DNA of 64,000 nt. It comes from Thalassobacillus devorans MSP14. Lineage in GTDB: Bacteria; Bacillota; Bacilli; Bacillales; Halobacillaceae. Below the pieces are notes generated by a model. That model was not told where the DNA came from. It ran no database searches and was given only the letters and a program-made list of their open reading frames with translations. Of the stretch, positions 1-64,000 are shown one piece after another (position 1 is the stretch's first letter; each line of letters opens with the position of its first letter). Where the stretch lies: assembly GCF_000496835.1 (NCBI RefSeq), contig NZ_KI543237.1, positions 1,094,641 through 1,158,640 of the forward strand, in the 5' to 3' direction. Made by a program: the position numbers and the translations under genes.

Positions 1-834
1 CTGATCGACGACAAGCTTGTGAATTTTTTCCTCACCCAGCTTTTGGCGCATTGTGGCAGGCATCCCAAAGAAACCAAAGAGGGCTCCGCAACCTGTCTCA
101 GGTGATGCATCATGGATTTCCTGCAAAGGACCAGCCCAGCTCATGACCTGTCCGGAAAGGTCATTCTCCCGCCAAAACGGACGATCATAAATCGCAACTG
201 CCTTAGCCTGACCCGCCATCCATGTGGGCTTATCCAGCAAGCTATCCGTAAGCTTGACAGGAAGAGCAGGCGAGAAGATGATGTGCCGTGCCACAATCCG
301 GGGCGGTAATGCCAGGATCACCGCTTCTGCCCGCATGCTTTCTTGCCTTCTATCTGCCTGCAATGTTTCCAGAGAAATTGTTTCTCTTTCATCCATACGA
401 ATTGCTGTTACACGTGTCTCCAGTTCTATCGTTCCATCAGGGAGTGTGGCTGCTATGGCATCAATAAGAGACTGAACGCCTCCCGCGAGGCGATCTGACC
501 TTTCAACCGCGCGTTCTGGTAACCTTCTCCGCTGTACAGGTTGATGCTGAGATTGTTCGAAAAGGATCGCTCCTTCGGTATGCTGTACGAATGTTTGTAA
601 CTCAAGTTCTTTCACCAGATGGGAGATAACGGGCTCATGTTGTGGCCAGAACCACGTTGGTCCCAGGTCAAACTTGCCCAGTTCAGGCCTGTCCACGACT
701 GACTCGCTTAAAACTCTTCCTCCAATTCGCCCTCTCGCCTCCAGCACCTTGCACTCGATCCCCTGCGAAACAAGCAAAGACGCGGTACGAAGGCCGCTTA
801 AACCGGCTCCAACAATGATAATAGGTTCATTCAT
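1..834 (-). CDS. Flavin-containing amine oxidase family protein (C-terminal part outside window)
   Basis: This minus-strand gene starts at an ATG at 834 and stays open to the window edge, giving 278 visible residues. The N-terminus has a Rossmann FAD-binding motif (GAGLSGL at residues 9-15) and the LEARGRIGGR motif at 31-40, typical of the monoamine oxidase/phytoene desaturase fold. Further on, PTWMAGQAKAVAIY, followed by FWRE and SWAGPLQE, resembles the substrate domain of flavin monoamine oxidases. Such enzymes oxidise amines with FAD, giving aldehyde, ammonia and peroxide. The substrate cannot be inferred. I translated the visible part codon by codon over most of its length and found no frameshift. 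The gene is followed on the other side by rlmH in the same orientation. Confidence 0.85.
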   Translation of the reverse strand, partial: MNEPIIIVGAGLSGLRTASLLVSQGIECKVLEARGRIGGRVLSESVVDRPELGKFDLGPTWFWPQHEPVISHLVKELELQTFVQHTEGAILFEQSQHQPVQRRRLPERAVERSDRLAGGVQSLIDAIAATLPDGTIELETRVTAIRMDERETISLETLQADRRQESMRAEAVILALPPRIVARHIIFSPALPVKLTDSLLDKPTWMAGQAKAVAIYDRPFWRENDLSGQVMSWAGPLQEIHDASPETGCGALFGFFGMPATMRQKLGEEKIHKLVVDQ

Positions 835-902
835 ATTCTTATCTCCAGCCTTTTTGTTTACGTTTCTTAAATCCAAACTAATTATAGCTTTTTATACTTT
901 CA

Positions 903-1382
903 TTACTTATGATACGGTTCATTTCGATTGATCTTAAACGCACGGTAGATCTGCTCGACCAAAATCAGCCGCATCAGCTGATGGGGAAATGTCATTTTTG
1001 AAAAAGAAAGCCCCATGTCGCTGCGACGCAACACTTCATCACTTAACCCGAGCGATCCGCCAATCACGAAGGTTACCTTGCTTTTTCCGTATGTAGCCAG
1101 GTCGTCCAACTTTTTCGCCAGCTTTTCTGATGTGAGTTGTTCACCTTCGATTTCAAGCGTGATGACGTAGCTGTCCGGATTAATTTTAGCTAAAATACGT
1201 TCCCCTTCTTTATTTTTCACTTCTTTCATGTCCGCTTCACTCAGGTTCTCTGGTGCTTTTTCATCTGCTACTTCTACGATATCTATGGATGCATAAGGAC
1301 CCAGGCGTTTGACGTATTCCTGGATGCCCTGCTTCAAGTATTTTTCTTTCAATTTCCCTACGGTTACAATCATGATTTTCAT
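903..1382 (-). CDS. rlmH: 23S rRNA (pseudouridine-1915-N3)-methyltransferase RlmH
   Basis: This 159-residue protein matches RlmH (YydA in Bacillus) in length and sequence. The SPOUT knot shows as [13 protein letters not shown], with the SAM-binding GGS at residues 108-110, and the C-terminus ends in RNEPYHK, which carries the conserved catalytic tail. It methylates a pseudouridine in helix 69 of 23S rRNA on assembled 70S ribosomes. The start ATG at 1382 follows a strong AAAGGAGGAG ribosome binding site. It lies near the walRK/htrC cluster, as in Bacillus subtilis, but is separated here by about 11 kb of accessory genes. Confidence 0.97.
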
Positions 1383-1536
1383 GGAGACTCCTCCTTTATT
1401 AAGGATAGCCTTAGTTTATCATAGCTGAAAACGACTAAGAACAAACACACGCCGTACTTACTCCACAAATGCAAATGACAAGAGCTTTTTGCTGTTCCAT
1501 GTTACGCTGACATCAACTAATAGCGGGGTGATAACT

Positions 1537-2442
1537 TTGAAAATTGGAATTGTTGGATTAGGAGACATCGCTAAGAAAGCCTACCTGCCTGTCCTTTCAG
1601 AAAAAGAAGGGATCGAACTTATACTCTGTACCCGAAATAAAGAGACGCTGGAGCAGTTATGCGCTAAATATAGGATTACGGAAAAAGTCCAGACCGTCGA
1701 GGAGCTGATTGAGAAGGATATCGATGGCGCAATCGTCAGTGCGGCGACAGAGGCACATGTGGAAATAGCGGAGAAGCTGCTGTCGCATGGCGTCCATACC
1801 TACATAGATAAGCCGATTTCGATGCATTTTCATGAGACCCAAAGAATCGTACAACTGGCAGAAGAAAACAGGACAATAGCCATGGTCGGTTTTAATCGGC
1901 GCTTCATTCCTCCAGTCAAAGCTTTGAAAGAAAAAGGAAAACCAAACCTGGTCATCATGCAGAAAAACCGCTTCAAGCTTCCCGATTATGTCCGGCGTTT
2001 TGTCGTCGAGGATTTTATCCATGTCGTTGATACCCTTCGTTTTCTGATGGATACCGAAGTGAAAGACATCCATGTTCGGACCCTGAAAAACGGCGATATG
2101 ATGGACCACCTGATCATCCAGCTGGCCGGTGACGGCTGCACGGCGATGGGGATCATGGACCGCAATGGCGGCGTTACGGAAGAAACCATCGAATACTCCG
2201 CGGGAAATCATAAGTATGTCATCAAGGACCTGGTGGAAACGACCCATTATCACAATAAAGAGATATGCCTCTCCCAATTCGGCGGCTGGGATCCAACCTT
2301 GTATAAACGTGGTTTTTACCAGATTACCGAGCATTTCATCGACTGTATTGCCAACAACCGGACGCCGGACCCATCCATTCAGGATTCGTTTACCACTCAT
2401 GAGATCTGTGAACAGATTGTAGCAAAAATAGAGTCAGAATAA
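1537..2442 (+). CDS. Gfo/Idh/MocA family NAD(P)-dependent oxidoreductase
   Basis: I chose the TTG at 1537 because GCGGGGTG lies just upstream and the Rossmann strand KIGIVGLGDIA then begins the protein; an ATG at 1489 in the same frame would add 16 unlikely residues. The product is 301 residues. GLGDIA is the nucleotide-binding loop. The family motif appears as YIDKPIS near residue 92, where the EKP/DKP lysine is catalytic, followed by the GFNRRF segment. Members oxidise or reduce sugars, inositols and related compounds; the substrate is unknown. It is transcribed head-on to replication and ends at a bidirectional terminator. Confidence 0.88.
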   Translation: MKIGIVGLGDIAKKAYLPVLSEKEGIELILCTRNKETLEQLCAKYRITEKVQTVEELIEKDIDGAIVSAATEAHVEIAEKLLSHGVHTYIDKPISMHFHETQRIVQLAEENRTIAMVGFNRRFIPPVKALKEKGKPNLVIMQKNRFKLPDYVRRFVVEDFIHVVDTLRFLMDTEVKDIHVRTLKNGDMMDHLIIQLAGDGCTAMGIMDRNGGVTEETIEYSAGNHKYVIKDLVETTHYHNKEICLSQFGGWDPTLYKRGFYQITEHFIDCIANNRTPDPSIQDSFTTHEICEQIVAKIESE

Positions 2443-2449
2443 GCAAAAC

Positions 2450-2480
2450 AAAAACGGACGCGCTAAAGGCGTCCGTTTTT
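2450..2480. terminator. Bidirectional intrinsic terminator
   Basis: A perfect 12-bp inverted repeat (2450-2461 with 2469-2480) has A and T runs at its ends. It lies between the converging oxidoreductase gene and the first subtilisin gene and can stop both transcripts. Confidence 0.9.
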
Positions 2481-2549
2481 GCTCTCATGTATAGTAGGGG
2501 GTCACACAAGAATATCTACAAAGATGCAAGAAGCATCCTGTATACCAAA

Positions 2550-3803
2550 TTAGTTTACTTGCGGGAAGCCGAAACCAGACGCGTAATCATCGCCTGATGC
2601 AGCTCCTAATCCACCAAGGATATCATTGGCAGTTGCACGGTTTTGAAGTTCTGCACGCAAGTCTGTGTTGCTGAATCCAGGGTTCTGAGCCCAGATTTTA
2701 GCTGCCAGACCGGATACATGTGGAGTAGCCATTGATGTACCGCTAATGGTGTTGTAGCCGCCATCATACCAGGTAGATTCGATAGCCCTTCCAGGTGCGG
2801 ATACTTCTACATCCAAACGGCCGATCTGATAGTCGCCATCCGTATTCGGATTACCACGGGAAGAGAAATCAGCCACGCGGTAAGTTCCATTTTCCTGCGT
2901 ATCTTCAAGCGCTGCTACTGCAACTGCATCTTCTAAGGCACCTGGGTAACCGATAGTGTTGGCGTCTGGCCCAGAGTTACCGGCAGCTGCTACCACAAGT
3001 GCACCATTATTATTAGCGTAAGTGACAGCGTCGGAAATCAACGTGCTCTCAGAGCTTGCTCCTAGAGACATAGAGATAACGACATTCACACCGTTAGCCT
3101 GTCCTTCGTCCGCAGCCATTTTGATTGCATTCGCAATATCATCAGAGTAACCGGATCCACGGTCATTCAAAACTTTGTAAGCCCATAGTTTGGCATCCGG
3201 TGCTACACCATAAACACCAAGTCCATCTGCTCCACCATCCGCAAGTACGGTACCTGCTACGTGTGTGCCGTGACCGTTTTTATCAGTACATGTACCTTCT
3301 TCCAGGGAAGTGCGCATTTGGCTGAAGTCCTTACATTGCTCCACATTTGAATTTAAATCCACATGGTCGGCAACGCCTGTATCAAGTACAGCTACCCGGA
3401 TATTATCTCCACCATCTGTAGTCGTGATGGAGCTGTCATTATAGATGGCTTCCATTCCCCAAGGCGTTTGATCGGAAGGTAAAGCGCGATTATTAGAACT
3501 CCCCGGTTTAGCCTCCAATGACACCTTGTCTACTTTCGATACTTCTAAATTCTTATTCTTTTGCAAAGCATCGAATTGCTTCTGGTTTACATTGGTAGTA
3601 AAACCTTTGGCATTAAAATCGTGGCGGACACCATAATTCGCTTTTGCTTTTTCTTCAACAGCATCATTAGCTGCCTGGATCAAAACACGAATTTGTTCCT
3701 GTCCATTAGCTTTGGCATCATCCGCTGCAGCAGCAAATGCACCGACAGCAAATAAGGATATAAGTAATAGAGTGGTAGTAACCGAGAATAATAGTTTCTT
3801 CAT
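2550..3803 (-). CDS. Secreted subtilisin-like serine protease (S8), copy 1
   Basis: This 417-residue preproprotein has a signal peptide (residues 1-25, ending AFA-AA), an inhibitor-I9-like propeptide (about 37-97), and a peptidase S8 domain. The catalytic triad is Asp141 (AVLDTG), His181 (GHGTHVAGT) and Ser357 (GTSMATPH); Asn276 in AAAGNSG supplies the oxyanion hole. Cys157 and Cys172 may form a disulfide just before the catalytic histidine. It should be an exported, self-processing endopeptidase for nutrient release. A close paralogue lies directly upstream in the same orientation, so this is a tandem duplication. The mature domain is rich in Asp and Glu, as expected for a protease from a saline habitat. 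Confidence 0.95.
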   Translation of the reverse strand: MKKLLFSVTTTLLLISLFAVGAFAAAADDAKANGQEQIRVLIQAANDAVEEKAKANYGVRHDFNAKGFTTNVNQKQFDALQKNKNLEVSKVDKVSLEAKPGSSNNRALPSDQTPWGMEAIYNDSSITTTDGGDNIRVAVLDTGVADHVDLNSNVEQCKDFSQMRTSLEEGTCTDKNGHGTHVAGTVLADGGADGLGVYGVAPDAKLWAYKVLNDRGSGYSDDIANAIKMAADEGQANGVNVVISMSLGASSESTLISDAVTYANNNGALVVAAAGNSGPDANTIGYPGALEDAVAVAALEDTQENGTYRVADFSSRGNPNTDGDYQIGRLDVEVSAPGRAIESTWYDGGYNTISGTSMATPHVSGLAAKIWAQNPGFSNTDLRAELQNRATANDILGGLGAASGDDYASGFGFPQVN

Positions 3804-3891
3804 TCTATTCCGCCTTTTCTAAGTATTTTTGTATAGATTTCTGGAATCCATCGAATATTATCCGAAGATTCTGTTAAATTTAATGATTTTA

Positions 3892-3924
3892 ATTTTAGCA
3901 TAGCCCATCCCTCTATTTATTGAG
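3892..3924 (-). promoter_or_regulatory. Conserved upstream block shared with the second subtilisin gene
   Basis: On the minus strand this 33-nt block reads CTCAAT-N-AAT at one end and GGCTATGCTAAAAT at the other. The same two ends, at the same spacing, occur at 5318-5350 upstream of the paralogue. TGCTAAAAT resembles an extended -10 element. The block lies 88 nt before the start codon. It is a candidate promoter or operator retained after duplication; no -35 is convincing. Confidence 0.5.
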
Positions 3925-3963
3925 CAGTTAGAGGTGAATAAATAGGTGATAGGACCTATTTTT

Positions 3964-5220
3964 CTATTGTGCTAGTGGAAAACCGAATCCGGAAACATAA
4001 TCGTCACCTTCAGCGGCTCCTGTTCCGCCAAGGATGTCATTCGCTGTCGCACGGTTCTGCAATTCGGCACGTAGATCCGTATTGCTTAGTCCAGGGTTTT
4101 CCGCCCAGATTTTAGCTGCAAGACCGGAAACATGCGGAGTCGCCATCGACGTACCACTGATTGTGTTATAACCACCGTCATTCCACGTGGACGCAATCGC
4201 TGCTCCTGGAGCAGCAAGTTCTACATCACGCTCCTGAATGACATAGTCGCCATCCGTGTCAGGATTTCCGCGGGAAGAAAAGTCAGCAACACGATACGTT
4301 CCATTTTCCTGAACATCCTCTAAAGCTGCTACAGCCACAGCATTTTCAACTGCCCCCGGGTAGCCGATTGTATCAGCATCGGGACCAGAGTTACCTGCTG
4401 CCGCCACCACCAGTACACCCTTGTCATAGGCATAGTTGATGGCCTCTGTTATCAAGCTGCTTTCTGAGCTGGATCCCAACGACATAGAGATGACCACATT
4501 CACCCCTTTTACTTGTCCCTGATCGGCAGCATGGCGGATCGCATTGGCAATGTCATCAGAAAAACCAGTGCCTAAATCACCCAGGACCTTGTAGGCCCAT
4601 AGTTTAGCATCAGGAGCTACGCCATAGATACCTTCCCCGTCAACCCCGCCATTGGCCAGAACAGTTCCGGCTACATGGGTGCCGTGCCCATTTACATCGT
4701 TACAGGAACCGTCTACGCGGGAAAAAAAGAACATACTGAAATCTTTACATTGTTCCACGTTCCCTTCCAGGTCGGCGTGGTCGGTTTTTGAACCGGTATC
4801 AAGAACAGCTACACGGATGTTATCCCCGCCGTCAGTGGCTGTAATGGAGGCATCGTTATAAATGGCTTCCATTCCCCAAGGGGTTTGATCAGAAGGGGTA
4901 GCGCTACGATTAGCCGCAGCTTGAGGTTTGCTTACTAAAGAAACTTTGTCCACTTTAGTAACATGGAGATTTTTATTATGTTGCAAAGCTTCATATTGCT
5001 GGAGTGTCACATTGGTAGAAAAACCTTGTTTCCCAAAATCATGTCTGACATCATACTTTTCTTTCGCCTGGTTTTTCGCGTTCTCATTAGTAGAATCAAT
5101 TAGAACCCGGACCCAGTTGTTGGCATTCGCTTGTTCTTTCTCAGGAGATGCCCAGGCACTCATCGTGAAAATGGACATCATCAATAAAGTAGACGTAAAC
5201 AGGAATAAACCTTTTTTCAT
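3964..5220 (-). CDS. Secreted subtilisin-like serine protease (S8), copy 2
   Basis: The ATG at 5220 fits a GGAGG ribosome binding site 7 nt upstream; an ATG at 5226 is too close to it. The 418-residue protein has a signal peptide ending at SAWA, an I9-like propeptide and an S8 domain with Asp141, His182 and Ser357. Two cysteines (158 and 173) sit where copy 1 has them. The two proteins align almost without gaps, with long identical runs around the active site, and differ most in the signal peptide and propeptide. The divergence suggests an old duplication rather than an assembly artefact. The role is presumably extracellular protein degradation, perhaps with different specificity or timing from copy 1. 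Confidence 0.95.
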   Translation of the reverse strand: MKKGLFLFTSTLLMMSIFTMSAWASPEKEQANANNWVRVLIDSTNENAKNQAKEKYDVRHDFGKQGFSTNVTLQQYEALQHNKNLHVTKVDKVSLVSKPQAAANRSATPSDQTPWGMEAIYNDASITATDGGDNIRVAVLDTGSKTDHADLEGNVEQCKDFSMFFFSRVDGSCNDVNGHGTHVAGTVLANGGVDGEGIYGVAPDAKLWAYKVLGDLGTGFSDDIANAIRHAADQGQVKGVNVVISMSLGSSSESSLITEAINYAYDKGVLVVAAAGNSGPDADTIGYPGAVENAVAVAALEDVQENGTYRVADFSSRGNPDTDGDYVIQERDVELAAPGAAIASTWNDGGYNTISGTSMATPHVSGLAAKIWAENPGLSNTDLRAELQNRATANDILGGTGAAEGDDYVSGFGFPLAQ

Positions 5221-5281
5221 AAGCATCCCTCCAATTTAAAATTTAACAGACAATAGATTAGTAGATTGCTGTTAACCTCCT

Positions 5282-5296
5282 TTTGTTCAGAAAATT
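5282..5296. promoter_or_regulatory. Candidate CodY box upstream of subtilisin copy 2
   Basis: The sequence matches the palindromic CodY consensus AATTTTCWGAAAATT at 12 of 15 positions. It lies 61 nt before the start codon, between the conserved upstream block and the gene, where a bound repressor could act. CodY represses secreted proteases in Bacillus, so the site is plausible. Matches of this quality occur by chance in AT-rich DNA. Confidence 0.3.
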
Positions 5297-5317
5297 TAGT
5301 CTATTGCGTTGAATTTG

Positions 5318-5350
5318 ATTTTAGCATAGCCATTACATAAATTGATTGAG
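5318..5350 (-). promoter_or_regulatory. Conserved upstream block of subtilisin copy 2
   Basis: This is the counterpart of the block at 3892-3924: the same 33-nt length, the same GGCTATGCTAAAAT end and the same CTCAAT-N-AAT end, with a diverged middle. It lies 97 nt before the start codon. Preservation of both ends against a changed middle suggests a functional promoter or binding site. Confidence 0.5.
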
Positions 5351-5411
5351 TAGTAGGAAGTAAATTGCTAGTACTTATTAACCATTTATCTAAATTTTCC
5401 GACATTTTGTC

Positions 5412-5458
5412 GCAAAAAAAACCGCCCTCTCCTCGTGGGACGGGAAACGGTTCTTTTT
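5412..5458 (-). terminator. Intrinsic terminator after the threonine aldolase gene
   Basis: On the minus strand an AACCG...CCC stem pairs with GGG...CGGTT and is followed by a run of eight T. It starts a few bases after the aldolase stop codon. Confidence 0.8.
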
Positions 5459-5463
5459 ACATA

Positions 5464-6486
5464 CTAGTTGACCAGTTGATTTACCTTCATCAATACAGTG
5501 TCGATATCTTCTTTTGTAATATGATAATTGGTGACGAACCGGACGGTGTGCGGGCCGAATGGTACTGCCAAAACCCCTTCCTCTTTCAAAGCAGCCAAAA
5601 ACTGTTCTGCCGTATAGCCTGCCTGCTTTGTATTGATGAGGATAATATTCGTTTCCACTTCGTTTTCCACGGTCAGTCCATCAACCTCTGCCAATCCTGC
5701 CGCCAGCTGTTCCGCACGCTCATGGTCATCCACCAGCCGCTCCGTCATTTCATTCAAAGCGACTAAGCCTGGTGCTGCGATAATCCCAGCCTGCCTCAGT
5801 CCGCCTCCCAATCGCTTCCGCCACTTCCTTGCTTTCTTAATGAAATCCACGGAGCCAGCGATGATAGAACCAACTGGAGCTCCAAGACCCTTGGACATGC
5901 AAAACTGGACGGTATCGGCAAGCTCTGCATAACGTTCGACTCGTATTCCCGTCGCAGCTGAAGCATTAAAAAGCCTCGCCCCATCAAGATGGATGGGTAC
6001 ATGGTGTTCCCGTGCAATTTGAGCGATCGTTTTCATATTTTCCAGTGGGAGCACAGCTCCTCCAGCTTTGTTGTGAGTATTCTCCAGACAGATCAGACCA
6101 GTTTCCGGGAAATGGATGTCCTCACCACGGATCGCAGCAGCCACATCAGTAGGGGACATCGCTCCCCGCTCTCCTTTGATTGTACGCGGCTGCACTCCTG
6201 CCAATGCTGACATAGAAGCTCCCTCATAAACAAACAGGTGGGCATCCTGCTCCAGAATCACCTCATCCCCAGGCTTACAATGAGTCAGGACAGCAATCTG
6301 GTTCCCCTGCGTACCACTGGTCACAAACAAGGCCGCTTCTTTACCAAGCAATTCCGCCGCCCGCTCCTCGAGCTTATTGACCGTCGGATCTTCTTCATAT
6401 ACATCATCGCCGACTTCCGCTTCATACGCTGCTTTCCGCATCGCTTCTGTCGGTTTCGTTACCGTATCACTTCGTAAATCAATCAT
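5464..6486 (-). CDS. ltaE: Low-specificity L-threonine aldolase
   Basis: This 340-residue PLP enzyme of aminotransferase fold type I starts MIDLRSDTVTKPT, the signature N-terminus of threonine aldolases. The PLP lysine is Lys199 in CMSKGLGAPVG, and HLDGARLFNA precedes it with the PLP-binding aspartate. It cleaves L-threonine or L-allo-threonine to glycine and acetaldehyde. Length and motifs are complete. The gene has its own terminator and stands alone. Confidence 0.95.
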   Translation of the reverse strand: MIDLRSDTVTKPTEAMRKAAYEAEVGDDVYEEDPTVNKLEERAAELLGKEAALFVTSGTQGNQIAVLTHCKPGDEVILEQDAHLFVYEGASMSALAGVQPRTIKGERGAMSPTDVAAAIRGEDIHFPETGLICLENTHNKAGGAVLPLENMKTIAQIAREHHVPIHLDGARLFNASAATGIRVERYAELADTVQFCMSKGLGAPVGSIIAGSVDFIKKARKWRKRLGGGLRQAGIIAAPGLVALNEMTERLVDDHERAEQLAAGLAEVDGLTVENEVETNIILINTKQAGYTAEQFLAALKEEGVLAVPFGPHTVRFVTNYHITKEDIDTVLMKVNQLVN

Positions 6487-6714
6487 GGCTATTCCTCCAT
6501 CGTAGTGACGTTTATTAAAAGTGTACTAGATTAAGAGGTTCTTTACCAAGATGAAGCACTATTAATGGTTTTCATACATGGAGGGTTGGATCAGAGAAAC
6601 TTATAAATACTTACATAAAGCAAGAAACTTTTCCAGGGGTTAATTTTGTATTAGGATGGTTAGAGTGTGTAACATGTAACATCATCAATTCTTTCAAATA
6701 GATGGAGGAAGCTT

Positions 6715-7590
6715 ATGAAAGATCGAAATAAAGGAATCATCTTGTTATTGATATCAGCGTTTGGTTTTTCGGTGATGGCCGCCTTTGTCAAGCTGTCAGG
6801 CGACTTGCCTACCGTGCAGAAAACGTGGTTCAGGAACATCATTTCCGTCCTTATATCGTTCGGATTTGTGATGTACTATAAAGAAAGGCTATTCGGAAAA
6901 AGGGAAAACCAGAAGTACCTGCTCATACGATCAGCGATGGGGATGCTCGGCATGGTGCTGTTTTTCTATTCGATCGATGAACTGGTTTTATCCGATGCGG
7001 ATATGCTGAATAAATTAAGTCCGTTTCTGACGATTATTTTCTCTGCCATCTTCTTAAAAGAACGTGTGAAATTATTCCAAATGGTGGCGATCGTCATCGC
7101 CTTTATCGGAACACTGTTTATTATCAAGCCGCAATTTTCCGTGGATATCGTACCTTATTTAGGCGGGATTCTCGGAGCCGTATTTGCTGCGGGAGCCTAT
7201 ACGGTGCTTCGGATTCTTGGCAATAAAGAGAAGTTTTATACGGTTGTCTTCTACTTTTCCTTTTTCACAACCGTGGCGCTGCTGCCATTCGTCATTATCT
7301 TCTGGGAACCGATGACCATGCAGCAGCTGATTTATCTCCTCTTAGCAGGAGTGTTCGCTACGATGGGCCAATTCGGGATCACCGTTGCCTATAAATTTGC
7401 CCCTGCGAAGGAAATCTCGATTTTCTTCTATTCAACCGTGGTCTTTTCTACGTTGATCAGTATCGTCGTTATCAACCAGGTACCTGATATGATGAGCATC
7501 ACGGGGTATATCATCATCTTTGGAGCATTATTATACATGTTCATCAAAAACAACCAGCTCGATAAAAAATATCAGCAAAAACAAAGCTAA
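6715..7590 (+). CDS. EamA/DMT superfamily membrane transporter
   Basis: The 291-residue protein is almost entirely hydrophobic, with about ten predicted membrane segments in two homologous halves, as in the drug/metabolite transporter superfamily (EamA repeats). The start ATG at 6715 follows a GATGGAGGAAGC ribosome binding site. Typical features are the N-terminal ISAFGFSVMAAFVKL and the end-of-repeat GTLFIIKP. Members export amino acids, purines or other metabolites, so the substrate cannot be named. It is transcribed against the replication direction and ends at a bidirectional terminator shared with the GH3 gene. Confidence 0.9.
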   Translation: MKDRNKGIILLLISAFGFSVMAAFVKLSGDLPTVQKTWFRNIISVLISFGFVMYYKERLFGKRENQKYLLIRSAMGMLGMVLFFYSIDELVLSDADMLNKLSPFLTIIFSAIFLKERVKLFQMVAIVIAFIGTLFIIKPQFSVDIVPYLGGILGAVFAAGAYTVLRILGNKEKFYTVVFYFSFFTTVALLPFVIIFWEPMTMQQLIYLLLAGVFATMGQFGITVAYKFAPAKEISIFFYSTVVFSTLISIVVINQVPDMMSITGYIIIFGALLYMFIKNNQLDKKYQQKQS

Positions 7591-7622
7591 ACGGCGGTCC
7601 TCTTTAAGGACACGCCGTTTTT
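7589..7622. terminator. Bidirectional intrinsic terminator
   Basis: An AAACGGCG/CGCCGTTT stem with an inner TCC/GGA pairing is flanked by A and T runs. It lies between the converging EamA and GH3 genes. Confidence 0.85.
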
Positions 7623-7628
7623 CACTGG

Positions 7629-9386
7629 TTATTCATATGTCAACCCTGAACCCATTTGGTATAGACCTTCGATATTGACTGGCAGCTTTCCTCCTGGATT
7701 CTCTCCAAAAATTACATCTACTGCTCCGGTCCAGGCAGTCGGGTTCGCTGTACCCCACCTGTCCAGTGCATACGAAGCAAGATAAGCATCTACTCCCGGA
7801 AATTCCTTGATATCATATGGCAGGCCTAGTGAAACGACAGCGACAGGCTTCCCGGTATCATTAAGTGCTTTCACTAAGTCAGCTTGTCCTTCAGGCAGCA
7901 CGCTTGCTGAGTACGTCGGTACAATCACGCGTTCCGCTGCCTCTGCCAGTGCGACCGCCTCCTGGATTTGTGTGGCATCAGGGTTTGTGCTTGGAGCCGC
8001 CCAGCTCATGACCTGACCATTCGATTTTTCTTCAACCTTTTCTGCAATTTGTTTAATGTATTTCGTTCCGGCAACTAATGTTGTTTGCTCCGATTGATTA
8101 TCAAAAGGAAGCACTCCTTCATTTTTAAGCAATGTCATGGAGTTGATCGCTATGTTGGATGCAGCTTGCTTATGAGCAGGTGTATGAGTGATATCCAGAG
8201 CTTCTTCCGGATCTACTAACCTTTCATTGAATAGATTATATTTAAACTTTTTCGCTAAAATCCGTTCCAGAGAGTCATGGACCCGCTTCTTGGAAATTTC
8301 ACCAGTTTTATAAGCGTCATATAACGCTTCAAAGGTTTCTATCTGATCTTCCTGGTTTCCTGTCGCCATGATGATATCAGCTCCAGCATTGATCGCAAGA
8401 ACAGCTGCGTTCCCTGCTCCCCAGTGGTCATCAATGGCTTTCATGCTCATCGCATCTGTTACAATTAAGCCATCAAAACCCATATCCTCACGTAAAAGTC
8501 CTGTCAGCACTTTTCTCGATAAGGTCGCAGGAAGTTCCGGATCGATCGCATCGACAATGACATGGGCAGTCATGATTGAATCAGTACCCGCTTCAATTGC
8601 AGCTTGAAAAGGAGGCAGATGAATTTCCTCCAACGTTTCACGATCGTACGATACCCTTGCTATCCCATAATGAGAGTCGACACTAGTATCTCCATGGCCT
8701 GGAAAATGTTTCGCTGAAGCCATGACGCCCTCTGCCTGGTTTCCAATTACTTGTGCAGCTGTCATTTTCGCTACCAGCTCTGTGTCTTCCCCAAAGGAGC
8801 GCACTCCGATAACTGGATTTTCAGGATTCGTATTCACATCAGCAACAGGAGAGTAATTCCAATTGAATCCCATCGCTCTCGCTTCTTTTCCCGTTATACG
8901 GGAAACAAGCTCTGCATTCTCTATACTGTTCGTTGCACCGATTCCCATCTGCCTAGGAAAAGTAGTCGCATCTTCTGGTACACGTTGAGACGCGCCATAT
9001 TCAAGATCAGCTGAGATGATGAGCGGAATGCTTTTATCCGTTTCTGCGGCCCATTTCTGCAGTTGGTTATTGTAGGCTGCCTGATGGTCCGCCGTACGCT
9101 TTCCATAAACAATCACTGATCCTGCTTTATACTCCTGGATCGCTCGTTTCGTGAATTCATTTGGCATACCTGTCCCATCATCAAAGGTAGAAGGCATTAC
9201 CAGCTGGCCGATTTTTTCCCGATCCGTCATTTGAGCGATGATACGTTTGATCATTCCATTTTGCGCCTCTTCAGCTTCAGGATCTGGCTGGTGATAATCT
9301 TTTGGAGTCGTCTTAGCAGTAGCGGCAGGAATCAAAAGTGAAAAAACAAGCATGAAACAGCTGAGTGATGCTAATACTTTTTTCAA
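7629..9386 (-). CDS. Secreted glycoside hydrolase family 3 (NagZ-like beta-N-acetylglucosaminidase)
   Basis: The 585-residue protein has a signal peptide (residues 1-24, ending AATA) and a GH3 TIM-barrel domain (about 45-390) followed by a C-terminal alpha/beta domain. The NagZ-type loop KHFPGHGDTSVDSH (226-239) carries the Asp/His dyad used for acid-base catalysis, and Asp311 in IVTDAMSMKA is the likely nucleophile. This layout matches the two-domain NagZ (YbbD) of Bacillus subtilis, which removes terminal GlcNAc from muropeptides during wall recycling. Here it would act outside the membrane. Other beta-glucosidase activities cannot be excluded, but the loop favours GlcNAc. Confidence 0.92.
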   Translation of the reverse strand: MKKVLASLSCFMLVFSLLIPAATAKTTPKDYHQPDPEAEEAQNGMIKRIIAQMTDREKIGQLVMPSTFDDGTGMPNEFTKRAIQEYKAGSVIVYGKRTADHQAAYNNQLQKWAAETDKSIPLIISADLEYGASQRVPEDATTFPRQMGIGATNSIENAELVSRITGKEARAMGFNWNYSPVADVNTNPENPVIGVRSFGEDTELVAKMTAAQVIGNQAEGVMASAKHFPGHGDTSVDSHYGIARVSYDRETLEEIHLPPFQAAIEAGTDSIMTAHVIVDAIDPELPATLSRKVLTGLLREDMGFDGLIVTDAMSMKAIDDHWGAGNAAVLAINAGADIIMATGNQEDQIETFEALYDAYKTGEISKKRVHDSLERILAKKFKYNLFNERLVDPEEALDITHTPAHKQAASNIAINSMTLLKNEGVLPFDNQSEQTTLVAGTKYIKQIAEKVEEKSNGQVMSWAAPSTNPDATQIQEAVALAEAAERVIVPTYSASVLPEGQADLVKALNDTGKPVAVVSLGLPYDIKEFPGVDAYLASYALDRWGTANPTAWTGAVDVIFGENPGGKLPVNIEGLYQMGSGLTYE

Positions 9387-9705
9387 TTTGAAGACCTCCT
9401 TATATGTTTTAAAACGATTTTCCAGCGGTAACCCTTTCCCTCCTTTGCAAAAGTATTAAAATCAGAATAGCAAGGTTGCAGCCTAGAGGTCTATACCAAT
9501 TGACAGAAAATGTTAAATTCATACAATTAACGCATTGCTTATGCACTAAGGATCAGTCAAAAAATACGACGAATGGAGGAATTGCGAAATAGATTTCTTT
9601 TCCCTGCGCCCAGCCAATAGACATCCTTTTTAGTGAAGAATTCATGTCTAATGGAATCGAATACTGTCGCATTCACACTAATATGAAAGTTTTTGGGCGC
9701 AAAGC
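9387..9705. other. Intergenic stretch between the GH3 and cold-shock genes
   Basis: No reading frame is convincing here. It contains the GH3 promoter region, including a weak CodY-like sequence at 9498-9512 (12 of 15 matches). A 7-bp inverted repeat (9618-9624 with 9644-9650) has an unclear role. The rest is unremarkable AT-rich DNA. Confidence 0.5.
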
Positions 9706-9734
9706 TTGCTTTTCCTGCATTCAGGTGCTATGCT
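9706..9734 (+). promoter_or_regulatory. Candidate sigma-A promoter of the cold-shock gene
   Basis: TTGCTT (9706-9711) and TATGCT (9729-9734) are separated by exactly 17 nt. Transcription would begin near 9741, giving a leader of about 110 nt before the start codon. Long structured leaders are usual for csp genes. Confidence 0.5.
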
Positions 9735-9851
9735 TAGAGCACTTATTATTGTTCGGATATGAGTGAAAGAAGAAAAGTGTTTTCGTCTTGAATGAATATG
9801 AAGAGCAAGAAGAGTAATACAATGTGGCATAGCCACGCAGGAGGAATTACC

Positions 9852-10049
9852 ATGGTAGAAGGTACAGTAAAATGGTTTAACGCAGAAAAAGGTTTCGGTT
9901 TCATCGAAGTAGAAGGACAAGACGATGTATTCGTTCACTTCTCTGCTATTCAAGGCGAAGGCTTCAAAACTCTTGAAGAAGGTCAAACAGTAACTTTCGA
10001 TATCGAAGAAGGTCAACGTGGACCTCAAGCTGCTAACGTTCAAAAGTAA
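9852..10049 (+). CDS. csp: Cold-shock protein, CspB/CspC/CspD type
   Basis: The start is the ATG at 9852, preceded by GGAGGAATTACC; the frame is open further upstream but that part is leader. The 65-residue protein is a single OB-fold cold-shock domain with both RNA-binding motifs, KGFGFI (RNP1) and VFVHFSAI (RNP2). It binds single-stranded RNA and DNA and acts as an RNA chaperone. Which Bacillus paralogue it corresponds to cannot be decided. Codon use is strongly biased to favoured codons, fitting high expression. A strong terminator follows. Confidence 0.97.
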
Positions 10050-10059
10050 TTGACGTTAC

Positions 10060-10092
10060 AAAAAGGACTCCTGTATAGGGGTCCTTTTTTTG
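10060..10092 (+). terminator. Intrinsic terminator of the cold-shock gene
   Basis: AAAAGGAC (10061-10068) pairs with GTCCTTTT (10081-10088), followed by a run of T. It lies 11 nt after the csp stop codon. Confidence 0.9.
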
Positions 10093-10251
10093 TTTGCAAA
10101 ATGCCTATCTATTCAATCGTACTTATCTGGCCCGTCATACAGCTCTTTTCCTTCTTTTTTCCCTTACCATACTGGTAAATATATAACGCTTTACCAATTG
10201 GAAAATCGGGTAAGCAACTACTAACACCGATAACATGGAAGGAGCTTAACC

Positions 10252-11670
10252 ATGGAAAACCTGATTACTCTGATTGAAACAGGGGTAGCTGATATCTCAA
10301 ACTTCCTCTGGACTTACGTTTTAGCTATCATCCTTATCATTGGCGGCTTATTCTTGACTGTCCAACTTAAGTTTTTCCAATTCCGATTTTTCGGTCACGT
10401 ACTTCAACGGACAATCGGGCAAATATTCAAGAAGAACAAGCACGAAGGAACCATCACCCCGTTCCAGGCATTCACGTCTGCCCTTGCCTCGACGGCTGGA
10501 GCGACTAACATTGTAGGAGTTCCGCTTGCTATTGCCATGGGCGGCCCCGGTGCCCTTTTCTGGATGTGGATGGTTGCCTTAATCGGGATGGCAACGAGAT
10601 ATTCGGAAATTCTGCTCGGGCTCAAGTACCGGGAATTGAACAAAGAAGGAGTCTGGGTAGGAGGACCGCAGTATTATATCAAAAAAGGCTTAGGCTGGAA
10701 CAAAATCGCGGCCTTATTCGCCTTTTTCCTCATGATTGAAATCATTCCGAGTGTCATGGTCCAATCCAATTCCATTGCCACCCAAGTAGAAGGGGCTTTT
10801 GGGTGGCCGGCATGGATTACGGGCCTCATCATCACCGCGTTGATTGGTGTCATCATCTTCGGAGGAATTAAGCGTATTGGGAAAGTAACCGATAAACTGG
10901 TCCCATTTATGGTATTATCTTACTTAATTGTTTGTTTCATTGTCATTTTCGCGAACATAGGATCCATCCCCAGCGTTTTTGGCCTTATTTTCGCTAATGC
11001 TTTCACCCCGATTTCGGCAGCTGGAGGATTTGCCGGTGCCGGGATTGCTCAGGCTATTCGCTGGGGAGTCGCACGAGGTCTATACTCTAATGAAGCAGGA
11101 CTTGGTACAGGTCCAGTCGCTCATGCTGCCGCACAAACCGATCATCCAAGTAAACAGGCGCTATGGGGGATTTTCAGTGTCTTCGTCGACACGATTGTCA
11201 TTTGTACCGTAACCGGACTAGCTGTCCTGACTTCCGGAGCCTGGAAAGAAGTAGGCGCCGATCAATCCTCCAACATGGTGAATATCGCATTTGCCGATGT
11301 TTTCGGCGAACAATTCGGAGGTACATTTGTCGCTATCTTTTTATTGTTCTTTGTACTGACCACGGTAGGAGTCATCATTTTCTATGGAGAAAAGCAGGCA
11401 GAGTACTTATTCGGTCTGAAAGCTTCCAAAGGGATGCGTGTCCTCTATGTCATTTCTATTTACCTGGGAGCCATCGGCGGTCTCCAGTTCGTATGGCAGT
11501 TCCTTGATTTACTGCTGGCAGCGGCGGTGTTGTTCAACATCTTTCCAGTGCTGTTCATGTATAAAGACATCAGAGCGATTACGGAAGATTATGTTGAGCG
11601 GATCTATCGTGGGAAAGGCGGTAAGCCTGGCGTCACCTTATTCAGCGATCAAGCCAAAGACACAAACTGA
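10252..11670 (+). CDS. Sodium:alanine/glycine symporter (AGCS family)
   Basis: The 472-residue integral membrane protein has about eleven hydrophobic segments and the AGCS family features: FTSALASTAGATNIVGVP near residue 75, GPGALFWMW, and the conserved IRWGVARGLYSNEAGLG TGP segment near 280. These belong to sodium-coupled carriers of alanine or glycine such as Bacillus AlsT. It has its own AAGGAGC ribosome binding site and is monocistronic. It runs head-on to replication. Sodium coupling suits a salt-rich habitat, but the substrate is inferred from family only. Confidence 0.95.
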   Translation: MENLITLIETGVADISNFLWTYVLAIILIIGGLFLTVQLKFFQFRFFGHVLQRTIGQIFKKNKHEGTITPFQAFTSALASTAGATNIVGVPLAIAMGGPGALFWMWMVALIGMATRYSEILLGLKYRELNKEGVWVGGPQYYIKKGLGWNKIAALFAFFLMIEIIPSVMVQSNSIATQVEGAFGWPAWITGLIITALIGVIIFGGIKRIGKVTDKLVPFMVLSYLIVCFIVIFANIGSIPSVFGLIFANAFTPISAAGGFAGAGIAQAIRWGVARGLYSNEAGLGTGPVAHAAAQTDHPSKQALWGIFSVFVDTIVICTVTGLAVLTSGAWKEVGADQSSNMVNIAFADVFGEQFGGTFVAIFLLFFVLTTVGVIIFYGEKQAEYLFGLKASKGMRVLYVISIYLGAIGGLQFVWQFLDLLLAAAVLFNIFPVLFMYKDIRAITEDYVERIYRGKGGKPGVTLFSDQAKDTN

Positions 11671-11774
11671 GGCAGGTCAGAATTTTATTAGTGAGATAGT
11701 TTTTCATTGGCGAGTTCACCAGTATATTTGCGACTTTTCCAATATATTTACTACTTCTAAGTATTCTCACATAG

Positions 11775-11805
11775 AATAAGCCGGGGCCCAGTGCTCCGGC
11801 TTATT
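11775..11805. terminator. Bidirectional intrinsic terminator
   Basis: A perfect 10-bp stem, AATAAGCCGG (11775-11784) with CCGGCTTATT (11796-11805), is flanked by T and A runs. It separates the converging symporter and MBL-fold genes and overlaps the MBL stop codon. Confidence 0.85.
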
Positions 11806-12643
11806 TTTTATTTTCCTCTACATACCGCCCATAATCAGGGATAGCTATTTTGTCAAAGTCCCGATTCAATCTGGCAAGATTTTGGGTCAATTCGTCCCCG
11901 CTCATAGGAAGCCCGTGCCCCGTGACAGCCAGTTCTGGCTTCAGTGCTTCCAACTTCTTTACTGATTCCCAGGCGGCCGTCCAATCCGTTGTCAAATAAC
12001 GAGGAGGACCGCTGATCTCTTGCTCTTGAGTCAGTACTTTGAATAAATATTCCTGTTTTACCGTTACAAAAGCATCCCCCGCAATCAGCGAACGATCAGA
12101 TTCCCGAAACAGAGAAATATGGCCCTGGGTGTGGCCTGGTGTGTGCACCCATCGCCATCCTGGCATAAATGGCACCGTCCCATCATCAGGGAGCATATGA
12201 ACATGGGTTCCAAGGTCAATGCCTTCATTAGGGAACATCCGTGACATTTTTGCTACCATACCGCCTTCGACACTGGTATCGGGCTCCGGATAATCCAATT
12301 TACCGGTAAGGTAGGGCAGTTCCAGTTCATGGGCATATACGGGGACCTCCCAATGGTCCACTAACTCCTCGACTGCCCCTACATGGTCAAAATGGCCATG
12401 CGTAAGGACGATTGCCTTCGGTCTGTTATTTTCTCCATAAAGCTCCTGCGCTGTAGCTAAAATTTCATCAGCAGACTTAGGCATGCCTGCATCCACCAAT
12501 ACCCAATCCTGCGGATGAGCCGGACTCCCGACAAAACAAACATTAACCACCTGAATCGGCAGGCAGTGAATATCAGGTGTCAACGGCTGTTCGGTGCCGC
12601 TTCTTACAGAAGTCACGGGTATCAATTTATCCTTCACTCTCAT
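11801..12643 (-). CDS. MBL-fold metallo-hydrolase
   Basis: The 280-residue protein has the metallo-beta-lactamase motif LTHGHFDHVGAVE (HxHxDH) near residue 80, a second histidine in VHTPGHTQGH, an aspartate in LIAGDAFV, and a last histidine in AVTGHGLPM. These residues bind two metal ions. The fold covers glyoxalase II-like enzymes, lactonases and other hydrolases, and nothing here singles out one. No signal peptide is present, so it acts in the cytoplasm. The substrate is unknown. Confidence 0.88.
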   Translation of the reverse strand: MRVKDKLIPVTSVRSGTEQPLTPDIHCLPIQVVNVCFVGSPAHPQDWVLVDAGMPKSADEILATAQELYGENNRPKAIVLTHGHFDHVGAVEELVDHWEVPVYAHELELPYLTGKLDYPEPDTSVEGGMVAKMSRMFPNEGIDLGTHVHMLPDDGTVPFMPGWRWVHTPGHTQGHISLFRESDRSLIAGDAFVTVKQEYLFKVLTQEQEISGPPRYLTTDWTAAWESVKKLEALKPELAVTGHGLPMSGDELTQNLARLNRDFDKIAIPDYGRYVEENKK

Positions 12644-12691
12644 TCCCTCCTTCCTTCTTGTTAGTTATTCTCTTCCTAAAAATCATTTTTA

Positions 12692-13003
12692 TTAAACGTG
12701 AGGATGATACTGATATACCTTCAAATCAACATACCGTTCCTTTTCCACCCTGACTTCTTCACTTTCCAGGCGAATTCTTTGCTCTTCTGCAGCTTCTTCA
12801 TCCCGAATGGCAATTTGTCCTTTCGAATTGACCACACGGTGCCAGGGAAGCTTATATTTTCGACTCAAGGAGTGAAGAACACGTGCAACCTGTCTCGCAC
12901 CGCGAGGGCTGCCGGCAAGCTTGGCAATCTGTCCATAGGTCATCACTTTCCCTTCCGGAATAGATGAGATGAGGTGAATGACTTTCTTTGTGAATTTTTC
13001 CAT
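12692..13003 (-). CDS. Alkyltransferase-like DNA-binding protein (MGMT-like, no active cysteine)
   Basis: The ATG at 13003 follows an ideal AAAGGAGG ribosome binding site 6 nt upstream; the frame's earlier start would add 12 residues. The 103-residue protein is the C-terminal DNA-binding domain of O6-alkylguanine-DNA alkyltransferases. The active-site PCHRV is replaced by PWHRV with Trp54, the hallmark of ATL proteins. These bind O6-alkylguanine, cannot remove it, and flag it for nucleotide excision repair. The arginine finger helix GSPRGARQVARVL is intact. It is the last gene before the DnaA-box-rich gap. Confidence 0.92.
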   Translation of the reverse strand: MEKFTKKVIHLISSIPEGKVMTYGQIAKLAGSPRGARQVARVLHSLSRKYKLPWHRVVNSKGQIAIRDEEAAEEQRIRLESEEVRVEKERYVDLKVYQYHPHV

Positions 13004-13063
13004 GACAGCCTCCTTTAATGACAAATTGATCATAACCAAAATTACAATTCAGTAAGTTAACCG

Positions 13064-13345
13064 TTATCCAAATGCATTAATTTAACTAATTGCTAATAGC
13101 TAATAATAAATCATCCACACGTGTAAAATTTTTAATTTTTCTGAGACTTACTAACAATTATCCACAGACTTATTAACACATGGTGTTGATTTTCATTTAT
13201 TCACAAATTTTCATACGATGTAAACAGGTTATGCACAGAAGTTATACACATATTCACAGGTCATACCAGTTATTTAGTATAGGAATTTATGTTCGCTACT
13301 ATATATATATCATTTATCCTCATGATACCCACAACTTGTGGATAA
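13064..13345. promoter_or_regulatory. Cluster of DnaA boxes outside oriC
   Basis: The gap between the ATL gene and htrC holds two perfect TTATCCACA boxes (13158-13166, and 13337-13345 on the minus strand). Five more match at 8 of 9 positions: 13064-13072, 13111-13119, 13197-13205, 13229-13237 and 13242-13250. A short AT run (ATATATATAT) lies at about 13300. There is no reading frame of note in this 395-bp gap. The density resembles oriC itself, 38 kb away. It may be a DnaA-titrating cluster. Confidence 0.75.
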
Positions 13346-13354
13346 TTTTATGTA

Positions 13355-13390
13355 TGTAAAAAGCTGTCCCTTGGATAAAGAGACAGCTTT
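13355..13390 (-). terminator. Intrinsic terminator of the wal/htrC operon
   Basis: AAAGCTGTC (13360-13368) pairs with GACAGCTTT (13382-13390), followed on the minus strand by a T run. It lies 9 nt beyond the htrC stop codon. Confidence 0.9.
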
Positions 13391-13398
13391 ACAATGAT

Positions 13399-14634
13399 TT
13401 AAAAATCTTCTTGTGCGGCCAGTGTTACCGTGGTTTCTTGTTTTTCACCATTGCGATAGTAGGTGACTGTCATTTCCTCTCCAACTTTTTTCTCATGGTA
13501 AAGGTGCTGACGAAGTTCAATAATATTTTGAATAGGTTCCCCGTCCAATTGGGTAATGACGTCCAACTGCTCCAATCCAGCTTTCGCAGCAGGAGACATA
13601 GGTTCAACAGAACGTAAGTATACGCCACCGTCCACTTCTTCTGGAAGCTGTAACGTATTTTGTCTTTCACTCTTCGGCACATCAGCAATGGAATAAGCTT
13701 CTACTCCCAGGAATGGGCGTGTTACTTTGCCTTCTTTTTCTAATTCATCAATAATAGGTTTAGCCTCGTCGATCGGAATAGCAAAACCGATTCCCTCTAC
13801 CGCAGAACGGGCAATTTTCATCGAATTGATCCCGATCAGCTGTCCTTCTATATTGATTAATGCGCCCCCACTGTTGCCGGGGTTGATGGCTGCATCCGTC
13901 TGGATGACATCCGCCTGCCAATCGGCTTGTCCGTCGCCGTTGAAATCCTGTGGGATAGCCCGTTGTTTTCCACTGATGATCCCTTTAGTAACCGAACCGG
14001 AAAACCGTAGACCTAATGGGCTGCCGATCGCAATTGCAGGCTCACCCACTTTGATATTTTCCGACTTACCGATAGGAATTGCTTTTTCAACCTTGTCAGC
14101 CGGCATTTTCAACACTGCCAGATCGGTAAACAAATCACTACCGACGATTTCAGCAGTAACCCTTGTTTCGTCGGCTAACGCTACTTCCACTTTGTCTGCT
14201 CCCTGGATGACATGATGGTTGGTGACCACATAGGCTGTATCCCCATCGATTTTATAAATGACTCCGGAGCCTGTACCAGCCTCTCCTTCTTCCTGTTCCT
14301 GCCAAAAATTAGAGCGGGACTGCATGTTGACTACCCCTACAACTGCGGGCGCGACATTTTCCACTACTTCGGTAACCTGAGTGGAAACATCCACCTCGAC
14401 ATTTTGTGTGGTACCCGACAAATTCTGATCCTCATCTACAAGCCCACTTTCATCCTCTGGTATAGTCATATCATAAGGGAGTAAGTTGGACTGTATTAAT
14501 GCAGGAAGTGCCAGCAACACCAACACAGCACCCAGTATAATCCCTACGATCGTAGGCATTACCCAGTTCTTTTTCTTCTTATGCTGTCTAGTCTGAGGAG
14601 AATGGTCGTCATAATAACCCATATGCTCTACCAT
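13399..14634 (-). CDS. htrC: HtrA-family serine protease with PDZ domain
   Basis: The 411-residue protein has a cytoplasmic N-terminus, one membrane anchor (about 27-47), an extracytoplasmic trypsin-like domain and a PDZ domain (about 310-405). The triad is His141 (TNHHVIQGA), Asp171 (TDLAVLKM) and Ser255 (NPGNSGGALI). It degrades misfolded exported proteins. It is the last gene of the walRKHIJ cluster, matching htrC (yyxA) of Bacillus subtilis. An ATG at 14622 is an alternative start, because the AAAGGA site sits very close to the ATG at 14634. Confidence 0.95.
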   Translation of the reverse strand: MVEHMGYYDDHSPQTRQHKKKKNWVMPTIVGIILGAVLVLLALPALIQSNLLPYDMTIPEDESGLVDEDQNLSGTTQNVEVDVSTQVTEVVENVAPAVVGVVNMQSRSNFWQEQEEGEAGTGSGVIYKIDGDTAYVVTNHHVIQGADKVEVALADETRVTAEIVGSDLFTDLAVLKMPADKVEKAIPIGKSENIKVGEPAIAIGSPLGLRFSGSVTKGIISGKQRAIPQDFNGDGQADWQADVIQTDAAINPGNSGGALINIEGQLIGINSMKIARSAVEGIGFAIPIDEAKPIIDELEKEGKVTRPFLGVEAYSIADVPKSERQNTLQLPEEVDGGVYLRSVEPMSPAAKAGLEQLDVITQLDGEPIQNIIELRQHLYHEKKVGEEMTVTYYRNGEKQETTVTLAAQEDF

Positions 14635-14698
14635 TCCTTTCTATTTATAATGGAATATCCGTACTACCCTTAGAAAAATTTCAGCATATAATCAGCAT

Positions 14699-15496
14699 TC
14701 ACCCAACCACATATAAAGGCGTGGGTTGTTTAGGATCGGTATCATGGAGCTCTACACGGGATCCTACTTCAAACCCTCTTTCTTTCAGCACATTGCTGAC
14801 AGACATACGGGCAAGATCTTTCATATTGTTATCTTGACTTAAATGTGCTAAATAAATACGCTTTGTTCGATCTGTTATAATATCAGTCAAAGCGAGGGCA
14901 CAATCTTCATTGGACACATGGCCGGAATCACCAAGGATTCGCCGTTTGGTATTCCACGGATACCTTCCCATCCGCAGCATTTCAACATCGTGATTCGATT
15001 CAAAAATATAGGCATCCGCATCTTCTACGGTTTTTTTAATACGTTCTGACACATACCCTAAATCGGTGACCAATGAAACTTTTTTCCCATTATGCCTGAA
15101 TGTATAAAACATTGGATCTGCGGCATCATGAGAAACTCCGAACGATTCAACCTCAAGATCACCGAAACTCTTCACTTCTTGCATCCCGAAATGAAACTTT
15201 TGATCCAGGGTAAGTTTACCAAGGGAACCATCCATAGCATGCCACGTTTTCTCATTTGCATAAATCGGCAAATTATATTTCCGTGCCACGATACCCAATC
15301 CCTTGATATGATCACTATGTTCATGAGTTACTAAAATTTTAGTAAGTTCTTTTGGATCCATGCCGACCTCATGCATCGCCTGGTCAATTCTTTTGCCGCT
15401 TAATCCAGCATCCACTAAAATCTTTTCCTGATCTGTTTCTATATAAAAAGCATTCCCCGTACTTCCTGAAGCTAACACGCTAAAACGTAAGGTCAT
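14699..15496 (-). CDS. walJ: MBL-fold protein WalJ (YycJ)
   Basis: The 265-residue protein has the metallo-beta-lactamase motif [12 protein letters not shown] near residue 57 and conserved [15 protein letters not shown] at its N-terminus, as in the YycJ family. Homologues are reported as exonucleases with a link to mismatch repair and to coordinating wall synthesis with division. It sits downstream of yycI in the wal operon with a 20-nt gap, the canonical position. Confidence 0.95.
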
Positions 15497-15516
15497 TCAA
15501 CGACCCTCCATCTAAA

Positions 15517-16437
15517 TTATTCATTATTATTTTCCGTCTCTTGTGCAGATTCGGACTCTGGCTCTTGAACGCTTTCTGCCTGATTAACATCCTGAGTTCT
15601 CTCAATTCCTGCCGATTGCAGGGCCTTCGTAATAAATTCGTTTTCATTCACTTCCACAACTCTTCCTTCTGTTGTTGCTGTTACAAAATGAATGTCTTCA
15701 TTATTGACCGTAATCTTCCATGTCGGGGCGAATACTTGGATACCATTCGAATCCCCCTGAATTTGAGAGTGATAGCCTACTATCATATCAGTAATTTTAT
15801 CTTCAGAGCTTATCTCTCCATTATCATATAACTGATATACGGCTTGAACAGGCTGAAGCAGTTCCGATTTCTCGCTTTCTTTTTCAATATCCCCAAGCCT
15901 GGTCTGATAATATCCCGTTATTTCACCATTTTCAACTAAAAACATCAGTAGTCCGCTTTCATTGAAATAAATCGTACTATTATTGCTTTTTTGAAAAAAC
16001 AAAATGACATCATGTTCGTCATTCTTACCCCAATAGGAATACTGATCATCGTAGATGACATAATCCTCTGCCTTAGCCATAATTGCTTCGCCGTCATCCT
16101 CCTCCCCAATCGGAATCGGTTCCTTTAGTTTTACATAAAGTGAATTCGGATTTTGAGTATCCAGTTGGGGATCAACGCCTTCCATCGCTTCAAGGGCTTT
16201 CAAGTCTTCTTCCGTGAAATCCGCTCTCCTGCCGTTAATGAAAGCCATCGGAGGTTGTTCTTCTGGTATATCGGAGATATCGATATTTTCAAGGCTTAAC
16301 TGCTCTGCAGCAGAAGTGTTCTCATCTAATTGTTCGAGCTCGGTATCATCGGTTTTGGTTAAAAATTGCTGCAGTAAGAAGAGATCCAGGATCAGAAAGC
16401 TCAGGATAAATAATGTTTTAATTTGCCCCCATTGCAT
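15517..16437 (-). CDS. walI: Two-component regulatory protein YycI (WalI)
   Basis: The 306-residue protein has a single N-terminal membrane anchor (about 6-24, IKTLFILSFLILDLFLLQQF) and an extracytoplasmic YycI domain. A low-complexity Glu-rich tail of about 20 residues ends it. With YycH it forms a membrane complex that modulates WalK; in Bacillus it restrains the kinase. The start overlaps the yycH stop by 20 nt, indicating translational coupling. Confidence 0.93.
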   Translation of the reverse strand: MQWGQIKTLFILSFLILDLFLLQQFLTKTDDTELEQLDENTSAAEQLSLENIDISDIPEEQPPMAFINGRRADFTEEDLKALEAMEGVDPQLDTQNPNSLYVKLKEPIPIGEEDDGEAIMAKAEDYVIYDDQYSYWGKNDEHDVILFFQKSNNSTIYFNESGLLMFLVENGEITGYYQTRLGDIEKESEKSELLQPVQAVYQLYDNGEISSEDKITDMIVGYHSQIQGDSNGIQVFAPTWKITVNNEDIHFVTATTEGRVVEVNENEFITKALQSAGIERTQDVNQAESVQEPESESAQETENNNE

Positions 16438-17767
16438 CCTGATCCGCTCCTTTCGTTAATGGGATGGTCTCTAACTTTTCACTGATATTTTCCCATTTTC
16501 CATTTTGCTTAACATACCAGGCAGGCATCAAGGTATAAAAAATGTTCTGTTTTCCAGGGTTAGAAGGAATTAAACGATAACCGATGGATATATCCTGGAT
16601 TTTCTCTTGATTGATAGATGGTGTATTTTCCAATACTTCTAAGACACTTTCACCGGAATCCAGGACAATCTTTCTTTCGTCCTCCTCCTGGGCATATACT
16701 TTCTTAATATCATACAAAGGGCGCTTATACCTGTATAACTCCTCCTGCCGATACTGGACAGTGATTTCTGATAATCGGCTTGGTGAAAGTACAGGGTAGC
16801 CATCGTAATCCATCCGATAAGATACCTGATGATTGGAAGTATCTAGATCAAACAAGTAATAATCATCTGTCCATCCTTTATGATTGTTGACCATTGCCAT
16901 ACTTTCAGAAATCAGTTCATAGTTATTCAGAAATGTCCCTTTTCCAAATAAGGCTCTTTCCAACCTCATGCTTTTTCCATCTTCTGCTATTATCATCTCA
17001 CTGTCATAATCAGAAAAACTGGTTGTCCCATCACTACGTTTACTTTTTTTCACTCGGGAGACGTCATCAAAAAGGGCATGCAATAATGGTTCTACCTCTA
17101 AAGGGGTGACGGAAATGAAATGATCGGTCATTATCACTTCGTTTTTCGGTATAAAAATTCGTGTATTTTTATTTTCGTATTTAATCAATGCTTGTTTATT
17201 TTCTAAAGATTGATGTTGAGAGATTAAATTGGCAAATGCATCAGTAGCCTGTACCTGGGCACGAATGGCATTTTCTCCATCCTTGGATACGAACCTCACT
17301 TCGGTGATGGACTCTTTACTTTCATCCATAATAAAAAATATATGTTTGAAATTTCCGGCAGGAAGCCCTATTTCCTGCTCCTCTTCACTCACTGTAAAAA
17401 TGCTGCTAAGTGTCTGGATTGGCAAACCAGTCGGAAATACTACTTCTGACATCACTTCCCCTTCTGGAAAACCATTTTTGGCAGGCTCAAAATTGTAAAG
17501 TGTCCAGTTTTGCATTTGCTGATAGAAGAGCGCTTCATCCTGAGATTTTTTAAAACCGTAATCGCCGGTCGAAGTATGAAAGACGATATTACTCGGCTGT
17601 ATGATATCGGTCATCGTCTGTTCCAGCCCACCGACATCCGTGTTTACTCCCATATCATCTTCTACTCTGTCATGATTGGGCTGATAGTTCCATAAAGCAA
17701 CGGTCAAAAACAAGCTGAGCATAATTAAAATAAATAATATGATAGATTTTAAGGTTTCAAAATTCAT
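16418..17767 (-). CDS. walH: Two-component regulatory protein YycH (WalH)
   Basis: The 449-residue protein has one N-terminal membrane segment (about 8-26) and a large external YycH domain. It partners YycI in controlling WalK. Its start overlaps the walK stop by 4 nt (ATGA), and its end overlaps yycI, so the three are translated as a coupled set. Length and neighbours are normal for the family. Confidence 0.93.
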   Translation of the reverse strand: MNFETLKSIILFILIMLSLFLTVALWNYQPNHDRVEDDMGVNTDVGGLEQTMTDIIQPSNIVFHTSTGDYGFKKSQDEALFYQQMQNWTLYNFEPAKNGFPEGEVMSEVVFPTGLPIQTLSSIFTVSEEEQEIGLPAGNFKHIFFIMDESKESITEVRFVSKDGENAIRAQVQATDAFANLISQHQSLENKQALIKYENKNTRIFIPKNEVIMTDHFISVTPLEVEPLLHALFDDVSRVKKSKRSDGTTSFSDYDSEMIIAEDGKSMRLERALFGKGTFLNNYELISESMAMVNNHKGWTDDYYLFDLDTSNHQVSYRMDYDGYPVLSPSRLSEITVQYRQEELYRYKRPLYDIKKVYAQEEDERKIVLDSGESVLEVLENTPSINQEKIQDISIGYRLIPSNPGKQNIFYTLMPAWYVKQNGKWENISEKLETIPLTKGADQDAMGAN

Positions 17768-19596
17768 GTGCTACCCCTCCGCTTCTTTTTCACAAGCGGC
17801 AATGTAAAATGGATGGTGGTTCCTTTGTTTTCCTTGCTTTCTGCCCAGATTTGTCCATGGTGGGCTTCTATCATTTCCCGGGCAATAGCAAGGCCGAGCC
17901 CTGTGCCTCCAAGTTTCCGGGTACGGGCTTTATCGACACGATAGAATCGATCAAAAATCTTATCGACTTTTTCTGCTGGAATTCCCATCCCCTCATCCGA
18001 GACACTTATCTGAAGTTTGTTATTATATTTTTTGGTCCAAAAACGGATGGTTCCTCCTTCTGGAGAATACTTGATCGCATTGGAAATGATATTATCCATG
18101 ACCTGCGTGATCTTATCTTTATCCATCCATACATATACCGCTTCCTTAGGAAGGTTTCTTTCAAAAGTAATGCCTTCCTCTTTGTTCATCTCGAAACGGT
18201 CGATGATATGATGATAAAACTCAGTGAATTCCACACGGTCTTTGAATAATTCATGCCCTTTGCTGTCCATTTTGGATAATTGCAGTAAGTCATTGACCAG
18301 GCGGATCATCCGCTCTGTTTCATTTTGAGTTACTTCCAAAAACCTTGGTGCAATCTCTTTATCCGTCCAGGCTCCTTCTGTCAACGCTTCTAAGTAACTT
18401 CTCATCGTAGTCAAAGGCGTGCGCAGTTCATGGGATACGTTCGAAACGAATTCCCTGCGTTCCCGCTCGACTTTCTCCTGCTCCGTTACATCGCTGATCA
18501 CTGTTATGAACCCATTCATATTCTGTCGTTCATCTAACACATAAGAAAAGTTAGCCTTAAGGACCATATATTGTTCGTCTGTACTCATGTCGACCAGCAT
18601 TGAACCGGTGTCCTGTACTTCTGAGATATCAGTAATCTGATCGTTAAGATCCAATACATCAAACAAAGATTGTCCTTGAACATCCTCAAAACTCTGGCCA
18701 ATCAAATTCGATGCAGGCTTGTTCATCAAAGTGATAGCTCCGAGACGATCTGTTGCTATTACACCATCCGACATATTAGACAATACGGAACTAAGCTTCC
18801 TCCGCTCACCTTCTGTGGTGGCTTGAGCAAGCTGGATTTTATCATTTAAATCATTGAAGGTGACTGCCAATTGACCAATCTCATCGGATCCATAGACATT
18901 TACTTTTTGAGAAAAGTCACCAGCTGCCATTTTCTTGGCTTGTTTTCTCATTTCTGTAATCGGTCGTGTAATTGTCCTGGCAACCAGAATCCCAAGCAGG
19001 GCTGTAATAGTCAAAGAAATCAATGTACCCTTAGCAAATATTCCATTGATTTCACTCATCTGGGTATATATCTCATTCATTCTGGCTCTTAGATAAATAG
19101 CTCCGACGGTTTCATCATCTACGGTAATTGGGAAAGTCCGGACAAAGATCCGGTCATTATCTTCGTCGACAAAGATTTTATCCTTGGGATCACCTAACAA
19201 CAAGGTACTTTGTACAAGGGAATCACGGGTTTTTTGCCCTACATTATCCTGCTGGTCATATTGTTGTCCGTAGGTAGCTAAAATACGGCTGTTTTTATCC
19301 ACTACGAACAGCTCCTGGATGTCACTACTATCAAAGTCCCCCAGAATTCCCTGGACTTCTTCTTCTAATGTAACCTCATCATCCGTCCGTTCCATCTCAT
19401 TCTCAAAAGCCTGGGTAAGACTGTAAGTAAGCCATTGAACGCGCTCATTGATTGAATTTTTAAAGTTCTGCTCTAAATTATTTTCCAAATTCTGTGCGAA
19501 ATAAGCCCCAATCACTTGTATTCCTAACAACAGAAGCAAAATATAGACAAGGATGAGCTTTAATCGCACAGATTGGAAAAAACCGACTTTATTCAT
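17764..19596 (-). CDS. walK: Cell-wall sensor histidine kinase WalK
   Basis: The 610-residue kinase has TM1 (about 13-33), an extracellular Cache-like domain, TM2 (about 187-207), HAMP (208-260), PAS (about 262-372), HisKA with phospho-accepting His389 in VSNVSHELRTPL, and a HATPase domain with NIISNAIKYSP and the GTGLGLAI G-box. WalK phosphorylates WalR and is essential in most Firmicutes, where it controls autolysins and wall metabolism. It follows walR by 6 nt. Confidence 0.98.
   Translation of the reverse strand: MNKVGFFQSVRLKLILVYILLLLLGIQVIGAYFAQNLENNLEQNFKNSINERVQWLTYSLTQAFENEMERTDDEVTLEEEVQGILGDFDSSDIQELFVVDKNSRILATYGQQYDQQDNVGQKTRDSLVQSTLLLGDPKDKIFVDEDNDRIFVRTFPITVDDETVGAIYLRARMNEIYTQMSEINGIFAKGTLISLTITALLGILVARTITRPITEMRKQAKKMAAGDFSQKVNVYGSDEIGQLAVTFNDLNDKIQLAQATTEGERRKLSSVLSNMSDGVIATDRLGAITLMNKPASNLIGQSFEDVQGQSLFDVLDLNDQITDISEVQDTGSMLVDMSTDEQYMVLKANFSYVLDERQNMNGFITVISDVTEQEKVERERREFVSNVSHELRTPLTTMRSYLEALTEGAWTDKEIAPRFLEVTQNETERMIRLVNDLLQLSKMDSKGHELFKDRVEFTEFYHHIIDRFEMNKEEGITFERNLPKEAVYVWMDKDKITQVMDNIISNAIKYSPEGGTIRFWTKKYNNKLQISVSDEGMGIPAEKVDKIFDRFYRVDKARTRKLGGTGLGLAIAREMIEAHHGQIWAESKENKGTTIHFTLPLVKKKRRGST
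17873..17886. promoter_or_regulatory. Near-consensus Noc-binding site
   Basis: The sequence ATTTCCCGGGCAAT differs at one position from the Noc-binding palindrome ATTTCCCGGGAAAT. It lies inside walK, and Noc sites commonly lie within genes. One mismatch leaves the binding uncertain. Confidence 0.35.
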
Positions 19597-19602
19597 TAAA
19601 AA

Positions 19603-20307
19603 CTACTCCTGCTCTGGATTACGTAAATAATAACCTACTCCACGGCGCGTGACGATCCACGTAGGATTACTTGGGTTCTCCTCGATTTTTTCTCTTAGTC
19701 TTCTTACTGTTACGTCTACAGTACGGACATCACCATAGTAGTCGTAACCCCATACTGTCTCCAGCAAATGTTCTCTCGTCATTACCTGTCCTGTATGTCT
19801 CGCCAGATAATGAAGCAGTTCGAATTCCCGGTGGGTCAATTCGATATAATCTCCATCGCGCGTTACTGTATAAGCGTCAGGGTGAATGACCAACCGGCCG
19901 ATCTTGATGTCTTTCGACTGAGTTGCTTCGTCTTCCGGCTCCTGGAAGCGACGACGCAAATTCGCTTTGACCCGCGCGATCAGCTCCCGGTTATTGAAAG
20001 GCTTGGTCACATAATCATCAGCACCCAGCTCAAGGCCCAGGACCTTATCGATCTCTGAGTCTTTTGCCGTCAGCATGATAATCGGCATGTTATGTTTTTT
20101 ACGGACTTCCCGGCAAACTTCATTCCCATCTTTATTTGGAAGCATGATATCAAGCAAAATCAAATCAGGATTTTCCTGATCAGCAAGCTCGATCGCTTCA
20201 TCACCATCATAAGCACATACGACGGAATATCCTTCTTTTTCTAAGTTGAATTTCAAAATATCTGCAATTGGTTTTTCATCATCTACAACTAATATTTTTT
20301 GACTCAT
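19603..20307 (-). CDS. walR: Essential response regulator WalR
   Basis: The 234-residue OmpR-family regulator has a receiver domain (1-120) with phospho-acceptor Asp53 in [11 protein letters not shown] and Lys in MLTAKDS, followed by a winged-helix DNA-binding domain (about 133-231) ending in [14 protein letters not shown]. It binds TGTWAH-N5-TGTWAH repeats and controls peptidoglycan hydrolase genes. It heads the wal operon. No WalR box is evident in its own upstream gap. Confidence 0.98.
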
Positions 20308-20411
20308 TCAATACACATCCCTTTTCCATCCGAGTTTGTGTTACTTTAGTTTATTTTAACTCATTTTAAATGAATTGTCTTTTTAAGCCAAAGACTTACT
20401 CTTACAATAAC

Positions 20412-20444
20412 ATAGCCGCGCTGCAAATACTTGCGCGCGGCTAT
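20412..20444 (-). terminator. Probable terminator of the M23 endopeptidase gene
   Basis: A perfect 10-bp GC-rich stem (ATAGCCGCGC with GCGCGGCTAT) lies 18 nt after the stop codon. The T tract after it is poor, so termination efficiency is uncertain. Confidence 0.65.
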
Positions 20445-20461
20445 TATTTCAACTATCCAAT

Positions 20462-21907
20462 TTATTTTGAAACATAACTTAAAGGGTTTACCGGTGAACC
20501 ATTCTTATGCACTTCAAAGTGCAAGTGGACTCCTGTAGATTGACCTGTGGTGCCCATCACTCCGATTTTATCCCCAGCAGCTACTTTTTGTCCTTTGCTG
20601 ACACTGAGGGAACTCATGTGAGAGTAGGTGGTCACATACCCATTTTTATGATCGATTTTTACTTGGTTCCCATAGCCACCGTTATTGAACTGAGCATAAG
20701 TGACAACGCCGCCGTCAGCTGCTTTGATGGTTCTGTCACTTACCCCGGCAATATCGATACCATCATGGGATTCACCCCAGCGCGGTCCCATCTTACTTGT
20801 GATTGTGCCACCGACAGCAGGCCAGGAGAAGATACCATCACCTTGAGCAGGCTTCTCTTTGGTGCCTTTTAAGATAATTTCTTTGACTGGTTCTTTTACC
20901 GTTTTTTCATCAAGCTTTTTGGTTTCCGTTGTTTCCCCGTTTACTTTGGTTACGGAATAATGGATTTCTTTTTTTCCATCTTCCCCTTTTTGTTCTACTT
21001 TTGTCTCGCCCTCATATAAGTCGTCTGTACGTTTCGTTTCCGTATCATGGGCAATCGAGGCTTCCTTGATTTCTTCTTCTTTCACAATCACTTCCAAATA
21101 AGGACGCTGTTCTGTTACTTTTAATGTTTCATTTACCTCCAAATCGTCGGAGCTTTCAATATTGTGGTTAAGCTGCATAAATTTCTCTTCGGTCAGATCA
21201 TACTCACTTGTTATCTCACTAATAGTGTCTCCCTTTTCCACAGTATGTTCTTTTTCAACCTTTTTTCCAGATTTTAAAAGTTCCACTGCTTCTTCTACGG
21301 TTGAAACTTTTTCCGGATTCACTTTAGCTTTGGAATGGGATATTTCCTTCGACAAGGAAATATCTACTACAGCAGGGTCTCCTTTTTTCACTTCTGGATT
21401 TTTTTCATTTTTCATGTTTGACTCTGCTTCTTTCAGGGTAGATTCATCCATGTATTCCAATTTGAATTGATGAATCGTCTCTTCTGCTTTCTCTTTAGAA
21501 GGAAGGTACGCGACCACATCACCATCCGCTTCTACGGTGAAAACTTTCGCTTGAATCGTCAATTCCTTATTGATTTTATCTGTTACTTCATCATTGTTAT
21601 TGGATGGTTCGAACAGTTTCTCTGCAATGAAACTTACTTCCTTTGAAGTTGTAAGTTTCATACGTTCGTGTTTTTTTTCTGCTTTTTCGACAAGTTCCTC
21701 AATCTCACTTTCGACCATTTCCTTCTTATCAACAGCACCTATGTAGTCATCTCCTACATAAACATGGTAGATTGTGGATAGTTCGCCCTCAGCCTGCACT
21801 GAAGGATTTACCGAAAGCACTATACTGAACAAAAATGCAACAAATAACTTTCCCCAAAAACCTGAATAGCTTGACCTCCGCTTTTCGTTAAAACCTTTTC
21901 CCTTCAC
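20462..21907 (-). CDS. Exported LysM-G5-M23 peptidoglycan endopeptidase
   Basis: I chose the GTG at 21907 because AGGAGG lies 9 nt upstream and the signal/anchor segment (LFVAFLFSIVLSVNPSVQA) then falls near the N-terminus; a GTG at 21982 is the longer option. The 481-residue product has a charged N-terminal region, a LysM wall-binding domain (EHTVEKGDTISEI), a G5 domain ending at VKEIILKGTK, and a C-terminal M23 domain. The M23 zinc ligands are in HDGIDIAG and HLHFEVHKNG. It should cut peptide cross-links in the wall. It is adjacent to walR and carries a WalR box upstream. Confidence 0.93.
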   Translation of the reverse strand: MKGKGFNEKRRSSYSGFWGKLFVAFLFSIVLSVNPSVQAEGELSTIYHVYVGDDYIGAVDKKEMVESEIEELVEKAEKKHERMKLTTSKEVSFIAEKLFEPSNNNDEVTDKINKELTIQAKVFTVEADGDVVAYLPSKEKAEETIHQFKLEYMDESTLKEAESNMKNEKNPEVKKGDPAVVDISLSKEISHSKAKVNPEKVSTVEEAVELLKSGKKVEKEHTVEKGDTISEITSEYDLTEEKFMQLNHNIESSDDLEVNETLKVTEQRPYLEVIVKEEEIKEASIAHDTETKRTDDLYEGETKVEQKGEDGKKEIHYSVTKVNGETTETKKLDEKTVKEPVKEIILKGTKEKPAQGDGIFSWPAVGGTITSKMGPRWGESHDGIDIAGVSDRTIKAADGGVVTYAQFNNGGYGNQVKIDHKNGYVTTYSHMSSLSVSKGQKVAAGDKIGVMGTTGQSTGVHLHFEVHKNGSPVNPLSYVSK

Positions 21908-22115
21908 TATGTAAATCCTCCTAAGCTTTACCAAGTCAATTATTCTATCTTTCTCTCTAAATTGCTTAATAATTTTTTTCACTTCATTAATCTATCATAG
22001 GGTAGAAGGTTGTCGAAACAGGAAACCTGTATTTGTAATACACTTATAATTTTCATGGCAGATAACGGTAACATTGGCAACATTAGCTTAATTTCAAGAT
22101 TTACGAGAATGTTGA

Positions 22116-22145
22116 AATATCAAGGTTTATAAGGGTAATTGTCGA
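22116..22145 (-). promoter_or_regulatory. Candidate promoter of the M23 endopeptidase gene
   Basis: On the minus strand TCGACA (22145-22140) and GATATT (22121-22116) are 18 nt apart. The -35 lies 5 nt downstream of the WalR box, the spacing expected for activation. The hexamers are imperfect. Confidence 0.4.
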
Positions 22146-22150
22146 AATAT

Positions 22151-22167
22151 TTAACATTTTTGTTACA
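22151..22167 (-). promoter_or_regulatory. WalR box upstream of the M23 endopeptidase gene
   Basis: The minus strand reads TGTAAC-AAAAA-TGTTAA, an exact fit to the WalR consensus TGTWAH-N5-TGTWAH. It lies about 240 nt before the endopeptidase start and just beyond the tRNA-Phe terminator. WalR activates wall-hydrolase genes such as yocH and cwlO in Bacillus, so control of this neighbour is likely. Confidence 0.7.
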
Positions 22168-22183
22168 ATCAGTTTTCAACCAC

Positions 22184-22217
22184 GCAAAAAAGAGGCCTGA
22201 ACAAATCCAGACCTCTT
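22184..22217 (-). terminator. Terminator of the tRNA-Phe transcript
   Basis: AAGAGG-CCTG (22190-22199) pairs with CAG-ACCTCTT (22208-22217) with one wobble pair, followed on the minus strand by six T. It begins 9 nt beyond the tRNA 3' end. Confidence 0.85.
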
Positions 22218-22225
22218 CTTCGCAG

Positions 22226-22298
<73 letters not shown>

Positions 22299-22444
22299 TT
22301 AATAAAATAACGTTTTTCGTTTGTTTTCGACAACGTGGTTAATAGTATCACAAATATATTCATGATAGCAATAGTTTTTATATAATTCCCTTTAATTTAG
22401 TATGAGATTCTCCATAGCTTTTATAGTTGAACATACCTATCCAA

Positions 22445-22479
22445 CAAAAAGAGAGCTGACATACCAGTCAACTCTCTTT
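22445..22479 (-). terminator. Intrinsic terminator of purA
   Basis: AAAGAGAG-TGAC (22448-22460) pairs with GTCA-CTCTCTTT (22467-22479), with one wobble, followed on the minus strand by a T run. Confidence 0.9.
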
Positions 22480-22491
22480 ATTATAGAAGTT

Positions 22492-23865
<1,374 letters not shown>

Positions 23866-23873
23866 TCAATGTA

Positions 23874-23917
23874 ATAACCGAACATTAAATATACATTAAA
23901 AATATTCGTTCGTGATT
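23874..23917. promoter_or_regulatory. PurR-box-like inverted pair upstream of purA
   Basis: ATAACCGAACATT at 23874-23886 is an exact match to the Bacillus PurBox AWWWCCGAACWWT. An inverted GTTCG core at 23908-23912 lies within a poorer second box at about 23905-23917. The gap of about 18 nt is close to the usual 16-17. PurR represses purA in Bacillus, so the context supports the site. The second box is weak. Confidence 0.5.
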
Positions 23918-24100
23918 TTAATAGGGTATATCGACTTTTATCGACATTAGACCACTATTTAATGGACACCCAGTCCAGATATTTGTTGTCAAACGCAGTA
24001 TTTATTGGCTGATTTTATTATATTCTGGCAAAATTTCAGATTGAATGGCTTTTTTCTCTCAATATTAGCTAGTAGCAGGGCAGACGGATTCTCCTGTAAA

Positions 24101-24151
24101 ACAAATAGGGTAAGTCCCAGCAGCTTTACTCAGCTTGGACTTACCCTTTTT
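24101..24151. terminator. Terminator after dnaB
   Basis: An 11-bp perfect stem, AGGGTAAGTCC (24107-24117) with GGACTTACCCT (24137-24147), lies 5 nt beyond the dnaB stop codon. The rest of the 368-bp gap to purA, apart from the PurR-like boxes, shows nothing recognisable. Confidence 0.85.
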
Positions 24152-24152
24152 A

Positions 24153-25511
24153 TCAGGCTGGCGGTATATCGCTCTCCTGATAACGGTGATCAAGATCCAC
24201 GAACTTGTTATATTGTTTTACGAACGCAAGCTCTACGGTGCCAACCGGGCCGTTACGCTGCTTGGCAAGAATAATTTCAATATTATTATTCTCTGATTCT
24301 TGTTCATAGTAGTCTTCACGATATAAGAAACCGACGATATCGGCATCCTGCTCGATACTTCCTGATTCACGAAGGTCGGACATCATTGGCCGTTTATCCT
24401 GACGTGATTCTACCCCTCGGGAAAGCTGGGATAAAGCGATTAAGGGTACATTCAGTTCACGGGCCAGCCCTTTCAGGGATCTGGAAATCTCGGAAACTTC
24501 CTGCTGCCTGTTTTCTTTGGAATTGGCACTTCCCTGAATCAACTGGAGATAGTCGATCAATATCATGCCAAGCCCATGTTCCTGTTTCAGACGCCGGCAT
24601 TTTGACCTGATATCACTGACCCGGATACCTGGTGTATCATCAATGTATATACCTGCGTTAGACAGACTTCCCATCGCCATCGTCAGCTTACCCCAATCTT
24701 CCGCTTCAAGATTTCCGGTACGGAGCCTCTGGGCGTCGATATTGCCTTCAGCGCAAAGCATACGGGACACAAGCTGATCCGCTCCCATCTCCAGACTGAA
24801 AATCGCTACGTTTTCCTCCGTATTGATTGCAACGTTTTGAGCAATATTCAACGCAAATGCTGTCTTACCCATAGAAGGACGGGCAGCGACAATGATTAAA
24901 TCATTCCGCTGGAAACCGGAGGTGATTTTATCTAAATCACGATAACCCGTAGGAATACCGGTGACACCTTCGGAATTATTATGAAGCTGTTCGATATTAT
25001 CATATACATCAATCAAAACATCCTTGATGTTCTTGAATGATCCTGAATTTTTCCTTTGGGAAACATCAAGGATATTCTTTTCCGCATCATTCAGGACACT
25101 ATCGACATCTTCTTCGTCCGAATAGCCGGTAGTTACGATGTCTGTAGCTGTCTTTATCAGTCGTCTCAGTATCGCTTTTTCATCAACGATCCTGGCATAG
25201 TATTCAATATTAGCGGCAGTCGGAACAGAGTTAGCTAAATCACTCAGATAAGAGACACCGCCAACTTCTTCCAGCACCTTGGCATTGGATAAGGCAGTTG
25301 TCACGGTAACAAGATCAATCGGTTCTCCTCTGTCAGATAATGTTAACATCACTTCAAAAATACGCTGGTGGCTTGCCCGGTAAAAATCATCAGGCAACAA
25401 TTTCTCGGATGCAGTCGACATAGCTTCAGGCTCTAAAAAGATCGCACCGAGGACCGCCTGCTCGGCTTCGACGTTATGAGGCGGGGTGCGATCATTCCAT
25501 AATTCACTCAC
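24153..25511 (-). CDS. dnaB: Replicative DNA helicase DnaB (DnaC in B. subtilis naming)
   Basis: The 452-residue protein has the N-terminal DnaB domain (PPHNVEAEQAVLGAI) and a RecA-like motor with Walker A (RPSMGKTAFALN), Walker B (GMILIDYLQL) and the C-terminal SIEQDADIV/FLYR segments. It is the hexameric helicase that unwinds the fork. It lies 36 nt downstream of rplI in the same orientation. No intein or insertion interrupts it. Confidence 0.98.
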   Translation of the reverse strand: MSELWNDRTPPHNVEAEQAVLGAIFLEPEAMSTASEKLLPDDFYRASHQRIFEVMLTLSDRGEPIDLVTVTTALSNAKVLEEVGGVSYLSDLANSVPTAANIEYYARIVDEKAILRRLIKTATDIVTTGYSDEEDVDSVLNDAEKNILDVSQRKNSGSFKNIKDVLIDVYDNIEQLHNNSEGVTGIPTGYRDLDKITSGFQRNDLIIVAARPSMGKTAFALNIAQNVAINTEENVAIFSLEMGADQLVSRMLCAEGNIDAQRLRTGNLEAEDWGKLTMAMGSLSNAGIYIDDTPGIRVSDIRSKCRRLKQEHGLGMILIDYLQLIQGSANSKENRQQEVSEISRSLKGLARELNVPLIALSQLSRGVESRQDKRPMMSDLRESGSIEQDADIVGFLYREDYYEQESENNNIEIILAKQRNGPVGTVELAFVKQYNKFVDLDHRYQESDIPPA

Positions 25512-25547
25512 ATGCTGTTCCTCCCTTTAGAAGAAAAAAGGATGGCA

Positions 25548-25994
25548 TTATTGTTCTTCCACGTGCACCTTGATGGTACCTGTAACTTCCGGATGAAGTT
25601 TAACAGGAACATTCGTATAACCAAGGGTGCGAATTGGATTGTCTAATTCGATTTTACGTTTATCGATTTTGATTTTGTGGGTCTTCTTCAATTCATCAGC
25701 AATTTGCTTGCTTGTAATCGAACCGAATAGACGCCCGCCATCACCGGATTTAGCTGTCAGCTTCACTTCCAGACCGGCTAATGTTTCCTTCAGTTTTTCT
25801 GCTTCTTCTAATTCCTGCTGTTCGAGTTGTTTCTCTTTATTTTTCTTTGCTTTCAATTCTTTCATATTGCCAGGAGTCGCTTCTTTAGCCAGATTATTTT
25901 TCAACAGATAGTTACGTGCGTAACCATCAGATACATTCTTCACTTCGCCTTTTTTACCTTTTCCTTTTACGTCTTCTGTAAAGATAACCTTCAT
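25548..25994 (-). CDS. rplI: 50S ribosomal protein L9
   Basis: The 148-residue protein begins [30 protein letters not shown], the rRNA-binding N-domain of L9, followed by a charged Lys/Glu-rich connecting helix and the C-domain. Its start overlaps the gdpP stop by 4 nt. The gdpP-rplI-dnaB order is typical of Bacillaceae. Confidence 0.98.
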
Positions 25995-27967
25995 TCTGAT
26001 GTTCCCCCTTCAAAATATTCATCAATAATATCTTGTAACAATGCTTTCGCATCGCTTATGGTGGTATCTTCAAGTTGAGTAGCGGCATTTGTCAGGTGAC
26101 CACCGCCATTCATACGTTCCATGACCACCTGTACGTTGACATCCCCAAGAGAGCGGGCACTGATACCGATACGACCATCTTTTCGTTCCGATATGACAAA
26201 GGAAGCAACGACACCACTCATCGTCAGTAAAGTATCTGCTGCTTGCGCAATCAATACCGGACCATAAGATTCACCTTCATTTCCAGTAGCAATGGCGACT
26301 CCATCCCTATAAATAGTTGCCCGTTCAATCAATTGACTGCGTCGTACGTAGACATTCAAGTCTTCTTTCATGAATTTCTGCACCAGTACGGTATCCGCAC
26401 CTTTGGAACGAAGATAGGAAGCTGCATCAAACGTACGCGATCCCGTACGCAAGGTGAAACTCTTGGTATCGACAATAATTCCCGACAGTAAGGCTGTCGC
26501 TTCGAGCATCGAAAGCTTAAGTTTCTTCGGCTGGTACTCCAATAGTTCCGTCACTAACTCAGCAGTAGAGGAAGCATAAGGCTCCATATAGACAAGCGTC
26601 GGATCAGAAATGAACTCTTCCGCTCTGCGGTGGTGATCGATCACTACCACATGCTCGGTCTTACTTAAGAGTTTTTCTTCTACAACCATCGAAGGCTTGT
26701 GGGTATCGACCACTACCAGGAGAGTTTCATTCGTTACCACATCCATGGCATCTTCCCGTGAAATGAATTTCGCCCAAAGTTCTTCATCATCTTTCACTTC
26801 TTCGATCATTTTGTCGACACCAGTATCGATTTCATCTTCGTCCATGACGATATGGCCTTCCTTATCATTCGCCTGGGCAATCTTCAAAATGCCGATTGCC
26901 GCACCGACCGCATCCATATCAGGTGCCTTATGTCCCATAATCAAAACACGGTCACTCTCTTTGACTAATTCTTTCAAAGCATGTGAAATGACCCTGGCAC
27001 GTACACGTGTACGCTTCTCCATCGGATTTGTTTTCCCGCCATAAAAACGGACTTTACCGGTATCATCCTTGATTGCAACCTGGTCACCGCCTCGTCCTAA
27101 AGCAAGATCCAGACTTGACTGGGCTAATTCCCCCAGTTCAGGCAAGCTGACCGGACCGACACCAATACCATAACTTAACGTCAACGGGACATTTTGATTG
27201 GAAATCAATTCCCGTACTTCATCTAATATCTCAAACTTGGATTTCTCCAATTGATACAGGATCTCTTGATTCATCACCGCTACAAAGCGCTCTTGCGATG
27301 TTCTTTTCAAATAGATCCCATATTCGTTCGACCACTTATTGAGAATGGAAGTGACCTGGGAGTTGAGATGGCTTTTAGCAGTGTCATCCATCCCCTGCGT
27401 AATCTCTTCATAGTTATCCAGAAATATGATCGATAATACAGTCTGTTCATTCTGGTAAAGATCCTGGATTTCGGTCTGCTTCGTCCGGTCGAATAAATAC
27501 AAAAGACGTTCATCTTTTTTGATGAAAACCTGGAATTCGTAGTCCTTCAGTGTAATCCATGCTTCCTTTTTATCCTCTTTAATACAAGTAATCAAGTCGT
27601 CAGATAAATTCTGGAGCGATTGACCGACCAATGTCTCTTCATCACCAGCAAAATCATTCATATAGGGGTTCGTCCATTCCACACGATACTCTTCACTGAA
27701 CAGGACAATCCCCAATGGCATCTCTAATAGCGCTTCCTCCCCGACTTTTTTCACCCGGTAGGAAAGTGTGGTGATGTATTCCTCGGTTTCATTGATCATG
27801 TTCTGTTCTGCCCGGACCGTATAATAAATGGAGGCAGCCAGAAGCAGGGTCATCAATAAACCGAGCGACCATTGGTAATACCAAATGAAAGCAAGCAAAA
27901 CGATGGACAGCGAATAAATGATCCAAAAGTGTCTGCTTATCTTTGGTTTTTTAACAAATTTCGTCAT
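25991..27967 (-). CDS. gdpP: Cyclic-di-AMP phosphodiesterase GdpP
   Basis: The 658-residue membrane protein has two N-terminal membrane segments (about 12-50), a PAS domain, a degenerate GGDEF domain and a DHH/DHHA1 phosphodiesterase. The DHH motifs are seen in [21 protein letters not shown] and [12 protein letters not shown], and the DHHA1 GGGH is present near the end. It hydrolyses c-di-AMP, the nucleotide that controls potassium and osmolyte balance and wall stress, which matters in a salt-exposed species. It is followed, overlapping, by rplI. Confidence 0.97.
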
Positions 27968-28000
27968 GAATGTCAGCTCCTACAATCAATATCCACGCAT

Positions 28001-28948
28001 TCATTTATCTTTTTTTAAGCGATTCCGCATCGAAAATCCTAAATCAATTATACCTAAGATTCTTACAAGATAAAGCAGAACTGTTGGTAAAAGCATGGTT
28101 AAAATAATAGTAAAAACAGGAATTGCTTTGGATAGCTTTTTTACATGGGTATAGTAGAAAATGAAAGCAAAACCCTGAAGGGCTATCAATAATCCCGTAA
28201 CAATAAAGATATTAATCGCTGCCAGGTACAGCATACTTTCTGTATCTGAATTGATCCATGTGAAAATCATTCCAAAGAAATAGTACCATAATATCGATGT
28301 CGGTAATTTAAAGTCTCTGAATTTAGCAAACTTCAACTGCTTTTGTTCCATTCTATTCAGAATTTTATAGCTCAGCAACTGGCTGATGAATGCCAAAACA
28401 AGTGCCATGATCGCAAATAGGCTTGGAATAATATCAGGAAATTGATTCACTTGCTCCTGAAGTGCCTGCATTTGCTCTTCTGTTGCTTCGTTTTCGCCGA
28501 TTACGTTGTCCATCATTCCCTCTGTCATCGCAAAGGATTCATCGAGCATCGTGTTGATTTCATCGATCCAATTGACTCCAAACAACATTTGCGTCACCAG
28601 AAAGACAGATACTAAGCCTAACAGGAATCCAACGGTCCCAGTCGCGAGCGTTTCATATGGTGAACGCTTTTTATGGAGGGACAGGCCTGTAAATAGTCCT
28701 CCAACTCCCGCCAGTAAGGTGATTGGCAAGGAATAAATGGTTGCTGCCAATAAAGAGAGTAGGACAGCAGTCAACAACATGAAAGCACCTGGTTTGAAAC
28801 CATGTCGATAACTATATATGATAAAAGGAACAGGTAAAGCAAAGAATACCAATATTCCAATAAACGGGACAAAAACGTTTATCAATAACATTATCAGATA
28901 AACACCAGTCATTAAAGCCCCATCTGTAATTTGTTTGGACCCCATCAT
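28001..28948 (-). CDS. yybS: YybS family membrane protein (DUF2232)
   Basis: The ATG at 28948 is 9 nt from GGAGTG; a GTG at 28960 is the alternative. The 315-residue protein has about seven hydrophobic segments, with a central soluble stretch rich in Glu, Gln and Met. It matches the YybS/DUF2232 family by position directly upstream of gdpP and by composition. The family resembles ECF-type substrate-binding membrane proteins, but no substrate is known. Confidence 0.85.
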   Translation of the reverse strand: MMGSKQITDGALMTGVYLIMLLINVFVPFIGILVFFALPVPFIIYSYRHGFKPGAFMLLTAVLLSLLAATIYSLPITLLAGVGGLFTGLSLHKKRSPYETLATGTVGFLLGLVSVFLVTQMLFGVNWIDEINTMLDESFAMTEGMMDNVIGENEATEEQMQALQEQVNQFPDIIPSLFAIMALVLAFISQLLSYKILNRMEQKQLKFAKFRDFKLPTSILWYYFFGMIFTWINSDTESMLYLAAINIFIVTGLLIALQGFAFIFYYTHVKKLSKAIPVFTIILTMLLPTVLLYLVRILGIIDLGFSMRNRLKKDK

Positions 28949-29178
28949 TTTCCATGACACTCCATTCTCTCTCTACACACAGTAATATTCTGTATCTTTT
29001 TTGTGCATTCCTCTGATTAAAGTACCATTTCATTCTAACACGTTTCTTCTTGTTACAATAATTAAATACACCAATGCATGGTAGCTCTTCTTTCTGTTTA
29101 AAGGTAATACCTCTTGCCTTTGCTGTTAACGTAATAGTTTGATAAGATTAGTCCAACCCAAATCAGAGGAGGAGAACC

Positions 29179-29994
29179 ATGCGGACAGATTATCATGTAC
29201 ATATGCATGAGACAGGCGATTTTTCAACGGAATATTTAAAAGAATATCTAGCTAAAGCTCAAGAAAAAGGAATTGAGGAATTAGGAATATCCGAACATGC
29301 ATACTTCTTTAATGAAACCAAAAACATTATATCCAATCCCTGGATCGATAACCGTCGTGGTCTTGATTTCAAAGATTACCAGGCTTTATTCGACAAGGCG
29401 GAAGATGAGGGGCTCTCTGTGAAAATGGGGATTGAAATGGACTATACACCAGGTAAAGAAGCTGAAATGAAAGCATTCATCGAATCTCATCCATTTGATT
29501 ATGTTATTGGTTCTGTTCATTGGATTGGTGATTGGGGTATCGACCTGGCTACTTTCCGTGAAGAATACGAAAAACGGGACATCAAGGAAGCTTATCGGCA
29601 ATATTTCGATCAAGTCGTCACACTTGCGGAATCGAATTTGTTTGATTTCGTCGGACATATCGACCTGATTAAAATATTTTCCTATTGGCCCGACGATAAA
29701 GACTTCCTGTACGAACAATATGACCGTGCTGTTAAGGCACTGGCAGAGTCAGGCACCTGTATTGAAATAAGTACAGCGGGGCTCAGAAAACCTGTGGGAG
29801 AAATTTACCCGGACCCTGTGTTATTGAAAAAATGCTATGAAGCCGGTGTAGGCATCGTTTTGTGTTCGGATGCTCATAAACCGGATCATGTCGGATATGA
29901 ATATGACAAATCTATCGAACTGGCTCGCTGGGCCGGTTATGAGGAAGTCCGCATATTTTCACAACGCACTTCCAAGAGTGTACCGCTGGACTAA
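29179..29994 (+). CDS. PHP-domain histidinol-phosphatase family protein
   Basis: The 271-residue protein begins MRTDYHVHMHETGDFS, the PHP metal-binding motif, followed by LGISEHAYFF, IGSVHWI, FVGHIDLIK and LCSDAHKP. These provide the three-metal site of HisJ/HisK-type histidinol-phosphatases, which remove phosphate in histidine synthesis. Other PHP phosphoesterase roles are possible, since no his gene is nearby. The start has AGAGGAGGAGAACC as ribosome binding site. It is transcribed head-on to replication. Confidence 0.85.
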   Translation: MRTDYHVHMHETGDFSTEYLKEYLAKAQEKGIEELGISEHAYFFNETKNIISNPWIDNRRGLDFKDYQALFDKAEDEGLSVKMGIEMDYTPGKEAEMKAFIESHPFDYVIGSVHWIGDWGIDLATFREEYEKRDIKEAYRQYFDQVVTLAESNLFDFVGHIDLIKIFSYWPDDKDFLYEQYDRAVKALAESGTCIEISTAGLRKPVGEIYPDPVLLKKCYEAGVGIVLCSDAHKPDHVGYEYDKSIELARWAGYEEVRIFSQRTSKSVPLD

Positions 29995-29995
29995 A

Positions 29996-30045
29996 AAAAT
30001 ACCCACCAAAAGAGGATAGGCTTTCCTCCAAGGTGGGTATTTTTT
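29996..30045. terminator. Bidirectional intrinsic terminator
   Basis: A long stem, AAAATACCCACC with GGTGGGTATTTT and an inner AGAGGA/TCCTC pairing, lies between the converging PHP gene and serA. Confidence 0.9.
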
Positions 30046-31630
30046 ATAGTTGTAAACTATGGACTTGGCGAACTTCTTCCATTTGGCTGATTTTATTTGT
30101 ACACGTCTTTTCAAGCGGTTTATCGACAGTCAAAACCATGACAGCGTGTCCGCCAAGGTCGGTACGTCCCACCTGCATGGTTGCAATATTAATATCATCT
30201 TCAGCTAATAAGTTACCGACTTTACCGATTGCCCCAGGCTTATCATGGTGACGTATTACCACAAGGTTACCCGCCGGAAGTACATCGACAGAATATTGAT
30301 CAAGCTTTACAATCCTAGGTCCAAGCCCGTTCAATAACGTACCTGAAACTGATCTCGTCTCTTCATTGGTCTGTATTTCTACGGTAATTAAATTAGTGAA
30401 GCCACGGGAATGGGTAGTCTTTTGTTCATTAATGATAATACCTCGTTCATCAGCTGCCATAAAGGCATTAACTTCATTGATCCGCGACCCGAGATGGAGC
30501 CGCAAAATCCCCTTCACCGTATTCCTTGTCAGTGGATTGGTTTGGTGGTCTACCAGCTCACCCGCATAATAAATATTGATTTTCTCCAATACTCCCCTGG
30601 TCAAATGCGATATGAATTGCCCCAGCTTTTCTGACAATGTGAAATAAGGAGCCAGTTGATCCATTACTTCTTCGGAAACAGAGGCGATATTCACTGGATT
30701 CCGGGCATTACCATCACGCAGAATATGAACGATATCCTTACTGACATCAACAGCGACGTTTTCCTGGGCTTCAATCGTGCTCGCTCCTAAATGAGGCGTA
30801 GCAATGACTTCATCCAGTTCCAGCAGCTTATGACCGATGGCAGGTTCTTCTTCGAATACATCCAGCGCAGCACCTGCAATCTGCTTATCAACAAGGGCGT
30901 CATATAAGGCGTCTTCATCAATGATTCCGCCACGGGAACAGTTGACGATTCTCGCTGATGGCTTCATCAGTTGGAAGGCCTCCCGGTCAATCATGTGTCT
31001 CGTTTCTTCCATTAATGGTGTATGGAGCGTAATAAAATCACCTGTTTTTAGAACTTCCTCTACACTACCGTATTCAACGCCCATTTTCTCAGCCTTCTCT
31101 TTCGTCAGGAATGGGTCATAAGCGATAACATTCATCCGCTGACCTTTCGCACGACGGGCTACCTCCGCTCCAATCCGGCCAAGGCCTATAATGCCGAGGG
31201 TCTTATCTTTCAGTTCGACGCCAATCATCGCTTTTCTTTCCCATTTATCTTTACGTAACAGGTTATAGGCCTGTGGAATATTCCGAGCTAAAGACATTAG
31301 CATGGCCATCGTATGTTCAGCAGCTGAGATGGTATTTCCATCTGGAGCATTGACGACTATCACTCCATGTTCGGTTGCTGCATCTAAATCAATATTATCC
31401 ACTCCGACGCCCGCTCGTCCAATCACTTTCAAATTCGGCGCCGCTTCGACAATTTCCCGGGAAATACGCGTTTGACTCCGTACAATCAAAGCATCCACAT
31501 CATTCACTTTTTCTAAAAGTTCTTCATGCTGCATCCCCGGGGTATTGATAACCTCAATATCTTCTGCATCCTTCAATGGTGTGAGACCCTCTTCACTTAA
31601 GGGGTCACAAATCAACACACGAAAACTCAT
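30044..31630 (-). CDS. serA: D-3-phosphoglycerate dehydrogenase
   Basis: The ATG at 31630 follows AAAGGAG; 18 further upstream codons are unlikely. The 528-residue protein is the long SerA type: catalytic and NAD-binding domains (1-315, with [13 protein letters not shown], and the HLGAST histidine), an intervening domain, and a C-terminal ACT domain (about 453-528) for serine feedback. It starts serine synthesis by oxidising 3-phosphoglycerate. It is monocistronic, ending at a shared terminator. A perfect Noc palindrome lies within its coding sequence. Confidence 0.97.
31452..31465. promoter_or_regulatory. Perfect Noc-binding palindrome inside serA
   Basis: ATTTCCCGGGAAAT is identical to the Noc-binding sequence of Bacillus. 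noc is encoded about 10 kb away. Noc bound to such sites blocks division over the nucleoid. Confidence 0.7.
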
Positions 31631-31757
31631 TAGCCTGTCTCCTTTCATTCCTGTACCGGATTTCCCTTCAGTAATTTCCATCACTAAAGTAAATAATATT
31701 TTCTATCCTAACAAACCATCCCTATTTGTCAATCTATTCAAACAACTCCTTTTTCTT

Positions 31758-31771
31758 TCTAAGCGCTTACA
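31758..31771 (-). promoter_or_regulatory. Candidate CcpA cre site upstream of serA
   Basis: The minus strand reads TGTAAGCGCTTAGA, matching the cre consensus TGWAANCGNTNWCA at 13 of 14 positions. It lies about 130 nt before the serA start. I know of no report of CcpA control of serA, so this rests on the sequence alone. Confidence 0.35.
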
Positions 31772-31900
31772 TGGTTTTCATTGCAACATTATACTTTTTT
31801 TATTGATGGTTGATTTTAAAAAAGGCATATTCAACTATATGGCCGGATTATGGAAGACTCAGTTTCAAGATAAGGGGTTCTTTATCATAAAAGCGTCAGG

Positions 31901-32019
31901 GGTGGTTTGGAAACTACTCGCTTTCCTGCGGGGGACCTGGCGAGCTTCCTCGGGCTATCGCCCTGTGGGATCTCGCCTAACTCCTTCTCCCGCGGGAGTC
32001 TCGCAGTTTCCCTACCACC
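31901..32019 (-). repeat. GC-rich structured repeat, copy A
   Basis: The ends pair with each other over about 15 bp (GGTGGT and GGAAACT parts identical). Read on the minus strand it shares CGAGACTCC, GAGATCCC, GAGGAAGCTC and GGAAAGCGAGT in order with copy B. It is much more GC-rich than its flanks. I recall similar dispersed repeats in other Bacillaceae genomes but cannot confirm it here. Confidence 0.75.
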
Positions 32020-32160
32020 CCATCCGAAGGATGGGAGAAACGAACCCCTGCATACATGAAGATGTCTTCCAAATTCACCGCCAAACAAGGCCTCTTTGTA
32101 GCTATTAGTATGATTGGATGACTCTGCTTGCCAATGTTTCCGTTTCTCTTATAGACGTAA

Positions 32161-32279
32161 GGAGGGCCGGGAAATTACGAGACTCCTATGGGAGGATAGG
32201 ACATGGTGAGATCCCGCAAGGCGGAGCCTGAGGAAGCTCACCGTCCGCCCATGGAAAGCGAGTGATTTCCCGGCCCTCC
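32161..32279 (+). repeat. GC-rich structured repeat, copy B
   Basis: A perfect 15-bp inverted repeat, GGAGGGCCGGGAAAT (32161-32175) with its complement at 32265-32279, closes the unit. It is 119 bp, the same length as copy A, and lies in the opposite orientation. Differences between copies A and B at several stem positions are matched on both sides, which hints at selection on structure. Confidence 0.75.
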
Positions 32280-32370
32280 AAACCGTTACTATCGTAACGG
32301 AAACAATGTATCTCGAAACTGAGTCTTCTGCAATTGGGAGCTTAACTGTAAGATGATTTTTTCCAGAGGC

Positions 32371-32417
32371 AAAAATAAAAAACCTCTGACAGAAGGATAA
32401 ATCCTTCGTCAGAGGTT
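32371..32417 (-). terminator. Terminator of the rpsF-ssb-rpsR operon
   Basis: AACCTCTGAC (32381-32390) pairs with GTCAGAGGTT (32408-32417), with an inner AAGGAT/ATCCTT stem, followed on the minus strand by a T run. It starts 9 nt beyond the rpsR stop codon. Confidence 0.9.
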
Positions 32418-32425
32418 TTGGTTGC

Positions 32426-32653
32426 TTACTCGGTTACGTATGGCAATAGAGCCATCGTACGAGCACGCTTGATTGCTTTTGTCAATTTACGTTGATACTT
32501 AGCAGAAGTTCCAGTTACACGGCGAGGAAGAATCTTTCCACGCTCAGAAACGAAACGTCTTAGCAAGTCAACATCTTTATAATCGATGTGTGTAATTCCG
32601 TTCGATGTGAAGAAACACACTTTTCTGCGCTTTGCGCGACCGCGACGTGCCAT
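32426..32653 (-). CDS. rpsR: 30S ribosomal protein S18
   Basis: The 75-residue basic protein has the S18 signature ([26 protein letters not shown]). The N-terminal [15 protein letters not shown] is the usual Bacillus type, with a single cysteine and no full zinc motif. S18 pairs with S6 on the 30S platform. It is the last gene of the rpsF-ssb-rpsR operon, 24 nt after ssb. Confidence 0.98.
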
Positions 32654-32677
32654 GTGACATTCCCTCCTTACTTAATT

Positions 32678-33172
32678 TTAGAATGGTAGATCATCGTCTG
32701 ATATATCTATTGGTTCCCCACTATCTGCGAATGGGTCATCATTTCGGCTGTTATTATTGTTTTGGTTGTTTTGGTTTCCACCAAAGTCATTTTGACGAGG
32801 ATTCTGATTTTGCTGGAATCCAGATGAACCTTGTCCTCCTCCTTGAGAAGAACCTTTGGTTTCCAGGAACTGTACGCTGTCTGCCACAACTTCTGTGACA
32901 AATACACGCTTTCCTTCCTGGTTTTCAAAACTCCGGGATTGCAATCTTCCATCGACACCTACGAGGCTTCCTTTGTTCATGAAGTTCGCGAGGTTCTCGG
33001 CAGCGCGTCTCCAAACGACACAGTTGATGAAGTCAGCGTCACGATCACCTTGCTGGTTGGAAAAAGGACGATTGACCGCGATGGTGAAGTTGGCAACTGC
33101 CACCCCGTTTGGTGTATAGCGTAGGTCCGGATCCCTCGTTAATCTGCCGACTAATACGACACGATTTAACAT
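32678..33172 (-). CDS. ssb: Single-stranded DNA-binding protein
   Basis: The ATG at 33172 is 8 nt from AAGGAG, giving [19 protein letters not shown]; a GTG three codons earlier overlaps that site. The 164-residue protein has an OB-fold (1-105), a Gly/Gln/Asn-rich linker and the acidic tip DISDDDLPF that recruits partner proteins. It coats single-stranded DNA at forks. It lies between rpsF and rpsR, the conserved order. Confidence 0.98.
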
Positions 33173-33184
33173 CAGAATCACTCC

Positions 33185-33475
33185 TTATTGATCATCTTCG
33201 CGTACAGCAATATGACGGATAATATCATCAGAGAACTTCGCTTGACGATCGAACTCGTTGATAGCGTCACGATCACCTTTGAAGTTGATCGTTACATAGA
33301 TACCGTCACGGTAGTCGTTGATTTCATAAGCAAGACGACGCTTGCCCAGCTCTTCAACTTTTTCAACCTCCGCGCCATTATCAGAAAGGATACCATTAAA
33401 ACGCTCAACTAGTGATGTTTTAGCTTCCTCCTCGATGTTTGGGCGGATGATGTACATGATTTCATAATTTCTCAT
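33185..33475 (-). CDS. rpsF: 30S ribosomal protein S6
   Basis: The 96-residue protein begins [17 protein letters not shown] and has the S6 motif [17 protein letters not shown]6 binds S18 on the ribosome. It heads the operon and has a structured leader that probably senses the S6:S18 complex. The ribosome binding site AAGGAGGTG is strong but is part of that leader's stem. Confidence 0.98.
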
Positions 33476-33485
33476 CCGTTTTCAC

Positions 33486-33530
33486 CTCCTTGTGGACTTA
33501 GCGGCTCCTTCACATGAAAGGAGCAAGGAG
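33486..33530 (-). promoter_or_regulatory. S6:S18-responsive leader RNA of rpsF
   Basis: On the minus strand CTCCTTG (33530-33524) pairs with CAAGGAG (33492-33486), enclosing a second stem CTCCTT/AAGGAG (33518-33523 with 33505-33510) and an unpaired CCG beside it. The outer stem covers the Shine-Dalgarno sequence of rpsF. This agrees with the known S6:S18 autoregulatory motif, whose CCG mimics the 16S site. The match is by eye. Confidence 0.6.
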
Positions 33531-33620
33531 TAATTTATCGTTAATTACTCACAATGTTGTATTATACCAAACGATCTATCAAAAAACAACAGTATTTAAC
33601 GTGGGAAACGGAATCTACGC

Positions 33621-34721
33621 TTATACATTGAAACGGAAGTGGATGACATCGCCATCTTTGACGAGATATTCTTTTCCTTCGAGACGGACTTTTCCTTTTT
33701 CACGAGCGGCTCCCATGGTTCCTGCCTCAACAAGATCTTCGTAGGATACGGTCTCTGCACGGATGAAGCCCCGTTCAAAATCAGTATGAATGATTCCGGC
33801 TGCCTGAGGTGCTTTCATTCCAAGCGTAAACGTCCACGCTCTTACCTCTTGCTCACCAGCTGTGAAATAGGTTGCCAGTCCAAGTAAATTGTAGGTTGCC
33901 TTGATCAATTGGTCCAAACCTGATTCAGCAATGCCAAGGTCATCGAGAAATTCCTGTTTTTCTTCGCCATCAAGTTCGGCAATCTCAGATTCTATTTTTG
34001 CACAGACAACAATTACTTCTGCATTTTCATTAGCAGCATATTCGCGGATTTTTTCTACTTGAGGGTTGTCCGCTTCGGTGCCGATTTCGTCTTCACTGAC
34101 ATTGGCCACATACAGGATAGGCTTGATAGTCAGCAGATGAAGTCCTTTGACAATCTTCAATTGCTCTTCTGTAAAATCGACCGCGCGGGCAGGCTGTTCT
34201 TCCTCAAATGCGTCTTTCAATTTTGATAGCACATCATATTCTGCTACCGCTTCTTTATCTTTTTGGCGGGCCATCTTGGCAACACGGTCCATACGCTTCG
34301 AAACGGTTTCTAAATCAGCGAGGATCAGTTCTAAATTGATTGTTTCGATGTCACTGATAGGGTCGACCTGGCCGGATACGTGCGTGATATTCTCATCCTG
34401 AAAGGCACGCACTACGTGACAGATGGCATCTACCTGACGAATATGGGATAGAAACTGGTTCCCTAACCCTTCGCCTTTACTCGCACCTTTGACAATACCT
34501 GCGATATCCGTGAATTCAAAAGCAGTCGGTATAGTTTTTTTCGGTTTGACAAGTTCCGTAAGTTTATCCAGACGAGCGTCAGGTACCTCCACAATGCCGA
34601 CATTCGGATCTATAGTACAAAACGGGTAGTTGGCAGACTCTGCGCCTGCTTGTGTAATTGCGTTAAATAACGTCGATTTGCCTACGTTGGGCAAGCCGAC
34701 GATTCCTGCTGTTAATGCCAT
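33621..34721 (-). CDS. ychF: Redox-regulated ATPase/GTPase YchF
   Basis: The 366-residue protein is an Obg-family P-loop NTPase: G1 GLPNVGKSTL (8-17), G3 DIAGIVKGASKGEGLGNQFL, the YchF NxxE-type base motif, and a C-terminal TGS domain ending DGDVIHFRFNV. YchF hydrolyses ATP and associates with ribosomes. It lies upstream of rpsF in the same orientation, the same order as yyaF-rpsF in Bacillus subtilis. Confidence 0.97.
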   Translation of the reverse strand: MALTAGIVGLPNVGKSTLFNAITQAGAESANYPFCTIDPNVGIVEVPDARLDKLTELVKPKKTIPTAFEFTDIAGIVKGASKGEGLGNQFLSHIRQVDAICHVVRAFQDENITHVSGQVDPISDIETINLELILADLETVSKRMDRVAKMARQKDKEAVAEYDVLSKLKDAFEEEQPARAVDFTEEQLKIVKGLHLLTIKPILYVANVSEDEIGTEADNPQVEKIREYAANENAEVIVVCAKIESEIAELDGEEKQEFLDDLGIAESGLDQLIKATYNLLGLATYFTAGEQEVRAWTFTLGMKAPQAAGIIHTDFERGFIRAETVSYEDLVEAGTMGAAREKGKVRLEGKEYLVKDGDVIHFRFNV

Positions 34722-34817
34722 AAAAGACTTTCACTCCTTAAGGGTTTGCATACATGTACGTTAGTCATCCCAATTATAAGTTACTGCCTGACTAAAACAC
34801 AAGTAGCATAAAAATAG

Positions 34818-34846
34818 AAAACAAGGGTGATGACAACCCTTGTTTT
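34818..34846 (-). terminator. Intrinsic terminator after yyzM
   Basis: AAAACAAGGGT (34818-34828) pairs with ACCCTTGTTTT (34836-34846), with T runs on the minus strand. It lies about 57 nt beyond the yyzM stop codon. Confidence 0.85.
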
Positions 34847-34903
34847 TAAAAAATCATCGTTTGATAATGAAATTTTCCGAAACAGATTACTATACAATTT
34901 CCT

Positions 34904-35104
34904 TTATTCGGTATCCGCTCTTTCCAATACACGTTTCATTTTCGTTTCAAAACGGCGGCGGGGGAGTAAGGCGCTATGGTCGCAGCCCATGCATTTGATT
35001 CGGATATCAGCACCCATTCGGATGATTTTCCAACGGTTCTCCCCACATGGATGGGGTTTTTTCATTTCAACAATATCATTCAATTGAAAGTCTTTCTTAG
35101 CCAT
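34904..35104 (-). CDS. yyzM: DUF951 family protein (YyzM)
   Basis: This small 66-residue protein has the DUF951 features KKPHPCGENRWKIIRMGADIRIKCMGCDH. The pattern of Cys and His (HPCG, CMGCDH) could bind a metal. Function is unknown. It has a good ribosome binding site and lies between the MscS and ychF genes as in other Bacillaceae, so it is a real gene despite its size. Confidence 0.9.
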   Translation of the reverse strand: MAKKDFQLNDIVEMKKPHPCGENRWKIIRMGADIRIKCMGCDHSALLPRRRFETKMKRVLERADTE

Positions 35105-35125
35105 GGCCCTTCTTCCTCCATTCCA

Positions 35126-36007
35126 TTATACGTTCTGTTCTGATTCGGTTTCATGTCTGGAATACATGACAAGTCTTGGGAAAGGTATTTCAATGCCTTT
35201 CTCGTCCAGGCGATTCTTGATTTCTTTTCTGATCGCACGCCCTACCGCCCAATGTTCCATCGGGTAAGTTTCCGCAATCACCCGCATCTGCACATCTGAT
35301 GCTGCTAAATTTTGAATCCCAAGTAATTCTGGGGTTGTCACCATCATTTCATATTTTTCAGGCAGCTCTTCCAGGAGTTCGGCGATCACTCTTTCTGCCT
35401 GGTCGACATCCTCTTCATAAGCAATGCTGATATCCACCACCGCTATACTATTATGAATAGAATAGTTTGTCACTTGGGTAATAGCTCCATTCGGTATAAT
35501 ATGAAGCTCTCCTGTCCAGCTTTTTATTTTGGAAGTACGGAGCCCGATTTCTTCCACAAATCCTTCAATACCGGAAATTCTCACGAAGTCGCCTACGGAA
35601 AACTGATCTTCGAAAATGATGAAAAAACCGGTAATGACATCCCGCACAAGATTTTGCGCACCAAAACCAATAGCCAGACCGGCGACCCCTGCACCTGCAA
35701 GTAATGCACCAATATTGAATCCAAATGTTTCCAGTATCATGATAAGCGCATATAAGTAGACAATATAGGTTAATGTGTTTTCTACCAGTTTGACAAGGGT
35801 TGCTTCTCTTCTTTTCGGGATACTGAAAGGTCCTCTTCTTTTTTCACTAAAATATCTAAGGACAATTTTTTTAGCAACTTTTATAATCGTCAAGGAAACG
35901 ACTACAATCAAGATAATCCGGAAAAAACCTTTAGTCATGGCTATCCAGACATCCGGCTGCATAATGTAGTTTTTTAGTGCGTCCCATTGCTCTACAAAAA
36001 TTTCCAC
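35126..36007 (-). CDS. MscS-family mechanosensitive channel
   Basis: The 293-residue protein has three membrane segments (about 25-45, 72-92 and 95-117). The last is the Gly/Ala-rich pore helix of MscS (GALLAGAGVAGLAIGFGAQNL), followed by the beta domain (FSVGDFVRISGIEGFVEEIGLRTS). It opens under membrane tension to release solutes on hypo-osmotic shock. The gene is 21 nt before yyzM and probably co-transcribed. Confidence 0.95.
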   Translation of the reverse strand: MEIFVEQWDALKNYIMQPDVWIAMTKGFFRIILIVVVSLTIIKVAKKIVLRYFSEKRRGPFSIPKRREATLVKLVENTLTYIVYLYALIMILETFGFNIGALLAGAGVAGLAIGFGAQNLVRDVITGFFIIFEDQFSVGDFVRISGIEGFVEEIGLRTSKIKSWTGELHIIPNGAITQVTNYSIHNSIAVVDISIAYEEDVDQAERVIAELLEELPEKYEMMVTTPELLGIQNLAASDVQMRVIAETYPMEHWAVGRAIRKEIKNRLDEKGIEIPFPRLVMYSRHETESEQNV

Positions 36008-36049
36008 AGTGAACCTCCTGCGTATATAAAACTTTGGTTAGTTACATAA

Positions 36050-37072
36050 TCATGTTTCCATTTTATAGCGATTTACGATCGGATACAACAAAAGTGATGA
36101 CAGGACATATAAATTCAAAATTCCATAGAGAGGGTATAAGTATTCAATCAAAGTCGAGAATCCAAAAGACGTGAATGGAAGCATGAATGCCACAGCCATC
36201 ATGGCAAGGATCCATAAGGGGACATCCAACACCCTGCGGAATCTCGTAATCAGCCCGAATACACCTGACGCCGCCGTGGTAAAAATAGCAATCCACAGCA
36301 GTGCGGACATGAATAACAGCATTTCAAACGGATAGCCTTTTAAGATAGCAAATAAGGGGATTTCATACAACAAAATTTCTTCTGATATTTGAATCAGGCT
36401 ATTGTTATACAAATAAGATATTGACCCCAATATCACCCCACTGCCAATGCTTGCAACCCAGATCTCATTCTTCTTTTTCATCTGATTGCCGATGGCCCCC
36501 AGTACCGCAATAAGCGGCAGGATATTCAAAGCTGTAAACGGAAAGGCTGCCATCCAATTGCTCGTCTCATGGAGGTGGGAAAACAAGGTCAATTTCTGAT
36601 CTATCGTAAATAATAACAACACCAGGAACAATCCGATAATCAGGAGCGGCAGGATGAAGCTATTGATGGAAACGATGCCTTTGACATCCCAAATGAAAAT
36701 CAAAATAAGCGGAACGACAATGGCCAGTACACCAAACCGGTAGGAAAAATGGAATGCCTGCCAGGTCGCTCCACTTCCTGCCAGCATCACAACGGTAGTA
36801 GTAAATAAATAAAGGATGATCATCCAATCATAAATTCCCGTCAGATGTTTTCCTACGATCACTCGGAGAACCGGTAAATAGTGACTCGACTTCTTTTCAT
36901 AGCTGATAGATAAGATCACATAGCAGCAAATCGTAAACAGAATTGAAAACAGCACAATGGCCAGTCCACTTTCATGGCCGAAAAATTGCCAAAGTTCCCG
37001 TCCGGAAGCATACCCCGCCCCTATCATTGTTCCAATGATCAAAAACATCCACTTGCCGCCTGATTTCCACAT
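36050..37072 (-). CDS. YkvI-family membrane protein (APC-like transporter)
   Basis: The 340-residue protein has about ten hydrophobic segments. The N-terminal IIGTMIGAGYASGRELWQFF is the discontinuous first helix of APC-fold transporters and is a signature of the YkvI family. Substrate is unknown; APC-fold carriers usually move amino acids or cations. It is 42 nt upstream of the MscS gene and reads in the same direction. Confidence 0.85.
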   Translation of the reverse strand: MWKSGGKWMFLIIGTMIGAGYASGRELWQFFGHESGLAIVLFSILFTICCYVILSISYEKKSSHYLPVLRVIVGKHLTGIYDWMIILYLFTTTVVMLAGSGATWQAFHFSYRFGVLAIVVPLILIFIWDVKGIVSINSFILPLLIIGLFLVLLLFTIDQKLTLFSHLHETSNWMAAFPFTALNILPLIAVLGAIGNQMKKKNEIWVASIGSGVILGSISYLYNNSLIQISEEILLYEIPLFAILKGYPFEMLLFMSALLWIAIFTTAASGVFGLITRFRRVLDVPLWILAMMAVAFMLPFTSFGFSTLIEYLYPLYGILNLYVLSSLLLYPIVNRYKMET

Positions 37073-37167
37073 ATATTCGCTCCTCCAAATTCTAAGTTTT
37101 TGTGTGTATGTATAGAAAAGTAAAAACTTTTATATACTAATACCAATATGTATTTGGAGGAAAAGCT

Positions 37168-37767
37168 ATGAATCTTCGGGAAAGGTTTTTACATAAAGAA
37201 ACTCGCCATCTTTATTCAGATCCACTGGTTGTACCGGAAATGAGTGAGCGACTGTTGGACCTGCTTCCGCAGGAGAGAAAAATGGTTGTAGTCTGCATCG
37301 GAACGGACCGATCTACCGGAGATTCCTTCGGTCCCCTCGCAGGTTCAATGATAAACGATCAGAACCCGAAGCATTTTACTGTGTATGGAACGCTTGCAAA
37401 CCCCGTACATGCCTTAAATCTTAAAGATACCATACAGGAAATCCATAGCAGTTATACCCGTCCATTTATCATTGCGGTCGACGCCTGTCTTGGAAAAGAT
37501 TCTTCTATCGGAATTATTTCGGTTTCGAAGGGGTCTTTGGCGCCTGGAGCGGCAATGAAAAAAGACCTCCCTAAAGTTGGAGATATTTCTATCAGCGGCA
37601 TTGTGAATGTAGGAGGATTCATGGAATACTTCGTCCTTCAAAACACCAGGCTTCATACGGTGATTGAGATGGCATCCCAGGTTTCACAAGTATTTCACCG
37701 TGTAGACCTTGAATTGCAGCTACGGCACAGAAAAAATCCCGCCTTTCGCAATATTTCCACAAACTAA
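37168..37767 (+). CDS. yyaC: Spore protease YyaC (GPR-related)
   Basis: The 199-residue protein has the YyaC signature VVVCIGTDRSTGDSFGPLAG and IAVDACLGKDSSIGII, with a fold related to germination protease and hydrogenase maturation proteases. Bacillus yyaC is expressed in sporulating cells, so this gene supports an endospore-forming host. The ribosome binding site TTGGAGGAAAAGCT precedes the ATG. It is transcribed opposite to its neighbours and has its own terminator. Confidence 0.93.
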   Translation: MNLRERFLHKETRHLYSDPLVVPEMSERLLDLLPQERKMVVVCIGTDRSTGDSFGPLAGSMINDQNPKHFTVYGTLANPVHALNLKDTIQEIHSSYTRPFIIAVDACLGKDSSIGIISVSKGSLAPGAAMKKDLPKVGDISISGIVNVGGFMEYFVLQNTRLHTVIEMASQVSQVFHRVDLELQLRHRKNPAFRNISTN

Positions 37768-37770
37768 CTT

Positions 37771-37812
37771 AAAAAAATCACCCGTAGCCTATGGTCCGGG
37801 TGACTTTTTTTA
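37771..37812. terminator. Bidirectional intrinsic terminator
   Basis: TCACCCG (37778-37784) pairs with CGGGTGA (37797-37803), with A and T runs on both sides. It follows yyaC and faces the DUF554 gene. Confidence 0.85.
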
Positions 37813-37934
37813 TTGGAATTCTCTTTCTTAGTTGAAGTTTTTTAATGTTACTCGCTTATGAGCTATATAATATTTTATAAGGGGAACCGTTTTCCTATCT
37901 ACTATTGCGAAAGCGTGCTGTAAGGTGGATCCTC

Positions 37935-38639
37935 TTAGAAAAGCTTAGCGATATAGAGAATGAACCCGACAGTCAATAACGCCGGCAATAAATTTGCGAC
38001 ACGTATTTTCGTTAAGTTCAACAGATTCAATCCGATCGCCACAATCATCAATCCACCTGTCGCTGTCATTTCCACGATGAACGCATCAAGCATCTCCTGA
38101 GGAATCCAGCTGTTGATTTGAGTGGCAGACAAGGCGATGCTGCCCTGATACAAGACAACAGGGAAGACAGAAAAGATCACGCCAAAGCCCAGGGTTGTAG
38201 TCAGCACGAGAGCGACAAATCCATCAATGATTGCTTTTGTTATCAATACTCCATGATCCCCGCGCAATCCCCCATCTAAAGCTCCGATCACAGACATCGC
38301 GCCAATGCCAAAGATAAGGGACGCTGTAATAAAACCTTGAGCGACAGTAGAAGTGGATCCTGGTTTAGCCACTTTGCTTTCAATCCATTTCCCCAGGTTT
38401 TCGAGCTTCGTTTCTAAATGTATTCCTTCCCCTATGATTGCGCCTGAAAGCAGGCTCAACAATACCACGACTATGTTCTCCGTTTGAAACCCCATCTGCA
38501 GGCCGATGAGAATGACCGCTAACCCGATCCCTTGCATAATCGTCTCTTTATAACGCTCAGGTATTTTAGTGAAAAATAATCCTAGTAACGATCCTGCGAT
38601 AATACATATTCCATTTACGATTGTTCCATATAAAGCCAT
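37935..38639 (-). CDS. DUF554 family membrane protein
   Basis: The 234-residue protein has about seven membrane segments and the DUF554 features GTIVNGICIIAGSLLGLFF at the N-terminus and TATGGLMIVAIGLNLLNL near the C-terminus. It resembles YdfK/YqgA proteins of unknown function. Its start lies 2 nt from the stop of the cysteine desulfurase-like gene, so the two are an operon. Confidence 0.9.
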   Translation of the reverse strand: MALYGTIVNGICIIAGSLLGLFFTKIPERYKETIMQGIGLAVILIGLQMGFQTENIVVVLLSLLSGAIIGEGIHLETKLENLGKWIESKVAKPGSTSTVAQGFITASLIFGIGAMSVIGALDGGLRGDHGVLITKAIIDGFVALVLTTTLGFGVIFSVFPVVLYQGSIALSATQINSWIPQEMLDAFIVEMTATGGLMIVAIGLNLLNLTKIRVANLLPALLTVGFILYIAKLF

Positions 38640-38641
38640 AA

Positions 38642-39778
38642 CTACATCTCCATATACCCTGTTCTTATTTCATCAATCACCTGTACAAAACGGTCGATTT
38701 CTTCTTCCGTATTGTAGGGACCGATACTTGCTCTTACTGCTCCCTGTTCTGTTGTATCGTAATACTGGTGGGAGCCGGGACTGCAATGCAATCCTGCCCT
38801 GACTGCAATCTGATAATGTGAATCGAGGACCATAGCAATTTCCTGCGAGGAAATATCACCAATATTAAAAGAAACGACTGGCATCCGCTCTACTTCCGGT
38901 CCAGGACCGTAAACCACGACATCCTTTATCTCAAGCAGTCCATGCATCAATTTTTGTGTCAAGTACGTTTCACGTGAAACAAGTCCATTCAACGCTTCCA
39001 ATGCAGCCTTCCAACCAGCTATCCCGGGGGTATTCAGTGTGCCGCTTTCATACTTTTCAGGCCAATGATCCGGCTGTTTCGGAAGTTCTGAAAAACTCCC
39101 GGTTCCACCATAGAATAGCGGTTCTAATTCAACTTCTCCTTCCACCAGTAAGGCACCAGTACCCTGAGGTCCAAGCAGCCGCTTATGGCCTGGAAATGCC
39201 AGCATGTCTATCCCCAGCTCTTTCATATGTATCGGAAAATGCCCCGCCGTCTGAGAGGCATCCACCAAAACTTTGCTGTCATTCCCTTTGATGATTTCTA
39301 TCATCGACTTCAACGGGGCTATTTCCCCCGTAATATTAGAAGCATGGGACACAATGACCAGCTTTGTCTCCGGTCGGATGGAAGCGTATAAGTCTTCAAT
39401 CAGCTTTTCAGAACTGCCGCTTAAATAAGTGACCTCGATTCGTTTCTGCTCTTTCAAGTATTCCAATGGACGCCGTACCGAATTATGTTCAAACATTGTC
39501 GTAATCACATGATCCCCTTCCATTAAAGGAAAACCCTGGATTGCCTGGTTCAATGCTATAGTGGCATTAGAAAAGAAAATAACCTTTTTAGGATCGCTTG
39601 CCCCAAACCGTTGTGCTAAAAGCTTTCTAGTCGTCTGAATGGTATTTGCAGCACGACCAGCTAACGCATGAGTGCCGCGCCCCGGGTTGGCTCCAAACTC
39701 GTTCACTGCTTCCGTCATTGCCTCTGTAACAGCTGAAGGCTTTGGGAAGGAGGACGCTGCCTGATCCAAGTAAATCAT
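38642..39778 (-). CDS. Cysteine desulfurase-like class V aminotransferase
   Basis: The 378-residue PLP enzyme begins MIYLDQAASSFPKP, typical of the family. The PLP lysine is in LAFPGHKRLLGPQGTG and the catalytic cysteine in AGLHCSPGSH. It should remove sulfur from cysteine for Fe-S or tRNA thiolation, but it differs from the IscS/SufS series and its partner is unknown. A parS-like site lies within the coding sequence. Confidence 0.9.
   Translation of the reverse strand: MIYLDQAASSFPKPSAVTEAMTEAVNEFGANPGRGTHALAGRAANTIQTTRKLLAQRFGASDPKKVIFFSNATIALNQAIQGFPLMEGDHVITTMFEHNSVRRPLEYLKEQKRIEVTYLSGSSEKLIEDLYASIRPETKLVIVSHASNITGEIAPLKSMIEIIKGNDSKVLVDASQTAGHFPIHMKELGIDMLAFPGHKRLLGPQGTGALLVEGEVELEPLFYGGTGSFSELPKQPDHWPEKYESGTLNTPGIAGWKAALEALNGLVSRETYLTQKLMHGLLEIKDVVVYGPGPEVERMPVVSFNIGDISSQEIAMVLDSHYQIAVRAGLHCSPGSHQYYDTTEQGAVRASIGPYNTEEEIDRFVQVIDEIRTGYMEM
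38966..38981. promoter_or_regulatory. parS-like centromere site 1
   Basis: CGTTTCACGTGAAACA matches the Bacillus parS consensus TGTTNCACGTGAAACA at all but the first base. It lies in the desulfurase gene, about 0.9 kb downstream of parB. Spo0J would load and spread from here. Confidence 0.85.
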
Positions 39779-39793
39779 TTGTCTACCTCCTGA

Positions 39794-39831
39794 TAAAAAA
39801 ACCTGGTTAAGTAAAAATGGGTTAACCAGGT
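39794..39831 (-). terminator. Intrinsic terminator of parA-parB
   Basis: ACCTGGTTAA (39801-39810) pairs perfectly with TTAACCAGGT (39822-39831), followed on the minus strand by seven T. Confidence 0.9.
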
Positions 39832-39840
39832 CATTGCTAG

Positions 39841-40689
39841 TTATTTAGTTTCAAACATTTCTAAGATCCTGTTCAAGTCATCATCGGTGAAAAATTCTAT
39901 CTCAATCTTACCTTTCCGCTTGCCGCGGTGGATGGTGACGCCAGTACCTAATTGGTCGCGTAATACCGCTTCCTGTTCTTGCAGAAAAATATCTTTGTGT
40001 TTATTGCTGCGATCTTTTTCTTTCTTTTTTTGTTTGTTGTCATTCAATTGAGTGATCAACAATTCTACTTGTCTGACATTCATGATATCCGCCTGGATCT
40101 TTTCAGCGATAGGGACTAGCTTTTCCTTATCCTTCAAACCCAGTAAAGCCCGTCCATGTCCCATGGATAACTTTCCTTCGTTGATCCATGCGATGATCGG
40201 GTCCGGCAGGCTCAACAGCCGGACCAAGTTGGCGATATGGGAACGACTTTTCCCCAGCCGCTTAGCCAGGGTCTCCTGGGTTATACCTAACTCGTCGATC
40301 AGTTGCTTGTATGCTTCGGCTTCTTCAATCGGCGATAAATCTTCTCGTTGTAAATTCTCCAATAATGCCAACTCCATCATTTGTTTATCTGTCAGTTCCC
40401 TGACTATAGCTGGCACCTTATCCAAACCGGCTTCTTTTGCAGCACGGTACCTTCGTTCACCGACTACGATTTCATATCCTTTAATACTTTTTCGGACAAT
40501 CAAAGGCTGCAGGATGCCATGCTCTTCAATGGATGCCTGGAGCTCCTGAATGGCCTTCGAATCAAACCTCTTCCGGGGTTGATACGGATTGGGGCGGCAT
40601 TGCTTGACAGATATTTCCTGGATGCTTTCTTCTCCGTTTTCCACATCCGTGAAAAACGCATCGAGCCCTTTACCTAACCCTCTCGCCAT
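39841..40689 (-). CDS. spo0J: Chromosome partitioning protein ParB (Spo0J)
   Basis: The ATG at 40689 gives MARGLGKGLDAFF, the conserved ParB start, and follows AAAGGAAGTGAT. The 282-residue protein has the N-terminal CTPase domain with GERRYRA, the helix-turn-helix (ETLAKRLGKSRSHIANLVRLL) and a C-terminal dimerisation region. It binds parS, spreads using CTP and loads SMC. Its start overlaps the parA stop by 20 nt. Confidence 0.98.
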   Translation of the reverse strand: MARGLGKGLDAFFTDVENGEESIQEISVKQCRPNPYQPRKRFDSKAIQELQASIEEHGILQPLIVRKSIKGYEIVVGERRYRAAKEAGLDKVPAIVRELTDKQMMELALLENLQREDLSPIEEAEAYKQLIDELGITQETLAKRLGKSRSHIANLVRLLSLPDPIIAWINEGKLSMGHGRALLGLKDKEKLVPIAEKIQADIMNVRQVELLITQLNDNKQKKKEKDRSNKHKDIFLQEQEAVLRDQLGTGVTIHRGKRKGKIEIEFFTDDDLNRILEMFETK

Positions 40690-41443
40690 TAGCAATCACT
40701 TCCTTTGCCAATTCTAAGTATACTTCCGCACCGCGAGACTTCGGATCATATAGGATGATAGGTTGTCCATGACTTGGTGCTTCACTTAAGCGGACATTAC
40801 GCGGAATAATAGAACGATAAACTTTCTCCTGAAAATACTTCTTTACTTCTTCAATCACCTGGATGCCAAGGTTGGTCCGGGCATCCAGCATAGTGAGCAG
40901 AACCCCTTCAATCATTAAATCTTTATTTAAATGTTTTTGAACTAACCTGACTGTATTCAATAACTGGCTCAACCCTTCCAAAGCGTAATACTCGCACTGG
41001 ACAGGAATGATGACTGCATCAGAAGCAGTCAGGGAATTTATCGTCAAAAGTCCGAGGGAAGGCGGACAATCGATAATAATATAGTCATATTCACCTTTCA
41101 CGGCATCTAACGCTTGTTTTAGCCGTACCTCCCTCGATATGGTCGGCACCAGTTCAATTTCAGCTCCAGCGAGCTGGATGGTTGCAGGAATGACATCAAG
41201 ATTCTCGACTAACGCAGAGGTCCGGATATCTTTTGCCGCTTGATCTTCGATTAATATATTATAAATACATTGATCGACATCTCCTTTATTAACCCCCACC
41301 CCACTTGTCGCATTTCCCTGGGGGTCGATATCGACCAGAAGTACCTTATGATTGAGATACGCAAGACACGCGCTAAGGTTGACGGCTGTCGTTGTCTTTC
41401 CTACGCCACCCTTTTGATTGGCAATGGCGATTGTTCTACCCAT
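40670..41443 (-). CDS. soj: Chromosome partitioning ATPase ParA (Soj)
   Basis: The 257-residue protein begins MGRTIAIANQKGGVGKTTTAVNL, the deviant Walker A motif, with Walker B in DYIIIDCPPSLG. Soj also acts on DnaA to control initiation in Bacillus, so its place near oriC fits. It is the first gene of the soj-spo0J operon, with GTAGGTGAC as ribosome binding site. Confidence 0.98.
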   Translation of the reverse strand: MGRTIAIANQKGGVGKTTTAVNLSACLAYLNHKVLLVDIDPQGNATSGVGVNKGDVDQCIYNILIEDQAAKDIRTSALVENLDVIPATIQLAGAEIELVPTISREVRLKQALDAVKGEYDYIIIDCPPSLGLLTINSLTASDAVIIPVQCEYYALEGLSQLLNTVRLVQKHLNKDLMIEGVLLTMLDARTNLGIQVIEEVKKYFQEKVYRSIIPRNVRLSEAPSHGQPIILYDPKSRGAEVYLELAKEVIANGERVR

Positions 41444-41689
41444 GATGTCACCTACCTACTTCTCCATAAAATATATCAAAACAGCACAGGCCGAACCGTA
41501 CCTGCTCGTAAAAATTACTGAAGCGTCAACATCTATTCTATCACTTTTTTATATATTCTGACTTCAAATTTTTTAATTCCATGATGGATTACCAGATTCC
41601 ATTACCTGAACAGAGCAACCCGGTTTCCTGTCAATTTGAAAGCCTTGGTCCTTTCTATACATTAACCCTTTAACAAAACTAAAACTTTT

Positions 41690-41727
41690 TATTAAAAAAT
41701 CCCCATCTTTCCAGAGAAGATGGGAAT
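41690..41727 (-). terminator. Intrinsic terminator of noc
   Basis: CCCATCTT (41702-41709) pairs with AAGATGGG (41717-41724), followed on the minus strand by GATTTTTT. The rest of the 291-bp gap to soj has no recognised feature. Confidence 0.85.
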
Positions 41728-41734
41728 TAAAAAG

Positions 41735-42613
41735 TTACTTTTGGTTTTTCTTCGGTATTTTTATCGTGATTTGGTAATAATCATCATGATCCTGTTCGTC
41801 TGTTTCTAAATTGATTCCAGTGTCATTCACCATATTCAACGATTGGCGGATCGTATTCATTGCAATCCGGATATCTTTATTGACGCCTTTCATCCGAGGC
41901 TTTTTCTTCGGTTTCTTCTCTTCAGTTTCTTTTTTGATCCGTTCTTCCGTCTGCTTGACGTTCAATTGTTTTTCAATGATTTCATGCAGGATTTTTTCCT
42001 GCAGTGCAGGATCTTTAACTGCGATCAACGCACGTGCATGGCGCTCCGTAATCTCCTTATCCATGATAGCCTGCTGTACCACTTCAGGGAGCTTGAGTAA
42101 GCGCATCTTATTGGCAATAGTCGATTGGCTTTTCCCAAGGCGCTGAGCAAGTGCTTCCTGTGTCAACTCATGAATTTCAATCAAGCGTGCATACGCCGCT
42201 GCTTCTTCAATGACTGACAACTCTTCCCGTTGAAGGTTTTCAATCAGAGCAACGGAGGCTGTCTCCGCATCATTCATTTCTCTAAGTATTGCCGGGACTT
42301 CTTCCCACCCTAAAGACTGCACAGCTCTCCAGCGTCGTTCCCCGGCAATCAATTCATAATTTTCTTCATCCAGACGCCGGACGACGATCGGCTGAATCAT
42401 GCCATGAGTATGGATAGTCTGCGCCAATTCTGCAATTTTTTCCGCATTAAAAACAGCCCTTGGCTGATAACGGTTCGGCTGTACACGATTAACCGGAATG
42501 TGGACGACCTCATCCGCGTGATATTCTTTTTCATCTAAAGCCTCTGATTCAGGTTCCGAATCAGAATCTGGTTTATCTCCCAGGCCAAATAAGCGACTGA
42601 AAGGATGTAACAT
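41735..42613 (-). CDS. noc: Nucleoid occlusion protein Noc
   Basis: The ATG at 42613 gives [14 protein letters not shown], the amphipathic membrane-binding N-terminus of Noc, after AAGGTGGTG. The 292-residue ParB-family protein has GERRWRA in the CTP domain and a helix-turn-helix ([21 protein letters not shown]). Noc binds ATTTCCCGGGAAAT sites and prevents septation over the chromosome. The amphipathic start and the position beside rsmG separate it from Spo0J. A terminator follows. Confidence 0.96.
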
Positions 42614-42658
42614 GTTCAGACACCACCTTTTTGCGAGCAGCACACTCAAGTATTGGTT

Positions 42659-42674
42659 CGTTCCACGTGAAACA
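42659..42674. promoter_or_regulatory. parS-like centromere site 2
   Basis: CGTTCCACGTGAAACA matches parS at all but the first base, as in site 1. It lies just upstream of noc, about 2 kb upstream of the soj-spo0J operon. The 290-bp gap around it shows nothing else. Confidence 0.85.
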
Positions 42675-42903
42675 ATGACTGATTATAGAAAAAAGCGCTG
42701 CAGAATCGGTAGACTGCTGCGCACGAGTATGCCTTTTCATTTCTTTCCCTATTTTATCATAATTATCTATTAAAAAGTATCACCATGAATGATAATTTAC
42801 AAATTTAATAGCTTGGTAGAAACCATTTTTAATGCCAATAAGAATCTTTTCCTGCGGCACAGTGTTTTAATTCTGGTTGTAATTGCTCCACTTATATGAC
42901 CTG

Positions 42904-43593
42904 TCATAGCAGCAGGATGGTAAGACCCGGGGCTAGTATAGAAACGAGAACTGCGCTCAATACCATGGCGATGGTACTGATGGATCCTTCCAGCTGGTCG
43001 CGTTCCATAGATGTAGCCGTACCGATGGCGTGAGAAGCACTGCCCATCCCCACACCCCGGCCAATATAATGAGTAAGGCGGAAAGAGCGCCAAACAAACG
43101 GATGGATCAATACTCCACCAATGCCAGCAATCATGACAAATACCGCCGCCAAAGGCATAGCGCCACCGGTCGCTTCTGCGATGGCCATGGCGACTGGGGT
43201 GGTTACTGATTTGGGAACGATTGAGTTGATAATCAGCTCACTGAACCCTGCCCACTTGCTAAGAAGCAGTCCAGAAGTAATTCCGACGACAGCACCGATA
43301 AATGTTCCCGTCACAACCGGCACCAGCATTCTTTTCAATATATCCCGGTTTTGATAGAGCGGGTAGGCTAACCCTACGACCGCAGGACCAAGCAAATGAT
43401 CAATCCACTGGCCGCCGATCATATAGGTTTCATAGGATATTTGAAAGGTGAGCAGAATCACGATAGTCACGAGCGTAGAGGAAATGATCGGGACAGTGTA
43501 GATATGGCGAAACTTTTTATAGACGGTAACAGATCCCCAATATAGGAGTGTCGTTGCAACAATGACGGCGAGGCCGATAATGAAATTATTCAT
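42904..43593 (-). CDS. LrgB/CidB-family membrane protein
   Basis: The 229-residue protein has about seven membrane segments and the LrgB features VGLAYPLYQ, KSVTTPVAMAIAE and the C-terminal ASHAIGTA. It is paired with a CidA/LrgA-type protein. Such pairs affect murein hydrolase export and programmed lysis, and relatives export glycolate or pyruvate. Its start overlaps the upstream gene by 8 nt. The pair interrupts the usual noc-rsmG neighbourhood. Confidence 0.93.
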   Translation of the reverse strand: MNNFIIGLAVIVATTLLYWGSVTVYKKFRHIYTVPIISSTLVTIVILLTFQISYETYMIGGQWIDHLLGPAVVGLAYPLYQNRDILKRMLVPVVTGTFIGAVVGITSGLLLSKWAGFSELIINSIVPKSVTTPVAMAIAEATGGAMPLAAVFVMIAGIGGVLIHPFVWRSFRLTHYIGRGVGMGSASHAIGTATSMERDQLEGSISTIAMVLSAVLVSILAPGLTILLL

Positions 43594-43957
43594 AGGACCC
43601 CTCCTTTTTCTGTACCATTATTTGAGCAATGGCTCCTGACAACCCCATGACGAGCACCGTGCTTAACATCCCGATGGCAATCAAAAGCATACCTTTCCCT
43701 TTAAAAATATAGGCATAACTGATGACGCCGACGGTTGCCGGAATGAAGAAGAACGGAAGGTGGGTGATCATGAAGCCCGCTCCTTGTTGTATCCAGCGTT
43801 CCGACACTACTTTCAAGGAAAGGAGCACAAAAAGGAGGATGAGCCCTATGACACTGCCCGGGATAAACAGATTCAACACCTTCTGGATGGCCGTTCCCAG
43901 CCAGTACAGGAAGTATAGACCGATGAATTGTATGAGGATAGTAACTGTTTTATACAT
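43586..43957 (-). CDS. CidA/LrgA-family holin-like protein
   Basis: The 123-residue protein has four membrane segments and the family pattern FIGLYFLYWLG, IPGSVIGLILLF and LPFFFIPATVGV. It resembles phage holins and probably forms a membrane complex with the LrgB-like partner. Whether it is the holin-type or antiholin-type member cannot be told from sequence. No LytS/LytT regulator is nearby. Confidence 0.92.
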   Translation of the reverse strand: MYKTVTILIQFIGLYFLYWLGTAIQKVLNLFIPGSVIGLILLFVLLSLKVVSERWIQQGAGFMITHLPFFFIPATVGVISYAYIFKGKGMLLIAIGMLSTVLVMGLSGAIAQIMVQKKEGSYE

Positions 43958-44035
43958 GATGAACCCTTTCTATTTATATTTATTCGCTTAGTATATCATC
44001 TGATGGATATATCAACTATTCCAAACGCTTATCAA

Positions 44036-44066
44036 ATAATAAAACCGCACCTCAGGGAGGCACGGT
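44036..44066 (-). terminator. Probable terminator of rsmG
   Basis: On the minus strand ACCG-TG-CCTC pairs with GAGG-TG-CGGT through two wobble pairs, followed by TTTTATT. It lies 33 nt beyond the rsmG stop codon. Confidence 0.7.
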
Positions 44067-44098
44067 AATAAAGAAAACAGGTGCTGCTGTTAAACCTA

Positions 44099-44815
44099 TT
44101 ATTGGATCGGTGTTTTGTTAGGAACGCCAGCTTTTCTTGGATATTTCTTCGGAGTCTTACGAAGTTTTTCTATCAAAGCAATATTTCGTTCACTATTTTC
44201 TTCCGGAAGTTCAAAGGTGTGCACTTTGGCTACTTCACCGCCGACAGTACGGATGGCAAGTTGAGCATCTTCGAGTTCATCCGACAAATTAGGGCCTTTC
44301 ATGGCAATGAATAGTCCACCTTTTTGAGTTAGTGGCAGGCACAATTCACTTAACACAGAAAGCCTGGCGACGGCACGAGCCATGACAATGTCATAACTTT
44401 CCCGGAATTTACTTTTCTTTCCGAAGTTTTCCGCGCGATCGTGATAAAATGCGACATCACTGAGTTCTAATTCATGGGCTAAGTGATTTAAAAAGGTGAT
44501 TCTTTTTTGCAATGAATCAACGATGGTCACTTTCAAATGGGGAAAAACGATTTTAAGCGGAAGGCTGGGAAAGCCAGCACCCGCGCCAACATCACAGATT
44601 TGTAAAGGTTTCGTGAAATCATGGTAGAAAGCAGCAGTAATAGAATCATAAAAATGCTTCAAGTAGACGCCTTCTTCATCTGTAATGGCCGTCAGGTTCA
44701 TTTTTTCGTTCCATTCCACCAGAATTTCAAAATATTGTTCAAATTGCCGTTGCTGTTTTTCATTCAATTCGATTCCCTGTTCTTTCAGCTTGCTTAGAAA
44801 GGTATGCTTATCCAT
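44099..44815 (-). CDS. rsmG: 16S rRNA (guanine-527-N7)-methyltransferase RsmG
   Basis: The ATG at 44815 follows AAAGGATGG and gives a 238-residue protein. The SAM-binding motif is [16 protein letters not shown], and [10 protein letters not shown] lies downstream, both typical of GidB. It methylates G527 in 16S rRNA; loss gives low-level streptomycin resistance. It is 19 nt after mnmG in the same operon. Confidence 0.97.
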
Positions 44816-44834
44816 TGGTCCATCCTTTCTTCTC

Positions 44835-46724
44835 TTATTCGTTGGATACGCGTGCGATCTTCCCTTGTTCGATATAGACCAGTAAGATTGAAACATCCGA
44901 AGGGTTGACTCCTGAAATACGGGAAGCCTGTCCGACAGAAAGCGGACGGACCTCTTTCAATTTCTCCCGGGCTTCCGTAGCCAAACCATTGATGGCATCA
45001 TAATCGATATGATCTGGTATTTTCTTATCGTCCATCTTTTTCATGCGTTCGATTTGCTGTAAGGCTTTCGTGATGTAGCCTGAATATTTCGTCTGGATTT
45101 CGACCTGCTCTTTGACGTCATCCGGCAGGTCCTTTGCAGGTGCTGTCAATGTCTCGATCATCTCATACTTCATTTCCGGTCTCCGTAACAGATCAGATGC
45201 CCGGACAGCTTCTTTCAATGGTGTGCCACCTGCTTGTTCAACGATACGCTGGACTTTTTCTTCCGGCTTCAAAATGACCCCATCTAAACGTTTCCGTTCC
45301 TCTTCGATCAATCGTTTCTTACCCTGAAACTTTTGGTAACGTTCTTCTGAAATCATGCCCAGCTGATAACCGATTTCGGTAAGACGCAAGTCGGCATTAT
45401 CATGACGTAGCATCAGCCTGAATTCAGCACGGGACGTAAGCAGACGATAAGGTTCATTGGTACCTTTTGTAACAAGATCATCAATCAGCACTCCGATATA
45501 TGCCTGAGAACGGTCAAGGATCAACGGTTCGAGATCAAGTGCTTTAGCAGCAGCATTGATTCCAGACATGATTCCTTGTGCCGCAGCTTCCTCATAACCG
45601 GAAGTTCCATTAATTTGACCTGCGGTGAATAACCCTTTGATATTTTTCGTTTCCAAGGTCGGCCAGAGCTGGGTCGGAACTACAGAATCATATTCAATTG
45701 CATAGCCTGCACGCATGATTTCCGCTTTTTCCAGTCCTGGTACTGTTTCTATCATCTTTTTCTGGATGAATTCAGGAAGGGATGTCGAGAGTCCTTGGAC
45801 ATAGACCTCTTCTGTGTTCCGTCCTTCTGGTTCCAGGAAAATCTGATGACGTGGTTTGTCATGGAAACGTACCACTTTGTCTTCAATCGAAGGACAATAA
45901 CGTGGTCCTGTCCCTTTGATCATTCCTGAATACATCGGTGATAACCCGAGGTTTTCATCGATGATCTGATGTGTGTATTCGTTCGTGTAGGTGAGCCAGC
46001 ACGGAATCTGATCCATGATAAATTCGGTCGTTTCATAAGAAAATGCCCGTGGTTCCTCATCACCCGGCTGTATCTCTGTTTTAGAATAATCGATAGTATG
46101 GCTGTTGACACGCATTGGTGTCCCGGTTTTGAAACGGACCATCTTAATTCCCAGCTCTTCCAAATGCTCTGATAAAGCTACAGTCGGACGCTGGTTATTA
46201 GGGCCGCTTTCATACTCCAAGTCACCGATAATCACTTTTCCGCGCATAAACGTACCAGTCGTAACAATTACAGTTCTTGCGGTATAAGCCGCTTTTGTCT
46301 CTGTCACTACACCCTTGATTTCATTATCCTCTACGATCAGGCGTTGAACCATTCCCTGACGCAATGTCAGATTCTCCTGATTTTCTAACGTTTCTTTCAT
46401 TTCCTGAATATATAATGGTTTATCCGCCTGTGCCCGTAATGCACGCACAGCAGGACCTTTTCTTGTATTCAGCATACGCATTTGAATATGCGTCTTATCA
46501 ATGATTTTTCCCATCACACCGCCAAGCGCATCAATTTCACGCACGACGACACCTTTGGCCGGTCCTCCGATTGATGGGTTACATGGCATAAACGCAACCA
46601 AATCCAGGTTCAAGGTAAGCATCAGTGTCTTGGCTCCGCGTTTTGCTGAAGCCAGTGCTGCTTCACACCCTGCATGACCTGCACCAATAACGATCACATC
46701 ATAATGTCCAGCATCGTAAGTCAT
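44835..46724 (-). CDS. mnmG: tRNA uridine-5-carboxymethylaminomethyl modification enzyme MnmG
   Basis: The ATG at 46724 follows AAAGGAGAG and gives 629 residues. FAD binding is seen in [15 protein letters not shown], with conserved [11 protein letters not shown] and the C-terminal GASRISGV-type motif ([13 protein letters not shown]). With MnmE it modifies the wobble uridine of several tRNAs. Its start lies 26 nt after the mnmE stop, in one operon. Confidence 0.98.
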
Positions 46725-46750
46725 TGGCTTTTGTCTCTCCTTTAAATAAA

Positions 46751-48127
46751 TTATTTTCCTAAGCAAAATTGGGAAAACAGCTGGTCAATCAGGCTTTCAT
46801 GGACAGTATCTCCAACGATTTCCCCAAGTATTTCCCACGTACGAGTTACATCTATTTGAACCATATCAATCGGCATATCCATCTCCATGCCATGGAGAGC
46901 ATCTTCTAAAGCCTGTTTCGCCTGTTTCAAGAGCTGCACATGACGGACATTCGATACATAGGTCAAATCCCCAGTGTCCAATTCACCTTCAAAGAAGACT
47001 TGAGAGATTGCCTGTTCTAACTCATCGATCCCTTTTTCGTGAAGCAGCGCTGTAGTAATGACAGGGTGCTCATCTGCCAATGCCTGGACTCGTTCCATAT
47101 CCAGCCGCGGCTCAAGATCTGTTTTATTGACGATGACAATCACATCTAAATCCCTTACAGCTTCAAAGAGTTTTTCGTCTTCTTCGGTCAGCTCATCTCC
47201 ATAGTTTAACACAAGCAGAATCAAATCTGCTTCTTTCAACACTTGCCTGGACTTTTCTACACCTATACGCTCTACCATATCTTCCGTTTCACGTATTCCT
47301 GCCGTATCGACAAGACGAAGCGGCACACCGCGGACGTTCACATATTCTTCAATCACATCACGGGTTGTACCAGGGATTTCAGTGACAATCGCTTTATTCT
47401 CATGGACAAGCGCATTCATCAAGGAAGACTTTCCGACGTTCGGCCGTCCAATAATTGCGGTCGCAAGCCCCTCCCGGAGGATTTTTCCCTGTTGGGCAGT
47501 TTGAAGTAATTTCTTTACTTCTTCCAGGACTTCTCTAGTTTTCTCTTCCATCATATGGCGCGACATTTCTTCTACATCATCGTATTCCGGGTAATCAATA
47601 TTCACTTCGACATGGGCAAGCGTTTCTAACAATTGCTGGCGCAAGCTTTGAATAAGCTTTGACAACCTGCCATCCATTTGCTTCAAAGCTACGTTCATCG
47701 CCCTGTCTGTTTTAGCACGGATCAAATCCATGACCGCTTCTGCCTGAGAGAGGTCAATACGACCATTCAAAAAGGCGCGCTTCGTGAATTCACCAGGCTC
47801 TGCAAGTCTTGCTCCTTTTGCTAACACAATTTCCAGTACGCGATTGACAGAAACAAGCCCGCCATGACAGTTTATTTCCACGACATCTTCCCTCGTGAAA
47901 GTTTTCGGCCCCCGCATGATTGATACCATAACTTCTTCTGCTATTTCATTCGTTTCTGGATCAATGATTTTCCCATAATGCATGGTATGAGAGTCGACCT
48001 TAGCTAAATCTTTTCCTTGGAATAGCTCATTAGAAATCGATACCGCTTCAGGACCGCTTAAACGGACAATGGCAATGGCTCCTTCCCCCATCGGGGTTGA
48101 TATCGCCGTTATAGTATCTGTTTCCAA
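46751..48127 (-). CDS. mnmE: tRNA modification GTPase MnmE
   Basis: The TTG at 48127 follows AAAGGAGGTG and gives 458 residues, the family length; the frame extends 19 codons further without support. The protein has an N-terminal folate-binding domain, a helical domain, a G domain ([24 protein letters not shown]) and the C-terminal FCLGK with the catalytic cysteine. It works with MnmG on U34. DnaA boxes lie just upstream. Confidence 0.97.
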
Positions 48128-48174
48128 TACGCCCACCTCCTTTATTCCTCTATTTAAGAATTCGTATATATAAG

Positions 48175-48298
48175 TTATCCACACATCTATTTTTCATTGT
48201 CACTAACTTATTAGATTATCATATTTCTATCTGATTTGAAAAGATATCAACAACTTCAATTATTTCAACCTGCAATTCATTTATCCACATGTGTATAA
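48175..48298. promoter_or_regulatory. DnaA boxes between jag and mnmE
   Basis: Two perfect TTATCCACA boxes (48175-48183 and 48281-48289) and an adjacent inverted 8-of-9 box (48290-48298) lie in the 254-bp gap. The first is only 47 nt before the mnmE start. They may regulate mnmE or titrate DnaA about 3 kb from dnaA. Confidence 0.7.
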
Positions 48299-48337
48299 AT
48301 TAGTTTCGGTATTCAAACATTGCCTTATTCTTTTGAC

Positions 48338-48367
48338 AAAAAAATATCCGTCAGCATTGCTGACGGA
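48338..48367 (-). terminator. Intrinsic terminator of jag
   Basis: TCCGTCAGC (48347-48355) pairs with GCTGACGGA (48359-48367), followed on the minus strand by a run of seven T. It separates yidC-jag from mnmE. Confidence 0.9.
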
Positions 48368-48381
48368 ATAGTATGGTTCTA

Positions 48382-49128
48382 TTATTTTGATGGACGGATC
48401 ACAACATAGCGTTTGGGTTCATTACCAGCCGAGTACGTCTCAACCTGCTGATTATTTTGCAGGGCTGTATGAATTATTTTACGCTCATAAGATGGCATCG
48501 GTTCAAGTTTGACATCCTGATTGGTACGCAAAGCTTTTTCAGAGAGTCTGCTTGCCAGCGTTTCCAGCGTATCTTTACGGCGATCCCGGTAACCTTCCGC
48601 ATCGAGAACCGCTGTATAATATTGATTGGTGTTGCGGTTGATCGTCAAATGAAGCAAATATTGCAATGCATTCAATGTCTGACCGCGTTTTCCAATCAAT
48701 AAAGCGATTTTTTCACCGATCAATTCAAAGTGGATGTCCCGGCCATGTAACGTGGTTTTCACCTCAACTGGAGCACCCATTTGTTCGGCAATCTCTTTGA
48801 TATAACGCTCTGCTTCTTCTATGGATTTCTCTTGCTGATCCATTTTTTTAGCTGTGACGTTTATTTCTGGTTCGTCTTTTATTTCCGGTTTCACTTCTGC
48901 TTCTGTGTTTTTTTCTTGTTCGGAACTGCTTTCTATTTGTTCATCTTCTGCTTTAGCATCCACCTTCGAAACTTTGACAATGGAAGGCTTACTGCCAAAA
49001 CCAAAAAAACCTTTTTTTCCTTCATCGATAATATCTACTTCTACCAGGTCCCTTGATGTTTGTAACTGCTCTAACGCTGATTGGACCGCTTCCTCAACTG
49101 TTTGTCCAGTAGCAGTTATTTGCTTCAC
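48382..49128 (-). CDS. jag: RNA-binding protein Jag (KhpB/EloR)
   Basis: The 248-residue protein has the N-terminal Jag domain ([19 protein letters not shown]), an acidic linker, a KH domain (about 120-175, with [14 protein letters not shown]) and an R3H domain near the C-terminus (RHTAL-type, [15 protein letters not shown]). Jag binds RNA with KhpA and affects wall elongation. Its start overlaps the yidC stop by 4 nt. The Glu-rich linker is longer than in many species. Confidence 0.96.
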
Positions 49129-49889
49129 TTAGTTTTTCCTCCCGTTTCTTGTTCTTTCATCATCGGTTTACGGATGAAGACCGTCTGAGCGATCATAAAC
49201 AAGTTACCGACTACCCAATAGAGGGCCAGTGCTGATGGGAAAAAGAATGCAAAGGTACCAATCATGATCGGCATCAAATATAGCATCATTGTCATTTGCG
49301 GGTTTTGCATAGCAGTAGATCCCGCCATCATCAGCTTCTGCTGCAGGAATGTAGTTCCCGCTGTCACTATAGCCAGGATATAGCTCGGTTCCCCAAGCTC
49401 CATCCATAAAAAGCTATGCGTTGCTACTTCTGAAGTACGCATAATCGCATGGTAAAACCCGATCAAAATCGGCATTTGGACAACCAGCGGCAAACAGCCT
49501 GCCAGTGGATTGACTCCATGCTTTTGGAAAAGCTGCATCGTTTCCTGCTGTAATTTCTGTTGGGTCTGTGCATCTTTTGAACTGTACTTTTCACGCAGCT
49601 CCTGTAATTCAGGCTGGATATCCTGCATCGCTTTTGAACTCTTCAATTGCTTGACGTTAAGCGGCAACAGGACTAAACGAATGATAATCGTAATGATAAT
49701 AATCGACAGACCATAGCTCTCACCAGTAATATCGGCGAAAAATTCAATTGATTGAGATAGTGGCCAAACTACATATTCATTCCAAAAACCCGTGCTATCA
49801 GAAGTGATGTCTTCATTGACCTGCGTACACCCTGATAATACGGTCAGTATTCCAGTCATGGCCAGCAGCCACAAGACCTTTTTACGCAA
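49125..49889 (-). CDS. yidC: Membrane protein insertase YidC (SpoIIIJ type)
   Basis: The 254-residue protein has a lipoprotein signal with Cys21 in the lipobox LSGC, and five membrane segments with the YidC core ([41 protein letters not shown]). It inserts proteins into the membrane. The SpoIIIJ type is needed for sporulation in Bacillus subtilis. It is coupled to jag by a 4-nt overlap. Confidence 0.97.
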
Positions 49890-49963
49890 CGTCCCTTCCT
49901 CCTTACTCCCTGACTCATTTACTTATTAAACATTTTAGCATTTTCATAGGACTCAATTCTATA

Positions 49964-50323
49964 TTATATCTTAGACTTCTTGTCTTTCGATAATAACTTT
50001 GACTTTGACAATACATGGGTCAGACTCTTTTTCATTTGATGGAAATCCATATCTTTCGTAGGCTTACGCGCAATGATGACTAAATCATACCTGGGATCGA
50101 TATTGTCTTCAAGCTCATGGAAGGCTTGTCTCAAGTATCGTTTTACTTGATTCCTGACAACAGCAACGCCGATTCGTTTACTAACAGACAATCCGATCCG
50201 GAAATGATTCTGATCTTCTCTTTTTAAGTAGTAGATGACCAATTGACGATTGGCGAACGATTTGCCTTTTTGGAAAACCCGCTGGAATTCTTCATTTTTT
50301 TTGATTCGGTATGCTTTCTTCAT
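49964..50323 (-). CDS. rnpA: Ribonuclease P protein component
   Basis: The 119-residue basic protein has the RnpA signature [25 protein letters not shown]. It assists the RNase P RNA in processing the 5' ends of tRNA precursors. It is encoded between rpmH and yidC, with a hairpin terminator in the gap from rpmH. Confidence 0.97.
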
Positions 50324-50345
50324 GAGCTTATTCCTCCACTTTAAC

Positions 50346-50378
50346 GGAAAAAAAGACCACTGACTTCATCTCAGTGGC

Positions 50379-50379
<1 letters not shown>
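50346..50379 (-). terminator. Terminator-like hairpin between rpmH and rnpA
   Basis: On the minus strand GGCCACTGA (50379-50371) pairs with TCAGTGGTC (50363-50355), followed by seven T. It begins immediately at the rpmH stop codon, 56 nt before the rnpA start. It would reduce rnpA transcription relative to rpmH. Confidence 0.75.
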
Positions 50380-50537
<158 letters not shown>

Positions 50538-50741
50538 TTAAAAGTTGTATTTAAAATGCTAAAAGGCAGTCCAATCAATTATAAATAAACCTATCCAGAA
50601 ATGTCAACTCTATCTTTCATTTCTTTTTATCTCCGCATGATCTTCCCTGGTACAGGCGTTATATAACAGACTGTATCATAACACAGGTTCCAGGGATTAT
50701 TTACAACCTATTTCATTTCCTATACAATCTGAATTTGTCAA

Positions 50742-51032
50742 TAATCCACAGACATTGTTAATATATTATTCGACGTTTTTTGACTATCCACAGCAAATAT
50801 TGACAGGCTAATCACAAAATATAGTGTTGTGGATATTTTTCATCTACAACCTGTGGTGATTGTGGATAAACATCGGAAAACCGTTGCAACACAAGGATTT
50901 ATTTGATATCATATTTGTGTTTTAACTTTGGGAAAATGTTTAGCAGAAATTATCTTCTCCACAGACTGTGGATAAACTGTGGATAGTCGTACACAGGGTT
51001 GTTTTTAAAGTTATGCACAGCTTTGTGGACAA
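50742..51032. other. oriC left part: DnaA-box region upstream of dnaA
   Basis: This 707-bp gap has two perfect boxes on the minus strand (TGTGGATAA at 50861-50869 and 50967-50975). Seven more match at 8 of 9 positions: 50742-50750, 50784-50792, 50828-50836, 50955-50963, 50978-50986, 51011-51019 and 51024-51032. It corresponds to the incAB part of the Bacillus origin and probably also holds the dnaA promoter and autorepression sites. No coding frame is convincing. Confidence 0.9.
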
Positions 51033-51220
51033 TGAAAATAAATAGTCGAAACCTGTAGAATGAGCGATTTTTCTGTCCACACCAATTGAATATAGCTTTT
51101 CCTGATTGGAATTGTACAAACGTTATACATTGCAACCTTTCGAGCTTTTTTCGTGTGTTCGAGAAAGAGAACGGGAGGTTTTTTGTTTCATGTGTTACTG
51201 GATGAAAGGGGTGAGACGAT

Positions 51221-52576
51221 TTGGAAAATATTCATGAACTCTGGGATAGTACATTAGAGAAGATGAAAGAAAAAATAAGCAAGCCTAGCTTCGAAACATG
51301 GTTGAAAGCAACAAAAGCAGACTCCTTACAGGATAATACCCTTACGATAGTTGCTCCCAATGAATTTGCAAGGGATTGGCTTGAAAATCAATATTCCAAA
51401 TTGATCAGTGAAACAGTTTACGAAGTGACAGGAGCAGAATTAAATACAAGATTCATCATTCCGGAAAACAAAGAACAGTCCTTGGAAGATGTGAAGCTCG
51501 CAGCGAAAAAAGTTCCTGATGTAAAACAAAATGATGGAGAAGAATCTCCCCAAAGCATGCTCAATTCCAAATATACATTCGATACCTTTGTTATCGGATC
51601 CGGGAATCGGTTTGCGCACGCCGCTTCACTCGCGGTTGCAGAAGCACCTGCCAAAGCCTACAACCCATTATTCATCTATGGTGGTGTTGGACTGGGAAAA
51701 ACCCACTTGATGCATGCGATCGGCCATTATGTACTGGACCATAATCCGAGTGCAAAAGTAGTCTATTTATCTTCTGAAAAATTCACCAATGAATTCATCA
51801 ACTCTATTCGTGACAATAAAGCCGTCAACTTTCGTAATAAATATAGAAGTGTCGACGTCTTATTGATAGACGATATTCAATTTCTGGCTGGAAAAGAACA
51901 GACCCAGGAGGAATTTTTCCATACGTTTAACACACTGCACGAAGAAAGTAAGCAGATTGTTATCAGCAGCGACCGTCCTCCTAAAGAAATCCCGACACTG
52001 GAAGATCGGTTGCGTTCCCGGTTTGAATGGGGGCTGATTACAGACATCACCCCTCCTGACCTGGAAACACGGATTGCCATTCTTCGTAAAAAAGCAAAGG
52101 CTGAAGGACTGGATATTCCTAATGAAGTGATGCTTTACATCGCCAATCAGATTGATACCAATATTCGCGAACTTGAAGGTGCTCTTATACGTGTTGTTGC
52201 TTATTCTTCTTTAATCAATCGCGATATCAATGCCTCATTGGCTGCAGAAGCATTAAAGGATATTATTCCAAGCTCCCAGCCAAAAGTGATAACGATCGAG
52301 GCTATTCAGGAAATGGTCGGTGAAAAATATAATGTCCGCTTAGAGGATTTTTCTGCGAAAAAAAGGACGAAACAAGTAGCTTTTCCGCGTCAGATTGCTA
52401 TGTTCCTATCTCGTGAACTGACAGACTTCTCATTACCCAAAATCGGAGAGGAATTTGGAGGAAGGGACCATACGACTGTGATTCATGCACACGAAAAAAT
52501 ATCAAAGATGCTTGCAGTTGATCAGAACTTACAACGTGAACTCGATGAATTGAGAGAACGGTTGAAATCACACTGA
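51221..52576 (+). CDS. dnaA: Chromosomal replication initiator DnaA
   Basis: The start is the TTG at 51221, preceded by GAAAGGGGTGAG. The 451-residue protein has domain I ([18 protein letters not shown]), an acidic linker, the AAA+ domain (Walker A GGVGLGKT at 154-161, Walker [12 protein letters not shown]) and domain IV with the GGRDHTTV signature for DnaA boxes. It opens the origin. It is flanked by DnaA-box regions on both sides, the bipartite Bacillus origin. Confidence 0.98.
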
Positions 52577-52584
52577 CGTTAATA

Positions 52585-52698
52585 TGTGTATAACTCATTC
52601 ACGTTCATCAACAGTCTATCCACATGTGGGTAAACTTTAAATCTTTGAGTTTTCCGTAGTTATCCACATATTCACAGCGCCTATTACTACTGTTACTA
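52585..52698 (+). other. oriC right part: DnaA boxes, GC cluster and DnaA-trios (unwinding element)
   Basis: Boxes lie at 52585-52593, 52616-52624, 52625-52633 and 52660-52668; the last is a perfect TTATCCACA. It is followed by a partial box (ATTCACAG), the GC-rich GCGCC, and in-phase triplets CTA-TTA-CTA-CTG-TTA-CTA from 52681. AT-rich DNA follows up to dnaN. This order matches the basal unwinding system of Bacillus subtilis, so DnaA should melt the duplex here. Confidence 0.85.
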
Positions 52699-52747
52699 TT
52701 TTTATTAATAAATAATATATATAATGACTCATTTAGGAGGAGCTTTA

Positions 52748-53890
52748 ATGAAATTCATAATCCAACGCGAACAATTGATGGAAAGCGTGCAAAATGTCAT
52801 GAAGGCCATTTCTTCCCGTACCACTATTCCTATTCTTACCGGGATGAAACTTGAAGCAAGTGAACAAGGTGTCAAATTGACTGGCAGTGACTCTGATATT
52901 TCCATCGAATCGTTTATTCCTGCTGAAGAAGATGGCATTGTCTATGTAGAACAAATCGAACCAGGCAGTATTGTACTGCAGGCAAAATACTTCCCGGATA
53001 TTGTCCGGAAGCTCCCACAAAATACAGTGGAAATTGAAACCGATGACCATCGCAACGTCACGATCCGATCCGGAAGTGCTGAATTTCATTTAAACGGACA
53101 AGATGCAGAAGAATATCCACAGCTTCCTCAGTTACATACCGAGGATAGCTTTGAACTGCCGATTGACTTATTGAAAAACCTGATACGCCAAACTGTTTTT
53201 GCCGTATCAACTTCTGAAACGCGTCCAATCCTGACAGGGGTTAATGTGAAAATTGAAAATGGAGAATTGCAATTTACGGCTACAGACAGTCACCGCCTGG
53301 CTTCCCGTAAACTCCCGCTGGAGAATCAGGAAACTCAAATATCCTTTAACAATGTAGTCATTCCAGGAAAAAGTTTGACAGAGTTAAATAAGATTCTTGC
53401 AGATTCAGATCAAATGATTGAAATAAGCGTAACTGATAACCAAATATTATTCCGTACGAAACACCTCTATTTCTTATCCCGTTTACTGGATGGGAATTAT
53501 CCGGAAACTTCAAGGCTTATCCCGGATGAAAGTAAAACCGTAGTGACTATGGATGCCAAAGAACTGCTGCAATCCATCGATCGTGCTTCTTTGCTGGCCA
53601 GAGAGAACCGGAATAATGTCGTCCGGCTGATTACAAAAGGCGGAAACCAAATCGAAATCAACGGTAATTCTCCAGAAGTAGGAGATGTCGTAGAAGAAGT
53701 GAACGCCGAAGCCATTGAAGGGGAAGAGTTAAAAATATCATTCAGTGCTAAATACATGATGGATGCTTTGAAAGCTGTAGGAAGTGATCAGGTCAAAGTT
53801 GAATTTACCGGTGCCATGCGCCCGTTCCTGATTCGTGCCATCGACAACGACCAGGTACTGCAGTTGATCCTGCCAGTACGAACTTACTAA
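52748..53890 (+). CDS. dnaN: DNA polymerase III beta subunit (sliding clamp)
   Basis: The ATG at 52748 follows TTTAGGAGGAGC and gives MKFIIQREQLMESV; the longer frame from 52724 overlaps the ribosome binding site. The 380-residue protein has three clamp domains and ends LILPVRTY. It forms the ring that tethers polymerases. It lies downstream of the unwinding element and has a terminator. Confidence 0.98.
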   Translation: MKFIIQREQLMESVQNVMKAISSRTTIPILTGMKLEASEQGVKLTGSDSDISIESFIPAEEDGIVYVEQIEPGSIVLQAKYFPDIVRKLPQNTVEIETDDHRNVTIRSGSAEFHLNGQDAEEYPQLPQLHTEDSFELPIDLLKNLIRQTVFAVSTSETRPILTGVNVKIENGELQFTATDSHRLASRKLPLENQETQISFNNVVIPGKSLTELNKILADSDQMIEISVTDNQILFRTKHLYFLSRLLDGNYPETSRLIPDESKTVVTMDAKELLQSIDRASLLARENRNNVVRLITKGGNQIEINGNSPEVGDVVEEVNAEAIEGEELKISFSAKYMMDALKAVGSDQVKVEFTGAMRPFLIRAIDNDQVLQLILPVRTY

Positions 53891-53897
53891 TAATAAC

Positions 53898-53935
53898 GAG
53901 CCGACGTCCCATCAACGTCCGGCTCTTCTTTTTTG
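53898..53935 (+). terminator. Intrinsic terminator of dnaN
   Basis: GAGCCG-ACGT (53898-53907) pairs with ACGT-CGGCTC (53915-53925), followed by a T-rich tract. Confidence 0.85.
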
Positions 53936-54070
53936 ATAATTAGTAGTTCTTTTACCCTGAAATGATAATAAGTCCCTTACGTTTTTACTTAGTATGGGTC
54001 ATCCTTTTCTTTACTGCTTTTTTTTAGTAAAATAGAAAGATAGGCAAACTACTTGATTAGGGTGAAAAAT

Positions 54071-54292
54071 ATGGACGATAAAATAAAAATCTCCACGGAA
54101 TATATTCAGCTCGGTCAGTTTCTGAAATTGGCAAATATTGTTGAATCTGGCGGTATGGTCAAGATTTTCTTAGCTGAGTACGAAGTATATGTCAATGACA
54201 CACTGGAAGACCGCAGGGGAAGGAAATTATATCCAGGAGATGTTGTCGCAATTCCGGGCATGGGCAGCTTCGAAGTTGTAAAAGAAAGTTGA
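54071..54292 (+). CDS. yaaA: S4-domain protein YaaA
   Basis: The ATG at 54071 follows TAGGGTGAAAAAT and gives 73 residues. It is a small S4-type RNA-binding protein (YIQLGQFLKLANIVESGGMVKIFLAE, with VNDTLEDRRGRKLYPGDVV). In Bacillus it is linked to ribosome assembly or RecF regulation, and function is not settled. It is 24 nt from recF and reads with it. Confidence 0.95.
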   Translation: MDDKIKISTEYIQLGQFLKLANIVESGGMVKIFLAEYEVYVNDTLEDRRGRKLYPGDVVAIPGMGSFEVVKES

Positions 54293-54316
54293 GCCGGGTC
54301 GTGAAAGGAAATTCAG

Positions 54317-55435
54317 ATGTATATTAAAGATATTAAGCTGCGATATTTCCGTAACTATGATCAGATCCAATTACAGTTTGATGACAAAATCAACGTAATT
54401 ATCGGTGAAAATGCCCAGGGCAAAACAAATCTTATGGAAGCCATTTATCTGTTAGCATTTACCAAGTCCCATCGTACGCCAAGAGATAAGGAACTTATCC
54501 AATGGGACGAAGAGTATGCTAAAATAGAAGGTAGTATATATAAACGCAGCCGCCGATTTCCATTAGAAATCATCCTGTCAAAAAAAGGGAAAAAAGCAAA
54601 GCTGAATCATTTAGAACAAAAACGCCTCAGTGACTATATCGGGGCGTTGAATGTTGTTATGTTTGCACCTGAGGATTTAAACCTGGTCAAAGGGAGCCCT
54701 CAGGTGCGTCGTAGGTTTATTGACATGGAAATCGGACAGATACAGCCTGCTTATATTTATCATTTGGGACAATACCAAAAGGTCTTAAAACAACGCAATC
54801 ATTTATTGAAAGACCTGCAGCGCCATCGCCAGACAGATAAAACGATGCTGTATGTGCTGACGGATCAGTTGATTGAGCACGCCAGTACCATCATTGAAAG
54901 GCGCTTTAAGTTTTTGAAGCTGTTACGCAGCTGGGCGGGCCCGATCCATGAGAGCATCAGCAGACAGCTGGAACAACTGGAAGTACATTATGATGCCAGT
55001 GTAGAAGTATCAGAAGCTATGAATTTGGAGACAATTAGTACTAGATATCAAGAAAAGTTCTCGAAAATAGAAGATAAAGAAGTCGAACGTGGCACAACCC
55101 TGGCAGGACCGCATCGGGACGATCTCATTTTCTATGTCAACGGAAAGGACGTCCAGACGTATGGATCACAGGGGCAGCAGCGCACGACGGCTCTTTCTTT
55201 GAAACTGGCAGAAATCGAGCTGATTCATAGTGAAGTTGGGGAATACCCCATATTACTTCTTGATGACGTGCTTAGTGAGCTGGACGATTTCAGACAGTCG
55301 CACTTACTTCACACGATACAATGTAAGGTGCAAACCTTCGTATCGACCACTAATATTGATGGGATCGAGCATGAAGCATTGAAAGAGGCGGAAATTTTCC
55401 GTGTTGCAGACGGAACGATTGAAATTGAGAAATGA
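54317..55435 (+). CDS. recF: DNA replication and repair protein RecF
   Basis: The 372-residue ABC-type ATPase has Walker [11 protein letters not shown] near residue 30, the ABC signature [16 protein letters not shown], and Walker [13 protein letters not shown]. It acts at single-strand gaps to load RecA. It lies in the dnaA-dnaN-yaaA-recF order, co-transcribed with yaaA and remB. Confidence 0.98.
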
Positions 55436-55444
55436 GGTGGAACG

Positions 55445-55735
55445 TTGTTCATTCATATCGGTGACGATCAAGTAATCCGTTCGAAAGATGTGGTAGCGAT
55501 CATTGATCACACCTTGATTTCTTCCTCATCCATCATTGAGGAAATGATTTACAACCAGCGCAAAGAAAAAAATGTAGTCGAAACGCAGACACAGGAAGCC
55601 AAGGCGATTGTCATTACCGATGACCAGATTTACTTCAGCCCCTTATCTGTGATGACTTTGAAAAAACGTGCCAATATGATGGCCACTTTAAATAAATTGG
55701 AAGACTTCTCTGAGATCGTGGACGAAGAAGTATGA
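55445..55735 (+). CDS. remB: Extracellular matrix regulator RemB (DUF370)
   Basis: The start is TTG at 55445 after GAGGTGG. The 96-residue protein (MFIHIGDDQVIRSKDVVAIIDH) is DUF370, the YaaB/RemB family, which with RemA controls biofilm matrix and osmoprotection genes in Bacillus. It lies between recF and gyrB as in B. subtilis. The C-terminus is longer than the short DUF370 core. Confidence 0.92.
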   Translation: MFIHIGDDQVIRSKDVVAIIDHTLISSSSIIEEMIYNQRKEKNVVETQTQEAKAIVITDDQIYFSPLSVMTLKKRANMMATLNKLEDFSEIVDEEV

Positions 55736-55812
55736 TGGCTAAAGATCGATCGCGCAGAGTTTTAAGGATATATTTTCCAGGGTGGGATTGAAAACTTCTG
55801 GAGGGAATGTAG

Positions 55813-57747
<1,935 letters not shown>

Positions 57748-57907
57748 TCGGGGATAATTGAACAGACCTATTTTAGATAAAACATTCACAAGGAACATTC
57801 CTTGTCAGATCACAATCAAGTAATGGAATCTGATAGATTGTAATGCACGAAGGCTGTAGTTTCCATGCTGCAGTCTTCCTTCCTCATATGTGATAGGAGG
57901 TAATTTC

Positions 57908-60439
57908 ATGGTGGATCAACCAAATCGTCCACGTGTCCAAGAAGTTAATATCAGCCAGGAGATGCGGACCTCGTTTCTAGACTATGCCATGAGTGTCATC
58001 GTAGCCAGGGCATTACCTGATGTCCGGGATGGACTGAAACCAGTCCATCGCAGAATATTATATGCGATGAATGACCTCGGCATGCACTCCGATAAAGCAT
58101 ATAAGAAATCAGCCCGTATCGTAGGTGAGGTCATCGGTAAGTATCATCCCCATGGTGATTCAGCTGTTTATGACACGATGGTACGGATGGCTCAGGATTT
58201 CAACTATCGTTATATGCTTGTCGACGGGCATGGGAACTTCGGGTCTGTCGATGGAGATGCGGCAGCTGCGATGCGTTATACAGAAGCACGAATGTCGAAA
58301 ATTTCTATGGAAATACTACGTGACATCAATAAAGATACAATCGATTATACCGATAACTATGATGGGGCAGAAAAAGAGCCGGTTGTTCTCCCTGCCCGTT
58401 TTCCGAACCTGCTGGTAAACGGTACCTCAGGGATTGCGGTCGGTATGGCGACTAATGTGCCGCCACATCAGCTTGGGGAAGTCATTGATGGTGTCCTTGC
58501 CGTAAGTAAGGATCCCGATATTACCATCCAGGAACTGATGGAAAACCATATTTATGGTCCGGATTTCCCGACAGGGGGCCAAATCCTCGGCCTTAGTGGT
58601 ATTCGTAAAGCCTATGAAACTGGTAAAGGATCGATTACGATCCGGGCCAATGTGGAAATCGAGGAGCAGGCAAACGGAAAATTCCGTTTGATTGTGACCG
58701 AACTTCCATATCAAGTGAACAAAGCCCGTCTCGTAGAAAAAATTGCGGAGCTTGCCAGAGACAAGAAAATTGAAGGAATCACCGACCTTCGTGACGAATC
58801 CGATCGAAATGGCATGCGGGTCGTCATTGAACTTCGAAAAGATGTCAACCCGAACGTAATGCTTAATAATCTCTATAAACAAACGGCTTTGCAGACTTCT
58901 TTCGGTATCAATATGCTGGCCTTAGTTGATGGTCATCCAAAAGTATTGAACTTGAAACAAGTACTTGAGCATTACCTGGAGCATCAGAAAGTAGTCATCA
59001 GACGGCGTACAGCCTACGAGCTCAGAAAAGCAGAAGCACGTGCTCATATCTTAGAAGGTTTGCGGGTAGCACTTGACCATCTTGATGAGGTCATCACACT
59101 TATCCGGGAATCTAAGACTACAGAGATTGCCCGGGAAGGATTGATGACACGTTTTGAGTTATCTGAAAAGCAGGCCCAGGCCATCCTCGATATGCGTCTG
59201 CAACGCTTGACTGGTTTAGAACGTGAAAAAATAGAAGATGAATACCAGGACCTTGTGAAATTGATCGCTGAACTTCGCGCCATCCTGGCAGATGAAGAAA
59301 AGGTATTGGAAATCATTCGGGAAGAATTGAACGAAGTCAAAGAACGTTTCAATGATTCACGCCGGACAGAAATCGTTATTGGAGGAACAGATTTCATTGA
59401 AGATGAAGACCTGATTCCGGAAGAAACGATCATCGTGACATTGACTCACCAGGGCTATATCAAACGCCTTCCGGCTTCAACTTATCGCGCCCAGCGCCGG
59501 GGCGGACGAGGCGTACAGGGTATGGGGACACACGAAGATGACTTTGTCGAACATCTCCTGTCCACATCCACTCATAACACCTTGCTGTTCTTCTCGAACA
59601 AAGGGAAGGTTTATAAAGCGAAGGGTTATGAAGTACCTGAATTCGGTCGCACTGCCAAAGGGATACCGATCATCAACATGCTGGAAATCGAGCGGGATGA
59701 ATGGATCAATGCGGTCATTGCTGTTGAGGAATTTGTCGATGACTGGTATTTCTTCTTTACGACACGTAAAGGAATTTCCAAGCGGACGTCCATTTCCCAA
59801 TTTGCCAATATCCGTAAAGGCGGTTTAATCGCACTTAACCTGCGTGAGGAAGACGAACTGATTTCCGTCCGACTCACTAACGGGGAAAAAGATATCATGA
59901 TTGGTACGCGTCATGGTATGCTTATCCGTTTTGAAGAAGGTCAGGTACGGACCATGGGTCGTACAGCTGCTGGTGTAAAAGGCATTTCCCTACGGGAAGG
60001 AGATGAAGTCGTATCAATGGAAATCATTGATAATGACCTCCAGGTCCTTACTGTCACCGACAAAGGCTTCGGTAAACGGACGCCTGCCGCTGACTACCGA
60101 ATTACGAACCGTGGCGGTAAAGGAATTTTGACGTGTAATCTCACAGAGCGTAACGGGGAAGTAGTGGCAGTGAAAGCTGTAACAGGTGAAGAGGATGTCA
60201 TGATTATCACGGCTGCCGGGGTGTTGATCCGGATGCCAATTGAAAGTATTTCTGAAACAGGACGTAATACCCAAGGTGTTCGTCTGATCCGCTTGCAGGA
60301 AAATGAGTCTGTGGCTACGGTAGCAGTGCTTGAGCCGGAAGAAGAGGAAGAGCTTCCGGAAGAAGCAGAAGAAGCGGTAGAAGAAGTCATGAACGAAGAA
60401 CAAATTTCTGAAGAAGTTTCATCCAACGAAGAAGAATAA
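57908..60439 (+). CDS. gyrA: DNA gyrase subunit A
   Basis: The ATG at 57908 follows GATAGGAGGT. The 843-residue protein has catalytic Tyr124 in [10 protein letters not shown], the breakage-reunion domain and the C-terminal beta-pinwheel with the GyrA box QRRGGRGV. Residues Ser85 and Asp89 in [11 protein letters not shown] are the usual quinolone-susceptible types. A Glu-rich acidic tail of about 35 residues ends the protein. Gap from gyrB is 160 bp with no other feature. Confidence 0.98.
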
Positions 60440-60460
60440 CAACGGAAATAAGAACTGTTA

Positions 60461-60502
60461 CGTAAAGTCGTCCTGATGTAGAAAGGGCGGCTTTACGTTT
60501 AT
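60461..60502 (+). terminator. Intrinsic terminator of gyrA
   Basis: CGTAAAG-CG-CC (60461-60473) pairs with GG-CG-CTTTACG (60485-60497), with two wobble pairs, followed by TTTATT. Confidence 0.85.
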
Positions 60503-60531
60503 TAACAGCGATGGAAGTGAGGTAGGAGTGT

Positions 60532-61623
60532 ATGAGGATTCATCCATCCCAAGTCATCCCGGGCTGTATCATCATGAAAGATATCATAGGGAAAACTAAC
60601 CGTCCGTTGATTACTAAAAATACCGTTGTCAAAGATATACATAAGCAAGTATTGCATCGATTCCTTGTTCAGCAGGTGGAAGTCGCTCCGAAACTTTCTT
60701 CTGGTGATCCTTTTTTGCCAGGAGCAGTGGAGGAACCTGCAATGGAGTGTCCGGTTGAAAAGAAGATAGCTGAACCCAGGACATTCCTGGATCAATACCT
60801 GCAAGCAGTTAAACAATATAAAAAGTGGTTCGCTCAATGGCAGGCAGGTGGTGTTATCCATATAGGAGCTATACGCCAGGTTGTAGTACCATTACTTGAA
60901 CAAATCAAAAAGTACAGAAAAAATATTTTTATGCTGCATCATTTTTCTACCAAAGACGACTATCTTTATCATCATGCTGTTTCTACCGGCTTAATTGCAG
61001 CTTTCTTAGGAGAAGAAATGGGAATGAATCGCGGGGATTGGATTCAATTAGGGTTAGCCGGTTTGTTAAGTGATGCAGGCATGGCAAAAATGAATGAACA
61101 AATTATTTTGAAAGAAACTTCCTTAACAGGGAAAGAATATCAGGAAGTAAAAAAACATCCCACTTATTCTTACAGAATGGTGGAAAATATTCCGGTACTG
61201 AATAAAGCAGCGAAACTCGGCATTTTACAACACCATGAACGCCTTGATGGCAGCGGCTACCCCCTTGCCACCAATAAAAAGAAGATTCATATGTTTGCAA
61301 GGGTGATTGCAGTCAGTGATATGTACCATGCAATGACCTCAGAACGGTTATACCGGAGTAAGCAATCTCCCTTCCTTGTACTTGAATTGATGATGAAAGA
61401 GCAATTCGGACGTTTCGATTATACTGTCGTCCAGACATTTATCAAAAGTATGACCAATTATACGACTGGCACAAAAGTGAAGCTATCCAATGACCGTAGT
61501 GGAGAAATTGTTTTTGTGGAGCCTGCGAATCCGACTAGACCTATGGTACGTATCGCTGATGGTGCTGATATTATAAACCTCAAGCATTTTCATAACATAT
61601 ATATCAGTGAAATATACGATTGA
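60532..61623 (+). CDS. HD-GYP-domain protein with altered HD motif
   Basis: The 363-residue protein has a short N-terminal region and a C-terminal HD-GYP domain (about 140-310). It keeps HH (147-148), KKHP (His209), HHERLDGSGYP (234-244) and DMYHAMTSERLYR (Asp263), but the HD-core motif LLHDIGK is LLSDAGM, so Ser180 stands where the metal-binding His should be. Intact HD-GYP proteins hydrolyse cyclic-di-GMP. Here activity may be lost, leaving a sensor or binding role. It is between gyrA and yaaC with its own terminator; the start has GTGAGGTAGGAGTGT upstream. Confidence 0.85.
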   Translation: MRIHPSQVIPGCIIMKDIIGKTNRPLITKNTVVKDIHKQVLHRFLVQQVEVAPKLSSGDPFLPGAVEEPAMECPVEKKIAEPRTFLDQYLQAVKQYKKWFAQWQAGGVIHIGAIRQVVVPLLEQIKKYRKNIFMLHHFSTKDDYLYHHAVSTGLIAAFLGEEMGMNRGDWIQLGLAGLLSDAGMAKMNEQIILKETSLTGKEYQEVKKHPTYSYRMVENIPVLNKAAKLGILQHHERLDGSGYPLATNKKKIHMFARVIAVSDMYHAMTSERLYRSKQSPFLVLELMMKEQFGRFDYTVVQTFIKSMTNYTTGTKVKLSNDRSGEIVFVEPANPTRPMVRIADGADIINLKHFHNIYISEIYD

Positions 61624-61629
61624 GCTTTA

Positions 61630-61661
61630 CCCGGACACCTATGTTTGTCCGGATTTTTTTT
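61630..61661. terminator. Terminator after the HD-GYP gene
   Basis: CCGGACA (61631-61637) pairs with TGTCCGG (61646-61652), followed by eight T on the plus strand. The yaaC stop codon lies in the loop, so it may act on both strands. Confidence 0.85.
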
Positions 61662-62715
61662 GATCAAGCAGCCAGTGCTGGACCATTCTTTCCGACTCTT
61701 CACTGGTGAGCGCGATAAAATGAGTAAGAAAAGCATAATCAGATGTATCGCGAATATGGTGTAAATCCATCCACCACTCCACCTCGTAACGACAAATCAT
61801 ACTGAGATTATAGAGCAGGATGTAATGAATCATCATTTCTGGCAGATGATCCAGCGTATCTCTCGCATAGGAAGTATAAAAGGATTTTTGTGTACTTGAA
61901 TAATAGAATGGGTGAGATAAATAAGGAGTGAAGGGTTGCTCCATTTCAATATGCAGCCTATCTTTTTTCTGTTTCCATGAGGTAACTGGAAATTTGGAAA
62001 AACGCTGCTTCAACTTACGCTCTGTCAGTTGATGATCAAAAAGCTGATTTAAAGGAAGCGTGATTTTCGTATCCCCCAAACCAGCAACTTTACACAATGG
62101 CTGTTTATCGTTCCATTGGTAGATTTCCTGCATATCCGGCAGCAACTGCAAAAGCTTTTCCATGCTTGCTTTGTCGCTTTGGAATGGGGAACAGTTAAAA
62201 AGGCGTTCACAAGCATAAGAAAACAACCCTTGTGGTTGAATTTTCACTTCATCCTGGATAAATGAGTAATTCTGTTTTTTTCGTTTTCTGGTCGTTAAAC
62301 CATGAGCCAATACTTTGGAGGTAGAAGGATAATCCGGGTCTTTGACTAGAAGGCAGGCCTTTAATAAATGCCCGAGCCCATAAAATAAAAGCATAGGCTG
62401 GACAGTCAAAGGTGATGTTCTCCCCGTAGCTAAAAAATTCCTTCCATGTTCAAGGAAATAGCAGAAACGTTCACTGTTACCATAAGCCTTTGTTTTTGCA
62501 TCGGTGACGCCCTGTTTCTCGTAACAATCCGTAAGATAATTACGTGTGTTAGGAACAGCTTGCAAATATGTCAAAAAAGACTGATTATTCTGTATCAAAT
62601 CCCTTGCCTCCTCTCTTGTCAGACTGGATGAAGCATCCATCAATTTACTGTTGAAAAAGCTAACATGTTGGCGTATTGTAATTAACAATAAGTAATTACC
62701 AACCACCACTACCAC
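61639..62715 (-). CDS. yaaC: YaaC family protein
   Basis: The 358-residue protein matches the YaaC family by position between gyrA and guaB and by conserved FCYFLEHGRNFL, LTVQPMLLFYGLGHLLKACLL and VLAHGLTTRKRK segments. The function is unknown. It is on the minus strand, head-on to replication, which is also usual for yaaC. The start is uncertain, because the GTG at 62715 lacks a clear ribosome binding site and the first 25 residues are not conserved. Confidence 0.88.
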   Translation of the reverse strand: MVVVVGNYLLLITIRQHVSFFNSKLMDASSSLTREEARDLIQNNQSFLTYLQAVPNTRNYLTDCYEKQGVTDAKTKAYGNSERFCYFLEHGRNFLATGRTSPLTVQPMLLFYGLGHLLKACLLVKDPDYPSTSKVLAHGLTTRKRKKQNYSFIQDEVKIQPQGLFSYACERLFNCSPFQSDKASMEKLLQLLPDMQEIYQWNDKQPLCKVAGLGDTKITLPLNQLFDHQLTERKLKQRFSKFPVTSWKQKKDRLHIEMEQPFTPYLSHPFYYSSTQKSFYTSYARDTLDHLPEMMIHYILLYNLSMICRYEVEWWMDLHHIRDTSDYAFLTHFIALTSEESERMVQHWLLDQKKSGQT

Positions 62716-62718
62716 TAG

Positions 62719-64000
<1,282 letters not shown>

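Follow-up and report, generated by a model that had tools for sequence, protein, structure and literature searches.

Mobile insertion cassettes, or MITEs with passenger genes, are a known class of non-autonomous element, and ISL3-type elements are recognised by their ends and by an 8-bp target duplication. Typical MITEs measure 70–300 bp in the part of the literature drawn on here (PMC3733652). In REPINs and BIMEs, which are associated with RAYT genes, the dispersed unit consists of two inverted structured repeats, according to the parts of the two sources used for this comparison (PMC3116915, PMC3733652). Dispersed stem-loop repeats have also been described as bcr1 in the Bacillus cereus group and as Bhal-1 in Bacillus halodurans, the latter listed at 74 bp and 36 copies (PMC2267715).

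The element analysed here lies in a 64,000-nucleotide stretch of the Thalassobacillus devorans MSP14 genome (the window) and is very likely a copy of a non-autonomous, MITE-like DNA transposon, as indicated by the ends, the 8-bp target duplications, the many copies, an empty orthologous site and the absence of a coding frame. It shares with ISL3-type MITEs the lack of coding capacity, terminal inverted repeats starting GGCTCT, an 8-bp AT-rich duplication and many intergenic copies, and three ISL3 copies of a relative (G010) have comparable ends. However, it is longer than a typical MITE and carries a conserved folded doublet, no ISL3 transposase was found in its own genome, and its unit is found in distant genomes also within other ends. 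It resembles REPINs and BIMEs in that the dispersed unit is a pair of inverted structured repeats in a genome with a RAYT-type gene, whereas the unit is about 102 nt rather than 20–40 bp long and the element has 8-bp target duplications; by eye, no REP-type tetranucleotide tag was recognised in the unit. With bcr1 and Bhal-1 it shares the character of a dispersed Bacillaceae stem-loop repeat, a comparison made by description, and Bhal-1 may equal part of the unit. As in mobile insertion cassettes, the ends of the element also enclose other cargo (L251 and L253), but the cargo here is a pair of DNA hairpins and not a gene. No description of the unit was found in a literature search whose coverage excluded most subscription papers. 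The kind of element is known (a MITE), the variant is new as far as this search reaches, and the element is a real and widespread mobile element.

The whole paired-hairpin element occupies approximately 31800..32370, with eroded ends whose positions were set by eye from flanks aligned with other copies and from the complete copies L032 and L142. It lies between serA (start near 31630–31684, minus strand) and a terminator-like repeat behind rpsR of rpsF–ssb–rpsR (minus strand), the names serA, rpsF, ssb and rpsR having been recognised by eye. This repeat, a perfect 12-bp inverted repeat located by inverted-repeat search at 32379..32419 (no strand assigned), adjoins the element from outside and is the probable intrinsic terminator of the rpsF–ssb–rpsR operon. 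The preliminary description had delimited 476 bp (31853..32328) by a 20-bp inverted repeat taken as terminal. From direct reading, this repeat is at 31853..31872 on the plus strand (GAAGACTCAGTTTCAAGATA) and at 32309..32328 on the minus strand, and both sides are kept in most aligned copies of the same genome. The repeat is subterminal instead, as complete copies end in GGCTCTGTTAAA and TTTAACAGAGCC with 8-bp target duplications; homology of the aligned copies extends past 31853..32328, and the 476 bp form the interior of a copy of about 570 bp. Target duplications flanking the 20-bp repeat, which is internal, were looked for by eye and none was recognised. At the right end of the window copy, TTTCCAGAGGC at about 32360–32370 is the degenerate counterpart of TTTAACAGAGCC, and at the eroded left end a remnant of ..TTGTTGATTTT.. 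is all that is left (both by eye). Because the left end is lost and the right end degenerate, no target duplication can be read in the window copy.

Module A with its nested arms (GGAAGACT ... GTCTTCC, then GGGGTTC/GAACCCC, then the unit) was read directly at 31852..32070 on the plus strand. Module B with its arms (GTTTCCGTT/AACGGAAAC, then GGAGGGCC/GGCCCTCC, then the unit) was placed by direct reading and inverted-repeat search at 32115..32328 on the minus strand, its inner border being approximate. Covariance model R1, built from a unit family that includes the two window units, identified the structured hairpins as unit A at 31909..32012 on the plus strand (105.6 bits, E 4.9e-34) and unit B at 32169..32270 in the opposite orientation, on the minus strand (111.4 bits, E 5e-36). 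Two 119-bp units arranged head-to-head had been proposed: the two related, opposite units stand, and the length is revised, since the conserved part is about 102 nt and the longer nested arms are less conserved. In agreement with the composite reading, a single dispersed structured unit is present twice in the element. The nested inverted repeats reported for the 476 bp are present far beyond chance. The 476-nt strand folded at −242.7 kcal/mol compared with −151.9 (sd 6.4) in 100 shuffles (z −14.1), and the opposite strand gave z −15.9. Two frames cross the element, one of 187 aa antisense into serA and one of 67 aa; both are spurious, in agreement with the claim that no coding frame explains it.

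Searches for other copies showed that the locus is far from unique. A search with the 476 bp, in which 40 of 111 candidates were scored, matched many places in the same genome. At least 56 loci were collected there in all, and each of the 56 examined held at least one unit (104 units in total). About 100 matching pieces each were present in three of the four same-genus genomes, and the fourth (G004) had one weak piece. Within the family, 40 of 44 genomes matched the element, the own genome counted. In NCBI the genus belongs to Caryophanales, formerly named Bacillales; the order referred to below is the order-level grouping of the search itself. In a sample of that order a covariance model with rough E-values matched the unit in 233 of 299 genomes, which represent 95 of the 117 genera sampled; up to 13 candidates were scored per genome, and the copy numbers are lower bounds. 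A plasmid search returned a single weak match (Peribacillus muralis), and a phage search returned no match to the element.

The borders of the element were taken from complete copies, which read GGCTCTGTTAAA..TTGTTGAT..core..ATCAACA..TTTAACAGAGCC and are flanked by an 8-bp AT-rich target duplication. Their terminal inverted repeats are GGCTMTGTTWAA and TTWAACAKAGCC, which are eroded in the window copy, and complete two-unit copies measure from 606 bp (L142) to 735 bp (L250, including a nested insert). Perfect 8/8 duplications were identified by script for nine elements (L032, L058, L066, L142, L249, L250, L251, L254 and L283), eight of which contain the hairpin unit, L251 being the exception; L126 and L252 had 7/8 by script. 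When 1.36 Mb of locus sequence was scanned for end motifs of at least 10/12 with a duplication of at least 7/8, five end pairs were returned, all of which were copies of the element: L032, L058, L066 and L142 with perfect duplications and L126 with one mismatch. A search of nine genomes with the left end alone found eight places, of which five had perfect duplications (L249, L250, L251, L254 and L058), two had 7/8 (L252 by script, and L082 by eye because the script missed its damaged right end) and one failed (L253). The relative of module A that occurs alone at L032 is a complete 334-bp element with a perfect 8-bp duplication, and a perfect duplication also flanks L283, a single-unit element of 184 bp in another family.

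The ends were decayed in most copies. Duplications were scored in the 40 of 204 clusters that possess both end motifs; three perfect duplications were found among these 40 copies compared with 0.1 expected from shuffled pairing, and a duplication of at least 6/8 was seen in 6 of the 40 copies with both end motifs at 9/12 or better. The ends were also seen around other sequences. L251 (1099–1791, reverse strand) is a 693-bp AT-rich element with matching ends and a perfect 8-bp duplication and without the hairpin unit, and at L253 the two ends enclose a TIGR04104 zinc-ribbon frame, with no duplication. Two plasmid loci (L258 and L259) have the left end followed by a carbon–nitrogen hydrolase gene and a hypothetical gene. 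In the distant families represented by L275, L276 (G302) and L279 (G245), units lie inside other ends, by eye GGCTGGGACAAAA..TTTTGTCCCAGCC or a near variant, which suggests a second type of carrier; for some further distant-family units no ends were recognised.

Empty sites were found in sister genomes. The L003 insertion is missing at the orthologous intergenic site of G001, G002 and G003, where the aligned flanks are 76–90% identical, and comparison with G001 gives AAACCTTT and AAAACTTT as the eight bases that flank it (by eye). The L037 site has no element in G001 and G004, and G002 and G003 have elements in the corresponding gap. Together with the ends and the 8-bp target duplications, these sites bear out the mobile-element reading, in the form of a non-autonomous element. 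At the window locus itself, G001 retains just a short remnant, the G003 copy has an internal deletion and the copy in G002 belongs to another subfamily; in G004, serA was not found in the 1.5 kb fetched beside rpsR. We also considered the outer shell as an older, independent repeat with exchangeable cores; by exact pattern, a coreless shell occurs once in five genomes, at the window locus of G001, and this reading was dropped, so that a deletion between short direct repeats is preferred for the G001 remnant. A deletion explains the G001 coreless shell as well as an empty site does.

Ends together with 8-bp duplications are the mark of a DDE transposon. A DDE transposase with ISL3-type ends would move the element in trans. 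In G010, three ISL3 copies lie beside T tracts and have the ends GGCTCTAGAATATTTGTTG, which are similar and not identical to those of the element; IS6-type ends, which resemble GGCTCTGTTGCAAA, were a further candidate. The ISL3 transposase (PF01610) was not found in the own genome or elsewhere in G000–G005, and 8 of the 44 family genomes had a match. An ISL3 element as the present-day partner was rejected, since PF01610 was not found in the own genome and the G010 ends are similar but not the same, and the element may be dormant there. In the fetched loci, no transposase lay between element-type ends flanked by a duplication, ISL3 ends having been determined for the G010 copies. Nine plasmids matched a left-end query at E ≤ 1, several of them probably by chance, and the five that were inspected had no transposase with the ends of the element.

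The unit folds into four nested helices with conserved internal loops, and its pairing was examined in two sets of sequences. Set A1 was obtained from 276 full-length, N-free units of 90–125 nt, reduced to 45 below 90% identity. Set A2 comprised 25 units from other families (matches at E ≤ 1e-10), aligned by fitting to the model structure; the 20 distant loci behind them had been reduced to 18 by leaving out L271 and L276 as near duplicates. In A1, 94.4% of the cells pair and 109 both-side changes were counted, compared with 33.8 (sd 4.6) in shuffles, none of 500 being as high; when the partners were slid by 1–3 columns, the both-side changes fell to 3–12. In A2, 95.8% pair and 88 both-side changes were counted, again with 0 of 500 shuffles as high, and the slid versions gave 8–24. 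The suggestion that differences between the two units are matched on both sides of the stems is therefore borne out by the 45 representative units, and the check for covariation in homologues found compensatory changes in both sets. Further types of pair showed no excess over shuffles, which were as high in 449 of 500 for A1 and 256 of 500 for A2. In the 45 divergent units, some of the columns that vary little or not at all are unpaired bases of the internal loops, and the same holds in the other families.

Across A1 and A2, 197 cells changed on both sides, and G-U pairs made up about 1% outside one fixed pair. A1 had 13 G-U compared with 26 A-C when the fixed U-G pair was excluded, and A2 had 3 G-U compared with 9 A-C after 25 fixed U-G cells were set aside. 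RNA helices normally pass through G-U intermediates, and this scarcity would thus point to maintenance of the pairing in DNA. We infer that the unit folds as DNA rather than as RNA, the G-U deficit alone being no proof. A structured RNA transcribed between serA and rpsF–ssb–rpsR had also been suggested for the locus, and more generally the unit could be a transcribed RNA, such as a bidirectional terminator, a stabiliser of mRNA 3′ ends or a regulatory RNA, spread by transposition. Its very stable fold and conserved internal loops would suit such a function, as would the position of the intergenic copies in the own genome, where a simple ORF rule classified 52 of 56 loci as 30 tandem, 17 convergent and 5 divergent. 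Against it, the 197 both-side changes are nearly all Watson–Crick with few G-U and no G-U excess over A-C on the modelled strand, the flanking sequences, when aligned, vary from one copy to another, and Rfam 15 had no match to the window either at the gathering score or up to E 1. A transcribed RNA is therefore quite improbable.

A profile HMM made from 45 representative units was applied to the loci of the own genome, to 80 named Halobacillus and Thalassobacillus loci and to 20 distant loci, the named set being 80 of the 97 stretches that matched one unit pattern and not a random sample. All 129 two-unit clusters were tail to tail (+−), comprising 47 of 47 own, 78 of 78 named and 4 of 4 distant clusters, and the same loci held 44 single units (10 own, 19 named and 15 distant). 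The 129 pairs are all distinct in sequence; L199 has overlapping units and is doubtful. A BLAST-based count that covered more loci found the +− arrangement in 149 of 162 cases, with 10 ++ and 3 −−. L277 (897–1675) has four units in tandem in one orientation and is the sole non-inverted cluster in the profile count.

Partners within a doublet were less alike than expected. After near copies were removed (46 doublets reduced to 19, and 63 to 26), partner identity was 0.692 compared with 0.757 for random pairing in the first set and 0.719 compared with 0.761 in the second, and 0 of 5000 shuffles were as low in either. We interpret the difference as a sign that long, nearly perfect palindromes are avoided. 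Part of the unlikeness could come from founder effects, with descent from a few original doublets, despite the prior removal of close copies. Homogenisation of the arms inside one element was rejected, as partners less alike than random are the opposite of what it predicts. The same results bear on another account, in which the element is an ordinary decayed repeat whose palindromy is a by-product of inverted duplication and template-switch correction of the arms, with a functionless fold. Arm correction also gives pure Watson–Crick covariation, and internal deletion forms as expected of unstable palindromes exist (L051 and L080). However, arm correction does not explain the conserved unpaired loop bases, invariant or nearly so in the 45 divergent units and in other families, and partner units are less alike than random; a decayed repeat with a functionless fold is accordingly unlikely.

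The inverted doublets found in all 129 two-unit clusters would also be expected of a very large REPIN, moved as folded single-stranded DNA by a RAYT protein in trans. The own genome has a RAYT-type gene, a 205-aa frame scoring 80.2 bits for NF047646 against a cut-off of 80. Matches to Y1_Tnp, IS200-type included, were found in 33 of the 44 family genomes, which had a median of 119 first-look repeat candidates (n = 33) compared with 16 in those without a match (n = 11). In the order sample, NF047646 (E ≤ 0.001) and the unit occurred together in 156 genomes, the unit alone in 77, the gene alone in 31 and neither in 35, giving an odds ratio of 2.3 (p 0.004, uncorrected for phylogeny). Yet the 77 genomes without a gene match are among 233 that bear the unit, and NF047646 exceeded its curated cut-off in just 67 of 299 genomes. 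G003 is repeat-rich without a Y1_Tnp match, and G004 is the reverse. No copy lay within about 3 kb of the gene in 18 of 20 Y1_Tnp loci, including that of the own genome, L117 being shortened by a contig end; REPINs and BIMEs differ in this respect as well. The unit is much longer than a REP, and the ends with 8-bp duplications are not those of Y1 chemistry. RAYT was thus rejected as the mover on its weak association in the family, order and flanking tests and is retained as a rival with a low probability. The single RAYT-type gene of the own genome (L101, 2707–3321, minus strand) overlaps the start of a neighbouring frame that we take to be ComM/YifB-like.

Spread by a DDE transposase remains the preferred reading, and the cargo is a hairpin module of about 102 nt, present as an inverted pair and conserved across the order. 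For this hairpin we propose roles at the DNA level. The module may act as folded single-stranded DNA, as a hairpin or cruciform in replication or transposition, a role that we advance tentatively; a putative protein would read the conserved internal loops (TCGCTTTCC/GGAGTCTC and CCTCCTCG/CTGCGGGGT), and the module would be kept for this reason. RAYT is the most obvious candidate for this reader, although its association with the unit is weak. The two units would have to stay unlike because a near-perfect palindrome of about 500 bp would be lost. More speculatively, a DNA-hairpin module found across the order, recognised in its folded single-stranded form by a putative host or transposon protein, would ride on several types of non-autonomous transposon ends. 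It would be used chiefly as a tail-to-tail heterodimer, and keeping the two arms different would protect the giant palindrome from loss; such a system would be REPIN-like, several-fold larger than known ones and spread by DDE transposition. The interest of the element lies in a folded sequence matched in most sampled genomes of an order (233 of 299) without an Rfam match or a found description, and in DNA-type covariation combined with an orientation free of exceptions among the profile-counted two-unit clusters. It raises the questions of which transposase moves the element, which protein reads the folded DNA and how cells tolerate dozens of long near-palindromes.

The copies are themselves sites of rearrangement. 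A second hairpin of about 116 bp lies in the conserved CTCGCTTTCC loop in 16 of 40 aligned own copies (among them L005, L007, L009 and L013), and in 6 of the 40 (L010, L012, L037, L038, L039 and L040) the GAGACTCC loop of unit B contains an extra piece of about 57 bp that includes a short hairpin. Since copies show insertions, some of them nested, as well as internal deletions and one intron-like insert, the element probably seeds genome variation. In L094 the second hairpin of about 116 bp is located in unit B. Unit B is interrupted by group II intron-like sequence in L083 and by insertion sequence-like DNA in L088 (both by eye), and L250, from another genus, has an apparent diverged relative of the 116-bp hairpin at the matching position (by eye).
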